Shown: one piece after another, positions 1 through 64,000 of the stretch
How positions within the stretch are numbered: the first letter of the stretch is position 1
Layout: each line of letters starts with the position of its first letter
IMG/VR virus record: IMGVR_UViG_3300042356_000058
Location: 1-64,000 of that record
Origin: a virus
Length of the DNA: 64,000 nt
Direction: 5' to 3' (one strand)
Program-made: the position numbers and the translations under genes
Notes under the pieces: generated by a model
Seen by the model: the letters and a program-made list of their open reading frames with translations, nothing else
Told to the model about the DNA's origin: nothing
Database searches by the model: none

Positions 1-2445
1 TGCTGTTGCCGCCACTCGGTTAATTGCGGGTGTTCCAATCAGCACAGTCGAAGCCGCATTAGCACCTCGCATGATTGCACCTTCAAAAGACCAAGAAGCA
101 CCATTAGCCGCACCTGTTACGTTAGCAATGACAGAGCCTTTAAAATAGTATGCAGAGTTGTTGGGTAGGATTACTTGGTTTACACCGCTTGCTGCTGCGC
201 CGTCAGAAGTTAAAACCGTGGCTGTTGCATTTGTGGTTTCCTTACCCAAAATAACCATTGCACCTTGGGAAACACCGTTGACTGCTGCAATTGGAAATTG
301 ACACGCGGGGAAAACATAGTACCCAATCAAACCCCTAGCGGTTCCGTACTGACCGCCAGCAATAACAGAGTTTGCACCGTTGCTTTGGTTGTTATTTCCA
401 CCAGCTACGCTGTAGTTTCCTGTTGCTGTGTTTCCGTTTCCGCCCACAATTGCCGTAGTAAAACCAGACGCGGTATTTTGATACCCGCCAACAATTGATG
501 CACCAAATCCAGAAGCAGTGTTTCCGTTTCCAATTTGGTAGCCACCGCCTCCAATAAAACTATTGCTACCTGAAGCGAGGTTGCCACTGCCTCCAACAAC
601 AGTAGACCAATCCCCTGTCGCACGATTAGAACCAGTACCGCCAGAGGTCGTACCTCCGTAACCTCCGCCACCAATAAAAGAATGCAAGCCACTTGCAATA
701 TTATTGCCGCCCCCCACAACAACGCCGTGGGGTGTGTAGAAGCTTAGTGTGCTTGTAGATGAACCGCTTGCGTTTTTAGATAAAGTTAACGCCGTCCCTA
801 CAATATTAGAAACGTAAGTGTCACCAGCAATGCTTGTTCCTGTAATGTACTGACCAACTTTGATATTGGCGTTGCTACCAGAAAGAGTCACGGCAGTCGT
901 GCCATTCATGGTTCCTGACTGAGTGGTTACAGCAGAAGCAGATGTTCCTGCGTTGGTAAAACCAGCGCCAATAAAGTTGTAATAGCCAGCAGCAGTATTA
1001 GCTTGGCCTCCAAGAATAGAAGAATATGGACTTGAAACTGTATTTTGATAGCCAGCAACAGTTGTATAAGAATTGGATGTTGTATTAAAAGCCCCACCTA
1101 AAACAGATGCGCCAAATCCGCTTGTTGTCCCGTTATAGCCACCCACAACAACTGAATAAGCACCTGTTGCTTGATTTCCATATCCGCCACTAATTGTTGA
1201 AGCTGTTGCTGAGGCAACTCTTGCCGCCGTATCTCTTGTAGTCTGCCAATCAACAGCGTTAGCCCCACGAGCGTTACCACCAACCGTGGATGACGTAGTA
1301 GCCTGTGCTTGTAATGCACCAGTACCAGCAGGTTGAACAAAGAGTGAGCCGTTAGACTCTAATCCTATTGTTGATACACCTGAAAAGGATAGGGTAGGAG
1401 TTCCGTAAACAGCTGTTGTGGTTGTGGCTGTATATGTTCCAGCAGAAGAACTAATTTCAAGTTGTGCGCCCCAAGCAAAGATACCACTCGTTCCATTGCC
1501 AACATATGACACAGCACCAGAAGCATCTAAAAGTTGAACAACTGGTGCTACAGCCGTATTACCGCCAATGCCAGTAATAGAACACCTATACCAACCACTT
1601 CCAACAGATATTATTGCAGAAGAAGTATTTGCCCAACTACCAGAACTTACTACAGAACCAATTTTTGAACCTGTAGATAAATCAAAATCTTGATATATAT
1701 CTCCAGTAAGTAAGTCAGACATATCAACTCTGACTTTTGTCCTTTCTGATGCTTTTGCATACATAGAGTAAGTAACTGGGATAATTCTCCCAAGGCTTAC
1801 TGCTTGACTTCTGCCGTGTACGCCAGTAGCAGATAATTCAAAAATTTTAGAAGCGTTAGAAGTTCCTGTTGGTGACGTTGCCGCATTTGCAGTTGCACCT
1901 GTTCCAGCAGAACCAGACGTAGCCCAAGTTACAGTAAAGTTTTCACTTTGTAAAACTAAGTTCTGTCCTGTACCAGTAAGCACTTCTGTCTGAGCAGTCA
2001 ACGTAGTAAACGTACCAGCCGCAGGGGTTGTGCCGCCAATTACCGTGTTGTTTATTGTGCCGCCTGTGATGGCTACATTGGCTGGATCGTATGAATCGGT
2101 GTTGTCTACCTTCTGCCAAATAGAGCCATTAAAGATAGCCCAGTCACCAACCTGCCAGTCGGTAATGCCGTTCAGATTGGTTGTGCCTGCTACGTCAACA
2201 ACGTAGTAATACCCTTGCACACCTACACTGCTAGTTAATGTAGGCGTGTTTGTAGATGCGTTCCAAGTCCCTTGGTATCCAACAAGGCCGACAGAGCCAG
2301 CCGATGCCCAACCGGTTCCAGTCAGAACATAGCCCTCTTGCCCAGCTAAAGGCTGTGGAACTTCACCTTGTATCCCGTCAGTTGACGCTGTGGGAGCGGT
2401 AAAGGTTCCAAAATCTACTATACCCGTGTGTGGGGCAATAGACAT
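1..2445 (-). CDS. Large tail fibre / adhesin, C-terminus cut by the window edge
   Basis: Open for 815 codons from an ATG at 2445 to base 1, with no stop in the window. The order seen is: a short N-terminal segment that probably attaches to the virion; a Gly/Thr-rich shaft; a lectin-like segment at about residues 180-330 (QSENFTVTW, YSMYAKASERTKV and WYRCSITG, the pattern of carbohydrate-binding modules in phage fibres); then many YadA-head-like repeats (NTASG..S.VVGG..N) typical of trimeric left-handed beta-rolls; then a tip segment (NNSAYYFKGSV, RGANAAST). The tip closely matches the C-terminus of the fibre entering from the right edge, so only some tens of residues are probably missing. Role inferred: host receptor binding. 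It lies directly downstream of a coiled-coil protein gene in the late unit. Confidence 0.85.
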   Translation of the reverse strand, partial: MSIAPHTGIVDFGTFTAPTASTDGIQGEVPQPLAGQEGYVLTGTGWASAGSVGLVGYQGTWNASTNTPTLTSSVGVQGYYYVVDVAGTTNLNGITDWQVGDWAIFNGSIWQKVDNTDSYDPANVAITGGTINNTVIGGTTPAAGTFTTLTAQTEVLTGTGQNLVLQSENFTVTWATSGSAGTGATANAATSPTGTSNASKIFELSATGVHGRSQAVSLGRIIPVTYSMYAKASERTKVRVDMSDLLTGDIYQDFDLSTGSKIGSVVSSGSWANTSSAIISVGSGWYRCSITGIGGNTAVAPVVQLLDASGAVSYVGNGTSGIFAWGAQLEISSSAGTYTATTTTAVYGTPTLSFSGVSTIGLESNGSLFVQPAGTGALQAQATTSSTVGGNARGANAVDWQTTRDTAARVASATASTISGGYGNQATGAYSVVVGGYNGTTSGFGASVLGGAFNTTSNSYTTVAGYQNTVSSPYSSILGGQANTAAGYYNFIGAGFTNAGTSASAVTTQSGTMNGTTAVTLSGSNANIKVGQYITGTSIAGDTYVSNIVGTALTLSKNASGSSTSTLSFYTPHGVVVGGGNNIASGLHSFIGGGGYGGTTSGGTGSNRATGDWSTVVGGSGNLASGSNSFIGGGGYQIGNGNTASGFGASIVGGYQNTASGFTTAIVGGNGNTATGNYSVAGGNNNQSNGANSVIAGGQYGTARGLIGYYVFPACQFPIAAVNGVSQGAMVILGKETTNATATVLTSDGAAASGVNQVILPNNSAYYFKGSVIANVTGAANGASWSFEGAIMRGANAASTVLIGTPAINRVAATA

Positions 2446-3009
2446 TTACAAACTCGCTATAAATGCTTGGTGTTTAGCCAATAAATCTGCTTTGATTACT
2501 GCAATTTCTGCATTAGCCGTATCTAGTTCTGCCTTCGCTTTTTCAAGTGCTTGCAGTTTAGACGCATACTCAGTCATCTGATCGTTTGCACTTTTTTGGA
2601 GTGCGGCTGCACCAGCCATTGCTTTTTGGGCATCTGCAAGTTTTGCTTGTGCTTCAGTATCAGCGGCCTGTGCTTTGGCTGTCAGCGCATCCGCTTTAGC
2701 TTGTGCAATCTTAACGAGTTCTGTAGCCTGTGCTTTAGCATCCGCTATTGTGCTTGCTGCCTCTGCTGATGCTTTTTCTAACGCTGCTTGTGAATCAGCC
2801 GCATTTTGAGCAACCGTATCACGCAACTTTAAAATCTCATCTGCAGGAGCCACCAACTCAATATACTTTTTGTTCTCAGCCGTCGCCGCTTCTAATGCGT
2901 CTACTTTTGCTTTATAAGCAGCGGGGTTGGCAACAACCGTGAGCAGATCCATAAGCTGGCTTGAACCACCACCGCCCATTGGTGTTCCGTCTTGGTTATA
3001 CGTGGTCAT
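2446..3009 (-). CDS. Ala-rich coiled-coil virion protein
   Basis: 187 residues. The start is the ATG at 3009, which has a strong GGAGG site just upstream and overlaps the stop of the preceding gene (ATGA). The longer upstream reading lacks such a site. After a Gly-rich start (MGGGGSS), almost the whole protein is heptad-like and rich in Ala, Lys, Glu and Gln (for example ALEKASAEAASTIADAKA), so a long parallel coiled coil is expected. There is no signal peptide and no catalytic motif. The stop abuts the fibre start at 2445. A rod, connector or folding aid for the fibre is plausible, but that is inference from position only. Confidence 0.8.
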   Translation of the reverse strand: MTTYNQDGTPMGGGGSSQLMDLLTVVANPAAYKAKVDALEAATAENKKYIELVAPADEILKLRDTVAQNAADSQAALEKASAEAASTIADAKAQATELVKIAQAKADALTAKAQAADTEAQAKLADAQKAMAGAAALQKSANDQMTEYASKLQALEKAKAELDTANAEIAVIKADLLAKHQAFIASL

Positions 3010-3347
3010 GATAATCCTCCGCCACCGGCTTGGATAATGGTCAATGTTGCAGAACCTGTAGTGCCAGTGTCTAAAACTAAACGAACACCTGTGCAAGGAT
3101 ACGCAATGTTTCCGTTAAAGTTCGCTGTTGCTGGTGTTCCAGAAGGTGTGGACGGGTGATAGAACCATGTTGCTGAAGAGGGAGTAAATCCCGCAGCAAA
3201 TACATCGTCAAACGTGTATTGAACATAGGCGTTCACCGTTCCAGTAATTACCAATGCAAGACCCCAATTTGCAGGGGATACATAGGTATCTACTGGATAG
3301 ACGTTGGAGTTACCGACTCCCCTAACGGTTAGTCTGACTGGGCGCAT
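3006..3347 (-). CDS. Small virion-associated protein, unknown function
   Basis: 113 residues, Thr/Gly/Val-rich, predicted mostly beta, without charged stretches. It begins MRPVRLTVRGVG and ends in a Gly run (AGGGGLS). The ATGA overlap with the downstream coiled-coil gene and the 12-base gap to the upstream gene place it firmly in the late operon. Its composition and position between capsid and fibre genes suggest a capsid or neck accessory protein. No family was recognised with certainty. Confidence 0.75.
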   Translation of the reverse strand: MRPVRLTVRGVGNSNVYPVDTYVSPANWGLALVITGTVNAYVQYTFDDVFAAGFTPSSATWFYHPSTPSGTPATANFNGNIAYPCTGVRLVLDTGTTGSATLTIIQAGGGGLS

Positions 3348-3359
3348 TTTACGCTCCTA

Positions 3360-3845
3360 TCAGACTTGGCTGGGGTTAGCTGAGCCGTTAGATTCACGCA
3401 CGACGTACACGCATGTAATCGTAGCAGCACCGCCACTAGCCGTACCAGCGCAAGCGTAGATTGATTGGATGACCAAATCAGTTGAGCCAACGTTCAGATA
3501 TGTGCCGATCTGTGCGCCTGTAACAGTTACAGTTGCACGGCCCACAGCCAAAGGTGTAGTAGTTGCACCGCCAACGGTGGCTAAAGAAGTGCCAGCAGCA
3601 GTTTGAATAGTGATTGTGTTACCAGTAGTACCAGCGTAAGCGGTGGTAATGTCTACTAGGAACTCTAAAATTTGTGCGCCAGCAGGTAAAACAAATTCTG
3701 TAGTAGCAGTGGTGTCGCTAACAGTGGTCTGGCCAGTCTGTGTAACAACAGTTGCGCCCATGTTGCGAATCGTGCCAGCAGTAGTGCCAGTAGTGTTTTT
3801 AACAGTGCCGAGCAGCCAAGGGCCAAGGTGTGATGCGAATCCCAT
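3360..3845 (-). CDS. Putative head decoration or virion structural protein
   Basis: 161 residues, extremely rich in Thr, Ala, Gly and Val and poor in charge, which is typical of beta-sandwich virion proteins. The repeated TGTTAGT / TGNTITIQTAAGTS pattern suggests a single beta domain. It is the first structural gene after the HNH nuclease and sits about 0.8 kb downstream of the capsid gene, so a capsid decoration or head-fibre role is possible (inference). Its 5' region is the structured segment 3857-3925, which may influence its expression. Confidence 0.7.
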   Translation of the reverse strand: MGFASHLGPWLLGTVKNTTGTTAGTIRNMGATVVTQTGQTTVSDTTATTEFVLPAGAQILEFLVDITTAYAGTTGNTITIQTAAGTSLATVGGATTTPLAVGRATVTVTGAQIGTYLNVGSTDLVIQSIYACAGTASGGAATITCVYVVRESNGSANPSQV

Positions 3846-3856
3846 GATATTTCCTT

Positions 3857-3925
3857 ACATACAAGTTAAGTGCATCAATCTGTATGTCGTCAGCCGGGAC
3901 TGTTTGATGCACCGGTAAATCCCGG
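3857..3925 (-). other. Interlocking inverted repeats between HNH gene and next late gene
   Basis: Three perfect inverted repeats interlock in a 70-base gap. ACATACA (3857-3863) pairs with TGTATGT (3881-3887). GTGCATCAA (3870-3878) pairs with TTGATGCAC (3904-3912). CCGGGA (3894-3899) pairs with TCCCGG (3920-3925). The arms alternate C-A-C-B-A-B, the order of a chain of pseudoknots rather than nested hairpins. On the late (minus) transcript this is the 5' untranslated region of the gene starting at 3845. The arms are seen directly; that the RNA folds this way is inference. Confidence 0.45.
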
Positions 3926-3949
3926 ATTACTGTGTTTATACCACTACGC

Positions 3950-4543
3950 TTACTTGGGCGCAACAAGTTTGTTTGATTTCTTTAAATTTTCTTCTTGCGT
4001 GATGACGCGCAGGTTCCACGGGACATGCAAGCCACAGACTTCATGCGATTGCAATGGCACGATGTGGTCGACCACGTATTGTTCGCCAGTGGTCTTGGAC
4101 ATGGTAATGGCTATCTGATAAAGCTGGCGTATTTCAGATTTTTGTTTGTGCGTCAGCCACGGCGGGGTGGCATCACGAAACCGACGACGGCGAAAACTGG
4201 TAAGTGTTTTGTACAAGTCAGGGTTACTTTGCTTGTACTTATTCTTGTACGCCTGTTTTTCTGTTGTGGGACGTGCTTGTGCGCGGGCAATAACCTGTGC
4301 CCTATTTTTCTCATAATACCGCTGTTTAGCTTCTCCACCTGCATCTGACTTGTTGTACTGCTTGAAGTACTCCGCGCGGTTGCTACTGCCTTTTTCCCAC
4401 TCAACTTTTAAACATTCTACACACGCGCCTTTGGTTTTGCGTGCAACTATGTGCCCGTGCTTGCAAGGCTGTCCAGTGAAATAATACTTGGCACCAGTAG
4501 CTTTAGCTTCGGCGCGGGTCTTGGGCAAGTTGGTAGTGTCCAC
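3950..4543 (-). CDS. Free-standing HNH endonuclease (homing type)
   Basis: 197 residues. I chose GTG at 4543 because AGGAG lies 6 bases before it and the longer reading adds only a hydrophobic, unlikely leader. The N-terminal part has a zinc-knuckle-like CKHGH...CVEC (about residues 27-42) and a basic central region. The C-terminal HNH core reads VDHIVPLQS, then CGLHVPWNLRVI, then EENLKKSNK (about residues 155-193). Such enzymes nick or cut DNA and spread themselves between phages. Here it sits between the capsid terminator and an otherwise continuous structural operon. Both neighbours are intact, so it is not inside an intron-split gene. Confidence 0.85.
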   Translation of the reverse strand: MDTTNLPKTRAEAKATGAKYYFTGQPCKHGHIVARKTKGACVECLKVEWEKGSSNRAEYFKQYNKSDAGGEAKQRYYEKNRAQVIARAQARPTTEKQAYKNKYKQSNPDLYKTLTSFRRRRFRDATPPWLTHKQKSEIRQLYQIAITMSKTTGEQYVVDHIVPLQSHEVCGLHVPWNLRVITQEENLKKSNKLVAPK

Positions 4544-4607
4544 GTTAGCTCCTGTGTTACGACACAGGTAATATACCACAACCAAAACAAAAATCAACAC
4601 CCAAAGA

Positions 4608-4631
4608 AAAAGGGCCCCGAAGGGCCCTTTT
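4608..4631. terminator. Strong intrinsic terminator after the capsid gene
   Basis: Perfect 10-bp stem AAAAGGGCCC (4608-4617) with GGGCCCTTTT (4622-4631). Read in the late direction the loop is TTCG, the very stable UUCG tetraloop, followed by a T run. It lies 23 bases after the capsid stop, so capsid transcripts probably end here while some read through to the distal genes. The arm symmetry makes it functional in both directions. Confidence 0.9.
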
Positions 4632-4653
4632 AGTAGTACTTTTGGTACTAATT

Positions 4654-5565
4654 TCAGGATGTACCGGGTGAACCGAAGACACCCAGAGGGTCAGACCAGC
4701 CAAAGCTGTAACGCTCACGGGCCTTGTAACGGACGTTGCCGGTATCAAAATCCCCATCCATTGAGTTTTGCAATGGAGTACGTTCGAAGTGCTTCAAACC
4801 GTTAGGTACATCTGTACACAAGAACCAAGCATTATTGTCGGTCAAGAAGTGGTTAACGGTGTAGCCTTCAGGGATAGAACCGTTATTCTTGAGCGCGTTA
4901 ATGTCGTTGTCGGTTGTGCCAACACGCAAAGAAGTCTCAAGCAAACGAGTTGCAACGAACATCAGTGCAGGTGGAACAATCAACTTACGTGGCTTAGCAG
5001 CGATCAACAGACCGCGCTCATCAGTCCAAGCGGCGATTTGAATAACGGCGTTCTCAAGAGAAGTTTCGTTCAAATCAGCGTTTGTTGATGGACGGTTGCT
5101 GTTAGTAGCGCCGTTGACCAAGGGGTGTGCAGTGCTAAACAAAGCAACGCCGTCGCCACCGGGATAAGCGGCAGAGAAACCATTGTTGATAACGTTTGCA
5201 GCTTTAACCTGCTTGGTGTAAGACATAGCGCGAGCCAAGGCTTTGGTGTAACGAGCAGACAGGCTGTCATACAAGTTATCTTCCACAGCTTCTTCCGTGA
5301 TGGAGAAGCCTAGAGCAATAGTCTCGTGGTTGTAACGTGCTGTGAAAGCTTCCTGTGCATTGTCATAAGCGATGGCAGAGCCCTCACTCTTAACAGGTGC
5401 AGCAGAGAAACCAGACAGTTTTGTCTCTTCTTCAAAAGAACGCTCAGATTTCTCTGTTTCGTAGAGTTCTTTGTGCTCTTCGCCGTAACGAGCGTACTCC
5501 AAACCAAACAAAGCGTTCAGGCCCGGGAGGAGTTCTTTAAGTAGTTGTGCGCGTGAAATAGCCAT
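4654..5565 (-). CDS. Major capsid protein, Mu gpT-like (HK97 fold expected)
   Basis: 303 residues, the usual size for this family. It begins MAISRAQLLKELLPGLN. The features that resemble Mu gpT-type major head subunits are an N-terminal helix and FEEETKLSGF-type elbow, ALGFSITEEAVEDNLY, then ALARAMSYTKQVKAANVINNGF and FSTAHPLVNG (about residues 90-150), and a C-terminal ERYSFGWSDPLGVFGS. It would assemble the icosahedral shell on the scaffold encoded upstream. GGAGTAAT-type spacing upstream gives a good ribosome site, and a strong terminator follows directly, consistent with very high expression. Confidence 0.9.
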   Translation of the reverse strand: MAISRAQLLKELLPGLNALFGLEYARYGEEHKELYETEKSERSFEEETKLSGFSAAPVKSEGSAIAYDNAQEAFTARYNHETIALGFSITEEAVEDNLYDSLSARYTKALARAMSYTKQVKAANVINNGFSAAYPGGDGVALFSTAHPLVNGATNSNRPSTNADLNETSLENAVIQIAAWTDERGLLIAAKPRKLIVPPALMFVATRLLETSLRVGTTDNDINALKNNGSIPEGYTVNHFLTDNNAWFLCTDVPNGLKHFERTPLQNSMDGDFDTGNVRYKARERYSFGWSDPLGVFGSPGTS

Positions 5566-5578
5566 TTTAAATTACTCC

Positions 5579-6409
5579 TTAAGCAATGCTGGTGCCAGCA
5601 TAGTACTGATGCTGACCAAAGTTAATTTTGACCAAGATCTCTGGGTACTGCACGAGCACTAGCGTAGAGCTGGCACCAAACGCAACAGCGGGAGCTTGAT
5701 TCAAAATAAACGATGTAGCACCGGCAGATGCGGCGGTGTCGACAAAAGAACCGGAAGAAATGTACTGTCCATTTGAATCCAGCGAACCAACGTCTGTACC
5801 AACAGGCAACGCGAACGGCAAAGCCGAGCAAGTTACGGTAGCGGTAGAAATGCTGGTATAAGTTACTGTACCTAAAGTAACAGCCGTGTCAGTCACCAAA
5901 CCAAGCACGCGAACGGGCAAGGAAGAGGTGGTTGCAGGAGTGTCGCTCGGTGCAAGAATGGCATTTTTAGAGTTGCCAGTTGCAGTGCTACCTGTGTTGT
6001 TAATCATGGCCAAGTTTTGGCCAATCATGGCGCGAGCGCCAGAAGCAACAGCAGTAGTAGCAGAACAAACGACACCTTTAAACACCGTGTCAGGATCATC
6101 ACAAACAATCGCAACAGCGTCACCAGCTGCAGTTGATGCAGGCCAGTATTGCTGGAATTGCTTTTGTTTTGTAACGGGGTTAGTAAACGAGCATCCCAAG
6201 AAGATACCTGTTTGATTGCCTGCTGTGCCAGTAGACACAGACAGACGCACGATTTCACCACGAGACAAACCTACGTAATCGCCGTAGAAAATGTTTGTGG
6301 AGTAACCGTTAGTAATCGGATACTCACGAGTAGAACCCGCAAATACCTGACCTCCGATCAAATTGATCGGTTTTAGCCCGTAAGGGGCGTCGATAACCGG
6401 ATAAGCCAT
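5579..6409 (-). CDS. Head decoration / capsid-associated structural protein
   Basis: 276 residues. It begins MAYPVIDAPYGLKPINLIGG and is then almost entirely Thr/Ala/Val/Gly-rich beta sequence (VCSATTAVASGARAM, SFILNQAPAVAFGAS). It lies 13 bases upstream of the capsid gene in the same operon. I recognise this N-terminal pattern from uncultured aquatic phage genomes, always beside the capsid gene, but not as a characterised family. Capsid decoration or cement is the best guess. AGGAGT precedes the ATG. Confidence 0.75.
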   Translation of the reverse strand: MAYPVIDAPYGLKPINLIGGQVFAGSTREYPITNGYSTNIFYGDYVGLSRGEIVRLSVSTGTAGNQTGIFLGCSFTNPVTKQKQFQQYWPASTAAGDAVAIVCDDPDTVFKGVVCSATTAVASGARAMIGQNLAMINNTGSTATGNSKNAILAPSDTPATTSSLPVRVLGLVTDTAVTLGTVTYTSISTATVTCSALPFALPVGTDVGSLDSNGQYISSGSFVDTAASAGATSFILNQAPAVAFGASSTLVLVQYPEILVKINFGQHQYYAGTSIA

Positions 6410-6424
6410 AAAAGACTCCTATGT

Positions 6425-6883
6425 TTATTTAGAACCAGAACCAAACCCATTTCCGCGTGTTGAAGTCGACTTGCGGTCGGAAAACAACGGCATCCTTGGG
6501 TCATTATTTCGCATGAAGTGGTTGTCCACTGAGTCCATCTGGTTTTGAGCTTGATTGCTGTAGTACTCCGCCATTGCAGCCAACTGACCCTTATGAATCT
6601 TGCAAAGCATAAGTCCGCCAATCTCAACGTTGCCAGTAACGGGGTGTCCCTCAATCATCAATTCCGGATGGTCTACTGCCTTAACCGGTACCCAGCCGTC
6701 GCGAGTCTTGCGAGACACGTTGGTTGGATCAGCTTGTCCCAGAACATGAGTCGCAATATAGCGGAACTCAAAATCTGGATCAGGTGTCGGATCGGGCAGG
6801 GCACTCGACGGTTTGTAAACGTATCGAGTTTGTTTTTCGCGTGTTTTTAAATCACGTTGTGTGCGGTCTTGTGTTTCAGCCAT
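6425..6883 (-). CDS. Head-operon protein of unknown function
   Basis: 152 residues, hydrophilic, with a charged N-terminus (MAETQDRTQRDLKTREKQTR), a central compact part (VPVKAVDHPELMIEGHP, MLCKIHKGQLAAMAEYY) and a Gly/Ser-rich tail. It overlaps the upstream scaffold gene by 8 bases. Its position between scaffold and decoration genes suggests a head-assembly role such as a minor head protein. No motif was recognised. Confidence 0.7.
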   Translation of the reverse strand: MAETQDRTQRDLKTREKQTRYVYKPSSALPDPTPDPDFEFRYIATHVLGQADPTNVSRKTRDGWVPVKAVDHPELMIEGHPVTGNVEIGGLMLCKIHKGQLAAMAEYYSNQAQNQMDSVDNHFMRNNDPRMPLFSDRKSTSTRGNGFGSGSK

Positions 6884-7826
6884 TCTGTCTCTCCAGTTTC
6901 ATCACTTCAGCAGCATACTGCTGCGGGGTTAGTCCATACTTTTTAGCCAACGCAACTTGCGTCGTAGTTAGCTTCACCTTTCCTGCACTCGTAGAACGAG
7001 ACGCAGAAGCAACGACCGTGGAAGGCTTCTTGACTGCCTCACCAGACCTTTTGTCTCGTGATCCACTGAAAATATCAGGGAACGTCGACCTCATGCGAGC
7101 ATCAATCTGCTCGAAGTATTCCTCAGAGCGGGGGTCAACCCCGTTTGTGACTAGTTTTTGATGCAGCCCTAGTGCGTAGCTGGTGTATTCTTCAAACCCT
7201 TGTGTCCCGAACCACTGGTTTTTAGCCTGCCAGCGCAGAGTTTTTTCGTCCGGTTCAGCCTTCACAGGCTGGGTTTGTTGAGTTTGTACCTCAAAATTTT
7301 CTTCCTGTAAAGGGGCAGGACGATAATTTTTTGTTTGTTCAACTTTTATTTTGGCATCCATCACCGCTTCTTGAGCTTCAATGATGGCGTCCGTGTCAAA
7401 AGACTCCTGTGCTGCTTTGAGTTTGCGACGCGCCATGTCCAGTTCGGAATCGGCACGCTGTTTAGCACCCTCAATTACTGCTTCCTGCCCAGTATATACG
7501 TTTTGTTTAAGTCTTTTGTTTTCTTCTACAAGATGTTGTGCAAGACGCTCAAGCTCTTGTTTCTCCCGCATCGTAGCTTCTTTGACTCGGCGCTCGTCGT
7601 GACGGGCGTGCGTCAGCTCTTTGATTCGGTTCTTCACCTTGTCGGAGTACGACTCAATTTCTTCGTCAGTTGGATCAAGAACTTCTTTGTCCAAGGGCTT
7701 GCGGCCCCTGTCACGTTCAGGCGTGTCGTCTTCAATTTCTATGTCAACTTCGCCTTCCACCTCAATTTCAATCTCGGGCGGGTTCTTGTCTTCAATTTCG
7801 TCTGGGAACTTATATGGTTCAGCCAT
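6876..7826 (-). CDS. Putative capsid scaffolding protein
   Basis: 316 residues. The N-terminal quarter is highly acidic (EIEIEVEGEVDIEIEDD). It is followed by a long charged coiled coil (about residues 70-175, with EKQELERLAQHLVEENKRL and ARRKLKAAQESFD) and a basic, Ser-rich C-terminus ending KYGLTPQQYAAEVMKLER. Acidic plus coiled-coil plus basic-tail architecture between portal and capsid is what scaffold proteins show; the basic tail usually binds capsid subunits. The call rests on composition and gene order, not on a recognised domain. Confidence 0.7.
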   Translation of the reverse strand: MAEPYKFPDEIEDKNPPEIEIEVEGEVDIEIEDDTPERDRGRKPLDKEVLDPTDEEIESYSDKVKNRIKELTHARHDERRVKEATMREKQELERLAQHLVEENKRLKQNVYTGQEAVIEGAKQRADSELDMARRKLKAAQESFDTDAIIEAQEAVMDAKIKVEQTKNYRPAPLQEENFEVQTQQTQPVKAEPDEKTLRWQAKNQWFGTQGFEEYTSYALGLHQKLVTNGVDPRSEEYFEQIDARMRSTFPDIFSGSRDKRSGEAVKKPSTVVASASRSTSAGKVKLTTTQVALAKKYGLTPQQYAAEVMKLERQNG

Positions 7827-7836
7827 TTTTACTCCT

Positions 7837-8268
7837 TCAAGCGTGGGTTATTCCACGAGGGTCTTGCACAACAGCATCAACTTGGTCGTCGTTGATGAGA
7901 CGGAACTCTTTGCCATAGATCTTGACTCGCGTACCAGAATACGTACGTACAAGCACAAAATCACCTTCTTTGCACCATGCTCCTGCGGGGAACTTGGCGG
8001 GGTCTTTATACGCATCTGGGCCGACCTTCATCACAAACAGCACGGTTGTAGAGTGCTCTTCCTGACGCATGGTGGCTGTCGGTTTGTATAAATCTGTACC
8101 TTCAATCTTTTCAGAGACATCTGGCACAGCGCACAAAATCTTCCAACCTGTGGGGTCGGGTAGTTGTCGTGCTTTTTCTTCGTCCGTAGCTTCTGGGGCG
8201 GGTGCCGCCATCGGCTCGATAGTTTCAGGCAGTGCAAAAGCACCGGGAGACAAATCAAGATTACTCAT
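7837..8268 (-). CDS. GroES-like co-chaperonin (Cpn10 fold)
   Basis: 143 residues from the ATG at 8268. A TTG-started reading 12 bases longer is possible. After about 45 residues of Pro/Ala/Glu-rich leader, the remainder aligns by eye with GroES: WKILCAVPDVSEKIEGTDLY (first strands and mobile loop, with DLY where GroES has IVL), TVLFVMKVGPDAY (GEVLAVGNG equivalent), CKEGDFVLVRTYSGTRVKI ([20 protein letters not shown] equivalent), and FRLINDDQVDAVVQ (VLIMSESDILAIVE equivalent). The likely role is to cap host GroEL while capsid protein folds, as T4 gp31 does. It overlaps the small gene upstream by 8 bases, inside the head operon. Confidence 0.8.
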   Translation of the reverse strand: MSNLDLSPGAFALPETIEPMAAPAPEATDEEKARQLPDPTGWKILCAVPDVSEKIEGTDLYKPTATMRQEEHSTTVLFVMKVGPDAYKDPAKFPAGAWCKEGDFVLVRTYSGTRVKIYGKEFRLINDDQVDAVVQDPRGITHA

Positions 8269-8455
8269 CTGATTCTTCAACTTTCTGCAGCAGGTCGATT
8301 AGATAACGCTCTGCGAGTGCTAGACCCGAAATAACACCACAGAGTTTTTGATATTCTTCAAATGATCGACACGAACCGCCTGCGAGATCGTCGGCGTAGT
8401 TGTTCATGTCAGTGCGTAATTTTTCGCGCAATACGCGTGCGAATTCTTGGATCAT
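8261..8455 (-). CDS. Small helical head-operon protein
   Basis: 64 residues, predicted all-helical, with SCRSFEEYQKLCGVISGLALAE in the middle and an acidic end (KVEESDE). It starts inside the portal stop (ATGA at 8452-8455) and ends inside the start of the GroES-like gene, so it is translationally coupled on both sides. This tight packing is the main evidence that it is real. Function unknown. Confidence 0.75.
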   Translation of the reverse strand: MIQEFARVLREKLRTDMNNYADDLAGGSCRSFEEYQKLCGVISGLALAERYLIDLLQKVEESDE

Positions 8456-10950
8456 TTTCTAGAACCTTGGTTCCTGCTGTTTGAGAGCGCAGCAGTTCGC
8501 GCTTGTAAATCCATCTGGGCTTTACTCTTTGCAATGTCAGTGCCCAGCTGCACGCCTGCACGCTCTTGCTCAAACTGCTGTTTAGATTTACTTTCGTTGA
8601 TCTGCGCACCAACCTTAAGAGAGTCAAGCTCCAAGTTGCCTTTGACTTTTTCTTCTTCCAACGATTGTTTGTCGGAAGCAATGGCGGCGTCGATCATCAT
8701 CTTTTGTTTCTTCAACTCCAGCTCGCCTTGTTTGATCTGCAACTCCTGCATCTGAAGCTGCAAGACTGGGTCTTGTGCTTGTTGCTGTGCTTGTTGCTGG
8801 GCAGCTTGCGCTTGGTTCTGCATCAACACCTGATTGGCCGCTTGAGCCATCATTGCCGAGAGCGCAATCTCCACTTGTGGTGGCAACTTCTCGTCTTCGG
8901 GTGGCAGGGGCATGCCCAACTGCTGCTCGATCTGCTGGCGCATTTTGTAGCCAACGTGCTCTGCAATGTGCGCAGTAAGTGCACCCATGATCTTGGGAGC
9001 CTGTGGGTTCTGGCCAATAAACTGCTGAATCATCGGGTCTTGCAACATCATCATGTGCACTTGGATATGTGACTGATGGTCTTGGTACAGGAACGCTTTG
9101 AGCGGTGTGCCCTTGAGTGCGTTCTGATTCTCTTGCACTGGATCAATCGGTTTCTGATCGTCCTCAATCGGTACAAGTTTTTCTGCATTCTTGATACCCA
9201 ACACGTCCAGCATCCCGCGATGCAGCTCTGGCAAGTTGTAAATGTCTGGAGCCATCTGCGCCATCTGAATCACAGCTTGGTACTGCACCACTCGCTGGCT
9301 CATCGTCGCCGCATTGGGGTCAGACACAGGGATCACGTCCACCAAGTCATAGTCCGCTTGTTTAGCTTTGCGGTTGCCGTACTCTGGATCGTACGTGTAG
9401 TCTGGATCAGTGTAGTCACGGATCAGGTTCTTCAAGAGTTTTAACTCTTGCTTCAATGCAAAGTGCACACGAGCCTGCACAGCGGACATCACCTTAAGCT
9501 GTCTCTCTAGCAACGCCAGCGTTGTACCCACGGGCGCGTTCGCGCTCATGTCGGAGACCTTCATGTCTGAGGTAGATGCGAAGCGGCGGCCTTCTTCAAC
9601 AATGTTGTTGAGCAAGTTGTATAGCGTAGCGCTTGGCTCTTTGTATGGCAGGGGCAGGATGTTGTCCCGAATGTTGCCAGAACCAATGTCTACATCTCGC
9701 CACTCTCCGGGGGCAATCGGTGTGTCATCACCTTTAATCCGAAGGCCACGGGACTTAAGTCCGCCCGGTAAGTTTGACAGTGTGCCCGCATCCACCAACT
9801 GGCGCATGAGAGATGTTGCAGATTTGGCAAAGCCGCCGATGAGGTGGAACAAGCCAAAACCGTAGGCTCCGAAGCCGGGGATGTATTGGTAGTGGACGAA
9901 GTGCTGGCGCTTAAGTTTGAGGTCATCGTCTTCTTTCCAATTTCTACGAATCGACAAGATGTCGTTCGTGCCTTTGATGATGGTTACAACATAGGGCAGC
10001 ATGATGCCCGTCTTCTCACCCTCTTCGTCCTCGTCTTCGTAGCCTTCAAGGTCTAGGTCAACGTGGCACTCAAGCAAGATGTAGCGCTCATCGTTCAGGT
10101 CGCTAAAGCCTGTCTCTTTATCTTTGGCTTTCTGAATTTCTGTCTGCTCACGCGTGGGGTCAGACAACTCAACGTCATCAAGATAAAACCCTGACTGCTG
10201 AAGCTTAATAATCTCGTTCTTTGTTTTACGCATCACATGTGTGACGCGGTGGCATGTATCTAAATCTGTCGCGCCGTACGGGAGGATGATGTCTTCTGCA
10301 GGAATAAACATCGAGACTTGACGTCCCAAGCTGGGATCAAAGTACACCTTCTTAAACGCGGAACCGGTAGCGGGAAGTGACCACAGCATGCGCTCATGCT
10401 CAGCGCGGAACTCCACCATGTTCTCTGTCAACTCAAAGTTCATGTCTTCTTCAACGTTGGCCGCTTTCTCCCTTGTCTCTGGGGAATCTTTACCAACTAT
10501 TTTTGTACGCACAGGGCCACGCGCAGGGAACGTCTCGGTAATTGTCTCGGCTTGGAAGCGAACAACCGCTTCTGTAATCATGGGGTGGAACACGCCGCAC
10601 GCACCGTTCCAAGGTTCTGTGCGCTCCTCCATCTGCAGGCCCAGCAGTTTCAAACCTTCAACGTAAGACTTCTCCCACTCTTTGCGTGATGCTTTGTCGT
10701 TGTCAATATCACCTGCCAAGTCTCCAGCAAGTGACTGCAAGACGCTAGCAGAAACGTACTCGGCCAAGTTATCGGCAAAGCCTTCTTCCGTATCGTCATC
10801 CTCGGGAGTCATTGTGATCTCCAAACCATCCATGCCAATGGTGACTTCTTCGGGATCAACGATCTCGATTTCAATGGGGGACTCTTGCTCTGCAAGTGCG
10901 TCGATGCCAACGGGTTGTTGGTACAGCGCTTTGTCGATATTCGTTGCCAT
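8452..10950 (-). CDS. Portal protein (P22-like type)
   Basis: 832 residues, within the range of large P22-type portals. The N-terminus is acidic. The core from about residue 85 includes RKEWEKSYVEGLKLLG, EPWNGACGVFHPMITEAVVRFQAE and PARGPVRTKIVG, the clip and wing region of podovirus portals. FHLIGGFAKSATSLMRQLVDAG (about residue 385) and the VGTTLALLERQLKVMSAVQ helix follow. The last 150 residues are a Gln/Ala-rich coiled coil (QAAQQQAQQQAQDP onward), as expected for a barrel extension into the head. It forms the dodecameric DNA entry ring and the docking site for terminase. It lies 8 bases after the terminase stop, with GGAAC before the start. Confidence 0.9.
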   Translation of the reverse strand: MATNIDKALYQQPVGIDALAEQESPIEIEIVDPEEVTIGMDGLEITMTPEDDDTEEGFADNLAEYVSASVLQSLAGDLAGDIDNDKASRKEWEKSYVEGLKLLGLQMEERTEPWNGACGVFHPMITEAVVRFQAETITETFPARGPVRTKIVGKDSPETREKAANVEEDMNFELTENMVEFRAEHERMLWSLPATGSAFKKVYFDPSLGRQVSMFIPAEDIILPYGATDLDTCHRVTHVMRKTKNEIIKLQQSGFYLDDVELSDPTREQTEIQKAKDKETGFSDLNDERYILLECHVDLDLEGYEDEDEEGEKTGIMLPYVVTIIKGTNDILSIRRNWKEDDDLKLKRQHFVHYQYIPGFGAYGFGLFHLIGGFAKSATSLMRQLVDAGTLSNLPGGLKSRGLRIKGDDTPIAPGEWRDVDIGSGNIRDNILPLPYKEPSATLYNLLNNIVEEGRRFASTSDMKVSDMSANAPVGTTLALLERQLKVMSAVQARVHFALKQELKLLKNLIRDYTDPDYTYDPEYGNRKAKQADYDLVDVIPVSDPNAATMSQRVVQYQAVIQMAQMAPDIYNLPELHRGMLDVLGIKNAEKLVPIEDDQKPIDPVQENQNALKGTPLKAFLYQDHQSHIQVHMMMLQDPMIQQFIGQNPQAPKIMGALTAHIAEHVGYKMRQQIEQQLGMPLPPEDEKLPPQVEIALSAMMAQAANQVLMQNQAQAAQQQAQQQAQDPVLQLQMQELQIKQGELELKKQKMMIDAAIASDKQSLEEEKVKGNLELDSLKVGAQINESKSKQQFEQERAGVQLGTDIAKSKAQMDLQARTAALSNSRNQGSRK

Positions 10951-10958
10951 GTTGTTCC

Positions 10959-12500
10959 TTAATAGTATGCCGCTTTGCGCCCATAGTTGTACAGCCGGTC
11001 TTCTTTCTCGTCAGAGTCGAGAGCAATAAACCCACCTTGCCTGTACCGCAATAGCGCTTGTGTTGTCGTATCCACGTAGTCGTCGTGCTCCCCAACGGGG
11101 AACGCCGCTATCTCTTCAATCACTTCCCGTGCCCAGCGTGTGTCGGGTGCCCAGACTTTACCACTGCTGAATAAATCTGCAACCGCGTTCACACGCACCA
11201 TCTTGTCGTTGCCCCGAGACGGGCTGAACTCCTGCACCGGTATGCCAGTGGCTCTAAGTTCTTGTATCAGTGGTGCGCCAGCTGCCTTTTTCTCCACAAT
11301 GAACGCGTCTGGTTCCCACTCTTTCCAGTGTTTGAGCGCCACGGCCTTAAGTTCTGGAAAAGCCATCCGGTCTTTAAACGCGTCGAGCAGGATAAGTTGG
11401 GGCGAGTCATTCTCTTCCTCGTTGTAGAACACGCCCCATGTGGTGCATGCTGAATAGTCCGAGTTGTTCTTGGTCTCAAACGCCGTGTCCCACGACTGAA
11501 TGATGTATTCACACTTTGGAGGGTCGTCCTTCTCCCAGCTACGCCACATCCTGCGCGAGATGACAGCGCTGTTCTCAGATGTGGGCTGCTGCATGTACTG
11601 CGCGTTCCAATAACGCGGGTCAAGCGACGCTTTCGTAGACTTAAGTGATGTTAGTGGCCACTGCTCTGGCCAAAGTGACTTCTCGTCCTCTGTGTCCTCG
11701 TTCAGTATCGCAGGCAGCTCCACAATATCCCACGGAATCGCCTCAGGATTCTTAGACTGGTAGTCAATTAAGCGTCCAGTCAAGTCCAAGAGCGACCACC
11801 TAGTCATAATGACTATGATCGCCCCGCCCGGCATCAAACGTTGGAGCGGGCCTGTCTGGAACCACGACCATGCGGTGTCAAAAGCCAGTCTGCTATTTGT
11901 TTTAACGTCCTGCTCGGAATGAGGATCATCAATAACGAACAAATCAGCACCACGACCAGCAAGAGCGCCCCCGACACCAGCAGCATAATACTGACCGCCA
12001 GCGCTTGTAGACCACTTACCAGCAGCCTTTTGGTCATCTGCAACCAACGTCTGAGGAAAAACATCACGGTACTCCTCCGAATCAATCAAATTTCGCACCC
12101 GCCGACCGAAGTCCTCCGACAGACCCGCAGTGTGCGTGCCCATGATGATCTTCTTGTTGGGGTATTTGCCCAGAAAGTACGCAGGGAACAGGTACGAGGA
12201 GAACTCAGACTTGCCCATACGAGGCGCGATGTTGATAATCACCCGTTTTTTCTGCCCCTCGACCACGTCCGTGAAGATTTTTGCCAGTTTCCTGTGGTGC
12301 GGGCCAATCTTAAAGCCGGGATACACAGATGTAGCAAAACCCAACATGTTTGTTTTGGCCGCTTGCAGACTGGCGCGGCGTTCGCGCACCTCTAAATCAT
12401 CGAGCAATTCAATCTTGTCGTTCAAACTCATGTACGGAAGCGCTTTTTGTATAGCCTCCAGCTCCACTTTGCTTATCGACGTGAACTGTTCAAGATTCAT
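10959..12500 (-). CDS. terL: Terminase large subunit
   Basis: 513 residues from the ATG at 12500 (GAGAG upstream); an alternative start at 12530 adds ten residues. The ATPase domain has Walker A IAPRMGKSE (91-99) and Walker B LFVIDDPHSE (187-196). The RNaseH-like nuclease domain begins at IIQSWDTAFETKNNSDYSA (about residue 330), with a late acidic motif EHDDYVDTTTQALLRY near the C-terminus. It cuts concatemers and drives DNA packaging through the portal. It overlaps the small-subunit gene by 11 bases, a common arrangement. Confidence 0.95.
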   Translation of the reverse strand: MNLEQFTSISKVELEAIQKALPYMSLNDKIELLDDLEVRERRASLQAAKTNMLGFATSVYPGFKIGPHHRKLAKIFTDVVEGQKKRVIINIAPRMGKSEFSSYLFPAYFLGKYPNKKIIMGTHTAGLSEDFGRRVRNLIDSEEYRDVFPQTLVADDQKAAGKWSTSAGGQYYAAGVGGALAGRGADLFVIDDPHSEQDVKTNSRLAFDTAWSWFQTGPLQRLMPGGAIIVIMTRWSLLDLTGRLIDYQSKNPEAIPWDIVELPAILNEDTEDEKSLWPEQWPLTSLKSTKASLDPRYWNAQYMQQPTSENSAVISRRMWRSWEKDDPPKCEYIIQSWDTAFETKNNSDYSACTTWGVFYNEEENDSPQLILLDAFKDRMAFPELKAVALKHWKEWEPDAFIVEKKAAGAPLIQELRATGIPVQEFSPSRGNDKMVRVNAVADLFSSGKVWAPDTRWAREVIEEIAAFPVGEHDDYVDTTTQALLRYRQGGFIALDSDEKEDRLYNYGRKAAYY

Positions 12501-13101
12501 CTGTGCTCTCTGACCCATCATTCTGCACAAGTGGGATATCTTCTGGGCGCTCGGAAACGTCCACCACGTCTATCACCCCCATGAACTTGGCCAACTTATC
12601 TTTGATGCGCTGCTCAACTTCAGCGTCACTCATCTCAATCTTCTTGACCTCAATTTGCTCAGTAAACAGCCCGACTTCCGTGACTTTACCTAGCGCGATC
12701 AAAGCTTTCAGGCGGATGTTGGCGTTGGGGGACTTAGTCTCTTCAACCAGCTTGGCCACTGTGTAGCCCCGGATCTCCTGCGCCATATCAATAAACTGCC
12801 AGTCATAGGCCGCCAACATGCCTGTCAGATGTCTTACAGCAGGGGGAGTCTTAAGTTCAGCAAGAGAAGCTTTTTGCTCCGTGGTATCTGCGTTGGTGGT
12901 GAGCGTGTTGAATGCTTTTCGTGCAGCTTGTGTTTGTTGCTGATCCGCAACAGAGGCGTCATCTTCTACGCCTAACTCTGCTAACCACTGCTCTGTGGCT
13001 ACTTGCGCAGACAGCAAAGCTTCTGGCTCCGCGTCGTCCAACTTTTCAAACCCATCCCGAGAGGTGACCTCAGGTTCAAAATGCACCAAGTGATCTAACA
13101 T
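12490..13101 (-). CDS. Putative terminase small subunit
   Basis: 203 residues, acidic, mostly helical, first gene of the leftward late unit and overlapping the large subunit. The C-terminal half has VKKIEMSDAEVEQRIKDKLAKFMGVIDVVDV. The middle (AAYDWQFIDMAQEIRGYTVAKLVEETKSPNANIRLKALI) could be the helical DNA-recognition or repeat part. No clear HTH match was made, so the assignment is by position and size. AAAAGGA lies about 9 bases before the ATG. Confidence 0.65.
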   Translation of the reverse strand: MLDHLVHFEPEVTSRDGFEKLDDAEPEALLSAQVATEQWLAELGVEDDASVADQQQTQAARKAFNTLTTNADTTEQKASLAELKTPPAVRHLTGMLAAYDWQFIDMAQEIRGYTVAKLVEETKSPNANIRLKALIALGKVTEVGLFTEQIEVKKIEMSDAEVEQRIKDKLAKFMGVIDVVDVSERPEDIPLVQNDGSESTDES

Positions 13102-13139
13102 GCGTAGGAATCCTTTTCAGTTGCTTCCTCGTTGGCGCT

Positions 13140-13169
13140 AGTGTACACTTCTTTTCGGCGAGTGCGCAA
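13140..13169 (-). promoter_or_regulatory. Possible promoter of the leftward late unit
   Basis: On the minus strand TTGCGC (13164-13169) and TACACT (13140-13145) are spaced 18 bases apart and would start transcription about 30 bases before the first late gene. The match to sigma70 is only moderate. The same 100 bases also hold a possible 21-codon leader peptide (ATG at 13203), which I could not confirm. Confidence 0.3.
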
Positions 13170-13208
13170 GCATTTGCTTCTCCTCGATGGTTTCAGTTGC
13201 CATCTTTA

Positions 13209-13245
13209 CCCCCGGAACGTCTGCAGATGCCCGGGGGTTTTTTTT
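13209..13245 (+). terminator. Intrinsic terminator facing right in the divergent region
   Basis: CCCCCGG (13209-13215) pairs with CCGGGGG (13231-13237), and the 15-base loop contains a CTGCAG palindrome. Eight T residues follow on the plus strand. No plus-strand gene lies to its left, so it would stop rightward antisense transcription coming out of the late genes before it enters the early control region. Confidence 0.6.
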
Positions 13246-13416
13246 GCCTCGAGGTTTTTCCAAATTTTTATAAAATTTTACGGGGGTGCTGTGTTTTTAT
13301 ACAGTATTGTGATTCCGGATTTTTTAAAAATTGAATCGTGGTTACGAAACAGTGTTCACACCATGACGCCACGGCACGGCTCAATAGGGCTTGGTGGGGG
13401 TAGGGTGGGGGTCAAG

Positions 13417-13434
13417 TGTGGTCAAGTGACCACT
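13417..13434. promoter_or_regulatory. 18-bp palindrome, copy 1 (TGTGGTCA-AG-TGACCACT)
   Basis: One mismatch from the family consensus TGTGGTCANNTGACCACA. It lies 28 bases upstream of the extended -10 at 13463, where a bound protein could act on that promoter. The four other copies lie in gaps downstream to 16304. Confidence 0.7.
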
Positions 13435-13459
13435 GTCAAGTGGATACGGCAACGACTTG

Positions 13460-13468
13460 TGGTATACT
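13460..13468 (+). promoter_or_regulatory. Early rightward promoter, extended -10
   Basis: TGG followed by TATACT (13463-13468) gives an extended -10 element. No good -35 is visible, which extended -10 promoters tolerate. The predicted start is near 13475, directly before the two-hairpin transcript. Confidence 0.55.
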
Positions 13469-13474
13469 AGATGC

Positions 13475-13530
13475 ATCGGTTGGGGATTGCCTAGCCGATT
13501 GGTTGCCTCGCCCATTGCGAGGCTTTTTTA
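13475..13530 (+). ncRNA. Short two-hairpin RNA or attenuator ending in a terminator
   Basis: ATCGGTT (13475-13481) pairs with AGCCGAT (13493-13499). Then GCCTCGC (13505-13511) pairs with GCGAGGC (13517-13523) and six T residues follow. With the promoter at 13463-13468, this would make a transcript of about 55 nucleotides. It lies between the promoter and the first early gene, so it is either a small RNA or an attenuator that must be read through. The stems are seen directly; the transcript is inferred. Confidence 0.5.
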
Positions 13531-13545
13531 TTTAGGAATCAAATC

Positions 13546-13929
13546 ATGAACAAGCAATACGCAAAGTTCCTCGCATCACTTCGCACCGCACTCACAGCCA
13601 ACCGAAAGGCTGGTGAGGCCCTTGCAGAGTATCGACCTATCTACAACAAGCTAGCACCAGAGTCACAGTTCGTGGTGCGCTTGGAAGTAGCAGGCGAGAT
13701 CGCTGACGCCTTTGAGTGCGAGGTGCGTGAGAGTGTGTATCGTGGCGAAAAGACCATAGCCTTCGATGGTGATCGCAAGAGTGATGCACGCAATGCGCTT
13801 CGCTACTACTTCCCTGTGAAGTCTGACTCACGTGGTTCGAACAACAAGGCAGACCCAGTAGCTGACTTGCTCAAGAAGTTCAACGCACTGAGCGCAGGTG
13901 AGAAACGCCGTTTCTTGAAGGCAATCTAA
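13546..13929 (+). CDS. First early gene, unknown function
   Basis: 127 residues, basic C-terminus (LSAGEKRRFLKAI) and a helical N-terminal half (YAKFLASLRTALTANRKAGEALAEY). AGGA lies 8 bases before the ATG. It is followed within 2 bases by palindrome copy 2 and then by a hairpin with T residues, so it may form its own transcription unit. Early position suggests a host-takeover or regulatory role (inference only). Confidence 0.75.
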   Translation: MNKQYAKFLASLRTALTANRKAGEALAEYRPIYNKLAPESQFVVRLEVAGEIADAFECEVRESVYRGEKTIAFDGDRKSDARNALRYYFPVKSDSRGSNNKADPVADLLKKFNALSAGEKRRFLKAI

Positions 13930-13930
13930 T

Positions 13931-13948
13931 TGTGGTCATTTGACCACA
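13931..13948. promoter_or_regulatory. 18-bp palindrome, copy 2 (TT centre)
   Basis: TGTGGTCATTTGACCACA starts one base after the stop of the preceding gene. It is followed by GTTTTTT, so on the plus transcript it also resembles a small intrinsic terminator with an 8-bp stem and a two-base centre. Operator and terminator roles cannot be separated from sequence. Confidence 0.75.
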
Positions 13949-13963
13949 GTTTTTTCGGAGAGC

Positions 13964-13990
13964 ACAACGGGCGAGGTCTGCCCGTTGTTT
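13964..13990 (+). terminator. Probable intrinsic terminator after the first early gene
   Basis: ACAACGGGC (13964-13972) pairs with GCCCGTTGT (13980-13988) around a 7-base loop, followed by a short T-rich stretch. The stem is 9 bp and perfect. The T tract is short, so efficiency may be partial. Confidence 0.55.
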
Positions 13991-14017
13991 CATTTACTGT
14001 CAATCTAAGGAATCACT

Positions 14018-14146
14018 ATGACAACCAAAGAACTACAACAACTTGTTCGTGAGTACATGAACGAGCCTGACCACAACAAAGCCGCCGTTCTCTACGAACG
14101 CATCATCAACGAATACGACAGCCTCGGCAAAGTCGTCCCCTTCTAA
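14018..14146 (+). CDS. Small early protein, 42 residues
   Basis: Reads MTTKELQQLVREYMNEP and ends LGKVVPF; helical and acidic. AAGGAATCACT before the ATG is the same ribosome-site pattern used by the next gene (AAGGAATCATC), and the stop lies 9 bases before that gene. The shared leader and tight spacing support it as real. Function unknown. Confidence 0.7.
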   Translation: MTTKELQQLVREYMNEPDHNKAAVLYERIINEYDSLGKVVPF

Positions 14147-14155
14147 GGAATCATC

Positions 14156-14362
14156 ATGAGCAAATCATCTAAAAACAAACACTACGCCCTCTCTCAAATG
14201 AAAGAACTGCGTGCAGAGTTCGTAGCCATGCGTGACAAGTGGGAGAAAGACCCACGAGCAGTCATGCAATACAAAGCGCAACTGCGTGAGCAGAAGGCGA
14301 AAGAGTCCATCAATGAGTGGGAACAAATCAAGCGTGAGTCCAAACAACTGCGCCTCCTCTAA
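14156..14362 (+). CDS. Small basic early protein, unknown function
   Basis: 68 residues, very rich in Lys, Glu, Gln and Arg, predicted helical (YALSQMKELRAEFVAMRDKWE). AAGGAATCATC precedes the ATG. Palindrome copy 3 starts one base after its stop. Confidence 0.7.
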   Translation: MSKSSKNKHYALSQMKELRAEFVAMRDKWEKDPRAVMQYKAQLREQKAKESINEWEQIKRESKQLRLL

Positions 14363-14363
14363 G

Positions 14364-14381
14364 TGTGGTCAAATGACCACA
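14364..14381. promoter_or_regulatory. 18-bp palindrome, copy 3 (AA centre)
   Basis: TGTGGTCAAATGACCACA, perfect arms. No T run follows, so a terminator role is unlikely here. The next 400 bases carry no gene. Confidence 0.75.
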
Positions 14382-14388
14382 ATCAATC

Positions 14389-14410
14389 TCTCCACAACGT
14401 GTTGTGGAGA
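14389..14410. repeat. Inverted repeat, 10-bp arms
   Basis: TCTCCACAAC (14389-14398) and GTTGTGGAGA (14401-14410) with a two-base centre GT. It lies 7 bases after palindrome copy 3 and differs from it in sequence. There is no T tract, so a protein-binding site or a stable 5' hairpin is more likely than a terminator. Confidence 0.6.
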
Positions 14411-14700
14411 AGTAGGGTAAAAGTGTTGTTTTTTCGCACATACCCACCACTTGACACAACTGGACACACACGAGGGTATCCCGCAACCCGCATGGATACT
14501 AGCGTTCAGCGTACACACGTCCACAATACCTATATATATAAATACAATTTTCATTTAGATATATATATCTGTATGTTGCTGGGTGTGTCTAGTTGTTCAA
14601 GTTTTTATCTTAGTCTTAGTGTTCTTGAAAAATGGTGGGTATTGTGGTCACATCGAGTGCAAACCCGCGTGTATACTACGTTTGACCTCGTCATCCACAA
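14411..14700. other. Gene-free AT-rich segment, possible replication origin
   Basis: No credible gene lies here on either strand. It holds a long alternating A/T tract (14529-14574) with the palindrome AGATATATATATCT (14558-14571), a GTATCC / GGATAC inverted repeat near 14477-14500, a half copy of the 18-bp palindrome (TTGTGGTCA at 14643), a TATACT element (14672-14677) and TCATCCACA (14691-14699), one base from a DnaA box. With the adjoining repeat array this resembles an origin, but no single element proves it. Confidence 0.35.
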
Positions 14701-14763
14701 GTGGGCCACCTGTGTTGACTGGTGGGCCAGTTACAAAACCAAGTGGGCCAGTTAGCCCCAACC
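14701..14763 (+). repeat. Three direct repeats with exact 21-base spacing
   Basis: GTGGGCCA occurs at 14701, 14722 and 14743. The second and third copies share the longer GTGGGCCAGTTA. The 21-base period is two helical turns, so bound proteins would sit on one face of the DNA. The array ends 15 bases before the next start codon. Iteron or operator array are the two readings. Confidence 0.6.
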
Positions 14764-14777
14764 TGTAAGGATAAAGT

Positions 14778-15410
14778 ATGCAAATCAAAACGTGCGCTAA
14801 ATGTGGGGAGTCGCGCCCCCTCAAAGATTTCACGTACCTTGCCACGTATGCACAGTCAAAAGCATGGGGTCGAGCAGGCAATGTGCGTATGGAGTTAACC
14901 TCCAAGAACTGCAAAGACTGCCGCCCCAAGCGCAAACCAGTAGCAAAGCTCAGCGCCAAGGAGATACACAACAGGGTTCAGACAGGCGACATGAACGCAC
15001 TCATGGCCAAGCACCTCAGAGAAAAGCAAGCTCAAGATGAGCACAACAAGCAAGCTATCGCATCACGCAGGCGATGGCTCAAGGTATGGAAGGCAGAGCT
15101 AGCCGAGGCACTCAAGCCCATCACATACGAGATCGTCAGCGCCCGTAACGCATGGATGTACGCAAGGCGCAATGGTTACGTAGACAAGGCCACGTTCTAC
15201 CATGAATACATGGGGATGTTACAGCTAGCCAAGAACAGGGTCGAGTTCAATCATGCGTTACGCCCACGCCGACCTGCTAGCGCAAGGTGGGCGGACTACA
15301 TAGACGATGCCATCTTTGCGAAAACACGCGAGATGTGGGCGGTGCTACCGCCTGTATATAAACACAGCAAGATACCCTTGCTGATAACGTACCGCCCCGA
15401 TGGGGAGTAA
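14778..15410 (+). CDS. Zinc-finger-like early protein, unknown function
   Basis: 210 residues. The N-terminus CAKCGESRPLKDF and the later CKDCRPKRKP (about residues 45-55) form a CxxC...CxxC pair like the zinc knuckles that precede HNH domains, but no HNH core follows. The rest is basic and helical (SRRRWLKVWKAELAEALKP, WMYARRNGYVDKATFYHEY). AAGGATAAAGT lies before the ATG. DNA or RNA binding is a reasonable guess. Palindrome copy 4 follows the stop. Confidence 0.75.
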   Translation: MQIKTCAKCGESRPLKDFTYLATYAQSKAWGRAGNVRMELTSKNCKDCRPKRKPVAKLSAKEIHNRVQTGDMNALMAKHLREKQAQDEHNKQAIASRRRWLKVWKAELAEALKPITYEIVSARNAWMYARRNGYVDKATFYHEYMGMLQLAKNRVEFNHALRPRRPASARWADYIDDAIFAKTREMWAVLPPVYKHSKIPLLITYRPDGE

Positions 15411-15416
15411 ACCGAA

Positions 15417-15434
15417 TGTGGTCAATTGACCACA
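15417..15434. promoter_or_regulatory. 18-bp palindrome, copy 4 (AT centre, perfect)
   Basis: TGTGGTCAATTGACCACA is a perfect 18-bp palindrome 6 bases after a stop codon and 43 bases before the next start. No T run follows it. Confidence 0.8.
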
Positions 15435-15477
15435 ATGCCGCCAGTCATTCACTGGCAAACAACTTAGGGAGAAGTAA

Positions 15478-15642
15478 ATGAAACTAACACAAGACGAACT
15501 ATGGGATTTGTCCGAGATTGCTTGGGCTCACGCTCAACACAACGACGAAGACCCCGAGTACTACGACAAGTTCGAGGCATTGCATAAGAAACTTACGGCA
15601 ATGGCAATAGCAATCAGAGACAAAGAAGGAGTAATCAAATGA
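15478..15642 (+). CDS. Small acidic early protein, 54 residues
   Basis: Starts MKLTQDELWDLSEIAWAHA and ends RDKEGVIK. GGGAGAAG lies just upstream of the ATG. The stop overlaps the next start (ATGA), so the two are translationally coupled. Function unknown. Confidence 0.75.
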   Translation: MKLTQDELWDLSEIAWAHAQHNDEDPEYYDKFEALHKKLTAMAIAIRDKEGVIK

Positions 15643-15893
15643 AAAGCATATGGATAGCGGTCGGTCGTGATGCCGACTTCGGAGAAGATCACACAGTCGA
15701 GGACATGTATGTGTTCGAGTCATCGTTCGACGCACACAAGTTCATCAGGGGCATCAAGCATTACATGGACATACCCGAGAAGATACGCAACCAAGACTGG
15801 TCGGTAGAGGAGCACCCTATAAACGAGAACAAGATCAGCGCCTTGTTGAATTTTCACAGCACCCACAAGGAGGATACAAATGGTGATAACTAA
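15639..15893 (+). CDS. Small early protein, unknown function
   Basis: 84 residues, acidic. It begins IWIAVGRDADFGEDHTVEDMYVF and continues with a helical centre (SFDAHKFIRGIKHYMDIPEK). It is coupled to the genes on both sides by overlap (ATGA at its start, 14 bases at its end). No family was recognised. Confidence 0.7.
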   Translation: MKSIWIAVGRDADFGEDHTVEDMYVFESSFDAHKFIRGIKHYMDIPEKIRNQDWSVEEHPINENKISALLNFHSTHKEDTNGDN

Positions 15894-16194
15894 GCCAACT
15901 AAAAAGAGTTGGGTTGAGTATGGTATGGACAACCCGTTCATATTCAAACCCAAGTACATCAAGTTCAGGCCACCACGCATCAAGCCTATCAAAGAGGACG
16001 ACTACCAACTGCTCGACTTCTTGATGTGCTTTGCGGCATACGACGTGAAGGGGTTCGCCTCGTCCGAGTTCACGGCGGGTAGTCTCAGCTACCTACTACG
16101 CACCTATGGCGAGAGCTTCACGCTCATGGGACACAACATCTACAAATATCACTTAACGGAGATACGCAATGCATACGCTGTGGCAGAAATTTGA
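15880..16194 (+). CDS. Small early protein, unknown function
   Basis: 104 residues. The N-terminal half is basic (FKPKYIKFRPPRIKPIK). The second half, DYQLLDFLMCFAAYDVKGFASSEF onward, looks like a compact helical domain of winged-helix size. AAGGAGGATACAA precedes the ATG, an excellent ribosome site. It overlaps the tiny membrane gene that follows by 26 bases. Confidence 0.7.
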   Translation: MVITKPTKKSWVEYGMDNPFIFKPKYIKFRPPRIKPIKEDDYQLLDFLMCFAAYDVKGFASSEFTAGSLSYLLRTYGESFTLMGHNIYKYHLTEIRNAYAVAEI

Positions 16195-16261
16195 AAGGGC
16201 GGTGGTCTTACTAGCCATCATTGTTTTAATTCTTGATCTGTTCTATTGGAGAGGAGGCTAA
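16169..16261 (+). CDS. Tiny single-span membrane protein, 30 residues
   Basis: MHTLWQKFERAVVLLAII continues into LILDLFYWRGG. A short basic head is followed by about 15 uninterrupted hydrophobic residues and an aromatic edge, a classic one-pass membrane peptide with the head inside. GGAG lies 8 bases before the ATG. It overlaps the end of the preceding gene in another frame, as its neighbours do. A role on the host membrane early in infection is inference. Confidence 0.6.
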   Translation: MHTLWQKFERAVVLLAIIVLILDLFYWRGG

Positions 16262-16286
16262 TACACAAGGAACACTCATCAGTCAT

Positions 16287-16304
16287 TGTGGTCAATTGAC
16301 CACA
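16287..16304. promoter_or_regulatory. 18-bp palindrome, copy 5 (AT centre, perfect)
   Basis: TGTGGTCAATTGACCACA, identical to copy 4, 26 bases after a stop and 37 before the next start. It is followed by CTTTTACTTT, weakly terminator-like on the plus strand. Confidence 0.8.
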
Positions 16305-16341
16305 CTTTTACTTTCATTCATTTAATTTTTGGAGATTTATC

Positions 16342-16764
16342 ATGGAACAAACAGTTCAAACACCAACAGTACCCGAAGTCACACAGCCATCAATGCCTAC
16401 TTCAGCGCTGATGACCACGCTCATGGCGCTCGTTGAGAACTACATCAAAGACATCGTGTCCGCACAGGTCAACGAGATACTGACGAGTCACCGCACCCTG
16501 CGAGTTATTGACGATGGCTTCGAGAACAAGATACGCGAGATAGCCCAAGATGTTGCAGAGAGTGTGGTCAGCGATCACACCGATGGCGAATATCACATCA
16601 GCGAGGACGCCATCAATGACATGGCCGTAAGCGCAGTAGAAGACCACGACTTCGACAATCAGATCAGCGAGGCAGTCAACGATGCGATCAACGAGTTCGA
16701 CTTCTCAGATGTCGTTACGGCGGCAATCAAGGACAACGTCACGTTCAGCGTCACAGTAGACTAA
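16342..16764 (+). CDS. Acidic early protein, unknown function
   Basis: 140 residues, strongly acidic, with Asp/Glu-rich repeating segments (SEDAINDMAVSAVEDHDFD, ISEAVNDAINEFDFS) that look like tandem amphipathic helices. GGAGATTTATC precedes the ATG. Acidic helical proteins of this size in early regions are sometimes DNA mimics, but nothing here proves that. Confidence 0.7.
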   Translation: MEQTVQTPTVPEVTQPSMPTSALMTTLMALVENYIKDIVSAQVNEILTSHRTLRVIDDGFENKIREIAQDVAESVVSDHTDGEYHISEDAINDMAVSAVEDHDFDNQISEAVNDAINEFDFSDVVTAAIKDNVTFSVTVD

Positions 16765-16774
16765 TGGAGGAACC

Positions 16775-17449
16775 ATGGACACCACAACAGAAAGCTTAGC
16801 GTTTCAACAACTCTCGAACTATGCCAAGCAACACGCTATTACTGAGTACGGGCAACCGCCCGATGATTGGTATGAAGAGATCTACGCACGAGCTAAAGAG
16901 GATGGCTTCGCAAGAGGCTTTTACATTGAAGAGATTCAGTTCAGTGGCTTTCACTCACAAGGTGATGGTGCATCGTGGACTGGTCACATAGATCTTGCTG
17001 ACTTCATTGAATATCACAGCAAACCAGAGGACGCTGACTACACGCAGTACGTTGTGCTACGTGAGCTAATCAAAGATGGTTGGTGTGAAGACAAAGTAGA
17101 AATCAGCAGGAACGGCTTTTACTACAACCACAGCGGCACGATGCGTAGCGCAAGCATCAACGACAGTATCAGTTATGCAGAGGACGACTCAGTCATGGAC
17201 AGAGGTATCTTGGAGGGCGCTAATGTGAAAGAGCTAGCCAACTCTATTGGTACAGATGAGTTGTTCAACGAGCTAGAGGGGTGGGCGTTAGGCAAAGCAC
17301 AGAAGTTTGCCGATGAGGTATTCAAACAACTACGAGAAGAGTACGACGCATACACAAGCGAAGAGTACTTCATAGACCTGTGCGACATCAACGGATGGCG
17401 CTTCGATCAACGTGGCATTTTAACAGAGGGAGATCATCATGGGATATAG
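16775..17449 (+). CDS. Conserved phage protein, unknown function
   Basis: 224 residues, acidic. The segment IQFSGFHSQGDGASWTGHIDL (about residues 55-75) is a pattern I recognise from many phage and some bacterial hypothetical proteins of similar length, without a known activity. It ends SEEYFIDLCDINGWRFDQRG and overlaps the next gene by 11 bases. TGGAGG lies before the ATG. Confidence 0.75.
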   Translation: MDTTTESLAFQQLSNYAKQHAITEYGQPPDDWYEEIYARAKEDGFARGFYIEEIQFSGFHSQGDGASWTGHIDLADFIEYHSKPEDADYTQYVVLRELIKDGWCEDKVEISRNGFYYNHSGTMRSASINDSISYAEDDSVMDRGILEGANVKELANSIGTDELFNELEGWALGKAQKFADEVFKQLREEYDAYTSEEYFIDLCDINGWRFDQRGILTEGDHHGI

Positions 17450-17846
17450 ATCAGACGTAGCGTATGTCATCAAGTTCGATGACATCGAGACACGCGACAA
17501 CTTCGTAACGCTGATGCTTGCGAAGAACGAGCCGCCGATTACGCAGGCAATCAACGATTGTGAATACCGCTACAACGATGACCCGATCATCACGTTCGAA
17601 TCGGAGAGTGTTAAGTGGTATCCGGACTTCGATGATGTGAAGGCGCATCATCAACTGATGAAAGATGCAGTAGAAATTTATGGAGAAGAGAAAGGAGGTA
17701 GGTATAGGTTTATCAGCGTGGGTGAGGATGGCGCTGAGGACTTCGATGAGAGCGACGATGAGGGTGATTTGTATGACTACATTACAACAGTACATGCAGT
17801 ACAAACATCTTTCCCCTATATTAAATCAACTGAAACACAGGAGTAA
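17439..17846 (+). CDS. MGYRSDVA-type conserved protein
   Basis: 135 residues. The opening MGYRSDVAYVIKFDD is the hallmark of a small family found in phages and bacteria, with alternating strand and helix (ETRDNFVTLMLAK, ESVKWYPDFDDVKAHHQLM) and an acidic tail. No activity is known to me. GGGAG precedes the start. Confidence 0.75.
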   Translation: MGYRSDVAYVIKFDDIETRDNFVTLMLAKNEPPITQAINDCEYRYNDDPIITFESESVKWYPDFDDVKAHHQLMKDAVEIYGEEKGGRYRFISVGEDGAEDFDESDDEGDLYDYITTVHAVQTSFPYIKSTETQE

Positions 17847-17851
17847 TTATC

Positions 17852-18829
17852 ATGGCATACATATGCAGAAACTATCAAGAAGCAGAGCTTCTATTCGAAG
17901 ATCGCGGGCCAGTACGCAGTAGTAAGTGGCAACCCAACGAGCGACCACTTGACCCCAAGCCAGTAGCACACCACCGCCTCATCCAAGGCAGTAACTCTTA
18001 CGGCAAGTACTTCGACGTCAAGCTGTATCAGACTATCATGGCGCGGTTCTACGAGCCCAAGGTAGAGGACGGCAAGCGTGTTGAGCGTAGGTTGTACATG
18101 GGTCACGCATCACAGACTAGTATGCAGTTCATGCGTCACACGTTACGTGTTGAGTGTGGTGTGAATACTATTTGGGATGATGAGATGCTTGTGGATGATC
18201 GCACCATCATGCCCATCTACACCAAGCACTTCATGGTTGACGAGGACAACACGCCGTTCAGCTTGGACGCTGTGTTTGTCGATGGCAAGTTAGATACTGC
18301 GGAGTCTGAGCATACCAAGCACTACCGACTAGTCGCGGACACCGATGTCCGCAAGTACAAGGCAAAGGTTGCCGCACACTTCGAGCCATACATCATGCTT
18401 GCACAGATGCGTATGCCAGAGTTCAAAGCTGAGTGCAATCTTGACTACAAGTATGGTCAAGCGTTCGGTGGGGAGGGATACAACCGCGCATACTACATGG
18501 CGATACAAGAGATGTGGAATGACCCCGAGCCACGGCAACAGGACATTGATGTGTTCTTTGAGATGTGTCAGAGTGCTTACAACATCATCGCCTCCAAGCG
18601 TGGTGCTGACCAAGAGGGCTTCCAAATGAAGGGTTCTTGGTATACCCGCAACACAACCACCGACCACACAGTTGACGACTTGAAGAAGCCCATCGAGATG
18701 GTCGAGTTCAGGCGTGCCATCCTTGACAGGATACAGAGATACGTTGGCAGTAACTCACTTAAGAAACCAGAGGAGGTGAAACAATTCCCGAAACATTCTG
18801 AATACCCACGTAGTAATATCCACACCTGA
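17852..18829 (+). CDS. Unknown early protein upstream of the MoxR/VWA module
   Basis: 325 residues, mixed charge. It contains RLYMGHASQTSMQFMRHTLRV, AYYMAIQEMWNDPEPRQQDID and MVEFRRAILDRIQRYVG. No known domain was recognised. CAGGAGTAATTATC gives a clear ribosome site. The stop is followed 18 bases later by the operator-promoter of the next module, so this gene probably closes the first early unit. Confidence 0.7.
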   Translation: MAYICRNYQEAELLFEDRGPVRSSKWQPNERPLDPKPVAHHRLIQGSNSYGKYFDVKLYQTIMARFYEPKVEDGKRVERRLYMGHASQTSMQFMRHTLRVECGVNTIWDDEMLVDDRTIMPIYTKHFMVDEDNTPFSLDAVFVDGKLDTAESEHTKHYRLVADTDVRKYKAKVAAHFEPYIMLAQMRMPEFKAECNLDYKYGQAFGGEGYNRAYYMAIQEMWNDPEPRQQDIDVFFEMCQSAYNIIASKRGADQEGFQMKGSWYTRNTTTDHTVDDLKKPIEMVEFRRAILDRIQRYVGSNSLKKPEEVKQFPKHSEYPRSNIHT

Positions 18830-18847
18830 GTAGCATCAGGGTTTCCG

Positions 18848-18883
18848 ATAGGTTGTCAAGTCTTTGACAACCTATGCTATAAT
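18848..18883 (+). promoter_or_regulatory. Promoter with a 12-bp-arm operator driving the MoxR/VWA module
   Basis: ATAGGTTGTCAA (18848-18859) and TTGACAACCTAT (18864-18875) are perfect inverted arms around GTCT. TGC followed by TATAAT (18878-18883) is an ideal extended -10; TTGTCA at 18853 is a possible -35 with long spacing. The operator fills the -35 and spacer, so a bound dimer should repress. The next start codon is at 18911, behind an AGGAGAAG site. Confidence 0.75.
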
Positions 18884-18910
18884 TTCTTTAAACAAAACAG
18901 GAGAAGCACT

Positions 18911-20113
18911 ATGAGCTATGAGAAGATGACTCTCAATCAGAGAGTCCAAGCCGCAAACATTGACTGTATGCGTCACCCTAAATTCGCTTTGCTGTCTGGC
19001 GTCATCATGCTAGGCAAGAGCGAGGTGTCTACCAAGATACCAACTGCCGCGACCAATGGTCGTGACAAGAAGTATGGCGCTGACTTCATCGCACCACTCA
19101 ACCGCAAGCAGATGCGCTACCTTGTACTGCATGAGAACTTTCACGTTGCACTCAAGCACTGCATCTTGTTCAAAGAGTACACACGCAAGATGCCTAAGCT
19201 TACCAACATAGCACACGACTATGTGGTCAATGCACTCATCGAGGAACTCGACCCTGACTTCAAGTTTGTTGAGCGTCCTACTGAGTCGTTGTGCATTGAT
19301 CGCAAGTACTTCGGTTGGTCATTCCCACAGGTACTCAACGACCTCATCAAGAGTGGGCGTAAGGAACCTGATAAGGGTGACAAGGGTGATGGTGATGGCG
19401 GTGACTTCGATGAGCCCCTTGATGCACACGAGGATGGTGAGTTCGATGACAACCCAGTCGAGCAAGACAAGCTAGGCAAGCAGATCGACGATGCCAATCG
19501 TCAAGGCGAGATACTTGCACGTAAGCTTGCGGGTAAAGAGGGTGGTGGTCGTGACATCTTAGGCACAGCCAAGGAACGCATGACTGACTGGAAGCAAGCA
19601 TTGCAGGAATGGATTAGCGCTATCTCTGCGGGCGATGACAACTCACGCTTCTGCCCTCCCAACAAACGCTTGCTCGCATCGGGCTTCGTTATGCCATCAC
19701 ACTTCACTGAGTCAGTCGGTGAGTTGATACTTGCTGTCGATACATCGGGCTCTATGTATCCGTACTATCGTCTGCTGTTCGGTGAGATCGCTCGCATCTG
19801 CAACATCACCAAGCCTGCGGGTGTGCGTGTGTTGTGGTGGGACACTACTGTATGTGGTGACCAAGCGTTCAAGCCTGCTGACTACGAACAGATCGCCTCA
19901 CTCATGAACCCCAAGGGTGGTGGCGGTACTACTCCTGATGTTGTTGTCGACTACATCAAGGAACACAAGATCGACGCTCGGGCAATCGTCTGGTTGACAG
20001 ATGGTTACCTTGGTTGCGATACCCCGAATACCCCAATGCCATCTCTGTGGGGTGTGGTAGAGAACGAGTCATTCGTTCCTACCTATGGCAAAGTCTTGCA
20101 CATTTCTGTTTAA
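18911..20113 (+). CDS. VWA-domain protein with HExxH metallopeptidase domain (DUF2201-like)
   Basis: 400 residues in three parts. Residues 1-145 carry HENFH (74-78) in LVLHENFHVALKH, a zinc-peptidase signature. Residues 148-190 are an Asp/Gly-rich linker. The C-terminal VWA domain has the metal site DTSGSM (from 277), GGGGTTPD and WLTDGY, so the DxSxS...T...D MIDAS set is complete. Proteins of this layout pair with MoxR-type ATPases, which act on a VWA partner to remodel a target complex. The next gene is such an ATPase. It is the first gene behind the operator-promoter. Its substrate in the phage is unknown. Confidence 0.85.
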   Translation: MSYEKMTLNQRVQAANIDCMRHPKFALLSGVIMLGKSEVSTKIPTAATNGRDKKYGADFIAPLNRKQMRYLVLHENFHVALKHCILFKEYTRKMPKLTNIAHDYVVNALIEELDPDFKFVERPTESLCIDRKYFGWSFPQVLNDLIKSGRKEPDKGDKGDGDGGDFDEPLDAHEDGEFDDNPVEQDKLGKQIDDANRQGEILARKLAGKEGGGRDILGTAKERMTDWKQALQEWISAISAGDDNSRFCPPNKRLLASGFVMPSHFTESVGELILAVDTSGSMYPYYRLLFGEIARICNITKPAGVRVLWWDTTVCGDQAFKPADYEQIASLMNPKGGGGTTPDVVVDYIKEHKIDARAIVWLTDGYLGCDTPNTPMPSLWGVVENESFVPTYGKVLHISV

Positions 20114-20136
20114 CTTAATCTTTGGAGATCTTTATC

Positions 20137-21261
20137 ATGAATCAATTCTTATCTGCATCACAAGTTGTTTCCCTCATCGCCGCTGTCGGTGACAAGCGCA
20201 CAGTAATTGTGGAGGGCGAGAACGGCATCGGCAAGACTGCCCTGTTCCATGCCCTGCGTAAGCTACCCAAGTTTGCTGACCACATCGCTGTGCAACCTAT
20301 CGACTGCACTCAGTTGTCTGACGGCTCTGTGTGGATGCCTGACCTTGATCGTGAGAATGGCGTGTCTCGTGAGTTACCCAACGAGCGCTTCGGTGTCAGT
20401 GCGTTCAATCAACTTGGTGTCAACAACTCCAAGCCTATCCTCGTAGGTCTGGACGAGATCGCCAAGGCACCGCAGTTCATCAAGAACGTGTTGGCTCCGA
20501 TCATCTATGAGCGCAGGGTCGGCAACCTGAGCATGCCTGAGGGTAGTGTCGTTGTGTGCTTCACCAATCTATCTATCGAGGGTCTTGGTGATTCCATCCA
20601 AGCGCACTTACGTAATCGTCTGGTGTTCGTCAAGATGCGTAAGCCTAGCGCTGATGAGTGGGTCAAGTGGGCTACTGACAATGGCGTCAACCCAATGATT
20701 ATTGCTTTCGTCAGCAACGAGCCACGCGTTATGCAATCGTTCCTTGACTACGAGAAGGGCGGTATGTTCGAGGGCAAGGACTTGTCCAAGGACAACGGCT
20801 TCATCTTCAACCCCAAGTCTACGCAACTTGCATACGCTACACCTCGCTCGTTGGTTGCCGCTAGTGACATCCTCGATGCGGGTCTTGGTGTTCTCGATGA
20901 CGACACACTTGAGGCGGCTCTCGTTGGTACTGTCGGTGCTACTACTGCACAGGCATTGTCATCGTTCATTCGCTTCGGTCGTGAGATCTGTGAGTATGCG
21001 CGTGTCATCAAGTCACCTGACACAGCACCGCTGTCTGACAATCCCACAGCACAGCTTATCCAAGTATTCCAGTTCGTTACTCGTGTAGCGGACAGGACAG
21101 AAGCAGAAGCCATCGTCAAGTACGTATGGCGTATGCGTGCAGAGATGCAGTCAATCTTCTGCAACACAGTAGCAACAAGTCAGCGTGTGGCTTTGTTCGC
21201 TACGATCAATGAGTTCGGTCGCATGTTAGCCGAGCACAAAATCTTTTTCTCAACCAAGTAA
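20137..21261 (+). CDS. MoxR/CobS-type AAA+ ATPase
   Basis: 374 residues from the ATG at 20137, which has TTTGGAGATC before it; a reading five codons longer is less likely. Walker A is GENGIGKT (27-34), Walker B is ILVGLDEI (101-108), and sensor-1-like VVCFTNLS follows. Arg-rich RNRLVFVKMRKP and a helical lid follow. MoxR ATPases work as hexamers with VWA proteins, and here the VWA protein lies 23 bases upstream. It may remodel host or phage complexes during replication or assembly (inference). Confidence 0.9.
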   Translation: MNQFLSASQVVSLIAAVGDKRTVIVEGENGIGKTALFHALRKLPKFADHIAVQPIDCTQLSDGSVWMPDLDRENGVSRELPNERFGVSAFNQLGVNNSKPILVGLDEIAKAPQFIKNVLAPIIYERRVGNLSMPEGSVVVCFTNLSIEGLGDSIQAHLRNRLVFVKMRKPSADEWVKWATDNGVNPMIIAFVSNEPRVMQSFLDYEKGGMFEGKDLSKDNGFIFNPKSTQLAYATPRSLVAASDILDAGLGVLDDDTLEAALVGTVGATTAQALSSFIRFGREICEYARVIKSPDTAPLSDNPTAQLIQVFQFVTRVADRTEAEAIVKYVWRMRAEMQSIFCNTVATSQRVALFATINEFGRMLAEHKIFFSTK

Positions 21262-21482
21262 TGCGAAAGAAGAAAAAGAAACCTGTACCACCACCTATTG
21301 CGTATCACGCTAGATGGTGGCCTAACGACCCTGTTCGCAAGCGTGCATCAATCCAAATTAAACGAGGCTCTGACGTAGTCTACGAAGTTTGGTTTGATGA
21401 CATCAACGAACAGGAACTGCAACAAATGGAATCCGTAATCTTAGACCTTTATATAGTAGGAGTTAATCATGAATACAACTAG
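21261..21482 (+). CDS. Small basic protein in the MoxR module
   Basis: 73 residues. It begins MRKKKKKPVPPP, then HARWWPNDPVRKRASIQIKRG and an acidic C-terminal helix (FDDINEQELQQMESVILDLY). The start shares a base with the ATPase stop (TAATG), and the end overlaps the next gene by 14 bases. It may be a module accessory. No domain was recognised. Confidence 0.7.
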   Translation: MRKKKKKPVPPPIAYHARWWPNDPVRKRASIQIKRGSDVVYEVWFDDINEQELQQMESVILDLYIVGVNHEYN

Positions 21483-22356
21483 TACCCCCCGCCTCAACAT
21501 CGACACATGCGCAATGCTTGTGGAGTTCAACGCTTCTGTGTGGACAGCACGTAAGCTAGACAAGACTACCACCAACGAAGTGGTAGCAAGCAAGAACGCG
21601 GGGGCTAAAGATGCCGCCCGTGTCAACAAGCACCTGCTCGCAGGTCGCACCGAGTTGGACATCATCCAACAAGCGGTCGGTCGCGCACGTCAATTCGTGT
21701 ACGACAACACAGCACCTTGGTCTGACTCAGGTCTGCGTCTCTTACCTACTGTCAACTTCATGAAGTTCACTGAGCGCATGAATGACTTCGAGGAAGAGAT
21801 GGAGACGCTGGTCAAGGCTTTCGTTGTTATCTACCCTACGCTTATCACAGCGCAGGCATTGGCTCTCGGTGACATGTTCAAGAGAGATGACTACCCATCC
21901 GCTAATGAGATGATGACTAAGTTCTCATTCCGCGTTAACTACATGCCAGTCCCATCATCGGGTGACTTCCGTGTAGACGTAGGCAACCAAGCACAGGCAG
22001 AACTCAAGCAACGTCTTGAGTCTCTGACACAGGAACGCATCGACTCTGCTATGGCAGACGTGCGTGAGAGACTTAGCACCCACCTCAAACGTATGTCAGA
22101 CAGATTGACTACTGACTATGTAGGCGGTGAGGCTAAGCAAAGGCGCTTCCACGACACGCTTGTCGATGGTGCGCTTGAGTTGTGTGATCTCACTAAGGCA
22201 TTGAACGTGACAAACGACACAACGCTTGAGACTGCACGTAGTCAGTTAGAGCAGTTACTTGTGGGCGTGACGCCTGCTGATCTGCGTAAGAACGAGGCTA
22301 TTCGTCAAGACGTCAAGAAGAACGTCGATGCCATCCTCGACAAGTTTAACTTCTGA
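21469..22356 (+). CDS. DUF3150-like protein of the MoxR/VWA module
   Basis: 295 residues, largely helical. MLVEFNASVWTARKLDK near the N-terminus, and the later MADVRERLSTHLKRMSDRLTTDYVGGEAK followed by LVDGALELCDLTKALNV, fit the length and layout of DUF3150 proteins. In plasmids and phages these lie next to a CobS/MoxR ATPase and a CobT/VWA protein. The same trio is present here. The function of DUF3150 is not known; a scaffold or adaptor for the ATPase-VWA pair is inference. AGGAG lies 10 bases before the ATG. Confidence 0.7.
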   Translation: MNTTSTPRLNIDTCAMLVEFNASVWTARKLDKTTTNEVVASKNAGAKDAARVNKHLLAGRTELDIIQQAVGRARQFVYDNTAPWSDSGLRLLPTVNFMKFTERMNDFEEEMETLVKAFVVIYPTLITAQALALGDMFKRDDYPSANEMMTKFSFRVNYMPVPSSGDFRVDVGNQAQAELKQRLESLTQERIDSAMADVRERLSTHLKRMSDRLTTDYVGGEAKQRRFHDTLVDGALELCDLTKALNVTNDTTLETARSQLEQLLVGVTPADLRKNEAIRQDVKKNVDAILDKFNF

Positions 22357-22366
22357 AAGGTACACC

Positions 22367-22525
22367 ATGGACACCACATACTTAACCAAGGTTCGTCGCA
22401 TCTTTGCCACCTACGATGCACCACCTGAAACAATTCGTAGCTATCAACGCCAATGGGTGCGCTCAATCCGCACTCTGGGTAACAAGTGGTTGGTTGCTCG
22501 CCCTGTTCCACGCTTGGAGTCGTGA
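22367..22525 (+). CDS. Small basic protein, unknown function
   Basis: 52 residues from the ATG at 22367 (GAAAGG upstream). Basic and aromatic, with RSYQRQWVRSIRTLGNKWL in the middle. The stop overlaps the next start (TGATG). The longer reading beginning at 22328 lies inside the DUF3150-like gene and lacks a ribosome site. Confidence 0.65.
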   Translation: MDTTYLTKVRRIFATYDAPPETIRSYQRQWVRSIRTLGNKWLVARPVPRLES

Positions 22526-23256
22526 TGCGCTTTCGTCGTACTGCTACACCCAAGAAGTACCTGTCTGCGGGGGAGGTAGAGAGTCGTCTGTATGGCGCAC
22601 CTCTGCCTGACCTACATAAGCACACGCGCCCCCTTAGTGGGGGTGCGTTGGAAGCGAAAGAAATACTCAACAACCTAGCACCAAGAAAGGGAACACTCAT
22701 CATGCCTGATCTACAGTCAGCACTCAAAAACGCAATCGAATCGTGGGAGCCAACTCCCACAGGACAACAACTCAAGGAGAAACTTATGCCCAAGCAATCA
22801 TTCCCAATTCAGAACAATGTTACCCGCGTAGTATTTGATTACGTGAAACTCCACCCCGGCACGACATCCGCCGCCGCCAGTCGTGATCTAGTTAAGCATG
22901 GATTTAAAGAGTCATCAGTCACAGCACTCATGGCGCAGTTCGTTCGTGCGGGGCTTGCTGTGCGAGATAACAACCACGGCTATCGTGTTACTGTGGACGA
23001 GTACACACCTATGAAGGCGAGCGCTAAGTACGCCAAGAAGACTGCGAAAGTCAAGCCAGCGACCACTAAAGACCACAAGCGACCACAAGCGACCGCAAAT
23101 GACGGCATTGCCGCGCTACAACCTGATGCTACCGCCGTCAAGCGAATGGTGAATACTATTGTGTTCGGTAAGCCTCCAGAAGAAGTTATCAAGAACATGA
23201 CTGTGTTGCAAGCACGCGAGTTGTACGACTACCTCAAGAGAATCTTCGGCGGATAG
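22525..23256 (+). CDS. Winged-helix-like DNA-binding protein
   Basis: 243 residues from the ATG coupled to the previous stop. A second ATG at 22701 has a better leader (AAAGGGAACACTCATC), so a shorter 184-residue form may also be made. The region FDYVKLHPGTTSAAASRDLV, then VTALMAQFVRAGLAVRDNN and GYRV, has the helix-helix-wing pattern of a winged HTH. A Lys-rich linker with a repeated DHKRPQATAND-like stretch and a small C-terminal helix bundle (MTVLQARELYDYLKRIFG) follow. A regulator is possible. Confidence 0.65.
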   Translation: MRFRRTATPKKYLSAGEVESRLYGAPLPDLHKHTRPLSGGALEAKEILNNLAPRKGTLIMPDLQSALKNAIESWEPTPTGQQLKEKLMPKQSFPIQNNVTRVVFDYVKLHPGTTSAAASRDLVKHGFKESSVTALMAQFVRAGLAVRDNNHGYRVTVDEYTPMKASAKYAKKTAKVKPATTKDHKRPQATANDGIAALQPDATAVKRMVNTIVFGKPPEEVIKNMTVLQARELYDYLKRIFGG

Positions 23257-23257
23257 T

Positions 23258-23353
23258 ATGACGTGGCCCTTTCCCCTATTCCCAAACCCCAAGGACAAGG
23301 GCAACCGAGTCCCTAAATTTAACCCCGACAACCACGAGGATGCACCAAGATGA
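23258..23353 (+). CDS. Tiny Pro-rich protein, 31 residues
   Basis: MTWPFPLFPNPKDKG, ending HEDAPR. It starts 1 base after the previous stop and ends in an ATGA overlap with the next start. That spacing is the main support. Function unknown; it could also be a coupling leader. Confidence 0.45.
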   Translation: MTWPFPLFPNPKDKGNRVPKFNPDNHEDAPR

Positions 23354-23595
23354 CACAAGATGAAATCATTGCGATGCTCAGAGCATCGTGCGACAAAGAC
23401 AAAGTAGACCCTGAGCAAAATGGCTTTTGGATAATCCATACTGATGAACTTGAAGCCTTTGCCAAGCTAGTAGCAGAGCATGAGCGTGAGGCGTGTGCCG
23501 ATATTGCTGAGAATTGGAACAGCAATGGCATGCCTAGAACTGGAGTAGCAAATGAAATCCGAGCAAGGAGAAGAACACATGAAGAAGCTCAGTGA
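23350..23595 (+). CDS. Small early protein, unknown function
   Basis: 81 residues, acidic first half (MTQDEIIAMLRASCDKD, WIIHTDELEAFAKLVAEHE) and basic end (EIRARRRTHEEAQ). The pattern EREACADIAE resembles small phage proteins with no assigned role. Coupled on both sides by overlap. Confidence 0.7.
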   Translation: MTQDEIIAMLRASCDKDKVDPEQNGFWIIHTDELEAFAKLVAEHEREACADIAENWNSNGMPRTGVANEIRARRRTHEEAQ

Positions 23596-23848
23596 AACCA
23601 CGGCAAGGACAACCATCGGCATGATGCGTTCAATGGCAAGTCATGTACCAATCAGCCCCTTTCATTTGCAAGCCGCTAAAGATATGGAAGACATGCTTGC
23701 AGAACTGTCGGAGTTACGCAAGCTGGGCAGAGGTAGCGGTAAGCGCAATGACGTACTAGAAGAAGTGGCGTTGGAGTTTGAGAAGATGAAAAACTTCGGT
23801 GACACAAGCGCAAGCTTTGCTGTGTTTGTGCGGAGTATGAAAAAGTGA
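23579..23848 (+). CDS. Small helical early protein
   Basis: 89 residues from the ATG at 23579, which has AAGGAG 8 bases upstream; the reading from 23552 has no such site. Helical (AAKDMEDMLAELSELRKLG, LEEVALEFEKMKNFGD). It ends in an ATGA-type overlap with the next gene. Function unknown. Confidence 0.65.
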   Translation: MKKLSETTARTTIGMMRSMASHVPISPFHLQAAKDMEDMLAELSELRKLGRGSGKRNDVLEEVALEFEKMKNFGDTSASFAVFVRSMKK

Positions 23849-24111
23849 AAAGCAATCACAACATCATTCGAGAACTACTCAAACAGTACCCCGATGGTTT
23901 GAAGTCAAGCGATATAGCTAAGCTCACGGGCATAGACAATCGTTCTGTCAACAAATCATTGGAGGGTGTGTTTGGTGTGTACGTAGATCGGTGGGAGAAG
24001 TCAACTCACCGCAATACACTAGCCGCAATATGGGTCGTCGTTGACGTACCCGAGAACTGCCCGAAACCAAATAACATGGGCAGAAGAACCAAATTAAATT
24101 CAAAGGACTGA
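23845..24111 (+). CDS. Small HTH protein
   Basis: 88 residues. IIRELLKQYPDGLKSSDIAKLTGIDNRSV reads as a helix-turn-helix (about residues 7-40), and GVYVDRWEKS could be a wing. DNA binding is likely, target unknown. The last codons lie inside the first arm of the pseudoknot-order repeats that follow. Confidence 0.65.
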   Translation: MKSNHNIIRELLKQYPDGLKSSDIAKLTGIDNRSVNKSLEGVFGVYVDRWEKSTHRNTLAAIWVVVDVPENCPKPNNMGRRTKLNSKD

Positions 24112-24259
24112 CGTGTTCACGATAAGATGATTTGTGCAAGCCCAGTAGATGCGACCACACTTTGTCGGCAACAAGGGGCGTCCAGTCCTTTGAGTATTGA
24201 CCTCTTGTTGCCATTCCGCAACGCGACACGAGGGGGCGCGTAATCTACTTTACCCCCTC
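24100..24259 (+). ncRNA. Candidate structured RNA with pseudoknot topology
   Basis: TCAAAGGACTG (24100-24110) pairs over 11 bases with CAGTCCTTTGA (24183-24193). GGCAACAAGGGG (24167-24178) pairs over 12 bases, one of them G-U, with CCTCTTGTTGCC (24201-24212). The arms alternate A-B-A-B, which is an H-type pseudoknot with a 56-base loop; that loop contains a CGTG / CACG mini-hairpin. A third hairpin GAGGGGG (24230-24236) / CCCCCTC (24253-24259) follows. This is the largest gene-free break in the middle of the replication genes. The pairings are seen; the fold and function are inference. Confidence 0.5.
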
Positions 24260-24281
24260 ACCTAATTAACAGGAGGTTGAC

Positions 24282-24563
24282 ATGTCAACACCAGAAGTAA
24301 AAGTCAAGAAGCAGATACGCAAGATACTAGATGAGTTGGGCGTGTACTACGCCATGCCCATCGGGACAGGGTACGGGAACTCGGGCGTGCCTGACTTCCT
24401 TGTATGTGCTAACGGCAAGTTCGTTGGCATTGAAGCGAAAGCAGGTAGGGGTAAAACCACCGCGCTACAAGAAGCCCATCTGAGCCGCATACGTGGCGCA
24501 GGGGGGACGGCAGTTGTCATTAACGAAGACAACATACACACATTAAAGGAGGTTTTATCATGA
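24282..24563 (+). CDS. VRR-NUC domain nuclease
   Basis: 93 residues, the size of stand-alone VRR-NUC proteins. SGVPDFLV (PD at 37-38), GIEAKAG (EAK at 51-53) and LQEAHL (Q63) form the PD...ExK...Q active site. These enzymes cut branched DNA and are suited to resolving replication or packaging intermediates. The AGGAGG site is ideal. The ATG lies inside the perfect palindrome GTTGACATGTCAAC (24276-24289), which may be regulatory. Next gene coupled by overlap. Confidence 0.85.
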   Translation: MSTPEVKVKKQIRKILDELGVYYAMPIGTGYGNSGVPDFLVCANGKFVGIEAKAGRGKTTALQEAHLSRIRGAGGTAVVINEDNIHTLKEVLS

Positions 24564-24841
24564 CGGAAATGATGTCACAAGAAGAGTTAGAGCAACGTGT
24601 TGGAGAGATGTCGGATGCCGAGCAAGCACACTTCAAGCTACTCATACACAAGTTGGTCATGTGCTACGGCAAAGGCAACGCGCAAGCTGTTGTCATCATG
24701 GGTCGTGCGGAAGATAGCATAGCGGGAGTCGTCACCCTAAACTGTGATGAGATGGAGGCGTCGCAACTCATGTTGGCGGCAAACGATTTTTTCGGCTTTC
24801 TAAACGTCGTGGACGCACCGCCCAAGGAGAAGTTTAATTGA
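24560..24841 (+). CDS. Small protein upstream of DNA polymerase, unknown
   Basis: 93 residues, acidic and helical. The centre NAQAVVIMGRAEDSIAGVVTLN and LMLAANDFFGFLNVV look like a compact alpha/beta fold. The start overlaps the VRR-NUC stop and the end overlaps the TTG start of the polymerase, so it is coupled to replication genes. No family was recognised. Confidence 0.7.
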   Translation: MTEMMSQEELEQRVGEMSDAEQAHFKLLIHKLVMCYGKGNAQAVVIMGRAEDSIAGVVTLNCDEMEASQLMLAANDFFGFLNVVDAPPKEKFN

Positions 24842-26805
24842 CCAAACCATTCGACAAAATAATAACCATCGACTTTGAGACGTACTGGGACAGCAAAGAG
24901 TACACGCTCTCTAAGATGACAACCGAGGAGTACATACGCCATGAAAAATTTAGAGCGTTCGGAGCTTGCGTCCATGTATACGGAAGCGATGAACCAATTA
25001 GATGGTTTGGAGATACAGAGTTACGTGAGTACCTTGATGGGGTCGACTGGGGACGAACCGCAGTGCTTGCCCACAACGCACAGTTCGATGTATCAATTAT
25101 GGAGTGGAGATACAACGCCCGACCATGTTTCATCTTCGACACGTTATCGATGGCGCGAGCTTTACGTGGCGTGGAAGTTGGTAACAGTCTTGCCAAGCTT
25201 TCCAACGACTTTGGACTTGCCCCAAAGGGTAACGCTATTTACTCGACAAACGGATTGTCCGAACTTACCCCTGTTGTTGAGGAAGAACTTGCGAACTACT
25301 GCAAACATGATGTGTATCTGTGCGAGGAAATATTCAAGAGACTTGTTGTTGCTTACCCATCCAAAGAGTTAAGGCTCATAGACATGACGCTCAAGATGTA
25401 TACGCGTCCGCTGTTGCAATTAGATCAACCAATGTTAATCAAGGCATTAGCCGAGGAAGGAAACGCTCGTGAACAACTACTTCAGAGGCTCGGCGTGGAA
25501 GATGCTGAGTTGGCATCGAACCCAAAGTTTGCTGAACTACTTACAAAACTCGGTGTGGTTCCGCCAACCAAGACAAGTAAGACGACAGGCAGGACAACAC
25601 TTGCCCTCGCTAAAAATGATGCCCTATTTCAGACGTTGCTTAACAGTGAACGTGAAGACGTTGCCTTACTTTGTCAAGCGCGTCTTAAAGTTAAATCAAC
25701 CACTGAGAGAACGCGTGCCCAAAGATTCCTTGACATCGGCAAACGCGGCACGCTTCCGGTTCCGCTCTCGTACTACGGGGCGCAGACGGGTAGGTGGACG
25801 GCGGCCAAAGGCTCGGCCATCAACATGCAAAACCTCAAGCGAGGTTCGTTCCTACGTAAAGCAATTATGGCTCCCGAGGGCTATCAACTGGTCGTTGGGG
25901 ACTTATCTCAGATTGAACCGCGAGTTCTCGCATGGCTTTCGGATTACCAAGATATGCTCGACATCTTCAAGGGAGGTGGTGACCCTTACGCGGCTTTCGG
26001 GGCTCAAATGTTTAACATACCGAACCTCACCAAAGACTCTCATCCAGACCTACGCCAATCTGCAAAGTCTGCGCTACTTGGGTGCGGTTACGGCCTCGGT
26101 TGGGCTTCGTTTGCCTCTCAACTACTCGTCGGATTCCTCGGTGCACCACCGGTCAGGTATTCGAAAGACTTTGCTAAGAGGTTAGGCGTTGACTCGGAGT
26201 ACGCTGAATCATTCGCCAAGTGGAACGGCAACGACGAGAAGATGTTTGACATCCCACACACTTGTTCTACCAAGGAGTTGTTGCATCATGTGCTTGCGTC
26301 CAAAGCTATCATAGATACGTATAGGAGAACCGCGCACCCTGTTGTAGCGTTCTGGAGTCTCTGTGAAACAGCTTTACACAGGGCGCTTGTCAATGGTGAG
26401 GAACTGGTGTATAAATGTGTTACGTTCCGCAAAGGTGAGATAGAATTACCAAACGGGATGAAGTTGTTGTACCCCAATCTTCGCTATGAGAAGGACGACA
26501 AAGGTAGGAGCCAAGCAGTCTACGGGCCACACGCTACCAAGTTGTATGCAGGGAAAATAACGAACAACATTACGCAGGCATTAGCACGTATTGTTATGAC
26601 GGATGGTATGTTGAGGGTAGCAAAGAAATACCCAATCGCAGGCACAGTGCATGACGAACTGATTGCTGTTGTACCTGACGATGAAGTGGTTGACGCTAAG
26701 ACTTGGGTCTTGGCGCAAATGACTATGGAGCCAAGCTATATGCAAGGTATTCCATTGGACGCTGACGGTGGCGCTCACCGTAGATATGGGTTAGCAAAAA
26801 ACTAG
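24838..26805 (+). CDS. Family A DNA polymerase with 3'-5' exonuclease
   Basis: 655 residues. The start is a TTG overlapping the previous stop, with AAGGAG 9 bases before it; no ATG nearby fits. The exonuclease domain opens with TIDFETYWD (DFE at 12-14) and has LAHNAQFDVSIM and YCKHDVYLCEEIF. The polymerase domain has motif A VVGDLSQIEPRVLAW (about 353), motif B RQSAKSALLGCGYGLG (about 405) and motif C VHDELIAV (about 603). The fingers helix position reads K...Y-G as in phage polymerases. It is the replicative enzyme of this phage. The TTG start may lower its yield relative to its neighbours. Confidence 0.95.
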   Translation: MTKPFDKIITIDFETYWDSKEYTLSKMTTEEYIRHEKFRAFGACVHVYGSDEPIRWFGDTELREYLDGVDWGRTAVLAHNAQFDVSIMEWRYNARPCFIFDTLSMARALRGVEVGNSLAKLSNDFGLAPKGNAIYSTNGLSELTPVVEEELANYCKHDVYLCEEIFKRLVVAYPSKELRLIDMTLKMYTRPLLQLDQPMLIKALAEEGNAREQLLQRLGVEDAELASNPKFAELLTKLGVVPPTKTSKTTGRTTLALAKNDALFQTLLNSEREDVALLCQARLKVKSTTERTRAQRFLDIGKRGTLPVPLSYYGAQTGRWTAAKGSAINMQNLKRGSFLRKAIMAPEGYQLVVGDLSQIEPRVLAWLSDYQDMLDIFKGGGDPYAAFGAQMFNIPNLTKDSHPDLRQSAKSALLGCGYGLGWASFASQLLVGFLGAPPVRYSKDFAKRLGVDSEYAESFAKWNGNDEKMFDIPHTCSTKELLHHVLASKAIIDTYRRTAHPVVAFWSLCETALHRALVNGEELVYKCVTFRKGEIELPNGMKLLYPNLRYEKDDKGRSQAVYGPHATKLYAGKITNNITQALARIVMTDGMLRVAKKYPIAGTVHDELIAVVPDDEVVDAKTWVLAQMTMEPSYMQGIPLDADGGAHRRYGLAKN

Positions 26806-26813
26806 GAGAAGCA

Positions 26814-27110
26814 ATGCAGATACCAAAACAAGTATCGGTTGGCAGAAAGACGTATGTCATTACCCGACCGCACACAATCCAAGACCCTGCGTCTTATGGG
26901 CGCACGTACTACGACGAGAACCGCATTGAGATAGCGCGGTTCGACAATCAAGGCAACACGTTTGAGCAAGAAGAAATCGACGACACGTTCTGGCATGAGC
27001 TTACACACTGCATCCTGTACGACATGGGCAACAGCCTGTGTGACAACGAGCGCTTCGTTACAGCTTTCGCCAACCGCCTTTCTCAAGCAGTCAACTCAGC
27101 AAAATTATGA
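26814..27110 (+). CDS. Small HExxH zinc metallopeptidase-like protein
   Basis: 98 residues. FWHELTHCILYDMGN gives HELTH (61-65), and NERF (E79) is a candidate third zinc ligand. The upstream part IEIARFDNQGNTFEQEEIDDTF is the usual strand and helix before such a site. Similar short phage proteins are annotated as putative metallopeptidases with no known substrate. AGGAGAAGC precedes the ATG, and the end overlaps the next gene. Confidence 0.75.
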   Translation: MQIPKQVSVGRKTYVITRPHTIQDPASYGRTYYDENRIEIARFDNQGNTFEQEEIDDTFWHELTHCILYDMGNSLCDNERFVTAFANRLSQAVNSAKL

Positions 27111-27772
27111 AACAACCCGCATGGTCACACTCAGCCCTCAAAGATTTCGAGGGTTGCCAACGCCGATACCAAGAGGTCAAGGTCTTGAAGAACTACCCGT
27201 TCACTGAGACTGAGGCAACACGTTACGGCAATCAGGTACACAAGGCTATTGAGGACTACATCGGAGAGGGTAAACCAATACCGCCTGAGTACTCACAGTT
27301 TCAACCTGTGGTGGACGCCATGCTGAAGAAGAGTGGGCGCAAGCTTGCCGAGTATGAGATGGCGCTGACTGTCGACCTCAAGCCAACAGGTTGGAAAGAC
27401 AAAGACGTATGGGTGCGCGGCATTGCTGACATCCTAGTCGTTGACGACGACAACCTCACAGCTTGGGTGGGTGACTGGAAGACTGGCAACAACAAGTATC
27501 CGGATAGAGATCAGCTTGTCCTGATGTCGCTCATGGTGTTTGCCCACTTCCCACACATCCGCAAGGTCAACTCTGCTCTGCTATTCATTGTCAAGAACGA
27601 CATGGTCAAGATGTCGATGGCGCGAGAAGATGCCGACAAACACTGGTGGGACTACCGCGAGCGTACTGCGCGGCTTGAAGCTAGCTTTGCCAACGATGTG
27701 TGGAACCCAAACCAAACACCTCTGTGCGGGTGGTGTCCAGTAAAAACCTGCGAATTTAATAAGAAACACTAG
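27107..27772 (+). CDS. RecB-like PD-(D/E)XK exonuclease with Cys cluster
   Basis: 221 residues. SHSALKDFEGCQRRYQEVKV opens like Cas4/RecB nucleases. GNQVHKAIEDYIGEG supplies the motif I histidine, WVRGIADILVVDDD the acidic D, VGDWKTG the D-x-K pair and DRDQLVLMSLMVF the Q motif. The C-terminus LCGWCPVKTCEF with the early Cys can hold an iron-sulfur cluster as in Cas4 and AddB. It probably processes DNA ends in replication or recombination and may serve with the SSB-like protein. Confidence 0.85.
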   Translation: MKQPAWSHSALKDFEGCQRRYQEVKVLKNYPFTETEATRYGNQVHKAIEDYIGEGKPIPPEYSQFQPVVDAMLKKSGRKLAEYEMALTVDLKPTGWKDKDVWVRGIADILVVDDDNLTAWVGDWKTGNNKYPDRDQLVLMSLMVFAHFPHIRKVNSALLFIVKNDMVKMSMAREDADKHWWDYRERTARLEASFANDVWNPNQTPLCGWCPVKTCEFNKKH

Positions 27773-27781
27773 GAGAAACAA

Positions 27782-28096
27782 ATGGCCTTACATTCACCAA
27801 ACGAGTTCACGCAAACCCCATGCAAATGCCACATTTGCCATCAAGAAATTAGAGAAGACCAATACGCCATCGAGCACTCAGACCATGGCGTGCTATCGCA
27901 GAGCACAGACCCCCGAGTGGCCAACATACACGACCACATTGAGGGCTACGTGTCATTGTGGTTTCACCCAGAATGTGCGACAGTTATGGCGTTGCGCCTT
28001 GCTCATGACGTAATGCGCGTCAAAATGGGTAAAGATCAACCCGCCCGAGTGGTAGACAGCCTAAGGGCGATCTCAAAAGTTAACCAAGCCAGATAG
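27782..28096 (+). CDS. Zinc-finger protein, unknown function
   Basis: 104 residues. CKCHICHQEIREDQYA, then HSDHG, and WFHPECATVMALRLAHD later, give a set of Cys/His residues suited to one or two zinc sites (about residues 14-65). It is linked to the exonuclease gene with 9 bases between, and AGGAGAAACAA precedes the ATG. A nucleic-acid-binding accessory is the natural guess. Confidence 0.7.
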   Translation: MALHSPNEFTQTPCKCHICHQEIREDQYAIEHSDHGVLSQSTDPRVANIHDHIEGYVSLWFHPECATVMALRLAHDVMRVKMGKDQPARVVDSLRAISKVNQAR

Positions 28097-28107
28097 GAAA
28101 ACTCATC

Positions 28108-28365
28108 ATGCCTTACGCACCCGGCAACCGCCCATCGTATGAACCATATCAAAAAACTGAGAAAGCCAAGAAAGCTAGAGCCGCTTCAAACAAAGCGCGG
28201 CGCATGCTTGAACGTGAAGGACTAGTACATAAAGGAGACGGCAAAGATGTCGACCACAAAAAGCCATTATCAAAAGGTGGAACGACCACACGTTCGAATC
28301 TCCGCGTCAAAGACGCGAGCGCAAACCGTTCGTATGCGCGAAAGTCAGACCACTCTATTAAGTGA
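28108..28365 (+). CDS. Small HNH endonuclease
   Basis: 85 residues. DVDHKKPLSKGGTTTRSNLRV followed by SANRSYARK is a compact HNH core (D-H ... N ... N). A basic N-terminal arm (KAKKARAASNKARRML) precedes it. It is shorter than most phage HNH enzymes and lacks a separate DNA-binding domain, so it could be a homing remnant or a packaging-type nuclease. The stop lies inside the next gene. Confidence 0.75.
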   Translation: MPYAPGNRPSYEPYQKTEKAKKARAASNKARRMLEREGLVHKGDGKDVDHKKPLSKGGTTTRSNLRVKDASANRSYARKSDHSIK

Positions 28366-28549
28366 CATACCTACTACAAGACTTATTGATCTCTGGGTAG
28401 CGCGTTGGGGACATGACTGGGTTGATCTACAGGATGTAGTAAGCGACCCATTCTACAAAGACGCGTATGACCGAATGAGAAGAGAAGGTGAACTTGAGGT
28501 TCACTTCCTAACCGACCGCTCTAAGTATGTGTGTCGCAACCCAAAATAA
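28334..28549 (+). CDS. Small tryptophan-rich protein, paralogue of its neighbour
   Basis: 71 residues from the ATG at 28334, overlapping the HNH gene by 32 bases. No ribosome site is visible, so coupling is assumed. LIDLWVARWGHDWVDLQDV matches LVNLWRAKFGDTWIDVSEL in the next gene, and the following F(Y/W)-DA-R pattern also matches, so the two are tandem duplicates. Function unknown. Confidence 0.65.
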   Translation: MRESQTTLLSDIPTTRLIDLWVARWGHDWVDLQDVVSDPFYKDAYDRMRREGELEVHFLTDRSKYVCRNPK

Positions 28550-28564
28550 ATTAAGGAGAAGCAA

Positions 28565-28846
28565 ATGGGAATGGTAAAAACTAAGATGATAGAAGATGCG
28601 TTAGATGCGCTGAACAGATCTATGGCTACGTTCAACCCTAACAATCACCCTGTGTACTCAATACCTTTATCCGAACTTGTCAATCTATGGCGTGCAAAGT
28701 TTGGGGATACGTGGATAGACGTATCGGAGTTAGACGATGACTTTTGGGAAGACGCATCTGCACGCTTACATAAAAACAAATTGATGGAAGAACTTGACCA
28801 TCACTCCGGTAACACGCCTTGGGCTAGGTTGAGGGAAGATGTGTAA
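28565..28846 (+). CDS. Small protein, tandem paralogue of the preceding gene
   Basis: 93 residues. IPLSELVNLWRAKFGDTWIDV is the part shared with the preceding gene. It also has an N-terminal helix (MIEDALDALNRSMATFN) that the other lacks. AAGGAGAAGCAA precedes the ATG. The end shares a base with the helicase start (TAATG). Function unknown. Confidence 0.7.
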   Translation: MGMVKTKMIEDALDALNRSMATFNPNNHPVYSIPLSELVNLWRAKFGDTWIDVSELDDDFWEDASARLHKNKLMEELDHHSGNTPWARLREDV

Positions 28847-30408
28847 TGCAAATCGTCGACGACAAGGCGCTTGTACTGCGCACACGCAACCCACACAAGT
28901 ACGCGATCATTCCGAAGCACAAGATCATCTCTGAGTCAGAGGGTATCTTTGAGGTAGCTGTGTACTGGGGGCTCGATGAGTCTCGCGTGCTACGCAACCT
29001 CGGTGTGAAGGATGTGCCATCGCCTATCACTAGGCGCTATGACTGGCCGGGAAAGTTTATACCAATGGCTCACCAAATAGAGACAGCGGCTTTCCTCACA
29101 CTTAACCGCAGAGCGTTCTGCTTTAACGACCCCGGAACTGGCAAGACTTTATCTGCGCTATGGGCGGCTGACTTCTTGATGAAGCGTGGCGAAGTTCGTC
29201 GCATACTTATTCTCTGCCCCTTGTCCATCATGCACAGCGCATGGATGGGTGACATCAACCGAAGCGTGATACACAGGAGTGCCGTTGTCGCGCACCACTC
29301 TCAAGCTAGTCGGCGCATTGAAATGATTCAGCAAGACTACGAGATTGTGATTGCCAACTATGACGGCCTGAACTTGATTGCTTCTGAGATCACCGCTGAT
29401 GGTAGGTTCGACTTGGTGATTGTCGATGAAGCCAACGCATACAAGAACCCGTCTACTCGCAGATGGAAGACACTTGCGTCAATCATCAAGCCTGAGACAT
29501 ACCTGTGGATGATGACGGGTACGCCTGCATCGCAGTCACCAGTGGATGCGTACGGTCTTGCTAAGTTTGTTAACCCAAGCGGTGTGCCTAAGTTCCAGAC
29601 ATCGTGGCGCGACAAAGTGATGAACAAGATCAGCATGTTCAAGTGGGCTCCGAAGGCTAACGCCAAAGACTTAGTGTTTGCGGCGCTTCAACCTGCAATA
29701 CGTTTCACCAAAGATCAATGCCTTGACTTGCCTCCTGTCATCACAGTCACACGCGAAGTGCCAATGACACCACAGCAGGCTAAGTACTACAAGCTACTCA
29801 AAGAGCAAATGCTTTTCCAAGCTGCCGGAGAAACAATCAGTGCCGTCAACGCAGGCGTTGCCGTAAACAAGTTGCTACAGATTAGTTGCGGTGCCGCGTA
29901 CACAGACGAGAAAGAAGTTGTAGAGTTCGATGCCGCGCCTCGCCTTGGTGTATTGGAGGAGGTGTTAGAAGAGACAAGCCGCAAGGTCATCATCTTCGCG
30001 CTGTTCCGCTCAAGCATTGATACCATTGTCAAGTATCTTATTAAACACGGCTACGCCGTTGACCAGATTCATGGCGACGTGTCTGCAACCAAGCGTGGTC
30101 AGATCATCAACGACTTTCAGACCACCGACAACATCCGCGTGTTGGTGTTGCAACCACAAGCGACCGCACACGGGATTACCCTAACTGCCGCTGACACAGT
30201 TGTGTTCTTCGGCCCACTGATGTCTGTTGAGATGTATACGCAGTGCATAGCACGAGCCGACCGCAAAGGTCAAGACTCAGACAAGGTCACTGTGGTGCAC
30301 ATTGAATCAAGCCCGATAGAAAAGAAATTATTCAACGCAATGAATACAAAAGTTTCCGATCACGCTTTGCTTGTCGGCATGTTCGACAGTGAAGTAAAAA
30401 ATATTTAA
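28846..30408 (+). CDS. SNF2-type superfamily 2 DNA helicase / translocase
   Basis: 520 residues, the short single-subunit form common in phages. Walker A is NDPGTGKT (about 94-101). Motif II is IVDEANAYKN (about 191), with N where DEAH/DEAQ is usual. Motif III is MMTGTPASQ. The second RecA lobe has QIHGDVSATKRGQIINDFQ and QPQATAHGITLTAADTVVFF, with the motif VI arginine in QCIARADRKGQ. It probably remodels forks or displaces proteins from DNA. It lies between the polymerase group and the SSB-like gene. Confidence 0.9.
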   Translation: MQIVDDKALVLRTRNPHKYAIIPKHKIISESEGIFEVAVYWGLDESRVLRNLGVKDVPSPITRRYDWPGKFIPMAHQIETAAFLTLNRRAFCFNDPGTGKTLSALWAADFLMKRGEVRRILILCPLSIMHSAWMGDINRSVIHRSAVVAHHSQASRRIEMIQQDYEIVIANYDGLNLIASEITADGRFDLVIVDEANAYKNPSTRRWKTLASIIKPETYLWMMTGTPASQSPVDAYGLAKFVNPSGVPKFQTSWRDKVMNKISMFKWAPKANAKDLVFAALQPAIRFTKDQCLDLPPVITVTREVPMTPQQAKYYKLLKEQMLFQAAGETISAVNAGVAVNKLLQISCGAAYTDEKEVVEFDAAPRLGVLEEVLEETSRKVIIFALFRSSIDTIVKYLIKHGYAVDQIHGDVSATKRGQIINDFQTTDNIRVLVLQPQATAHGITLTAADTVVFFGPLMSVEMYTQCIARADRKGQDSDKVTVVHIESSPIEKKLFNAMNTKVSDHALLVGMFDSEVKNI

Positions 30409-30416
30409 GAAAGGAG

Positions 30417-30459
30417 TTGCAAATCAATTTAATCGTGCTATGCTGTCAAACCATTGACA
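30417..30459 (+). promoter_or_regulatory. Promoter with TGTCAA-N4-TTGACA operator before the SSB genes
   Basis: TTGCAA (30417-30422) and TATGCT (30439-30444) are spaced 16 bases apart, with TGC before the -10. Starting at the last base of the -10, TGTCAA (30444-30449) and TTGACA (30454-30459) form an inverted repeat around ACCA. The half sites and 4-base spacing match the core of the operator at 18848-18875, so one regulator may control both units. Here the operator overlaps the predicted start site, near 30451. Confidence 0.65.
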
Positions 30460-30484
30460 ATAAAATAATTTAAGGAGAAGCAAA

Positions 30485-30931
30485 ATGTTAGCTATAGATG
30501 ATGAGGAGTCTGCTCCTCAGGAAGCGCCGACAGAGGTCACTGTCCCCATGGACAAGTTGGCGAAGGTGTACCGCAAGATGCAATCACGCATACAAGAGTT
30601 AACCGCTCAGTATGAGAATGAGATTGAAGACATCAAGCGTCAGCAAGAAGCGGTGAAGATCGCGCTTAAAGACCAGATGCTCAAGCTTGGTGTATCAAGT
30701 GTGCGCACAGACCAAGGTACCGTGGTGTTGTCTACCAAGACACGCTACAACACACAGGACTGGGACTCGTTCAAAGAGTTCATCAAAGAACACGATGCGT
30801 TGGACTTGTTGGAGAAGCGTATTGCGCAGACCAACATGGCTACGTTCTTGTCTGAGAATCCCAGTCTAGTCCCCGCAGGGCTCAACTCTATGACAGAGTA
30901 CGCCATTTCAGTTCGTAAACCAACCAAGTAA
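30485..30931 (+). CDS. Coiled-coil replication-region protein, unknown
   Basis: 148 residues. Acidic start, then a coiled coil (MDKLAKVYRKMQSRIQELTAQ, ENEIEDIKRQQEAVK) and a folded C-terminal part (LGVSSVRTDQGTVVLSTKTR, MTEYAISVRKPTK). The layout is like Gp157-type phage proteins found beside recombination genes, but the match is weak. It is the first gene behind the promoter at 30417 and lies 13 bases before the SSB-like gene. AAGGAGAAGC precedes the ATG. Confidence 0.7.
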   Translation: MLAIDDEESAPQEAPTEVTVPMDKLAKVYRKMQSRIQELTAQYENEIEDIKRQQEAVKIALKDQMLKLGVSSVRTDQGTVVLSTKTRYNTQDWDSFKEFIKEHDALDLLEKRIAQTNMATFLSENPSLVPAGLNSMTEYAISVRKPTK

Positions 30932-30944
30932 TCAGGAGAAAACT

Positions 30945-31898
30945 ATGAGCAATGTAGCTCTATTCAACCCATCCCAAGCCCCCGCGTTCGCAAAGAACCG
31001 CACCTCGTTGTCCCCCATTGCCAAAGCCCTAGCCGGTGGTGCAGTCGGTAACCGTACCAAGAGCATCTCCATCAAAGGCGGTGTGTTTCGTTTGAACGAA
31101 GGCGGCAAAGAGATCGCCGCTATCGAAGAGCGCTACCTCGATGTGGTGATTGTCAATGCCGCGCCTGATGTTTCACGCGTGTTTTATGCGAAAGCATACG
31201 ATGGTGAAGTGTCTGCGCCTGACTGCTGGTCACAAGATGGCAAGACACCAAGCCCCGAAGCAAGCAACCCACAGCACAACAAATGTGATGGTTGCGAGCA
31301 GAACATTGCAGGTTCAGGTCAAAACAACAGTCGCGCTTGCCGCTACCAACAACACATTGCTGTAGTGTTGGCCAATGATATGGAAGGTGCTGTGCTCAAG
31401 CTGACTGTGCCTGCCAAGTCTGTGTTTGGTAAAGAAGAAGGTGACAACCGCGCTCTGCAAGCATACGCTCGTCACTTGGGTGCACAGAACATTGACCCAT
31501 CTGAGGTCATCACCCGCATGAAGTTCGACACCAAGTCTGAAGCACCCAAGCTGTTCTTCAAGGCTATGCGTTGGTTGACTGACGACGAGTTCCCAACCAT
31601 TCAGCAACAAGGCAAGACAGACACCGCTGTTAAGGCTGTGACAATGTCTTTCTCTAAGTCTGAGAGCGTTGCCGCCCCTGCACCTTTGAAGCTTGAAGGC
31701 AAGCGCCCTGCGCCTGTGGTTGAGGAAGAGGTGGAAGCCCCCGCACCCAAGGCTAAGACCAAAGCCAAAGCCGCCCCTCTGCCCGCAGAAGATGACGAAG
31801 AGCCCGTAGTCCGCAAGGAAGAGAAGAAGCCCAACGCCGTGCCCAAGGCCAAGGCTGACTTGTCTGCCATGGTGGACGACTGGGATGAGAACGAGTAA
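30945..31898 (+). CDS. Putative single-stranded DNA-binding protein
   Basis: 317 residues. The N-terminal two thirds are a beta-rich domain (IKGGVFRLNEGGKEIAAIE, YLDVVIVNAAPDVSRVFYA) with a CDGCEQN...CRYQ group that could bind zinc, as in T4 gp32-type proteins. A long Pro/Ala/Lys/Glu linker (about 230-300) leads to an acidic tip DDWDENE, the usual protein-interaction tail of SSBs. The architecture and the position with polymerase, helicase and primase support the call. No OB-fold family was proven. Confidence 0.7.
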   Translation: MSNVALFNPSQAPAFAKNRTSLSPIAKALAGGAVGNRTKSISIKGGVFRLNEGGKEIAAIEERYLDVVIVNAAPDVSRVFYAKAYDGEVSAPDCWSQDGKTPSPEASNPQHNKCDGCEQNIAGSGQNNSRACRYQQHIAVVLANDMEGAVLKLTVPAKSVFGKEEGDNRALQAYARHLGAQNIDPSEVITRMKFDTKSEAPKLFFKAMRWLTDDEFPTIQQQGKTDTAVKAVTMSFSKSESVAAPAPLKLEGKRPAPVVEEEVEAPAPKAKTKAKAAPLPAEDDEEPVVRKEEKKPNAVPKAKADLSAMVDDWDENE

Positions 31899-31906
31899 AG
31901 GAGCAG

Positions 31907-32146
31907 ATGATGAGACTTATGACGCGTGACTCTACACCAAGAGAATTTCAAAAAGTTTATCGCAAGGGTGATGTGGTTTATGTTCCACACTTTCGTAATA
32001 GCGATATGTTTGTAGGCCCCGGATACCCCCGTTTCACAAAACAACTCTACAACGAGTTTGAACTCGTTAGAGGAGGCGCTGTGCAAGAAAGCATGCCTTT
32101 GTGGACAAGGGGTAAGTACGGTATCGTTGACGACGGAAACCCATAA
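31907..32146 (+). CDS. Small protein, unknown function
   Basis: 79 residues. REFQKVYRKGDVVYVPHFRN reads like a small beta-barrel of KOW/SH3 type, followed by FTKQLYNEFELVRGG. AAAGGAG lies 3-4 bases before the first of two adjacent ATGs. The 65-base gap that follows has GGGGG / CCCCC arms but no clear promoter. Confidence 0.65.
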   Translation: MMRLMTRDSTPREFQKVYRKGDVVYVPHFRNSDMFVGPGYPRFTKQLYNEFELVRGGAVQESMPLWTRGKYGIVDDGNP

Positions 32147-32211
32147 ATATCGGGGGGAACGTCGCGCAATTTTTAGCTTGCAGACGAGCGGCTAGTACCC
32201 CCACCTACACC

Positions 32212-32490
32212 ATGCCATATTCATCACAAGTAATTAACACAGTCAAGAAAGCGCCTAAGACGTTGGGTAACCAACTCGGGCGATGGGCTGTGCATCACGA
32301 CTTCTCTGCCATCAAAGTATCCAAAGCAACAGGAGCCTCTCGGCAATCTGTTTACAACTGGTTTGGTGGCGGTGAAGTCTTCGTGGCTTACCGCCCTGCG
32401 GTAGAGTCTCTTCTTAAAATTTTGCAGTCGTCCGGTAGTGGCGATGACGCTTGGAGAAAAACATGCAAAGCATTCAACCTAACAACTTAA
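32212..32490 (+). CDS. HTH DNA-binding protein, candidate regulator
   Basis: 92 residues. LGRWAVHHDFSAIKVSKATGASRQSVYNWFGG (about residues 22-54) is a clear helix-turn-helix with the recognition helix at SRQSVYNWF, like Cro/CI or CRP-type small regulators. There is no dimer domain beyond short helices. It is the best local candidate for binding one of the palindromic operator families, but nothing links it to a site. Its start has no strong ribosome site. Confidence 0.7.
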   Translation: MPYSSQVINTVKKAPKTLGNQLGRWAVHHDFSAIKVSKATGASRQSVYNWFGGGEVFVAYRPAVESLLKILQSSGSGDDAWRKTCKAFNLTT

Positions 32491-32723
32491 GCGATGAAGA
32501 AATACTGCGTCAGGTATACCTGATGGGTAATGAGATGCTCCCAAAAGAATGGGTAGAAGTTCTGTGTGAGCGTTTTGCCAAAGCGCTTGACTACTATCAA
32601 GACAGATACGATGAAGGCTTTGCTGACGGCTCTGCCAACGGCTTAGACCACGGAACCAAGCGAGGATTTGAAGAAGGTTTTGCCGCAGGCGTAGCACACG
32701 CAAACGACCCCGAACTAAAATAA
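32463..32723 (+). CDS. Small acidic protein with GF-repeat tail
   Basis: 86 residues from the ATG at 32463, which has GGAG 6 bases before it; a TTG-started reading adds four residues. The C-terminal half repeats DEGFADGSANGLDHG then RGFEEGFAAGVAHA, a repeating EGFA-G pattern that suggests an amphipathic helix pair. It overlaps the HTH gene by 28 bases and lies 13 bases before the primase. Function unknown. Confidence 0.7.
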   Translation: MQSIQPNNLSDEEILRQVYLMGNEMLPKEWVEVLCERFAKALDYYQDRYDEGFADGSANGLDHGTKRGFEEGFAAGVAHANDPELK

Positions 32724-32736
32724 CCAAAGGATACAC

Positions 32737-35667
32737 ATGACATCCGCTGAGTTTTTAGCGGTGGTTTTGCCGTCCGAAGGTTTTGGCCTGTATTGCGCGG
32801 TAGAACTCACAAAGAAGAAAGAGCATGTATATGCGGCAAAGATTGAGGAACTCATCCCGACGATTGAGGAGTGGCACGCCAACAACTACGACGTCTTCTA
32901 TGCCTTAGCTACCTTTGACAAGAAGCGCGGCGCTGAAGATGCGCAGTACCTCAAGTCGTTTTTCGTTGACTTGGATGGCTACGCTACCAAGAAAGCGGCG
33001 GCTGATGCGCTGATTGAGTTTCTCCAGAAGTCTGGGCTTGATTCGCTAGGTACGCCATGGGTGGTTGACTCAGGTGGGGGCTTGCATTGCTACTGGCCAT
33101 TGAAGGACGAGATTCCTGCGACTATATGGAAACCCGTTGCCGAGAACTTGAAGCGTCTGTGCAAACAGGAAGGCTTCAACATCGACATGACGGTGACTGC
33201 GGACACTGCGCGCATCTTACGTGTGCCCGGAACTGCCAACAACAAGAAGAAGTATGCAACGCCGCGCCCTGTCCGAATAGTCCAAGAGGGTGACATTTTT
33301 GACTTCTCGACTTTTTCACCACTTGTTTATGAGAAGTTGGAAGAGGTGCCAGTTGTTCATGCTCCTGCACCCAAGCTAGACCTCCCCGGCCAACGCCCAC
33401 AAAGCGCTCAGACTCGCGGTCAGGTCAAGCTGATACAAGATAGCTTCACGCTGTTTGGGAACTTCGAGAACCAGTGTGGTCAGATTCAAGACTACATTGC
33501 AACGGCTACCGAGGACGGCAAGGAACCCATCTGGCGTGGACTACTGTCTTGGGCGAAGGTCTGTGAGGATGGCTCAGAGAAGGCGATCTGGTTGTCGGAC
33601 ATGCACCCGTACCCACACGAGCGGATGCACCAGAAGATTGCTGAGATTAAAGGGCCATACGCCTGCATGAAGATGGACAGCGAGAATCCCGGAATTTGTA
33701 CTAAGTGCAAGCACTGGGGCAAGATCACCAACCCCCTGATACTGGGGCGCGAGATCAAGGTGGACAACACCGCCAAAGAAATCATGCTGTCTGCGCCTGC
33801 TGAAGAAGACTTCGACGAGAGCGAGCTTGACTCTGAGGAAGCCTACGAGCCAGAAGATACGGGTTTACCCCTAGCACCCAGCGTGGTACGTCCTGTGCCC
33901 CCTCGTGGCTACAGCTATGGCGAGCATGGTGGTGTGTACTGCACACGTACCGAAGAGGACGAAGAAGGCAAGAAGTCCAAGAAGAATATTCAACTGGTTC
34001 CCTACGACTTGTTTGTGGTTGATCTGTTGAAGATGGAGAACGACCACCTGATTCACATGGCCGCTGTGCGACCCGAAGGCGTGCAGACGCTTAACTTTCC
34101 ACAGAAATCTATTGTCAGCAAGGACGAGACGCTCAAGTGGTTGGCTAGTCAGAACATTGTGTCAACCTTTGCGGGTCACGACAAGACGCTGTTTGAGTAT
34201 GTACGCTCATGCGTGGGTGAAGCTTCTCAGAACCGCAAACCAGTCGAGGTGCCGTTCCAATGTGGATGGCAGGCAGATCAGTCGTTTGTTTACAACAACC
34301 GCGTGTTCAGCAAAGATGGGCGCGAGACTCGAATACCTATGCCCGGGCTTGAGAACATCAACCGCAACACCAACGGCAAAGGCGACTTGGCTACGTGGCG
34401 TCACTTGTGGAAGACAATCTTTGTGGAGAAAGAGGGCATGGAGACAGCCTTGGCTGTGGCTCTGGATTCCTTTGGATCACCGCTTATGCGCTTTACTGAG
34501 TACGAAGGCTTCGTCTGGCACATCGGTTCACAGTGGTCAGGTACGGGTAAATCCCTAGTACTTAGCGCCAAGGCAGGCATCTGGGGTCACCCCCTGCGCT
34601 ACCGCACAGGTAAGAGTACTTCTCCTGTTGCAATGCAACAAAGGGCGGGGTTGCTTAACAGCATGCCGCTTCTGATCGACGAGATCACCAACACTCAGCG
34701 CAAAGACATGGAGTGGGCACCTGCCTTTATCTTCGACTACGCAGAGGGTCAGGGCAAAGAACGTATGGAGTCTGGCTCCAACAAGGAACGTATCAACAAC
34801 AGTACGTGGACGGCTACCTGTACGATGACGTCCAACACGAAGCTGACCGACTACATGGCGGGGGCGCGAGCCCACAGCTCCAACGGCGAGCTACTGCGTA
34901 TGCTTGAGTGGACGCCTCACATCAAGCTGAAGTTTACAGCGGAAGAGCGCAAGGTATTGCTTGAGATCAAGCGCAACTACGGCGTGGCAGGAGAAGCTTG
35001 GGTGCGTTGGCTAGCGGTTAATCAGAAGACTGCCGAGGAGATTGTGCGCAAGGTTCACATCCACTTGAAGAAGGTCTTTAACTTCAACGACGATGAGCGC
35101 TACTGGCATGCGGGTTGTACTACAACTGTAGCGGCGGCTATTCTTTTGCGTAAAGAGTACTCTGGCATCCTAGACGTTGAGATCAACAAGGTCATCAACG
35201 CTCTCAAAGGACTTGTGGAGAAAGCTCGCGGCATCATGAAGAACAGCGTGCGCTCTGCTGAAGACGTGCTCAACGCCTACATCGGTGACAACTACGGAAG
35301 CTTTATTGTTCTGAAGAAAGTCGAGGGCAGAATCCTAGCAGCGTGGGGCGATAACGGCGACATCGTTGACCGCTCGACCACCAAGAGCAAGGTGCTCGGC
35401 AGAGTTGAGCATGGGCTTATGGCACCGGGTTACAGAGAGTTCTACATTGAGGAGCAGTTACTTAAGAAGCATTGCGTGAGCATGAGCTTTGGCTACGACG
35501 AGTTTAAGGCGCAGATGGAGGAGTTGTTTACTTGCAAGTACGTCAAGAAAGATATGCTGTCCCGTACCAACGGCCCTGCCATGCGTGTGAACACCATGCA
35601 CATAACTTTTAGGGACGAAGTCTTTGATGGAAATAATATATCCGTGGGCGAAGCTAAAGCCGGGTGA
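32737..35667 (+). CDS. Primase-helicase: AEP-type primase fused to DUF927-like ATPase
   Basis: 976 residues. The N-terminal domain has FFVDLDGY (about 75) and DSGGGLHCYWPL (about 111-121), the D-x-D and S-x-H metal and nucleotide motifs of archaeo-eukaryotic primases, then TADTARILRVPGTANNKK. A middle part carries CTKCKHW (Cys/His). The C-terminal domain has Walker A WSGTGKSLVL (about 600) and PLLIDEITN (about 646) in a DUF927 arrangement ending near 790, then an all-helical tail. It would both prime and unwind at the phage fork; no separate DnaB-type helicase is seen. AAGGATACAC precedes the ATG. Confidence 0.85.
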   Translation: MTSAEFLAVVLPSEGFGLYCAVELTKKKEHVYAAKIEELIPTIEEWHANNYDVFYALATFDKKRGAEDAQYLKSFFVDLDGYATKKAAADALIEFLQKSGLDSLGTPWVVDSGGGLHCYWPLKDEIPATIWKPVAENLKRLCKQEGFNIDMTVTADTARILRVPGTANNKKKYATPRPVRIVQEGDIFDFSTFSPLVYEKLEEVPVVHAPAPKLDLPGQRPQSAQTRGQVKLIQDSFTLFGNFENQCGQIQDYIATATEDGKEPIWRGLLSWAKVCEDGSEKAIWLSDMHPYPHERMHQKIAEIKGPYACMKMDSENPGICTKCKHWGKITNPLILGREIKVDNTAKEIMLSAPAEEDFDESELDSEEAYEPEDTGLPLAPSVVRPVPPRGYSYGEHGGVYCTRTEEDEEGKKSKKNIQLVPYDLFVVDLLKMENDHLIHMAAVRPEGVQTLNFPQKSIVSKDETLKWLASQNIVSTFAGHDKTLFEYVRSCVGEASQNRKPVEVPFQCGWQADQSFVYNNRVFSKDGRETRIPMPGLENINRNTNGKGDLATWRHLWKTIFVEKEGMETALAVALDSFGSPLMRFTEYEGFVWHIGSQWSGTGKSLVLSAKAGIWGHPLRYRTGKSTSPVAMQQRAGLLNSMPLLIDEITNTQRKDMEWAPAFIFDYAEGQGKERMESGSNKERINNSTWTATCTMTSNTKLTDYMAGARAHSSNGELLRMLEWTPHIKLKFTAEERKVLLEIKRNYGVAGEAWVRWLAVNQKTAEEIVRKVHIHLKKVFNFNDDERYWHAGCTTTVAAAILLRKEYSGILDVEINKVINALKGLVEKARGIMKNSVRSAEDVLNAYIGDNYGSFIVLKKVEGRILAAWGDNGDIVDRSTTKSKVLGRVEHGLMAPGYREFYIEEQLLKKHCVSMSFGYDEFKAQMEELFTCKYVKKDMLSRTNGPAMRVNTMHITFRDEVFDGNNISVGEAKAG

Positions 35668-35845
35668 GGGCTTCTTCGTACCGGGGCTAGATGTGGAAAA
35701 GGTGAGGGAGTTAGGCTTACGTGCCGCTCTCCCTCACCGCATCCAAGCGCGTGCTGTCGTGGGTATTAAGAACCACCAACTAGGCGTATGGTTTTATCGG
35801 AAATTTCCCGCGTCGTATTTGCAAGCCCAATCTTCATCTTCCTGA
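35627..35845 (+). CDS. Small protein at the early/late convergence
   Basis: 72 residues from the ATG at 35627, overlapping the primase gene by 41 bases in another frame. LKPGEGFFVPGLDVEKVRELG and HRIQARAVVGIKNHQLGVW form a pattern I recognise as a small conserved phage protein. The last 27 residues lie on the opposite strand of the giant late gene, an 80-base convergent overlap. Function unknown. Confidence 0.65.
   Translation: MEIIYPWAKLKPGEGFFVPGLDVEKVRELGLRAALPHRIQARAVVGIKNHQLGVWFYRKFPASYLQAQSSSS
35701..35738. repeat. 10-bp inverted repeat at the convergent junction
   Basis: GGTGAGGGAG (35701-35710) and CTCCCTCACC (35729-35738) around an 18-base loop, inside the small plus gene and 28 bases before the stop of the minus gene. 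There is no T tract on either strand. Its place between converging units suggests a role in transcript ends, but this is not proven. Confidence 0.45.
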
Positions 35846-38800
35846 TCTCGTCAAGCTGTTTACGCTTTTCTGCAGGCGTCATAGTAGAGGAAGCAACCGC
35901 ACGCTCTGCTTGAGTCAACATATTCATGTTTGCTTTGAACGTGTTGGCAAGCTCTGCCTGCATGTAGTCCGTGCCGCGCTTGGTCATCAAGGCTTGGGCT
36001 TCTTGCACTTTGCCGTCTTTCAACAAGCTGTCGACAGTAGACTTGACTTGAACATACTCGTTCATGCGTTCGTACACAGAGTTGATGATGCCGCCTGCGT
36101 CATTGGGCTGGAACGCACCGCCTAAGATTGGGTACTCAGACAGGCGTCTGACCGCACGCTCTGGGGTTTCTTTAGCCGGTACGCCAAGGCTGATAGCCTG
36201 CAAGAAAGCCAGACCCATCGTTCCTGTATAGCCACTGACAAGCGCCTCAATCTTAATTGGAGATATACCCAAGGTACTACCAACCAGCTTGGCGGCGTCG
36301 GTTGTGTTGACGCGGTACTGTTCTTCAGGCAACAACTGTTTCTCGCGTGCTGACAGAATGTCGCGGCCTGTGTAGAACGACTTGCCAAGACCTACCTCGA
36401 TCAAAGGCTTGGCCGCTTGCGGTATACCATACGACGAACCGCCGGGGACTGTCTGCAACAAGATCTGCTTGAACGCCTTGATTGCTTCTTCCCCGCCATG
36501 CTCAGTGGTCATGGTGTTGTACAGCGCCTCAGGGATAGCTTTGAAGATGTAGCCAATCTCAAACGGCACAGGGACTTTGATGGGCTCGTCCAATCCGGGC
36601 AGACGTATAAACCAGTTGCCATACTTCTGGTCTGGTGTAGCGTTCTTGTAGGCTTCGTCGTCCTCCATCATCACGGCGTAGGCAAACGTAGCCGCCGCCA
36701 TCATGCCGCCTCGCTGCAACATCTTTTCACGGATGCGCAGTTGATCGTTGAAAGGCATCTTGCCAGACATCGCCTTGTACATCACGTTCAGACCTTGAAT
36801 CTGTGCGTTGAAGAAAGGAATCAACGAGTTGAGTACATGCACGCTTGGAGAAGCTCCGCGCTTGTTAAAGTTCATGGACTCAAGAGCCATGAGTGTTGCT
36901 TCCATTTCAGACAAGCCTTGCTCAATGTAGCTGTTGTACTGGGCACGACGCGTAAGCGCGTCAGCCTCCATACCCATTGCTTCAAACCTTCCCAAAGCTT
37001 TCATCCAACCGGGCTGACCGTCCGAAATCTCGCGCAAGATCATGGACAAGTCTTCGCTTGTGCCACGGAAGTACTGCCCGCCCACAATACCGCGCTTCTC
37101 TAGCTTCTCTTTAGCCGTGCCGTTGAGCTCGCGCAGTGCGCCAACAATAGGGGTGAAGTCAGCGCCAGACAGGATAGGAGCCGCTAATGAGTCACGGAAC
37201 AACTGCTTGGCCATGTACAAGGGGCTCAGCGTAATAGCTTTACGTAAGACTTGCGCAGGCATAGCCATGACACGGAACAGGAACGGCATCTGCGTGGGGA
37301 TACCCTCCATGCCCTTAACCAGCAAGTCGGCAGGCACGCCCGTCTCAAACTCCTTGTTGCCGATCATCACCTTCTCAGTAGCAACGATTGCGTAACGGTC
37401 ATCTCCGTCTACTTTAAACTTAACAACGTCTGAGCCGTCAGCTTTCTTTACAAGCGTAGCGGCCTTCAGGTCGACCAGTTCCATGACTGCGTTCTTGGTT
37501 GCAAGGTTACGCATGCCCATGTCTACCAACATGTTGGTGTTCTGCACTGAGCTGGTCATGAAGTCGATGATGGCTGTGTCGCCTCCCACTAACTTGTCTA
37601 GGTAAGGTTGCTCCGCAATACTTCCAATGCGGATTGGGTTCTCGTTGCCGATCACCAACTCGACGACACCTTTGCGCTCACGATAGAACGGGATGTAGTC
37701 GTCCTCTGCCACAAGCTTCTTGACAAGCGCTTTAGACAAAGCGCCAGTGCTGGCTACAAAGTCCAAAAGGTCGCGATTGTACTTGTTGTACTCTGTGCGG
37801 GCTTCCTCAAACACCTTCTTCAGCGGTGCGTTCTTGTTAACCAAAGCAGTAACTTCATCAAGCATAGCTTCTGTCAACACAGGTTTGCCGTCCTTGTCGG
37901 TGCCAAAGTTGAGCGTATCAATACCTTTGTTCTTGGCACGAATAGCCGCCATGTATGTTGTAAACACTTGGTTGACAGCCTCGCCGTTACCAATGTACTG
38001 ATTAGCCTCTTTCAACTTGTTCACAACACCAGCAATACTGGCACCGCCTGTTGTCTCAACAAGTCGCTCAACACGGCCATCATCACGCTTTATCTCGCGA
38101 ATTGAGGGCGCTCCATCAGACACAGCCTTAGACACAATGTTCATGCGTTGGTCGTACGAACGGAGGTAGTACAACATCTGGGTGCCCTTGAGCGGCTCCA
38201 TGTACTTAGCCAAACGCTCAAAGCCTGCAAAGCGGTCAACAAGCTGTGTCTCAAACGCAAGGCCGGACGTGTTGGCTTTGATGCTATCCCACCAAGTCTT
38301 GTCCTGCGCCACAACTTTTTTCATGGTTGCGCGTACGTTATTGAACTCAGGATTGTCGTATGCAATCAAAGGCGCTGGAAGAGAGTCTGAACGTGGGTCA
38401 ACACCCGCTTCGTAGATTTCTGTCTTTGTGCGCTGCATGATTTCTTCTGTCAGCACCATGCTCTCGGCAAACAAAGACTGCATTGCCTTAGCAGGCATGC
38501 TAAATGAGCGGCTCAAGAACTCTACCAAACGTGTCAGCAAACTCTTGCGCGGCATGTCCGACGGAATCTCAGCCAGCATCTTTTGGAACTCAGGGTTTGC
38601 AAAAGTCTCTGCAAGGAACTCTTTGTTGTTTGTCAGGCCGTACAAGTCTGGGAAGTAGGGCATACCGTCAAAGGTTTTCTGACGAAAATTCTTTTCTAAC
38701 CAAGCTTCGCCTTCTGGCGTAAAAGACCACTGCTCAACACGCTCGCGTAGCACAGTAACGCGATTGTCTAATGCCTTGTCTTGGGTCAACATCTTTACAG

Positions 38801-41800
38801 ATGCGGCATGAACAAGTTCGTGCAAAAGCGTTTGCATTGGGTCAAGCTTGGCCTCGCTAACAATCACCATGTCTAGGCTAGGGACGTAGTAGCCTGCCGC
38901 GCTTCCCATATAGCTGTGCATAGCCGTCTCAGATGCAAACACTCGACCGCTGTACTTGTCTGGCTTTGCATCCGCAAACACTTCTTGCATGCGCTCAAAC
39001 AGCGCTTTTTGGTTTGCATTCTTTGCACGCTTCGCGCCATACTCAGCGGCTTGGGCAAAGCTTAATCCGTTGTACCCAATGTCTGTGGCCAGTTTAACGC
39101 CAAGTTGATTAAACTTACTGTTTGCCTGAGAGTCAGAAACTGTTAACGGTTTTTCTGCTTTTAGTTTGGCCGGAGCCAAAGTAGGCGGTGTCTTTTCGCC
39201 ACGGAAACCACCGCCGGGAACAGTGATGACAACGTCATCCGCAGTTATTCCTTCTAAGAAGTCAATTCGTTTCTGAATGCGGCTAGCAAGCGTTGGGTTG
39301 CTGTTCTTGTACAAACCTGCGTCTGACTTCAAGCCTACCAAGATACGGCTCTTTGCGGCTTGAAACTTACTAGCATGCGTTTGATTAACGCCAGCCACAC
39401 GCATATACATGCCATGCACATCGCTAAGCAAACTGCGCTCAGTTGCGTCTGTCAACTCTGCTACAGGTGTGCCCTTGTATGTAAACGTGGGGCCCAAAGA
39501 CATAGCATCAAAGTCAAGGTCAAACTGTGTACGAGCTTCGCTAAAGTCAACAGATGTACGACCACCGCCAAAGATGCCGCGCACGTCGTCAGAAGAAACA
39601 AACGCGCCTAAGTCCAACGTGTCTTTCACACGCTCACGCTTTTTCTCAGGCGACAACAATGTCTTAATACTTTGAGAAGCAGGCACATTGCCCGTGCGCA
39701 AAGGTTTGCCTTTGGCTTGACCAACAGAGCTTAGTGTTGTTGCGGCTTTCTGTTTTCTGCGAGGCTTGCCTTCTTGGTCTACTTCGTATTGCGCTTCCAC
39801 AGATTCCATAGACTGCAACACGCCAACTTTAGCCATAGCCATAATGCGCGTGTTGTCTGACTGCGTTTCGTCGTTGATAATTTTCTTTAACTCACTGAGG
39901 TCATCAGGGCCGGGGATGCTTTCAGCTTCTAGCATCAAGCCAGTTACTTCATCAACGTACGTATTAAAAGCGGCTTCTTTGCGTGCAGTGCGAATAAACG
40001 CGTCTTCTTCTTTATCCAGCGCTTCCATTGCTTTGTTACGCAACACTTCTGCTTCTTTTTCAGCAGTAGTCTGAATGCGCTCGACCTTGCCTTCTTCGCG
40101 CTTGATGCCTTCGCCGCCAAGCTTATCTTTCCAGAAGTCTTCTAGCTTCTGTGTTTCTGTTTTAGCAACTTCTTTAAATTCCGTGGCACGTTTCTCAGCG
40201 GCTTTAAGCGTAGCTCTTTGTGCGTCAGCGTTTTTCTTAGCTTGTTGGTAGGCAAATGGGTACGAACCGGGTTTGTCAAGGACGCTCTCCCCGCGCATGG
40301 TGGCAAGGTTGGCTTCCAGCATTTCTAAATACTGGCGTTCCATCTTGACGTTGCCATCAAGCATGGCTTGTGCTACGGCGTAACCGCCGTCGTGTTCAGT
40401 TGAACGCTCGTTAACTAAATCGCCTAGTTCTGTTTCCTGTGCTTCAACTTGTTTCTTGAGGTCGTCAATGACGCCCTTCTTTTCTGCGTAACGGAACAAC
40501 TCGTACGTGGCAAGCTCGGTGCGGTTAGCGCCTCCTTCTTGTGCCAACACGCTATCAAAGCGTTTCTTAATTTTGTCTAGTTCTGCTTGTTCTTTATCAA
40601 GCGTTGTCTTAGCTTTTTCAAGATCGGCACTGGCTTTACTAACTACGGGGTCAAGCAGGAACGCCATTGCGTCGTCCATCTCCCGGCGAGCATTGGTAAT
40701 CGCTTTCTCTACTGCTTGCTGATATGTGTCGCGTTGTTGCTTAATAGCTTTCTCAGAATTAAGCATTGCTTTCTGTTCAGCGGATATAACCACTGAACCT
40801 TGCATAGCTTTCTTAACTTGCTTAATAGCTTCGCGTAGGGGGGCCAGTCTGTCGTTCAAAGCTTTTGCTGCTGCGCGAACGTTTACATTGGTGTCTTGCA
40901 TGAACGCCAACAACTGATTGTCTGTGTCGTTAAGACGGCGTCCGTCAGCTAACAGCCTCATGGCTTCATCAATTTGCTTTCTATACTTGGGCAGGTGTTC
41001 TGTTTTAAACTCCCTTACCAAACGTTCGGCAATCTGCTGTTCTTGCGCAGACATAGGCTGGAGCGTGCGGTACTTTTCTAGAATAACTTTTTCTTCTGGC
41101 GTTGTGCCTGCTTCTGGCATACCCACAAACACTTTTGCTAACGCCTCGTCAGAGTAGCGGCTTGTGTCTTTCCAAAAGTACTGCGTGTCTGCAATTATGC
41201 TGTCGCCACGTTCTTTGACTCTTTCAAGGAACTGCATGCGCTTGGCCACTGTCGCTTTTCTTACTAGCCGTTCTTGTTCAGACTTCTTAAACAGACTACG
41301 CGCTTTATCAAGCGCTTCCCATACAGGGCGTATGCGTGGAGAGTTGGCAAAGTTCTTTGGTGTTGCTCGGATGTAGCCTAACTCTTCTTGCGCCTCCGGG
41401 AACAACGCCTTCTGTCCTTGCGGCACAGTCTCAGTAGCGCGGATAGCATCCTTGATAGCTTGAATATCTACCTGCTTAACGTCGCGTCCTGCGACGATGG
41501 CGTCTACTACGGGCTCGACCTTGTCCAGAATCTCACGCGTAGCTTGGTTCTTATCCATCAAGTCAGCGGCAGCATTGAGGGCATCACGGGCACCCGGACG
41601 CATTGCACCCATCTTAGACATCTTGTTGCGTACAAATTCTGTACGGCGGCGCAGTTCACCGCGAAGAGTGGTCGCTGTTTCACCGCGAGCTTCGGCAGTC
41701 TTCTTAGCTTCCGTTTCTTTAAACTGTCGTTTGAGTACACCTGTTTCTACACGAGTGGGTTTGACGTCAGGCTTCTCGTAGAGAATCCGCATTGCTTCTT

Positions 41801-44249
41801 TAATGCGTTCTTGAAACTGCGCCACTTCTTGTGGCTGCATGCTTGATACACCTTCTTTGACTACGCGGCGTTCTGTTTTTGCGGCGCGTACAACTTTGTT
41901 TGCTCGCATCTGAGCAGGCTCAACAATGACTTCTTCGTACTCAGCGCGTACTGGTTTTTGTTTTGAGCGGGCGACCCATTCGTTAATCGAGTCGTATATG
42001 TTAGATGCAGCTTTAATTGCTTCGTCTTGGGTAATGGCAGGCTGACCTGCGGCACGGCGGTTCAACGCGGCTTCTTGTAGTGCTGAAGAAATAATCTGAC
42101 CGCGTACTTGTTCAGCTTGGTTGGTCAACGACTGTTCTGTGGAGGCAGATACCCCTTTGCCAAAACCAACAAGTTGCGTTTCCATTTCTCCGGTATCTGG
42201 ATTACGTACTCGTTCAGTTTCTTTACCAAGTGTTTGTTCGGTGCGCAGTTGCTCGGTGATGTCGCTCAGCTTGGCCATGGCCTCTTGCTGTTGACGGCGT
42301 GCGGCAACAACTTCACGAGCGTAGTCACCACCTTCTTTACTAAGCTGGTCGATCTTGGCAAGGGCTGTCTTGCCTTTGGTCAAAGCTTCCATGGCTGCGG
42401 CACGCTCTGGCGCACCGCGCTTACCTTGGGATGGCATCGCGTAGCGGGCTGTGCGGTAGTCTTGGTCAGCCTTGTCTACTTCTGCAATCAATGAATCCAG
42501 CTTCTCTCGGATCTGTTCGCCGCGAGGTATGGGCTTGACCTTATCGCTGACCTTGATGACGGGCTCTCGATCAAGCGCCTTCTCAAACATTGGGTCAAGG
42601 TAATCAAAGTTTGGCTCAACGTTTTTCTTTTGCTCTTCCACCTGCGCTTCAGACTCCTTGAACATAGCCATCTGATCTTTAGGCTGTGTAAGTTTCTGTT
42701 GGTCAAACGCCTGCTCTTGCTCGCGTTGTTTAATAGCGGTCTTGGCTTCAGCGGCTACGCGTGTTTTAAGCACGTCGTATATTTCTTCGCTACGCAGACC
42801 TTCAGGCAAACCTGTCAATGTTGGGCGTGTTTGTACAAGCTGCTGGGCTTTGGTAAAGTCCTGCATCAAATAGTCCACGTAGTCTTTCTTAGCTTCAGAC
42901 TTGTACTTGGGTGTGTAACTAGCCGCCGTGTTCATCTGGTCGTTAGCCAACGCAATGCGTTGGTCAGCGTACTCAGCAACTTGTTGACGAGGGGTTAGTT
43001 CAGCCGGTGGCTTGGGAGGTGTAGCAATCTGTTGCTCATACAACTCAGGCTCCAGCTCTTTCTTCTGTTCTTCTGTCTCAGGCGGCAGGCCAAACGCATA
43101 CTCCTGAGGCGTGAGCTTGGCAACACGCTCTTGCTCTGCCATCTGGCCAAGCATGCCTTTGGCTTTGTAGTAGTCCTCGGAAAGCGGCGCAATCTCTTTG
43201 GTCAGTTCTCTAAGCTGTGCATTAAGCTGCGTATTAAACGCTTTGTCAGCATCGTACGTAGGTGAGTCTTTTGTTACTTTCTTAAACTGCGCAATTATGT
43301 CTTGCTTTTGTTTAGCCAGTGCGTCGTACTTCTGCACAACTTCTTGTGCGTACTCAGGCTTTGTCTTACGCTGACGCTCTTCTTCAAGGCGTTGCTCTTC
43401 CTCGGCACGAAGCGTGGCATATTCGTCTTGGGGTTTAGGCCCACCCTTGGCACGACGACCGAGCGCTAAGTCAAGCAAGCCCTGAGCTAACGCGCCAACT
43501 CCGCCGCCATAAGCAGCGGACTCACCAACGCCCTCAATAATTTCTTGTTCTGCTTTGTATATACCTTTTGAGATCAGGTTTTGCGCAGCTTGAGACGCAG
43601 CTTCCTGCGCGGCTTCTTCACCACCGGCCATCAATGCACGTTTAATGTAAGAAACAACGCCTTGAGCTACAGGTTGGCCAAGGCGACTCAAAATACGAGC
43701 AGGCGCAAACATCTCGCTAATACCAACAGCGGCACCAAGAGCGGTTGAAGCCGTCTGCTGTCCTTCAGTTGCGCCCTCTGCGGCTGACTTCTCTACTTGA
43801 TAACCGGCTCCTGCTCCAGAACCTAACGCAGCCATGATCCCGCGCCCTGCTAAACCAAACGGCCCTGCGGCCAAGAAAGGAGCAATAGAGCCTGTAGCTT
43901 CACCAAACTTCCGCGCCACCGTGTCTTCGTAGCCCGGCGCAGCTTCAAACGGTTTTTTAAGGGACGCGGCGGTTTCTTTAATTGATCGCTGCGCAGCTTT
44001 TTCTTGTTCCTCTGGCAGCAAAGCAGAGATACCAACACCGGCTTGTTCTACCAACCCAATAGCGCCGGGGGCTAGACCTTTGAAGAACTCTTTGGCTTGA
44101 CCGCCAACAGTGGTTTCTTTTTTCTCAGGAGCTTTGGAAGCAAAGGCTTCCGGATACATGCGCTGTGCCCGCTCCCACGTTTGTGCAGGAGTTTCGCCCT
44201 CCCTAATGGTTACAAATCTACCGTCTGGTAAAGGGAGTGCTTGTGGCAT
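35766..44249 (-). CDS. Giant internal virion / ejected polyvalent protein
   Basis: 2827 residues, the last late gene. It opens MPQALPLPDGRFVTIREGE. At 100-260 are Gly/Ala hydrophobic stretches (FLAAGPFGLAGRGIMAALG). About 270-1650 is mostly charged coiled coil. Near 1800-1890 is a metallopeptidase-like domain with LLHELVHAASVKML and a downstream FLAETFANPEF as a possible third ligand. Around 2330-2560 the LPD38-like part (SPLYMAKQLFRDSLAAPIL, MNFNKRGASP, LIPFFNAQIQGLNVMYKAM) is typical of large polyvalent proteins. Such proteins are carried in the head and injected with DNA to form a conduit or act on host factors. The stop is shared territory with a small plus gene. Confidence 0.85.
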   Translation of the reverse strand: MPQALPLPDGRFVTIREGETPAQTWERAQRMYPEAFASKAPEKKETTVGGQAKEFFKGLAPGAIGLVEQAGVGISALLPEEQEKAAQRSIKETAASLKKPFEAAPGYEDTVARKFGEATGSIAPFLAAGPFGLAGRGIMAALGSGAGAGYQVEKSAAEGATEGQQTASTALGAAVGISEMFAPARILSRLGQPVAQGVVSYIKRALMAGGEEAAQEAASQAAQNLISKGIYKAEQEIIEGVGESAAYGGGVGALAQGLLDLALGRRAKGGPKPQDEYATLRAEEEQRLEEERQRKTKPEYAQEVVQKYDALAKQKQDIIAQFKKVTKDSPTYDADKAFNTQLNAQLRELTKEIAPLSEDYYKAKGMLGQMAEQERVAKLTPQEYAFGLPPETEEQKKELEPELYEQQIATPPKPPAELTPRQQVAEYADQRIALANDQMNTAASYTPKYKSEAKKDYVDYLMQDFTKAQQLVQTRPTLTGLPEGLRSEEIYDVLKTRVAAEAKTAIKQREQEQAFDQQKLTQPKDQMAMFKESEAQVEEQKKNVEPNFDYLDPMFEKALDREPVIKVSDKVKPIPRGEQIREKLDSLIAEVDKADQDYRTARYAMPSQGKRGAPERAAAMEALTKGKTALAKIDQLSKEGGDYAREVVAARRQQQEAMAKLSDITEQLRTEQTLGKETERVRNPDTGEMETQLVGFGKGVSASTEQSLTNQAEQVRGQIISSALQEAALNRRAAGQPAITQDEAIKAASNIYDSINEWVARSKQKPVRAEYEEVIVEPAQMRANKVVRAAKTERRVVKEGVSSMQPQEVAQFQERIKEAMRILYEKPDVKPTRVETGVLKRQFKETEAKKTAEARGETATTLRGELRRRTEFVRNKMSKMGAMRPGARDALNAAADLMDKNQATREILDKVEPVVDAIVAGRDVKQVDIQAIKDAIRATETVPQGQKALFPEAQEELGYIRATPKNFANSPRIRPVWEALDKARSLFKKSEQERLVRKATVAKRMQFLERVKERGDSIIADTQYFWKDTSRYSDEALAKVFVGMPEAGTTPEEKVILEKYRTLQPMSAQEQQIAERLVREFKTEHLPKYRKQIDEAMRLLADGRRLNDTDNQLLAFMQDTNVNVRAAAKALNDRLAPLREAIKQVKKAMQGSVVISAEQKAMLNSEKAIKQQRDTYQQAVEKAITNARREMDDAMAFLLDPVVSKASADLEKAKTTLDKEQAELDKIKKRFDSVLAQEGGANRTELATYELFRYAEKKGVIDDLKKQVEAQETELGDLVNERSTEHDGGYAVAQAMLDGNVKMERQYLEMLEANLATMRGESVLDKPGSYPFAYQQAKKNADAQRATLKAAEKRATEFKEVAKTETQKLEDFWKDKLGGEGIKREEGKVERIQTTAEKEAEVLRNKAMEALDKEEDAFIRTARKEAAFNTYVDEVTGLMLEAESIPGPDDLSELKKIINDETQSDNTRIMAMAKVGVLQSMESVEAQYEVDQEGKPRRKQKAATTLSSVGQAKGKPLRTGNVPASQSIKTLLSPEKKRERVKDTLDLGAFVSSDDVRGIFGGGRTSVDFSEARTQFDLDFDAMSLGPTFTYKGTPVAELTDATERSLLSDVHGMYMRVAGVNQTHASKFQAAKSRILVGLKSDAGLYKNSNPTLASRIQKRIDFLEGITADDVVITVPGGGFRGEKTPPTLAPAKLKAEKPLTVSDSQANSKFNQLGVKLATDIGYNGLSFAQAAEYGAKRAKNANQKALFERMQEVFADAKPDKYSGRVFASETAMHSYMGSAAGYYVPSLDMVIVSEAKLDPMQTLLHELVHAASVKMLTQDKALDNRVTVLRERVEQWSFTPEGEAWLEKNFRQKTFDGMPYFPDLYGLTNNKEFLAETFANPEFQKMLAEIPSDMPRKSLLTRLVEFLSRSFSMPAKAMQSLFAESMVLTEEIMQRTKTEIYEAGVDPRSDSLPAPLIAYDNPEFNNVRATMKKVVAQDKTWWDSIKANTSGLAFETQLVDRFAGFERLAKYMEPLKGTQMLYYLRSYDQRMNIVSKAVSDGAPSIREIKRDDGRVERLVETTGGASIAGVVNKLKEANQYIGNGEAVNQVFTTYMAAIRAKNKGIDTLNFGTDKDGKPVLTEAMLDEVTALVNKNAPLKKVFEEARTEYNKYNRDLLDFVASTGALSKALVKKLVAEDDYIPFYRERKGVVELVIGNENPIRIGSIAEQPYLDKLVGGDTAIIDFMTSSVQNTNMLVDMGMRNLATKNAVMELVDLKAATLVKKADGSDVVKFKVDGDDRYAIVATEKVMIGNKEFETGVPADLLVKGMEGIPTQMPFLFRVMAMPAQVLRKAITLSPLYMAKQLFRDSLAAPILSGADFTPIVGALRELNGTAKEKLEKRGIVGGQYFRGTSEDLSMILREISDGQPGWMKALGRFEAMGMEADALTRRAQYNSYIEQGLSEMEATLMALESMNFNKRGASPSVHVLNSLIPFFNAQIQGLNVMYKAMSGKMPFNDQLRIREKMLQRGGMMAAATFAYAVMMEDDEAYKNATPDQKYGNWFIRLPGLDEPIKVPVPFEIGYIFKAIPEALYNTMTTEHGGEEAIKAFKQILLQTVPGGSSYGIPQAAKPLIEVGLGKSFYTGRDILSAREKQLLPEEQYRVNTTDAAKLVGSTLGISPIKIEALVSGYTGTMGLAFLQAISLGVPAKETPERAVRRLSEYPILGGAFQPNDAGGIINSVYERMNEYVQVKSTVDSLLKDGKVQEAQALMTKRGTDYMQAELANTFKANMNMLTQAERAVASSTMTPAEKRKQLDEIRKMKIGLANTTREISDKTIRLVGGS

Positions 44250-44281
44250 GTTATGTCCTAATTGTGCGGCTTGAGATTAAC

Positions 44282-44307
44282 CCCCGATAAGGCCGAACCT
44301 ACCGGGG
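44282..44307 (-). other. Hairpin between two internal virion genes
   Basis: CCCCGATAAGG (44282-44292) pairs with CCTACCGGGG (44298-44307), including two G-U pairs in the late direction, around a UUCGG-type loop. Only a short T stretch follows. It could weaken or stabilise the late transcript before the giant gene. Confidence 0.4.
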
Positions 44308-44315
44308 TGTGTATA

Positions 44316-46088
44316 TTATGGCAGTAAATTGCTACCTTGAGCAATGCTCACAGGCTTAAGCCCGCTTGCCGCCTGTTCTTTCTGCAACTGGCGAATAGTA
44401 ATTGCTCTAGCTCGTTCGTCAGGATCTTTGGAAGTTTCCATTGCCTTAAGTCTTGCTTCGCCAACCATCCCTGAATATTCTTTCAGTCTTTCTTGCAGAC
44501 CTTTAGCATCGGGGCCCATTGTCTCGGCGTAGTAGGCAAGACCTTTTCTGACATCTCCACCGCCAAGGCCACCGTAGAACTTAGACTGTGCGTCAGGCGC
44601 GTTAAGCGTAGCCATAGTACGAGCGGTTTGAGCGCCTTCTGAATACATTAACCGCTTACTAGCTTCGGCGTTATCCACCATTTTTCCAAAAATACTGCTA
44701 GAAATTTCAGCTTCTTTACCAGTAACTTGCATAACAGCGTTTGTAAAGAGTCGGTTGGACTCAGACAAACGCGTGTCAGCTTTCTCTTCAAAAGCTTGTT
44801 GAGACTTAAAGTCATCGCGGCCTTCAGCGCGTCGTGCATTCTCGATGTCAGCCATAGCTTTGTTGCGTTCTTTGGCCGCTTTCTTAAACTCTTTAAGCGC
44901 GTCGCCGTAATCACCCAGCCCGGCCATAGCGCCTTTGGCAATGTTTGTAGCCGCGTTGGGGGATTCTCCAGCAGCCATGGCCAAGAAGCCTTTCATCAAA
45001 GACATCAGACCGGCCTTTTCTTTGTCGGTGGTGTCTTGCAGTTCTTCCGATTTCAACAACTTTTCATAACCTGCATAAGCAGGGCCTTTTTCTTTGTTGA
45101 ATGCGTCAAGCTGTGCAAGGCGTGTTTCTTTCTGACCGGCAATATCTTGCCGCTCTTGTAGCTGCTGCTGCTCTAAACGCCGTATTTGCGCGGAAGAATC
45201 ATAAAACTCTGTGGCTTTTGCTTTTGCATCTGCCGCAGTTGGCTCTTTAAGTGTTGCAATACCCGTAGGCATTTTAATTTGAGGTGCAGGCGCGGCACCG
45301 GGGGGTGGAGGCGGGGCTTTGTCAGCGATAGCAGCTTTGTTTCTAGCCGCTTTTTCGTTAGCCATCAAAACATCGTCGGGGTTAACAACGTCTTTGGGAG
45401 CGCCCATTTGTTTCTGACCGGGCTTCTTAGTCATCTCAGCTTGATAGAATGCTTTTTCGTCTTCCGTAGCAATGCCTGAGTGAATGCGATAAGCAATCTC
45501 ACTTAACGTGGCTTGCTTTTTCTTTTCCCCCATGTAGCCTGAAAACCGCTCAAACATTGTTTGATTCTCTGGAGAACCTGCTTGGGTAAACTCGGCACGC
45601 GGTTGAACCGCTGTCATACCGGGAATATTAAACATAGGGTTACTACTAACCAAACTGCCATCCCCGCCCATAGCCTTTGGCACGCCTTGATAGCGAGGGA
45701 CGTGACCGCCACCTGCCATACTCATGACGGGGCCACCAGCTTGGGCAAAGTTAAACATCCCGCCATCGGCCATACCAACGTCTTCGTCGTAGCCAGCAAT
45801 ACCGCCATCCGCCATGTTCTGCATATTGGGCGTGGGGATTTGCGCTATGCCTTGGTTCTCTGGAAGCTGTTGCTGAGCCATCCCCGCAATAGCGGCATCG
45901 GCTACTTTGGGTTGAGGCATCGCACCCGCTTGTCCTTGCCCTGCCGCACGAAGTTGTTTGCGTTGGTTGCTCTCGGACACTGCTAAAGACAAAATGTACG
46001 GGTCGCCCTTGTGCATCATGGCGTATTTTTGCAACGCCTGATCTGGTAAACCCCGCAGAGTTGTCGTGATTTGGTTTACATCAATCAT
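44316..46088 (-). CDS. Internal virion protein candidate
   Basis: 590 residues from the ATG at 46088; a TTG start three codons earlier, overlapping the previous stop (TTGA), is the alternative. It opens MIDVNQITTTLRGLPDQALQ. It has Gly/Met-rich repeats ADGGIAGYDEDVG, MADGGMF and MSMAGGGHVPRY (about 90-140), and a long helical C-terminal half (RRLEQQQLQERQDIAGQ, ALKEFKKAAKERNKAMADI). I know similar openings from uncultured podovirus genomes next to other internal proteins. A core or ejection protein is likely from order and composition, not from a defined domain. Confidence 0.7.
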   Translation of the reverse strand: MIDVNQITTTLRGLPDQALQKYAMMHKGDPYILSLAVSESNQRKQLRAAGQGQAGAMPQPKVADAAIAGMAQQQLPENQGIAQIPTPNMQNMADGGIAGYDEDVGMADGGMFNFAQAGGPVMSMAGGGHVPRYQGVPKAMGGDGSLVSSNPMFNIPGMTAVQPRAEFTQAGSPENQTMFERFSGYMGEKKKQATLSEIAYRIHSGIATEDEKAFYQAEMTKKPGQKQMGAPKDVVNPDDVLMANEKAARNKAAIADKAPPPPPGAAPAPQIKMPTGIATLKEPTAADAKAKATEFYDSSAQIRRLEQQQLQERQDIAGQKETRLAQLDAFNKEKGPAYAGYEKLLKSEELQDTTDKEKAGLMSLMKGFLAMAAGESPNAATNIAKGAMAGLGDYGDALKEFKKAAKERNKAMADIENARRAEGRDDFKSQQAFEEKADTRLSESNRLFTNAVMQVTGKEAEISSSIFGKMVDNAEASKRLMYSEGAQTARTMATLNAPDAQSKFYGGLGGGDVRKGLAYYAETMGPDAKGLQERLKEYSGMVGEARLKAMETSKDPDERARAITIRQLQKEQAASGLKPVSIAQGSNLLP

Positions 46089-46093
46089 ATTCT

Positions 46094-47101
46094 TCAACCC
46101 ATGTTATAGATTGCTAATTCAGCCAAACCTGCTGGGCGGCGTTCCAAGTCGCCGGTGGCTCCACCAGCCGCACCAAACAACTTAGCGCCAGTCAGTGCCG
46201 CGCCGCCTAGACCTGCAACTTGAGATACGGCAGATGGGGGCGTCTGATACACAGAGCTTGACTGCTGAGTCAACGGTAATCCGCGTAGGATGTCAGACAT
46301 GAAGCCCATCTGTTTGTATGGGTAGTTCTGATAGTTTAAGAAGTCTTGGTATTGGTTGTTTAATACGTTCTGTACTTGCTGTTGCTGCTGACCACCAAAC
46401 TGGTTCTGCAAATTCAATATACCCATGTTTTGGCCGTACTGCGTGTTGCCAATGTTCGCTAGGTTGCCTGCGGCAGTGTTGGCTGTCTGCAAACCTTGAA
46501 GTCCCAAGCCTGCGCCAAACTGTTGCTGCTGTGCGTTTAGTTGGTTCTGGGTATTGAACTGCTGCATAGCTTGGTTGTATGCATCTTGCAAACCTTTGGA
46601 CTGGATGTCACCCATTTGCATGCCAAGATTGCGCTCGCGCTCAGCTCGCATGATTGCGTCTCTACCGCCACCAAAAGCACCGGCTTTAGTAGCTTGAGCT
46701 TGTTGTTGAGTGCCCGCAATATCTGACTGGCGCTGAGCTTCACGCTTCTGGATGTCCACCACGTTCTGCATGTAGGGGTTCATTAACCCTTGGGCATTAG
46801 CAGAAGTGAAGTTAGCTGGGTTAAATGTGTACTGTGTATTCAGCGCACCCAAACCGGACATACCCGCCAGCGCTGTAGCGTCGCCCAACTGAGGAGCTGC
46901 CTGCATCGTCCCTGCGTTTTGATATGCCTGTTGCTGCAAAGGAGTGAACTGCGCAACGCGATCCCCCTGATACTGCATGTAGGGGTTTTGCTCAGTGTCA
47001 GTAAAGTACTGCGCTTTACCCAGCATCTCCTCTACAAACGGCTTAGCGTAGTCGGGGATTGAGGTTTGCGATATCGTCTGTTGGGATTCTTGTAAAGCCA
47101 T
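46094..47101 (-). CDS. Gln/Asn-rich internal virion protein candidate
   Basis: 335 residues with up to a quarter Gln, Asn and Gly (QNQLNAQQQQFGAGLGLQ, NQFGGQQQQQVQNVLNNQ). The opening IPDYAKPFVEEMLGKAQYFTD and the KREAQRQSDIAGTQQQAQATK helix are the most conserved-looking parts. The middle AGAFGGGRDAIMRAERER resembles parts of T7-like internal proteins only loosely. AAGGAATAGATC precedes the ATG. Probably part of the ejected set. Confidence 0.7.
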   Translation of the reverse strand: MALQESQQTISQTSIPDYAKPFVEEMLGKAQYFTDTEQNPYMQYQGDRVAQFTPLQQQAYQNAGTMQAAPQLGDATALAGMSGLGALNTQYTFNPANFTSANAQGLMNPYMQNVVDIQKREAQRQSDIAGTQQQAQATKAGAFGGGRDAIMRAERERNLGMQMGDIQSKGLQDAYNQAMQQFNTQNQLNAQQQQFGAGLGLQGLQTANTAAGNLANIGNTQYGQNMGILNLQNQFGGQQQQQVQNVLNNQYQDFLNYQNYPYKQMGFMSDILRGLPLTQQSSSVYQTPPSAVSQVAGLGGAALTGAKLFGAAGGATGDLERRPAGLAELAIYNMG

Positions 47102-47111
47102 GATCTATTCC

Positions 47112-49643
47112 TTACGCTGGAAGATATTTGTCAGCACGGCTGTTGGCCGCTACTTTGTTCTTGCCTGTGGTCTTACCCCGTGCTTTTTGAACACGATCCA
47201 TCATGGCATACAGTTTACGTGCGCCAGCTTCTGTGGAGCCATTACCCAGCTCAGACACAATACGGGCAGGCACTACAAACTCACCATCGGCAAGGCGTGC
47301 GGGTTGTTGCTTCTGGCCAATGGTTGCAGGGATGCTGTCAGACACGCCATCACCGGGGCCTTTGAGCAAACGACCGCCATCAGAATATGAGCCCAAAGAG
47401 CCAAGACCGCCACCAACTGCGTAGCCCATCATGCCGCCCATAGCAGCAAGTTCTTTTCCTGAAGCGTCGTACGTCTTGTTATTGTTGCCCAAGTAAGTGC
47501 CGTTGTCTTGTAACACTGCAGTGATGGTTTCAGTGTTATAGCCTGACGAATCAGTTATTGTAATACTAGGAGCTTTGCCTGCTTTAGCGGCTGTAGCTGC
47601 AGATGCAGTCTTCTCGGACTGTGTTTTTGGCTCCACGTACACTGGGTTTTTCACCATCTTGCCGTCAACATTGATATACTTTTTCTTGGTCAGATCGGTG
47701 GGATAGCCAAGAACGGCTTCTTCGTAAGGCTTGGCAATTTCTGTGGCTACAGATCTAGTTGGGTATCTAGCTGCGCCGGGAGTCCCTGCACCTTTGCCGA
47801 TCAGGTAGTTGTAAGCCGCCAGTGAGTCGCTGCCCTGTGTGTTGTACAGCTTGTCATGCTCTTCAGGAGTTGTGGGAATGTAGGGGGTGTATCCCAAGCT
47901 ACCGCCACCAGCAGTGTAAGCGCTCTTGAGATTTTCTATGCCAGTAAACCCGCCGTATGGACGACCGGGAGCATTGGGTGTTACTGTACGAGAATTGTCT
48001 GGGTTTGTAAGGATATCGCCGGGGGTGGCAATAGACACCGTGTCGCCTTTGTAATCCACACCCGTTTTGTTACCGGAACCATAGTTGCCAAACGCACCGT
48101 TGTCATAAACAGTAGCACCGGGAAGTTGTACTGCGCCGGGGACAACACTCTGTCTTTGCGCATTGGCGGCATCGTAACGGCGCTGCACTTCGTCTGTGGA
48201 CAAGCCAAAAGCTCTAGCGGCATCCAAAACAGAATAGTTATTGGTGTCCATAAAGTTGGCCCAATTTGCGTCAGAAACGTTGCCTTTGAGTTGGTCAGAC
48301 AAAGCGTAAGCGCCTTTGTGTATGCCGTATTGCTCTGCAATATCTGCTTTTGAAAACCCTTGCGTTGCGTAGTTAGGGTCAACTGCAGTCATTGCTGCAT
48401 AGTACTCATTAGGGTCAATGCCTTGTGCTGTCAATTGGTTATAAAAACCTGCTGTACCCGAACCGCCTTTTGTTGCTGTTGGATCGGTGTACCCAGAAGT
48501 CAGACTAGCAATATAGCGATTGACTGCAACGGGGTCAGCGTTAGTAGTTTTAGTTGCCGCAGCAATGTCCGCAGTGGGGTTATCTGTCAGGTACTTACCA
48601 ATCTGCTCGTTGGTGTATTGGTTATATGTAGGTGCAGCAGGGGGTGTAAATAAATTGATTCCTAGGCCAGCCAAACCAGAAGTGTCAAACCCTTTGTATG
48701 TGTCAGCCACATCTGCGGCGGTAATTTTGTTTGCTTGCGCAAGTTCATTCACTCGGGCGTAATCACCTGCGGCATAAGCTTTATCAATGTCTGCTTTAAC
48801 TAAATCACCGATAGCAAAATGCTGAACGTCCCCACCATCAGCCAAAGCCACAATACCGCCGCCAGCCATAGGCGTGGCGTATGCGTCAGAGAAGTTACGT
48901 GCGCCCCATTCGCTAGCCAACACCGGAGCTAAAGCGCGGGGGGCTTGTGGGCGATCACCTGCCACATACTGGCGAATGTACGCGGGGTTTGTATTTGTGG
49001 GCGCTTTAGTTGTCGTCGGCACCATCATGTCTGCCATGATTGGCGAAGCTGCTGCGGCTAGGGGCATCATATTGTCTTTAAGAAACGCTCCCGGTGCGGT
49101 TTTAACGGCATCAAAACCTGCGGATAGCTTATCTATTCCCCCCATACCGCCAACTTTACTCATAGCCGCATCCCGCGCAGCTATAACTTGATCGGAATAG
49201 GCTTTTATTTGTTCTGGGGCTTGCCCTGCCAACGTAGGCATACTAGAAGCAAGTTCCCCTTGTACGGCGGCAGTTTCCAACCCAGCACCCAGACCCGCGC
49301 CACCATAAGCACCCAGCCCGGCCATGAGGCCCTTAGACAAACTGCCGGTAGCCAAACCCGTAACCCCGCCAACCAGCAAACCTGCAGAAGCCGCACTAGA
49401 CAAACCGCCAAAAGCAATGCCCATACCAGCAGGGCCAAGTGCAAAGCCAGCAATTATTGGCAGTAAAGACTTCAGAAAGTTAGCTTCGGGTAAACCCGTA
49501 TCTGGGTTGATTGTCAATGAGCCGCCGTGTTTCATGGCCAAAGCCTGTAGACCCTGCACTTCGTTGGGGGTCATGTGAACAAGCATAGAGTCGCCGTTGC
49601 GACCCTTGGTGGACATGTGGTTGGCTAGTACGTGCAGGCTCAT
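47112..49643 (-). CDS. Internal virion protein with glycine-zipper membrane region
   Basis: 843 residues from the ATG at 49643 (GAGAGGCAACT upstream); the reading from 49778 lies inside the upstream gene. Residues about 60-130 are a long Gly/Ala/Leu hydrophobic stretch (IIAGFALGPAGMGIAFGG, GLLVGGVTGLATGSLSKG) of glycine-zipper type, able to enter membranes. The middle is Asp/Ala/Tyr-rich and flexible. The C-terminus LADGEFVVPARIVSELGNGS is a motif shared by many phage virion proteins that follow DNA into the cell. A part in forming the channel across the envelope is plausible (inference). Confidence 0.75.
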   Translation of the reverse strand: MSLHVLANHMSTKGRNGDSMLVHMTPNEVQGLQALAMKHGGSLTINPDTGLPEANFLKSLLPIIAGFALGPAGMGIAFGGLSSAASAGLLVGGVTGLATGSLSKGLMAGLGAYGGAGLGAGLETAAVQGELASSMPTLAGQAPEQIKAYSDQVIAARDAAMSKVGGMGGIDKLSAGFDAVKTAPGAFLKDNMMPLAAAASPIMADMMVPTTTKAPTNTNPAYIRQYVAGDRPQAPRALAPVLASEWGARNFSDAYATPMAGGGIVALADGGDVQHFAIGDLVKADIDKAYAAGDYARVNELAQANKITAADVADTYKGFDTSGLAGLGINLFTPPAAPTYNQYTNEQIGKYLTDNPTADIAAATKTTNADPVAVNRYIASLTSGYTDPTATKGGSGTAGFYNQLTAQGIDPNEYYAAMTAVDPNYATQGFSKADIAEQYGIHKGAYALSDQLKGNVSDANWANFMDTNNYSVLDAARAFGLSTDEVQRRYDAANAQRQSVVPGAVQLPGATVYDNGAFGNYGSGNKTGVDYKGDTVSIATPGDILTNPDNSRTVTPNAPGRPYGGFTGIENLKSAYTAGGGSLGYTPYIPTTPEEHDKLYNTQGSDSLAAYNYLIGKGAGTPGAARYPTRSVATEIAKPYEEAVLGYPTDLTKKKYINVDGKMVKNPVYVEPKTQSEKTASAATAAKAGKAPSITITDSSGYNTETITAVLQDNGTYLGNNNKTYDASGKELAAMGGMMGYAVGGGLGSLGSYSDGGRLLKGPGDGVSDSIPATIGQKQQPARLADGEFVVPARIVSELGNGSTEAGARKLYAMMDRVQKARGKTTGKNKVAANSRADKYLPA

Positions 49644-49677
49644 AGTTGCCTCTCGGTATGGGGGTTGATTGAGTTTA

Positions 49678-50340
49678 TCATGTTGGGAGCGCAGACACAA
49701 ATGACATTGTTGCAATGGCTGACGGTATTGCTGGTCGTGTGGGGCTGGCGCTGGCGGGGTATTGCTCAATAGAAACACCCGTATCAGTTGTTCTCCATAC
49801 TATTTCAATATAGTCGGTTGCGTTTAAACTTGCAAAATAATTAAGCGCTGCAATGATGTGGTATGGATCACTGGGAGATTTTCTTGGGGCCAAACCAAAA
49901 CGGCTGTTTGAGTTATCCACGTTTGTGCCATTAACCTGAAACCAAATGTCTACATCTTGAGAAGCGTTTGTAGTGTTTGTTAGTTGAATGGAAAACTGCA
50001 AGTTGTATATTCCGGCATCGGTTACAGTAATTCTGCTATTGCTGGCTACACTCACACCATTTGAAAAGTCTGTAGTGTTAAATGTAATTGGATAGGCAAC
50101 AGTTGTGCTGGCAGCTGATTGGTCTGTGGAATCTTGAAACGCGCCGTAAGGCACGCGCAACCCCGCTGTAGTTGTAGCGGTGTTTAGCTCTCTTGTAAAG
50201 TTATCAAGCTGGTTAAAATACAAACGTAGGACGTTGTTAAGCTGTTCAATGTAGCGTGAGCTGTACTCTTTAGGCGCTAACGGCAAGTTAGGCGCAGGTA
50301 CCCGATTAAGATCGTACTCTGTAGTAACAACAAGAGTCAT
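49678..50340 (-). CDS. C1q/TNF-like jelly-roll virion protein
   Basis: 220 residues. After a helical N-terminus (YIEQLNNVLRLYFNQLDNF) comes a C1q-like domain from about residue 60: GAFQDSTDQSA, DFSNGVSVASNSRITVTDAGIY, LQFSIQLTNTT and DYIEIVWRTTD. The strand order and the DAGIYNLQFS motif are typical of phage fibre-tip or neck trimers. The start overlaps the nozzle gene stop (ATGA). It may form a short trimeric spike or fibre on the tail. Confidence 0.75.
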   Translation of the reverse strand: MTLVVTTEYDLNRVPAPNLPLAPKEYSSRYIEQLNNVLRLYFNQLDNFTRELNTATTTAGLRVPYGAFQDSTDQSAASTTVAYPITFNTTDFSNGVSVASNSRITVTDAGIYNLQFSIQLTNTTNASQDVDIWFQVNGTNVDNSNSRFGLAPRKSPSDPYHIIAALNYFASLNATDYIEIVWRTTDTGVSIEQYPASASPTRPAIPSAIATMSFVSALPT

Positions 50341-52739
50341 CGTCTGCCATCCGGTCTAATATCAATACGCGTTGCGCCAAGCTGCCACTGCGTGCCGAGG
50401 GTGTTGGATGCCGCTTTAAGAATTAACTGGCGACCACGTAGGCGTGTATTGACTTGTCCTGTAAAGCCTTCAGTGATTGTATACTGAACACCCGTAAGTT
50501 GATCTACGTTAGCCGCCACAGGCGTGCTTGTCCCAGAACCCGAGTTCTGCATCGGATAGACAGTTAGCGTTAGCTGCGCCGTTACATCAGGGTCTGAGCC
50601 AGAGAAACTCAAGTCGGGAAGCATGCGCCACACAAAGCCAAAGTTGTGGCCGTCTCCAATGTCAAACTCAGACGATGAAATGTATGCGTCAATTGCAGTG
50701 GGCGTGCCCGTAGCGTTATCGTCTACACCACTCTCATGGTCAACAAGATTGCCTGAAGTAGTTGCAATTGTATATGTAGCCCCAATTGGATAATTACGCA
50801 AGCCAGAGTCAAGCCAAGCTGTTCGCACCATAGTGCCGTAATACCAAACGTTTTCAATGTAGTTGTACACCACATACTTATCAATCGTAGTGCTATTGGC
50901 CGAGCAGTAGAACCACCACACTTCGTTAAAGCCTTCGTTGGTTCCCGCAAACACCTGATAACTTTGATTTAAATTTATATCTTGATAAACGTATTTACGC
51001 AAATCGCAATTCAATGTTTGTATACGACCGTCATATACGTAGAATTTATCAACCCCCATCCAGTACACAATGCCTGAAGCTACGATTGCTGCATTAGGGC
51101 CAAGAATAGAAATATTGTCACCCAAGAGCTGTGAACTCCACACAAACGGAGCGCCCAAGAACTGAAGCGAATACACAGAAGCGTCTGTAAACACCACGAT
51201 CTCTTGACGAGTTTGAATAAATGAAACTATCTTTGAGCCGTGTGACAGGCGAATACTGCCTGCTTGATTTGTGATTGCCGGTGTCCACATGGTGGGGTTT
51301 TCCTGATCCGACCAGCGAATCAGCATGGGGTCTTGTACCGTACTACCATAATCGTTACTGCCAAACGCAAATACAAATCTACTTGCATCCGAAACAAGAA
51401 TTCCGTTTTGTATAGTTGGAACATCAGATGCGCCAGCTAATGCCGTTAAAGGTATCCCGCGCAGTGATAGCGTTTGAACACCAGACTGTGTGCCTGATGT
51501 GTTAATGACGGTAGAAAGAGTGTAAGTTAAGCCTGTCGGTGTACCAGCAGTTGTTACGACACCAGAGCCGCCCGATGTAGTGGACAACGTAAATGTTGTA
51601 GAGCCATTGGTTGCAATGATGTAGTACGTTGTGGGGTCGACGTAACCTGTGATTGTGCCCGTACCGCCAAGCGTGCCGCTAATTGTAATTGACTGCCCAA
51701 TAGACAGGGCAGGGGACATAGCTGTGCAAGAGAACTGCCCAGCAATACCCGTAATTGCTACACCACTAAGAGTAGTGGTAGCGCTGGACGCCACCGCAGA
51801 TGTGCGCAAAGTAATTGTAGTCGTAGTCGGTACTGATGCTACGTAATATGTGATGTTGGGGTATAAAGGCGTTGGTAAAGCACCCGTAGTATCCAGCTGG
51901 ATTGCATCGCTAATTGACAACCCGTGCGGGGTTTGAAACGTTAACACCGCAGGTGCCGCAATAGTGATAGTAAAAATTTGTCCTGTTAACTGGGGGCTAG
52001 CCCGCCAATAATAAATACCGCCAGCCAAAGGTGCAAAAATTAAATCTTCACCAAAATTGCTTTGCGTCCATAAACGCAAGCTAGAAGCGTCAGGCAAACC
52101 CGTCCCCCAAAGTCCTAGCCCCCACCCGCCAGCGCCCCAACCAACCAACGGCACTTCAAATGAAGGCCCAATTGGGATTTGATAAGAAGCTATGACAGAC
52201 GCGCCTCCGCCGGGGGAACCCGCCGTATCAGTTGCGTTAGCTGCTACTGCAACATTAATTGTGTAAGAGCTGGTATTAATAACTGTTACTTGGTATTCAG
52301 CGTTTAATACTGCCGCCGTAATATTACCTCCCAAGCCAACTGCCCCATAAAACGTTACAAAATCGCCCGTGGCGGCTCCATGATCTGCATCAGTGACTGT
52401 AATAGTTTGTGAGCTTGTAGTGGCTACAAATGGATTGTTACCAATGACAGAAGAAGCGCGTATGGGTGTAATGTCGTAATAAGCTCCGCCATTTTCAATG
52501 TAAAATTTTAAATTAGTGCCAACGCCAATTAAATTTAAAAAAGAAAGTGTGACCCAATTCCACAAAGAACGACATACCCCTAGAAAATAATTTGTGGAAA
52601 TTTGTACCCATCCACCAATCTTCTCTGGCGTACCTTGACGAAAGCGTACTTTGTCGCACTCATACCATCCACCCTCAGTGGTGTATCGAGTATTCTCCCG
52701 GTTGACGCCCGGCTTAAACAGTACTTTTTGTAACGGCAT
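50337..52739 (-). CDS. Putative tail nozzle / tubular protein
   Basis: 800 residues from the ATG at 52739 (AAAGG 6 bases upstream), with TTG two codons earlier as the alternative. It opens LQKVLFKPGVNRENTRYTT and GGWYECDKVRFRQGTPEKIG, then has a repetitive beta-rich body with many Trp/Gly turns (GWGAGGWGLGLWGTGLPD, VIYWRASP-like segments) and ends TRIDIRPDGRR. The opening phrase and size are those of the large proteins that follow the adaptor in uncultured podoviruses, comparable in role to T7 gp12 or P22 gp10. Assignment by pattern and order. Confidence 0.7.
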   Translation of the reverse strand: MPLQKVLFKPGVNRENTRYTTEGGWYECDKVRFRQGTPEKIGGWVQISTNYFLGVCRSLWNWVTLSFLNLIGVGTNLKFYIENGGAYYDITPIRASSVIGNNPFVATTSSQTITVTDADHGAATGDFVTFYGAVGLGGNITAAVLNAEYQVTVINTSSYTINVAVAANATDTAGSPGGGASVIASYQIPIGPSFEVPLVGWGAGGWGLGLWGTGLPDASSLRLWTQSNFGEDLIFAPLAGGIYYWRASPQLTGQIFTITIAAPAVLTFQTPHGLSISDAIQLDTTGALPTPLYPNITYYVASVPTTTTITLRTSAVASSATTTLSGVAITGIAGQFSCTAMSPALSIGQSITISGTLGGTGTITGYVDPTTYYIIATNGSTTFTLSTTSGGSGVVTTAGTPTGLTYTLSTVINTSGTQSGVQTLSLRGIPLTALAGASDVPTIQNGILVSDASRFVFAFGSNDYGSTVQDPMLIRWSDQENPTMWTPAITNQAGSIRLSHGSKIVSFIQTRQEIVVFTDASVYSLQFLGAPFVWSSQLLGDNISILGPNAAIVASGIVYWMGVDKFYVYDGRIQTLNCDLRKYVYQDINLNQSYQVFAGTNEGFNEVWWFYCSANSTTIDKYVVYNYIENVWYYGTMVRTAWLDSGLRNYPIGATYTIATTSGNLVDHESGVDDNATGTPTAIDAYISSSEFDIGDGHNFGFVWRMLPDLSFSGSDPDVTAQLTLTVYPMQNSGSGTSTPVAANVDQLTGVQYTITEGFTGQVNTRLRGRQLILKAASNTLGTQWQLGATRIDIRPDGRR

Positions 52740-52748
52740 TGGCAACCT

Positions 52749-53186
52749 TTATTTACTGGCAACGCCTTTGGTCTTCTCAAAAGAACGCATACCGGCAATG
52801 CCCAAGATGCCTGATAATATCACCCAAAGCTGGTCTGCGTCTAGTACTGGAGGGGGATCCATACCCACAGGAACCCAGCCCATAGCTTGTAAATATTTCC
52901 ATGCCCACTGGAACAGTGGATACAGTAGAAACTGATAGCCCATAGCCGCCACACCGATCCATCCAATGGCAGGACGCCAGCCGGAAACGAACACACTGGA
53001 TGACGCAGCTTCAATCTTGTTGACCTCAATCTGCGCTAGGTCTGTGGCTTGGTCAATGCGCTTTTCTTCAAGATCAAGCTTACGTTGCTCAATCTCCATT
53101 TCCATTTTTTCTTTGTCGGTGGTAATCAGGTCGCCTGCAACCTTACCAACAGCTTCAATAATTGATCCAACGGCAAGCAAGCTCAT
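52749..53186 (-). CDS. Holin, 3TM gene-transfer-release type
   Basis: 145 residues from the ATG at 53186 (AAAGG upstream, ATGA overlap with the endolysin stop). The N-terminal segment SLLAVGSIIEAVGKVAGDLI, a charged coiled coil (MEMEIEQRKLDLEEKRID) and then FVSGWRPAIGWIGVAAMGYQ with two further hydrophobic stretches match the pattern of the family named holin of 3TMs for gene-transfer release. It would open the inner membrane at the end of infection and let the adjacent GH108 enzyme reach the wall. Confidence 0.85.
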   Translation of the reverse strand: MSLLAVGSIIEAVGKVAGDLITTDKEKMEMEIEQRKLDLEEKRIDQATDLAQIEVNKIEAASSSVFVSGWRPAIGWIGVAAMGYQFLLYPLFQWAWKYLQAMGWVPVGMDPPPVLDADQLWVILSGILGIAGMRSFEKTKGVASK

Positions 53187-53698
53187 TTCAAACCTTTCAA
53201 TGTACGGTTCAGCCAACCCTTCAGGAACTTAACCTGCACGGGGTTCTTGTTGCAGATCTCTACGTACCGCGCAATCTTGGCTAAAGCGTACTGCTCTTTA
53301 AACCTTTGGCCGTCAGGTATCTGGTTAAGTTTCTCAACAGTCTTAGCCCCAATACCGCCGTCTGGCGTAGCACCAACAACCAACTGAGCCAGCTTGACCG
53401 CCATGCCCATGCCTGCGTTTACACCAAAGTTAAAGATGGTGTTGGCAACATCTTGGTTGAGGATTTCGTTACCGCGCATCTTGTCCCAAAACTCCACACG
53501 GTAGAACTCACGCACCATGGGTGTCAAAGAGCCGCCCATTTCCTTTTTGTCTACAAGCGCCCAACCGGGCCACTGCGGGTTTTTGTTACGGGCAATGCCA
53601 GCGTAGGTCATGCCACCCGTGTCGCCGGGAACTTCATGAAGGACGTAGCCACCCTCGTCAGCCATCATTAACTCAAAAGCAGGTTCAAACTGGGCCAT
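53183..53698 (-). CDS. Endolysin, glycoside hydrolase family 108
   Basis: 171 residues from the ATG at 53698 (AAAGGAGAAGTA upstream). ADEGGYVLHEVPGDTGGMTYAGI contains the EGGY catalytic motif (E15) of GH108 N-acetylmuramidases. NTIFNFGVNAGMGMAVKLAQ and the later TPDGGIGAKTVEKLN are the helical parts and the peptidoglycan-binding type 3 region. No signal peptide is present, so the holin must release it. It overlaps the holin start. It degrades the host cell wall at lysis. Confidence 0.92.
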   Translation of the reverse strand: MAQFEPAFELMMADEGGYVLHEVPGDTGGMTYAGIARNKNPQWPGWALVDKKEMGGSLTPMVREFYRVEFWDKMRGNEILNQDVANTIFNFGVNAGMGMAVKLAQLVVGATPDGGIGAKTVEKLNQIPDGQRFKEQYALAKIARYVEICNKNPVQVKFLKGWLNRTLKGLK

Positions 53699-53708
53699 TA
53701 CTTCTCCT

Positions 53709-54320
53709 TTATTGTTTGCTTTTACTAAGCATGTTACTGGCAATCTGTAGCATTCCAATCGCCTTGGTTAAGTCCTTGGGTTCTTTATCCCAACCCACCG
53801 TGATCTGTCCAACAAACCTGCCCTGCTCTGGGGGTACGCTGACACGGCATCCAAACTTCACACCTTTGTCAATGTACCAAAGCCCAATCTCACTCTGAGG
53901 CACGTTGTATTCACTGCAAGGAATCTCATTAGCCATCAAAGCTACAACATCGCGGTTGTTGGCTGAACTCTGTGTAAACAGCCCCACATCCAAACCTTCG
54001 TGCGTTCTTTCCCTGCCTTCGCGGGTGTATGCACGGTACAAAATCCTTGTCCCAAACAACGGGTTTACTTTAAAGATGGCGACCACCGTTGCATTGGTGT
54101 TTTTAAACAGGTGCGCTGCAACATCTTCTGCCCTGTCTTCTGCAATCGCGGGCAGTTTCTTGTTCTCTTTATACGCTTCAAATAGGAACGCTTGGTTCTG
54201 CCAAATGAAATACCCAGAGAAAGCAAACACGGCCATGAGCACCAAGGCAAACAACTTGAACGGGCTATCCACATAGGACAGCACCTTGCTTAGAACGTCT
54301 GCTGGCTTCTCGTCACTCAC
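53709..54320 (-). CDS. Membrane-anchored lysis-region protein
   Basis: 203 residues. The start is a GTG inside the previous gene's stop (GTGA), 3 bases from the end of the 49-residue membrane gene. One transmembrane segment (FKLFALVLMAVFAFSGYFIW, about 21-40) is followed by a periplasmic-type soluble part (NATVVAIFKVNPLFGTRILY, SEIGLWYIDKGVKFGCRVS). The layout is N-in, C-out. A spanin role was considered because of position, but no lipobox partner was found. Unknown function, probably in lysis or superinfection control. Confidence 0.7.
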   Translation of the reverse strand: MSDEKPADVLSKVLSYVDSPFKLFALVLMAVFAFSGYFIWQNQAFLFEAYKENKKLPAIAEDRAEDVAAHLFKNTNATVVAIFKVNPLFGTRILYRAYTREGRERTHEGLDVGLFTQSSANNRDVVALMANEIPCSEYNVPQSEIGLWYIDKGVKFGCRVSVPPEQGRFVGQITVGWDKEPKDLTKAIGMLQIASNMLSKSKQ

Positions 54321-54466
54321 AATCCCATCCTTCCAAGTAGCGCATTCACAATGCGGTCTGAAATAAAGTTTGGCAACACTGTAATCACATCCAGAAACAA
54401 GTTAGCTGCCCACCACGTACCAACAATCTTAAACGCCATATCAGCGGTCTTCTGGTACTCATTCAT
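54317..54466 (-). CDS. Tiny membrane protein, 49 residues
   Basis: Reads MNEYQKTADMAFKIVGTWW, then AANLFLDVITVLPNFIS, ending ALLGRMGL. It holds one or two short hydrophobic stretches. It starts within the stop of the next small gene (ATGAATGA) and ends within the start of the following one (GTGA). No independent ribosome site is visible, so it depends on coupling. An antiholin or second holin is possible. Confidence 0.55.
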   Translation of the reverse strand: MNEYQKTADMAFKIVGTWWAANLFLDVITVLPNFISDRIVNALLGRMGL

Positions 54467-54548
54467 CAACCAAATATGGGTAAACCACTATCCAAAAAAA
54501 GTAATTTAAAGGAACAGCAGACCAAAGCAATACATCAAAAATTGTCAT
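54459..54548 (-). CDS. Tiny single-span membrane protein, 29 residues
   Basis: Reads MTIFDVLLWSAVPLNYFFWI, then VVYPYLVDE, nearly all hydrophobic. It is joined to both neighbours by overlapping stops and starts (ATGA on each side) with a weak GGAAG before the ATG. The chain of overlaps is the evidence for coding. Confidence 0.5.
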   Translation of the reverse strand: MTIFDVLLWSAVPLNYFFWIVVYPYLVDE

Positions 54549-55036
54549 CTTCCACACCTGTTGGTAGCGCAGTGGTCTAAGATTTCAAAGATACCGTACG
54601 CACTCATCAGAAGAGTTAAAACAAGCCCACCAATTAACAAGCCAAGTTCCAAGTCCTCTTGGTCGGCTTTCTTTTTTCTTGCGGCGGATTCTTTTTCACG
54701 CCTAGCGTTGTGTGCGTCTTCTATGTCACTTGCGGCGGCTCTGGCTTTAATCCTCGCCCACACGTCCATTTTGTTTGCTTGGAAGAACAGTAACTCCACG
54801 CTTTTCTCAAACTCACGGGCCTGCTCCAAAGCCAACTCAATCTGCAAGGCCGTGCCCATAGAAGAGCCGCCTTTTTTCTTTGACTCTGCAACCGCTTTGT
54901 TAGCATCTGACTTGGCGTTAAAGTACTTGCCGAGCAGTGGGCCGAGCGAAGCTACGTCATCCACAGTCTTGGATGCTTGCTTAATTAACTTAACAGCACT
55001 CTGGATTCCCGCCAGTGCGGTTATGGGATCAATCAC
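54545..55036 (-). CDS. Coiled-coil protein with C-terminal membrane anchor
   Basis: 163 residues from a GTG at 55036 that overlaps the upstream stop (GTGA); a TTG at 55048 is the alternative. Helical throughout: IELALEQAREFEKSVELLFFQ, RREKESAARKKKADQEDLE, then a single membrane segment GLLIGGLVLTLLMSAYGIF near the end. Tail-anchored with a cytoplasmic coiled coil. Function unknown. Confidence 0.65.
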   Translation of the reverse strand: MIDPITALAGIQSAVKLIKQASKTVDDVASLGPLLGKYFNAKSDANKAVAESKKKGGSSMGTALQIELALEQAREFEKSVELLFFQANKMDVWARIKARAAASDIEDAHNARREKESAARKKKADQEDLELGLLIGGLVLTLLMSAYGIFEILDHCATNRCGR

Positions 55037-55125
55037 GGGAATGCCCAAAGAACAATATAACTGCCCGCTACGACAAAGCAGGCTACACAGGCTGCGGCAA
55101 TGATTGCTTCAAACCAGTCCCACAT
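55033..55125 (-). CDS. Tiny single-span membrane protein, 30 residues
   Basis: Reads MWDWFEAIIAAACVACFVV and continues AGSYIVLWAFP. One membrane span with two Cys residues and aromatic ends. AAGGTTAATG lies before the ATG, a real ribosome site, so translation probably enters the micro-gene chain here. It overlaps the glycosyltransferase end by 17 bases. Confidence 0.55.
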   Translation of the reverse strand: MWDWFEAIIAAACVACFVVAGSYIVLWAFP

Positions 55126-55783
55126 CATTAACCTTAATTGGTTTAATAAATTCAGCAAAATTGTTTACATACGTTTTTTGTCCAATATGAGCGCAAGTCA
55201 TTGAAGGGTCAATCCAAACCTTTCCGCCACATGCCCGCCACGCTTGGCAAAACGCATTGTCTTCACTAACCAACTCGCCATCAAAAGACAGCTTAACATT
55301 AAACACAAGCCTATTTGCTACGCCGTGGTTTGTATATGGCTCACTAACTTCCCAGACCTGTTGCAAAGCCTTCTTAGAAATTCGCATGAACCCAGTGCCA
55401 ACGCACTCAACTTCTAACAAATCATTTTCAGGCGCTAACAAACCTTGAGGCAGCATCTTGACGTTAAAGTCAATGTTGACATCGGACTTCTTTGGTACAG
55501 TCCCTGCCACTACATCTACCGGATGATTGAGCAAACGAAAGACCCACTCCGGCTCCCATGCCTGATCGGAGTCAATAAATATTAAATCATCACAGTCTGT
55601 TTCCAAAGCCATGCGAACCAAATCATTCCTTGCTCTTTGGATAAGGGCATCATGGGCAATCTGCACCGGATACAGCGCCGCCTGATTCTGAGCAGCAAGA
55701 CTCATGGTTCCCAGCAAAGAATGCAGGAACTCCACATGTACTTTGCCGTCATAGCACGGCGTTCCAATTAAGACTTTTCTCAT
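55109..55783 (-). CDS. GT-A type glycosyltransferase (family 2-like)
   Basis: 224 residues from the ATG at 55783, two bases after the fibre stop. It opens MRKVLIGTPCYDGKVHVEF. ARNDLVRMAL (about 51-60) and LIFIDSDQAWEPEW (DSD at 71-73) give the nucleotide and metal motif, and VGTGFMRISKKALQQV and DNAFCQAWRACGG follow as acceptor-side elements. Phage enzymes of this kind add sugars to virion parts, DNA or host surface polymers. It is not next to DNA-modification genes. Its position right behind the fibre gene favours a virion or host-surface target (inference). Confidence 0.8.
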   Translation of the reverse strand: MRKVLIGTPCYDGKVHVEFLHSLLGTMSLAAQNQAALYPVQIAHDALIQRARNDLVRMALETDCDDLIFIDSDQAWEPEWVFRLLNHPVDVVAGTVPKKSDVNIDFNVKMLPQGLLAPENDLLEVECVGTGFMRISKKALQQVWEVSEPYTNHGVANRLVFNVKLSFDGELVSEDNAFCQAWRACGGKVWIDPSMTCAHIGQKTYVNNFAEFIKPIKVNDVGLV

Positions 55784-55784
55784 G

Positions 55785-58163
55785 CTATGGATGAGTTGCT
55801 TTGTACAGATCAAACTCTGATTTAAGCTCTTGGATGGCTTTGACCAGAATTGGAATTAACGTGCCTGCAGAAGCTTCTAGTTTTTCAGGGTTAATATCAG
55901 ACACCAAGTGTGGCACAGAGACTCCTGTGGTTGCCTGCGCTTGTTGAAGCTCTTGTGCAATAAAACCAAATTCTGTAATACCAACCTTTTGGCCGTCGCG
56001 CATGTTCCAATCAAAGGATACAGGGCGAAGTGCTTGCACAAAGTTTAAACCCGCTGGAATGTCCACAATGTTGGTTTTATCACGCGCATCGGACAACGCA
56101 GTAATAGATGTGACTTGGCATCGTAATGTGGTAATAGAGCCATCACCCAAGGTAATTGTGTTGTTGGCCGTAGGAGATGCTCCCATGGCGTTGTAACCAA
56201 TGAATGTATTGCCAGTGCCTGTTGTGTTGGCTTGCGTTCCATTGCCATAACCTGATAAATAGCCAATAGCAGTATTGTTTACGCCTGTAGTATTTGAATA
56301 CAGGGCGGTATCGCCTACTGCGGCATTGCCTGCGCCAATTGTATTTAAGTAAAGCGAGAGATAACCAACGGCTGTGTTTGACGAACCAGTGGTGGTGGTG
56401 TACAAAGCACTGTGTCCCAATGCCGCATTTCGGGAAGCGTTTGCTGTGTATAACGCGCTGGTGCCCACCGCCGCGTTTTGTGTACCGGTAGTGTTTACCG
56501 CTAAAGCGTTTGCGCCTATACCAACATTGTCCGTACCAACTGTATTTTGGCCTAATGAACCATACCCAACGGCAGTATTGGTAGTTCCTGTTGAGTTGGA
56601 AGTTAAGGCTTGCATCCCAACGGCAGTATTATTTGTACCGGTTGTATTGGTGTACAGTGCTTGCCAACCGCTTGCGGTATTTCCAGTGCCCACTGTATTG
56701 TTGTACAAAGCGTTATAACCAACTGCGCTGTTTCTAATGCCCGTGGTATTTTTGTTTAGTGAGTTATATCCAATAGCAGTATTGTTGTTGCCTGTAGTGT
56801 TTGAATACAAAGCAGCTATGCCAACTGCAACGTTGTAATCGCCCGAGTTGTTGTACAAGGCTGACGTGCCAATTCCAATATTTTGCGAACCCGCAAAACT
56901 TAAATACAGGGCTTGATGACCAATTGCTACATTGTTTATGCCAGTGGCGTTGTAGGCTAATGCTGAAGTGCCTACTGCTATATTTTGTACTCCTGTAGTG
57001 TTACTAAATAACGCCGAACCCCCTACTGCAGTATTGTTGTTGCCTGTAGTGTTGTAATAAAGCGTATTTGCCCCAATCGCAGTATTATATATTCCAACAG
57101 AGTTATTAAATAACGCCGTATACCCTACTGCAGTATTACTGGCGCCAGATGTATTTGCGCGTAATGCTTCTGAGCCTACAGCAACATTTGCGGTTCCTGT
57201 AATATTCCCAAACAAAGCTAGGTAGCCTAGTGCTGCATTATTTGTGCCATTGGTATTTGAACTAAGGGCCGCATAACCAACTGCCGTATTATTTGTGCCT
57301 GTCGTATTAGACGCTAATGCGCTGTTTCCAACTGCTGTGCTTGCGTTTGGGGAAGCACCGCTCCCTGCGCCTTTACCGACTGTCAAACCTTGCAAGCTAG
57401 AACTACCCGTCACTGTAAGAGTGGAGGAAGCTGTTAATGTTGTAAACGCTCCAGTCGCAGGAGTGGTCGCACCTACAGTGCCATTGATGTTAAAGCTGGC
57501 TGCAGTTCCGGTAATGTTTGTTCCCACCATTGAAGCTGGGGTATTTAGGATCGCACCATTACCTAACGTAGCTACACCGGTAACACCTAATGTTCCGGAC
57601 AACGTAGCACTTGCGCCAGCCAATGTGCCCGTGATAGTGGGGGAGGCTGAAAGAACCAGATTACCACTACCTGTGGAAGTGGTTGTGCCCGTGCCACCGC
57701 TGGTAACTGGCAAAGCAGCGCCTAGCGTTAAAGAACTGAAATGTGAAGCCGCATCGACAACGTTTGTGCCGTTGTTGAAAACCAACGTAGCTTTACCAGC
57801 TGGAACAGTGATGCCTGTGCCGGTCGTATTCTTAACGGTTTTTGCGCCTGTCCCCGTGTTGTTAATCAGGTAAAACTTTTCAATTTGGCAACCTGAACCC
57901 AAGATTAAACTGCGTACAGAACCAATTCCGGTAGAGCTTTCAGTAATATTTAAACGCAAGTTTCTAGCAGCTTGCGTAGTAATGACGTCAGTAAGTGTGA
58001 TTGTGACATCCGCATCTGTAGAAAAGTCTACCGTGGCGGAGCCTGTAATGGCCTCCCCCAGAACCGCGTCACCTAAGTTAGTGTTGGTGAGCGATCCCCA
58101 AGTGCCTGAATTTGCACCAGTTTCAAGCAATTCTACTTTTAGCGCAGACCATTGTGATGGCAT
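55785..58163 (-). CDS. Tail fibre with 17-residue repeats and S74 chaperone
   Basis: 792 residues. Residues 1-280 are an attachment part and a Thr/Gly-rich shaft (MPSQWSALKVELLETGANS, then PVTSGGTGTTTSTG). About 283-640 is a tandem array of about 21 units of 17 residues with the pattern NTTGxxNTAVGxxALxx, a trimeric beta-roll. The C-terminus SDARDKTNIVDIPAGLNFV, then FGFIAQELQQA, is an intramolecular chaperone of peptidase S74, which trimerises the fibre and then cuts itself off before the Ser-Asp. Glycosyltransferase follows within 2 bases. Role: receptor binding. Confidence 0.92.
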   Translation of the reverse strand: MPSQWSALKVELLETGANSGTWGSLTNTNLGDAVLGEAITGSATVDFSTDADVTITLTDVITTQAARNLRLNITESSTGIGSVRSLILGSGCQIEKFYLINNTGTGAKTVKNTTGTGITVPAGKATLVFNNGTNVVDAASHFSSLTLGAALPVTSGGTGTTTSTGSGNLVLSASPTITGTLAGASATLSGTLGVTGVATLGNGAILNTPASMVGTNITGTAASFNINGTVGATTPATGAFTTLTASSTLTVTGSSSLQGLTVGKGAGSGASPNASTAVGNSALASNTTGTNNTAVGYAALSSNTNGTNNAALGYLALFGNITGTANVAVGSEALRANTSGASNTAVGYTALFNNSVGIYNTAIGANTLYYNTTGNNNTAVGGSALFSNTTGVQNIAVGTSALAYNATGINNVAIGHQALYLSFAGSQNIGIGTSALYNNSGDYNVAVGIAALYSNTTGNNNTAIGYNSLNKNTTGIRNSAVGYNALYNNTVGTGNTASGWQALYTNTTGTNNTAVGMQALTSNSTGTTNTAVGYGSLGQNTVGTDNVGIGANALAVNTTGTQNAAVGTSALYTANASRNAALGHSALYTTTTGSSNTAVGYLSLYLNTIGAGNAAVGDTALYSNTTGVNNTAIGYLSGYGNGTQANTTGTGNTFIGYNAMGASPTANNTITLGDGSITTLRCQVTSITALSDARDKTNIVDIPAGLNFVQALRPVSFDWNMRDGQKVGITEFGFIAQELQQAQATTGVSVPHLVSDINPEKLEASAGTLIPILVKAIQELKSEFDLYKATHP
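56260..57345 (-). repeat. 51-bp coding repeats in the S74 fibre
   Basis: About 21 copies of a 51-base unit, two of them 48 bases, encode the NTTGxxNTAVGxxAL repeat. Units differ by several bases each, so they are old duplications rather than recent slippage. They lie wholly inside the fibre gene. Confidence 0.85.
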
Positions 58164-58231
58164 TTTATACTCCCAATTTGTTTAAACACTTATGCCGTAT
58201 TTACGGAATAACCGGGTTTTAGCCCAGCCCT

Positions 58232-58666
58232 TTAATACGAACTGCGGATCAGCGCTGTTGTTGACGTATTGGCAGGCATTGTGATCGTGAAGTTGGATGA
58301 CGTTTTGTCACTTCCAAAGTCTAACACTGCAATAGAGGGCTTGCCTACCACTGAGTCGTTATAGATCAATGCGCACCGTGCCGTTATTGTGCCAGTCCAC
58401 GCGACGTTTGGGAAGCCCACATACGCTGTTGCATCAGATGTAGATGACGAAACACTCACCGGCGTTAGGATCGCTCCACCCGGTGAGTACGGTGCTGCGC
58501 CCGATGTTGCTGATACTTCGTTTGAACTTGAATACGCTGTGGTATCCGCATTCAGGTCGGCGTTCGCCGTGTACAAGGCAATCTTGATAACGTCGGTGGT
58601 AAGCGCATGTATACCTTGGTACAACTCCGCTTTGAAACTTGTGGTTTGGGTCTGGACAATGCTCAT
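58232..58666 (-). CDS. Virion protein, unknown function
   Basis: 144 residues, Thr/Ser/Ala-rich, beta. It opens MSIVQTQTTSFKAELYQGIH, then IKIALYTANADLNADTTAY and GGAILTPVSVSSSTSD, a pattern common in short-tailed phages between adaptor and fibre genes. The ATGA overlap at its start shows coupling with the adaptor-like gene. A ring or fibre-attachment protein is possible (inference). Confidence 0.7.
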   Translation of the reverse strand: MSIVQTQTTSFKAELYQGIHALTTDVIKIALYTANADLNADTTAYSSSNEVSATSGAAPYSPGGAILTPVSVSSSTSDATAYVGFPNVAWTGTITARCALIYNDSVVGKPSIAVLDFGSDKTSSNFTITMPANTSTTALIRSSY

Positions 58667-59325
58667 TGCGGTGTGACCCTTGATTCAAAGCGGTAAGTGT
58701 CGGTTTGCTGTTTGCCATCGCCCAAGTTCTTCAAGAGTGCCAATGCTTCCATGTACTTTTGATTGTACAGCGCGGTCATATCAGCTTCACCCTTCATGTA
58801 TGTGTTAGCTTCAACCAGTGTCCCGTACAACAGCACAGAGCTAAAGTTAGTACCAAGCCATGTAGTAGTCGCAGTAACAATTGACTCAGGCATGATGAAA
58901 TAACTAAGGTCTGTTACGAATGCAGCACTGGGTGTAGGCCCAAGAATAAACTGCAGCGTAGTCACAGGTGAAGATGGGCCGTTGATTGCGTAGTACTTTG
59001 GAACCCCTGTTGTGGCTGGATTAGGGTATGCCTCTTGCATGAACGCAGGGTCTTTGTTAAGCAAGTAGATAAAATTCCCACTGGCGTCAACCACAGCAAA
59101 CGAATACACAGCCAGAAAGTCTGTGGGTGCATTAAACGTATTAACGCTTGCCGTTAAAGCTGTGGTCGATGTCTTACGTAAATTGGGTAGCGACACTGAA
59201 TTATAGATGCGCTGCTCCGCCTGCTGAATCATGGTGTTCATGTCAGTAGTGTCGAAGGTGTTCTGCGTGTAATCAGATACCGCAGTCACCAATTGGGAGT
59301 AAGTCAGCGCACCTAGTGTTGCCAT
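58663..59325 (-). CDS. Adaptor-like / tail tubular A-like protein
   Basis: 220 residues. The opening ALTYSQLVTAVSDYTQNTFD, then MNTMIQQAEQRIYNSVSLP, and the helical C-terminal YNQKYMEALALLKNLGD match the layout of head-to-tail adaptor proteins such as T7 gp11 and its distant relatives: helix bundle, beta part, helix. A second adaptor-like protein lies at 60168-60869. The two may form successive rings below the portal. Confidence 0.7.
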   Translation of the reverse strand: MATLGALTYSQLVTAVSDYTQNTFDTTDMNTMIQQAEQRIYNSVSLPNLRKTSTTALTASVNTFNAPTDFLAVYSFAVVDASGNFIYLLNKDPAFMQEAYPNPATTGVPKYYAINGPSSPVTTLQFILGPTPSAAFVTDLSYFIMPESIVTATTTWLGTNFSSVLLYGTLVEANTYMKGEADMTALYNQKYMEALALLKNLGDGKQQTDTYRFESRVTPQ

Positions 59326-59332
59326 ATAAACC

Positions 59333-59584
59333 TCAAGCCATTGGGCCGCGAGCCGTTATACCTTTGGTAGCCGCGCCATTACCACGGGTAACGATGCCTG
59401 TCTCTTTCACAGACTCTCTGCCTTGTGAGTTGTTGTACATGCCAACACTCATGCGCGGCTGCATAGCTGCCAAACTTTCAAGGCCAGAATCTTTTCCGGG
59501 CATCGTGGTTGCTTTTACGGTCTTGCCACTCATAGTATGGGGCTTTGCGTAGGCAGAAGCGGGGAGATTGTTAACTTTGGGCAT
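59333..59584 (-). CDS. Small basic virion-region protein with DG-A-KG tag
   Basis: 83 residues, rich in Lys, Gly, Met and Ser and low in order. The end RGNGAATKGITARGPMA is one variant of the tag shared by the neighbours at 59587, 61379 and 62013. No catalytic motif. DNA-binding or packaging into the head is a reasonable guess. Confidence 0.65.
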   Translation of the reverse strand: MPKVNNLPASAYAKPHTMSGKTVKATTMPGKDSGLESLAAMQPRMSVGMYNNSQGRESVKETGIVTRGNGAATKGITARGPMA

Positions 59585-59586
59585 GA

Positions 59587-59772
59587 TTAGCCTCCACGTT
59601 GATTGTTTACGCGTGCCATGTTGCGACCGACTTTCATCATCGCTTCGCCGGTCACACCAGAAGATTTTTTGCCGCCCTTGTCAGTGCCTTTTGTGGGGCC
59701 GCTGTTGGGGAATACTTTGACGTTTGTTTTGCCTTTTGAGGCAACGCCGTCAGCTGATTTTACGTACGCCAT
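59587..59772 (-). CDS. Small basic protein with ADGVASKGKTN tag near the N-terminus
   Basis: 61 residues. It opens MAYVKSADGVASKGKTNVKV, so the tag that ends other proteins stands at the start here. The rest is Gly/Lys/Ser-rich (GTDKGGKKSSGVTG) and then VGRNMARVNNQRGG. AGGAGCTAATT precedes the ATG. Function unknown. Confidence 0.65.
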   Translation of the reverse strand: MAYVKSADGVASKGKTNVKVFPNSGPTKGTDKGGKKSSGVTGEAMMKVGRNMARVNNQRGG

Positions 59773-59782
59773 AATTAGCTCC

Positions 59783-60166
59783 TTAAGATATCGTTACTGT
59801 ACCAACAATTGCTCTAGAAACCAAGTAGTTTGGTGTTAAAGCTGTATCAAAACTGCTGGCACCCCCAACTGGATTCCAGCCCCATTGAATGTCTCGACTG
59901 CCGCCTGTAGGGAGGCCCGTTGCATTTGGCCCTGCAGTTACATACGTTGTGTCCCTACGCGGGTTGCGTACAGCTTGTGGGTCATCCACCGGGTACATAC
60001 CCAACTGCAACTGAGGCTGATCGGGATCCCAGCAGCTATCGCACACCAACAAGTTGTACGTCTTGGTCTTAATGACCTCTTTGCGTAGAGCTGTTAATTT
60101 GAATCGGAAGCCACACCTATCGCACATGGCGATGCTGTTCTTGCCAGAAGCAAACCTATTGCCCAT
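59783..60166 (-). CDS. Zinc-ribbon virion-region protein
   Basis: 127 residues. MCDRCGFRFKLTALRKEV followed by LLVCDSCWDPDQPQLQLG gives CxxC...CxxC, a zinc ribbon (about residues 14-45). The second half is Gly/Pro/Asp-rich and probably extended (DPQAVRNPRRDTTYV). This protein pattern is common beside adaptor genes in uncultured phages. It lies 1 base from the adaptor-like gene. A structural zinc-bound ring or plug component is likely but unproven. Confidence 0.75.
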   Translation of the reverse strand: MGNRFASGKNSIAMCDRCGFRFKLTALRKEVIKTKTYNLLVCDSCWDPDQPQLQLGMYPVDDPQAVRNPRRDTTYVTAGPNATGLPTGGSRDIQWGWNPVGGASSFDTALTPNYLVSRAIVGTVTIS

Positions 60167-60167
60167 T

Positions 60168-60869
60168 TCAAGTACCGCTTCCTATATACATCTGGCGCGG
60201 TACAAAGCGAACCGAAGCCTTCTCACGGTCTTCCGTAGAGGCTAAGTCCCAAGCCTCATCGTACTGCTGTTTAAGAACTGGTAGGCGCTCGGCCCCATTG
60301 GGAACCTTCAAAGCCAAGTAGTACGCCAAACCTGCCACCATGCAAGGCAAGAACCGGAACGGCACATCCATTGTGTTAATGCCAGTTCCTGCGTCGTCTA
60401 TGCGGCGTAAACGCCAGTATACAAATGTGTACGTTTGTGAATTATCAGGAACAGGCCAAACGGTAATAGTAGGAATGTCCTGAAGGCGCTGAATCCAAAC
60501 CTGAATAGGACGGGCTTGCTGCAACTTGTTTGGGATAGTGGCGTAGGTAGAAACACTGATACGCGTAATGGTCAAGTCCGCCTGTGTCGATGCGCTCCCT
60601 GCGCCTGTGCGAATGACGTGTTCCATCAAATCCACAGTGTCCGCCGGAAGGTTGTATGTGGCTGTACCGGGAACCAGAGCAATAGTCCCCTGCTCAAACG
60701 TCCACATGTTCAGGCCCCGATTAGCCCAATCAGCAAATAGAAGATTCAAACTTCGTCTTGCAGTGCGCAAGTCATAACCTGTGCGCATCTCAGAACCAGC
60801 ACGCTCAAACGCTTCCTCAACGATCTCCGTGAGGTCAAGATTAAATGCAGTGGTTCCAGAGGTAGCCAT
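60168..60869 (-). CDS. Head-to-tail adaptor-like protein
   Basis: 233 residues. LTEIVEEAFERAGSEMRTGYD, then ARRSLNLLFADWANRGLNMWT, is a strong two-helix start seen in adaptor (P22 gp4-type or tail tubular A-type) proteins. The beta part GTIALVPGTATYNLPADTVDL and the C-terminal helices (LPCMVAGLAYYLALKVP, LKQQYDEAWDLASTEDRE) complete it. It would bind below the portal and close the filled head. The stop shares a base with the upstream start (TAATG). Confidence 0.75.
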   Translation of the reverse strand: MATSGTTAFNLDLTEIVEEAFERAGSEMRTGYDLRTARRSLNLLFADWANRGLNMWTFEQGTIALVPGTATYNLPADTVDLMEHVIRTGAGSASTQADLTITRISVSTYATIPNKLQQARPIQVWIQRLQDIPTITVWPVPDNSQTYTFVYWRLRRIDDAGTGINTMDVPFRFLPCMVAGLAYYLALKVPNGAERLPVLKQQYDEAWDLASTEDREKASVRFVPRQMYIGSGT

Positions 60870-61102
60870 TATCTAAATCCTGCTGTTTTCTTTGCAATCG
60901 TTTTGGGTTGCGCTACGAATTGTTTTCCGGCTTTTTTGCCAGCACGTTTCGCACGCGTTGTCGCAGCGTACTCACTAGGGCTGAGACTTTTGATCGCAGC
61001 TTCTGGAAGGTATCGCTCACCTGTTTTACTAGACGGTTTTCCACTTTTGGTTCCCCACTTTTGGTCGCCCCAGTCTTTCAATGATTTCTGAGGCGCTTTC
61101 AA
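60869..61102 (-). CDS. Small basic conserved phage protein
   Basis: 77 residues, strongly basic. It opens MKAPQKSLKDWGDQKWGTKS, then GERYLPEAAIKSLSPSEYAAT and a Lys/Arg-rich tail (TRAKRAGKKAGKQFVAQPK). This whole sequence pattern is common in large and small viruses as a stand-alone protein of unknown role, suggestive of nucleic-acid binding. ATGA overlap with the gene before it. Confidence 0.75.
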   Translation of the reverse strand: MKAPQKSLKDWGDQKWGTKSGKPSSKTGERYLPEAAIKSLSPSEYAATTRAKRAGKKAGKQFVAQPKTIAKKTAGFR

Positions 61103-61374
61103 TCTCGGTAACCCCCGCCTGCCGCCTTGTACTTCTTGGCAACAAGTTGCGCTTTACGGGCTGACCACTGACCTGCGCCAGTGCCGTGAGTTGCTGCGGC
61201 TTTTACTTGGGACACAATCTTCTTGCGAAGACTGGGCTTTGTGTAATTGCCCGCAGCATTAACTTTCCCACCCTCTTTGTATTGGGTAAAGTCAGTATCG
61301 TCCCGCCGGGCTTTCTTGACGCCCTTGGGCATTTTAGAGGGGGAGATGTCCCCCATACCACGGCTGGCCATCAT
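61099..61374 (-). CDS. Small basic protein with GQWSARKAQ motif
   Basis: 91 residues. GTGAGQWSARKAQLVAKKYK, then AAGGGYRD, is a recurring C-terminal motif of small virus proteins; the front (MPKGVKKARRDDTDFTQYKEGGK) is Lys-rich. Two adjacent ATGs open the frame. It may form a pair with the coupled basic protein that follows. DNA binding or condensation is inference. Confidence 0.7.
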   Translation of the reverse strand: MMASRGMGDISPSKMPKGVKKARRDDTDFTQYKEGGKVNAAGNYTKPSLRKKIVSQVKAAATHGTGAGQWSARKAQLVAKKYKAAGGGYRD

Positions 61375-61378
61375 GATA

Positions 61379-61768
61379 TTAGCAGGCTTTGCCGCCGGAC
61401 TTCATACCAATCATCGTGCCTTTGGTCTTGCCTTTGGAAGCAACGCCGTCAGCACGACTAGAAGCAGAGCCGCCACTCTTTAAACCTGCATGCGCTTTGG
61501 AAGCGGGTTTACCAGCATGTTTTGCCAGTGCTGCGGGCATGCCGCCACCAGCCATTTTAGTTGCGCCTTTTTTCTTAGCCATCATTGCCATGAAGCCAGC
61601 ATTCATTTTGGAAGCCATAGTATCACCACCTTTTGAAAATTTGCGGCCCTTGTCCGCAGTTGTAAAATCCTTGCCCACGGACTGTGGGACTCCGGCTTTC
61701 TTAGCAAACGATGGGTTATTAGCCACCGCCGCCATGAAATTGTGTTGTTTTTTACTCGTCGAAGGCAT
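61379..61768 (-). CDS. Basic protein with KKQHNFMAAVA head and KGKTKG tag
   Basis: 129 residues. The opening MPSTSKKQHNFMAAVANNP and GVPQSVGKDFTTADKGRKFSK is a compact conserved part. A Met/Ala/Lys-rich middle follows, and SRADGVASKGKTKGTM near the end is the shared tag. Very basic. The start shares a base with the previous stop (TAATG). Likely packaged with DNA or a core component (inference). Confidence 0.7.
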   Translation of the reverse strand: MPSTSKKQHNFMAAVANNPSFAKKAGVPQSVGKDFTTADKGRKFSKGGDTMASKMNAGFMAMMAKKKGATKMAGGGMPAALAKHAGKPASKAHAGLKSGGSASSRADGVASKGKTKGTMIGMKSGGKAC

Positions 61769-62016
61769 TACTTACCCCCTACGTACCAGTTAACAAGCTG
61801 AACTAAGCTTGCGCCTACAACGCTACTGGCCCCACCAACAAGCATCAAAACCTTCCAGCCACCTTTAGCCTCAGACAAAGTTTTGTCAATGGCCGTCAGC
61901 GTTACCTGCATAGCCTTCATGTTCTCCAACATCCTGTCCATATCATCTTGCAAATGCTTGATGTCAGACGCATGCGTGGCTAACTCTCTGGCTGTCTGAA
62001 TAGCGTCGTCAGTCAT
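61768..62016 (-). CDS. Coiled coil with C-terminal membrane anchor
   Basis: 82 residues. IKHLQDDMDRMLENMKAMQVT is a coiled coil, and WKVLMLVGGASSVVGASLVQL (about 54-75) is one membrane span. The layout resembles haemolysin XhlA-type phage proteins and some holin partners. It sits among virion genes, away from the lysis cassette, so its role is unclear. ATGA-type overlap with the previous gene. Confidence 0.7.
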   Translation of the reverse strand: MTDDAIQTARELATHASDIKHLQDDMDRMLENMKAMQVTLTAIDKTLSEAKGGWKVLMLVGGASSVVGASLVQLVNWYVGGK

Positions 62017-62327
62017 ACCATCCGCCCTTTTGTCTTGCCCTTGGTGGCACAGCCATCAGCCGCAGTTACATAGCCCCCATCCTTACAGTTCCACGCCCTA
62101 AGTGATTTGTTTATGCGTGAGTCTGGGTCGTTGGCCGTCTTTGCACTGGTCAGCTTCTTTTTCATCCCTTCCATCCTCGCACAGAAAGAGTCGCGCCGGG
62201 AGCCTCCTTCTGGCTGGGGCGGTTTCAAATTCATACCTTGCGCTTTGGCGGAGGCTCGTCCCTTGGCGTTCAAGCCGCCCTTGGGGTTCTTGCCTTCTTT
62301 GCGCGTCCATGCTGGTGATTTTGCCAT
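62013..62327 (-). CDS. Small basic protein, DUF6321-like, with KGKTKG tag
   Basis: 104 residues. SPAWTRKEGKNPKGGLNAKG, then PEGGSRRDSFCARMEGM, TANDPDSRINKSLRAWNC, match the family I recall as DUF6321, found in many phages and some large viruses. The end ADGCATKGKTKGRMV is the shared tag. No ribosome site precedes the ATG; instead AT-rich DNA lies directly upstream, so a leaderless or weakly translated message is possible. Confidence 0.75.
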   Translation of the reverse strand: MAKSPAWTRKEGKNPKGGLNAKGRASAKAQGMNLKPPQPEGGSRRDSFCARMEGMKKKLTSAKTANDPDSRINKSLRAWNCKDGGYVTAADGCATKGKTKGRMV

Positions 62328-62358
62328 AATATATGTAATGTATTATGTTTTTTAAAGA

Positions 62359-62628
62359 TTAGCAATCTTGTGCGCCAGCGTACTGTGTAAATGTTTTTAA
62401 CACGTCGTATATCGCAGGGATCAGATCGCCTGACAGGTCTTCCATATTGATATAGTGGGCCTGTTGTTGGATGCTAGGCCAACCTGCTCGGCGGGCTTCT
62501 TCCGTGGCGTGGATCTCGACCTGCACCTGAAGCTGGTCTTTCGTGCCAAAAAAGTTTGTAATCCTAGCGTAAGCCTGTGTTTCAGACTGACCGTTGGTGT
62601 TGTTTACTGCTGTGATTTTAAGTGCCAT
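62359..62628 (-). CDS. Small virion-region protein, unknown
   Basis: 89 residues from the ATG at 62628; the reading from 62685 adds a hydrophobic leader that overlaps the neighbour and lacks a ribosome site. MALKITAVNNTNGQSETQAYA then DQLQVQVEIHATEEARRAGWP and SGDLIPAIYDVLKTFTQYAG suggest a small alpha/beta domain. Function unknown. Confidence 0.65.
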   Translation of the reverse strand: MALKITAVNNTNGQSETQAYARITNFFGTKDQLQVQVEIHATEEARRAGWPSIQQQAHYINMEDLSGDLIPAIYDVLKTFTQYAGAQDC

Positions 62629-62632
62629 GATG

Positions 62633-62935
62633 TTAGTTCCAAGGTAAAGGAGCAGGTTGAGGTGTAGGAATAGCGGCTTGAGCAATTAGGAAATCAACTT
62701 CGGTTTCCATGTTCGTTACACGCTCCGGGCCAAGGGCAGCTTGTGTCCACGCCAAAGCTTGTTCCTGTGTGATTTGGTCAAACGGCGTAAAGTCATCGGG
62801 GTTTGCAGGTAGCAAGTTGACCGAGTAGTTGACCTGTTGTCCGTCTTTGGCAATCGTAAAATTGCTCATCACAACGGTTTGGGGTTCAGGTGTGTTCATG
62901 ACCTGAAGTGAATTGATTGTCCATACAAATGCCAT
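62633..62935 (-). CDS. Small virion-region protein, unknown
   Basis: 100 residues. FVWTINSLQVMNTPEPQTVVM and FTIAKDGQQVNYSVNLLPANP look like a small beta domain, followed by a helix (EQALAWTQAALGPERVTNM). The opening phrase with Trp and a T-P pair is common among short proteins placed next to phage fibre genes. A baseplate-like or fibre-assembly helper is possible. Confidence 0.7.
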   Translation of the reverse strand: MAFVWTINSLQVMNTPEPQTVVMSNFTIAKDGQQVNYSVNLLPANPDDFTPFDQITQEQALAWTQAALGPERVTNMETEVDFLIAQAAIPTPQPAPLPWN

Positions 62936-62937
62936 GA

Positions 62938-63102
62938 TTACTCCTGTGTGATGGCTTGCGCCTTGACTTGCTCAAATTGAGCGGCTTCTTGTTGCTGTTT
63001 GGCAATGTTGTTCATCACCAGAAAAGCACCTGTCTTAGACGGCATTTCGCCCAAAACGTCCATGATGAATTTTACTTCGTCATCTGATAATTCAAGTTTC
63101 AT
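62938..63102 (-). CDS. Small acidic helical protein, 54 residues
   Basis: Reads MKLELSDDEVKFIMDVLGEMP, then SKTGAFLVMNNIAKQQQ and a Gln-rich end. AGGAGAACCT precedes the ATG, an excellent ribosome site, and the stop lies 2 bases before the next start. Clearly coding. Similar short helical proteins follow fibre genes in other phages and may assist fibre assembly (inference). Confidence 0.75.
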   Translation of the reverse strand: MKLELSDDEVKFIMDVLGEMPSKTGAFLVMNNIAKQQQEAAQFEQVKAQAITQE

Positions 63103-63120
63103 AGGTTCTCCTGTTAAAAA

Positions 63121-64000
63121 TCAGTATGTCATTTCCACAGTGGAAATTTTTGCCACGGTTCGTATTGTAGTAGCTGCTTGCCCTGTGAATGTTACTGCCA
63201 AACCGCCATTGGTAGTGTCTGCTGTTACTGCTATCACCCAAGTGGATGCCCCTGCATCTGCGTATGTTGAGGTGACTGTTGGTGTTCCGACAAGGGTTGT
63301 AGAGGCGGCATTAGCACCACGCTTGATGACACCCTCGATAGTCCATCCTTTTGTGTTTCCACCGCCTGTTACACCTGCTACTACTTCTCCTGTAAAGAAA
63401 TAGGCTGAGTTGTTGGGTAGGATTACTTGGTTGCCTGTGCCAGCTGCGCCTGAATCAGAACGAAGAATTGTTGCAGTAGCATCGGTAGTTTGAACGGCAA
63501 GGACTAATAAAGCACTTTGAGTAATTCCAGAGGCTTGAGCTATTGGGTTTACGTTTGCAGCAAATACATGATTGCCAGCAATGCTTCTAGCGTTTCCAAA
63601 ACTGCCGCCCATTGAAGCAGAATATTGACCATTCATTAGATTTGAATATCCAGCGCCAATAAATGCGGCATTTCCAGTTATGTTATTGGCAATTCCTGCA
63701 ACCAACCCTGATGATTGTCCTTGAACTGCATTGCTTAAAACAGAACCAAAAGCAAAACCACCTCCACCAAGAAATGAGGAGGTATTATTTGCTGTATTTC
63801 CGTAACCGCCAACTACAGTTGAATACAAACCACTTGCTGTGTTTTTGAATCCACCACCAACTGTAGACCAATCACCAGAAGCAACATTCCTGTTACCAGC
63901 CGTTCCCGCATCTCCACCACCGCCAATAAAGGAATATGAACCAGTAGCGGTGTTGTTTCCACCACCTACTACTACTCCGTGTGGAGTGTAGAAACTGAGT
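63121..64000 (-). CDS. Second large fibre, paralogue of the left-edge fibre, N-terminus cut
   Basis: 293 codons are present and the frame is open at the right edge. It has the same YadA-head-like repeats (SGLYSTVVGGYGNTANN) as the left-edge fibre, and the phrase SFYTPHGVVVGGGNN occurs in both. The C-terminal tip (NNSAYFFTGEV, IKRGANAASTTLVGTP) matches the left fibre, then runs on to STVEMTY and a TGA. Differences are spread evenly, so they are distinct genes, not one gene read twice. Receptor binding is the likely role. Confidence 0.85.
   Translation of the reverse strand, partial: LSFYTPHGVVVGGGNNTATGSYSFIGGGGDAGTAGNRNVASGDWSTVGGGFKNTASGLYSTVVGGYGNTANNTSSFLGGGGFAFGSVLSNAVQGQSSGLVAGIANNITGNAAFIGAGYSNLMNGQYSASMGGSFGNARSIAGNHVFAANVNPIAQASGITQSALLVLAVQTTDATATILRSDSGAAGTGNQVILPNNSAYFFTGEVVAGVTGGGNTKGWTIEGVIKRGANAASTTLVGTPTVTSTYADAGASTWVIAVTADTTNGGLAVTFTGQAATTIRTVAKISTVEMTY

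Follow-up and report, generated by a model that had tools for sequence, protein, structure and literature searches.

The window, that is, the whole stretch of 64,000 nucleotides of viral DNA analysed here, contains a gap between two genes that an earlier note on this DNA had placed in replication, and the gap accommodates a structured RNA. The upstream ORF ends at position 24111 and the VRR-NUC gene starts at position 24282. The features of the locus, all on the plus strand, are as follows.

23845–24111, +, upstream gene of 88 amino acids (HTH in the earlier note)
24096–24263, +, whole structured RNA (covariance-model match 24094–24264)
24100–24113, +, P1 5′ arm, pairs with 24179–24193 and holds the stop codon of the upstream gene
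24126–24136, +, P2 5′ arm, double changes at all 9 pairs
24144–24150, +, P3 5′ arm AGTAGAT, in the P2 loop, pairs with 24243–24249
24156–24166, +, P2 3′ arm (covariation)
24167–24178, +, P4 5′ arm, interlocks with P1
24179–24193, +, P1 3′ arm (covariation, arm swaps)
24201–24212, +, P4 3′ arm (arm pairing, swaps, covariation)
24221–24225, +, P5 5′ arm ACGCG, pairs with 24237–24241
24230–24236, +, P6 5′ arm GAGGGGG, pseudoknots with P5 (variants in relatives)
24237–24241, +, P5 3′ arm CGCGT (covariation, arm variants)
24243–24249, +, P3 3′ arm ATCTACT (covariation)
24253–24259, +, P6 3′ arm CCCCCTC (covariation)
24271–24276, +, Shine–Dalgarno (SD) sequence AGGAGG of the nuclease gene
24282–24563, +, downstream VRR-NUC-type nuclease gene (label of the earlier note), with matches to PHROG endonucleases and Holliday junction resolvases

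The product of the upstream gene had no Pfam or PHROG match. The earlier note had reported an 11-bp and a 12-bp inverted repeat interlocked in the order A-B-A-B over 113 nucleotides, and both were recovered at exactly the positions given: TCAAAGGACTG (24100–24110) pairs with CAGTCCTTTGA (24183–24193) at 11 of 11 positions, and GGCAACAAGGGG (24167–24178) pairs with CCTCTTGTTGCC (24201–24212) at 11 of 12. Its judgement that such an arrangement is unlikely by chance holds, as an 11-mer and a 9-mer inverted repeat interlocked within 125 nucleotides occurred in 0 of 60 dinucleotide-shuffled versions of the 64-kb window, compared with once in the real sequence. The first arm runs, as described, into the end of the upstream gene, whose TGA (24109–24111) lies inside the arm. 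The 7-bp element further downstream (GAGGGGG, 24230–24236; CCCCCTC, 24253–24259) pairs at 7 of 7 positions; however, it is not the simple hairpin proposed, since ACGCG (24221–24225) and CGCGT (24237–24241) interlock with it. The helices P2 and long-range P3 were absent from the earlier note. The pseudoknot-free minimum-energy fold of positions 24090–24282 is unusually stable (z −3.1).

The RNA is approximately 165 nucleotides long and comprises six helices with three interlocked pairings: (i) P1 and P4 form an H-type pseudoknot; (ii) P5 and P6 form a second H-type pseudoknot in tandem with the first, and the two are joined by the hairpin P2; and (iii) P3 is a helix formed between two loops, that of P2 and that of the P5/P6 pseudoknot. 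P1 is composed of 11 bp plus 3 bp past the bulged C24182, and P2 is composed of 24126–24130/24162–24166 and 24133–24136/24156–24159 with a 2 × 2 internal loop between them. In the window copy, the P4 5′ arm contacts the P1 3′ arm and the P6 5′ arm contacts the P5 3′ arm with 0 bases between. The tandem-pseudoknot fold is shown by covariation. A covariance model (R1) built from 55 homologues matched the window copy with 148.3 bits (E 3.7e-46) as the sole copy in the 66.5-kb record, and 17 of 17 RNA-bearing records contained one full copy each. Weak second matches of 14 nucleotides in G423 and G424 were attributed to chance; the rest of the RNA is absent there.

Relatives from IMG/VR were collected through searches with the neighbouring proteins, after which the gap was aligned; pattern scans gave three overlapping sets of IMG/VR stretches (115, 96, and at least 119) and two GTDB contigs. 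The distinct cores extracted numbered 96, plus further divergent ones, and the RNA was found with compensatory changes in more than 100 related virus sequences and two bacterial chromosomes. A neutral, structure-free MAFFT alignment of 55 homologues contained double changes in 41 of 53 pairs; 470 double-change cells were counted, compared with 210 ± 14 in a shuffled control (3′ letters dealt anew) and at most 237 in a control in which the partners were slid. For 90 distinct homologues, the corresponding figures were 46 of 53 pairs and 1015 cells; the shuffled control gave 384 ± 18 cells and the slid control no more than 377. The fit of this larger alignment used P2, P4, and P5 alone, and the counts for P1, P3, and P6 are therefore unfitted. 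Kinship inflates the contrast with the shuffled control, and the slid control, which retains relatedness, was still far exceeded. The P2/P4/P5 covariance model matched 90 of the 90 sources searched, 55 of which had entered the model, with some matches reaching only 39–47 bits. A match of 22 bits in G722 was discarded because it had no P3 motif.

The compensation can be followed helix by helix. The relative L038, for example, has TCAGAGGGCTGACA/TGTCAGCCCTTTGA in P1 and GGTAGTAGTTG/CAACTACTACC in P4, and arms scored higher with their own partners than with swapped ones, both for P1 (25 versus 15) and for P4 (27 versus 17). In the main run of P4, 92% of the cells are paired and every pair has double changes. 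P1 is only 56% paired in the 90-sequence alignment, a figure that we put down to misalignment of the unmodelled 5′ arm; when each sequence was parsed on its own, P1 was strong in 89 of 96 RNAs and P4 in 94 of 96. P3 is paired in 99% of cells, with compensatory change at 4 of 7 pairs. The first search pattern demanded GTAGAT and AATCTAC, so the invariance of P3 among its matches is uninformative; a P3-free pattern, defined by P5 and P6 only, recovered compensated P3 helices (GTATAT/ATATAC, GCAGAT/ATCTGC, ATAGAT/ATCTAT, and GTAAAT/ATTTAC) and a few RNAs with one P3 mismatch. The first pattern also fixed GGGG of the P6 5′ arm and the P5 3′ arm, leaving their partners free. P5 is paired in 99% of cells, with CCGCG/CGCGG, CCACG/CGTGG, and GCATG/CATGC in relatives, and P6 occurs as GGGGGG/CCCCCC, CAGGGG/CCCCTG, AAGGGG/CCCCTT, and GGGAGG/CCTCCC. 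The earlier note had named arms changing without compensation as the observation that would speak against it; the homologues gave the opposite, massive compensation.

When G-U and A-C were scored alike, G-U pairs in the helices outnumbered A-C pairs by 212 to 49. Such an excess indicates that the gene-sense strand folds. Of the possibilities raised in the earlier note, a replication-related DNA structure is thus disfavoured in its double-stranded form, since the bias fits RNA or sense-strand single-stranded DNA, and the orientation relative to the downstream genes is constant. Another of its suggestions, a new structured RNA, is strongly supported by the covariation in all six helices, the strand bias, and the lack of an Rfam match. 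Searched at gathering and permissive thresholds, Rfam 15 offered no family for the RNA: there were 0 matches in the window, only chance-level ones at 23900–24400, and none at the RNA in seven divergent loci. ARAGORN found no tRNA or tmRNA in the window. A Y RNA of the Ro60 system was also considered and rejected, as a TROVE-domain protein was encoded in 0 of 13 records. A 38-codon ORF inside the RNA (ATG at 24127) is not a gene, because its start is lost in L006 and the loops differ in length without keeping the frame.

In the 90 homologues, the bases with a conservation of at least 85% lie in the P2 loop (GCC preceding P3 and G following it), P3, P5, P6, and their joints, and include C24261, whereas the sequences of P1, P2, and P4 vary. 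One variant, L412 (940–1125), keeps P2, P3, P5, and P6 but leaves no space for P1 × P4, in place of which there is a hairpin upstream. Because nearly all conserved bases are in P3, P5, P6, and their joints, and P1 × P4 varies freely and is replaced in L412, P3/P5/P6 is probably the working site and P1 × P4 may be a stabilising domain. The L412 variant may also mark the minimal functional core.

In most loci, the RNA starts around the previous stop codon and ends 16–30 nucleotides before the next start codon, and it is always in sense with the downstream gene. The genes beside the RNA in 96 loci are a nuclease (60), a DNA polymerase (2), others (29), or unassigned (5); the other neighbours include DUF2201 VWA/metallopeptidase, AAA, PD-(D/E)XK, and unknown genes, several of them DNA-related. 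Conversely, among 78 relatives of the nuclease with enough upstream DNA, 65 have the RNA upstream and 13 do not, and in most of these 13 another gene reaches up to the nuclease gene. The 63.8-kb genome G403 and the window have many genes in common, on both strands and including the nuclease gene, and G403 had no match to the RNA. In L331, L264, and L304, a strong intrinsic terminator (a GC-rich hairpin and a T run) starts 28 nucleotides past P6, and a near-consensus promoter lies between it and the next gene. This one small clade is the source of the terminator evidence, and the L304 promoter was read by eye. In these three, the RNA appears to close one transcript, with the following gene having its own. 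In L250, L270, L282, and L319, the upstream gene is RusA-like and divergent, and the RNA lies just after the start of the divergent gene, which indicates that a co-oriented upstream gene is unnecessary. The varied neighbours, the RNA-less relatives, the terminator clade, and the divergent RusA-type gene together point to a unit independent of either neighbour. A consensus scan found no promoter of the RNA's own near the window copy or in L282.

The −35 box of the promoter in L331 (1336–1364) and L264 (9843–9871) lies within a TTGAC..GTCAA inverted repeat, which is operator-like. The window has a similar repeat at 18848–18875, in the gap before the DUF2201 gene, where a 12-bp hairpin, ATAGGTTGTCAAGTCTTTGACAACCTAT, is followed by GCTATAATTT.

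Most carriers of the family belong to one broad group of phages. Apparently chromosomal, non-phage copies occur in two Rhodoferax-type genomes (L332 and L413), where the RNA follows a MerR-family gene; the next gene in L332 encodes a VIT/VWA protein, and the two copies differ by a compensated change in P6. Beyond these two the RNA is rare in bacterial genomes: in a search of more than 1,100 of them, the only other matches were L331's own MAG and one discarded weak match. Blastn against cultured phages and plasmids gave no match covering the element; the blastn matches of L331 extend over no more than 15% of the query, those listed lying outside the RNA, most of them on the terminator hairpin. 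We found no description of the RNA in the open-access literature, which is weak evidence of absence.

On balance, and at slightly better than even odds, we read the element as a self-contained, sense-strand noncoding RNA of approximately 165 nucleotides, probably acting in trans, and the first member of a new family to be described. We lean a little more firmly towards the broader statement that this phage noncoding RNA belongs to a new class, retained as well in some bacterial chromosomes, and that its fold around the P3/P5/P6 core works in trans, either as a catalyst or on a host component. The RNA lies within the replication operon of the phage or closes the operon before it. Once transcribed, it would become a separate species by release or termination and would work in trans, offering a rigid P3/P5/P6 surface that a host component or a small molecule, and not a phage protein devoted to it, would recognise. 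A host target is the likeliest because no phage gene tested tracks with the RNA in a small sample: among five genomes compared, no window gene was found in all four RNA-bearing genomes yet missing from G403.

The position of the RNA between a stop and a start codon in most genomes would also suit a cis-acting control element, riboswitch-like or translational, in which the fold governs ribosome access to the gene some 20 nucleotides on and may be linked to the translation of the gene before it, which has its stop codon in P1. The downstream genes, which often act on DNA, would suit such a role, and in the window's own clade 14 nucleotides (24197–24210) can pair with the SD region (24267–24280) with one mismatch, a pairing that excludes P4, so that a two-state switch is conceivable. 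This complementarity is found, in full or in part, only in the close relatives L001, L006, L016, L032, L010, L011, L013, L027, and L024. As a general switch, the pairing was rejected: across 54 dissimilar loci, complementarity between the RNA and the SD region scored 15.3 with own and 15.4 with swapped partners. Moreover, the next genes differ, L331 has a terminator and a promoter between the RNA and the nuclease gene, and in some relatives the RNA is missing upstream of the nuclease gene. Translational control, the remaining suggestion of the earlier note, is therefore not supported as a family-wide role; within the window's clade, the SD pairing is a possible translational switch and could be a local addition. 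As an account of the family, cis-acting control is unlikely. Dicistrovirus intergenic IRESs, with three pseudoknots and a similar size, also lie between two ORFs; by contrast, the genes downstream of our RNA have their own SD sequences, some genomes lack the RNA or have a terminator between it and the next gene, and it has no Rfam match.

Less likely again is processive antitermination, in which the RNA would act on RNA polymerase during transcription, with a function like that of the put RNA of HK022 or the EAR element. Such an RNA would not be bound to one neighbour and would keep its sense orientation, as observed, and the copies directly preceding an intrinsic terminator (L331, L264, and L304) or just past a divergent gene start (the L250 group) fit it. 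The put RNA is a phage RNA of early operons, described as needing no dedicated phage protein. However, it is approximately 70 nucleotides long, has two stem-loops located downstream of early promoters (PMC9378689), and is without pseudoknots of the kind found here, where six helices and three interlocks extend over approximately 165 nucleotides. In addition, the window operon has no clear excess of terminators, and the RNA is often in mid-operon.

The compact multi-pseudoknot fold, the conserved core, and the intergenic location could also belong to a self-cleaving ribozyme separating the transcripts of the flanking genes. We regard this as improbable, as there is no Rfam ribozyme match, the 5′ boundary is without strongly conserved bases, and the terminator clade has no downstream transcript to separate. 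Least probable is a sense-strand single-stranded DNA structure for replication, packaging, or repair, an idea also raised for STAXI RNAs near DNA-handling genes (PMC2864571), which would suit one copy per genome in a replication module but not an element that is sense-oriented in gene gaps followed by SD-preceded starts or terminators, that occurs in bacterial genomes beside unrelated genes, and that is missing from related phages.

Among the closest known systems, the GOLLD and ROOL RNAs, ornate RNAs of phages and prophages whose function is unknown, are likewise elaborately structured and supported by covariation (PMC12286853), but they are hundreds of nucleotides long, whereas our RNA has approximately 165 nucleotides, no tRNA neighbours, and no Rfam match. 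STAXI is also a pseudoknot motif near genes for DNA-handling proteins (PMC2864571); it consists of a repeated pseudoknot with UUCG loops, in contrast to the single tandem double pseudoknot with a loop–loop helix described here, which Rfam does not match. The manA and wcaG motifs are structured RNAs of environmental phages as well, proposed to be cis-regulators of metabolic genes (PMC2864571); the window RNA differs in having no Rfam match. What is new is the RNA family and its fold. It is uncommon for a structured RNA family to show so much covariation and to have no known relative, and each of the earlier ones (riboswitches, ribozymes, and ornate phage RNAs) gave rise to a new line of research. 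The present RNA is small, single-copy, and recurrent in uncultured phages, and its conserved core is accessible to direct experiment.

Elsewhere in the window, the minus strand carries an ORF of 2827 amino acids (35766–44249), which has matches in all five related phages compared.
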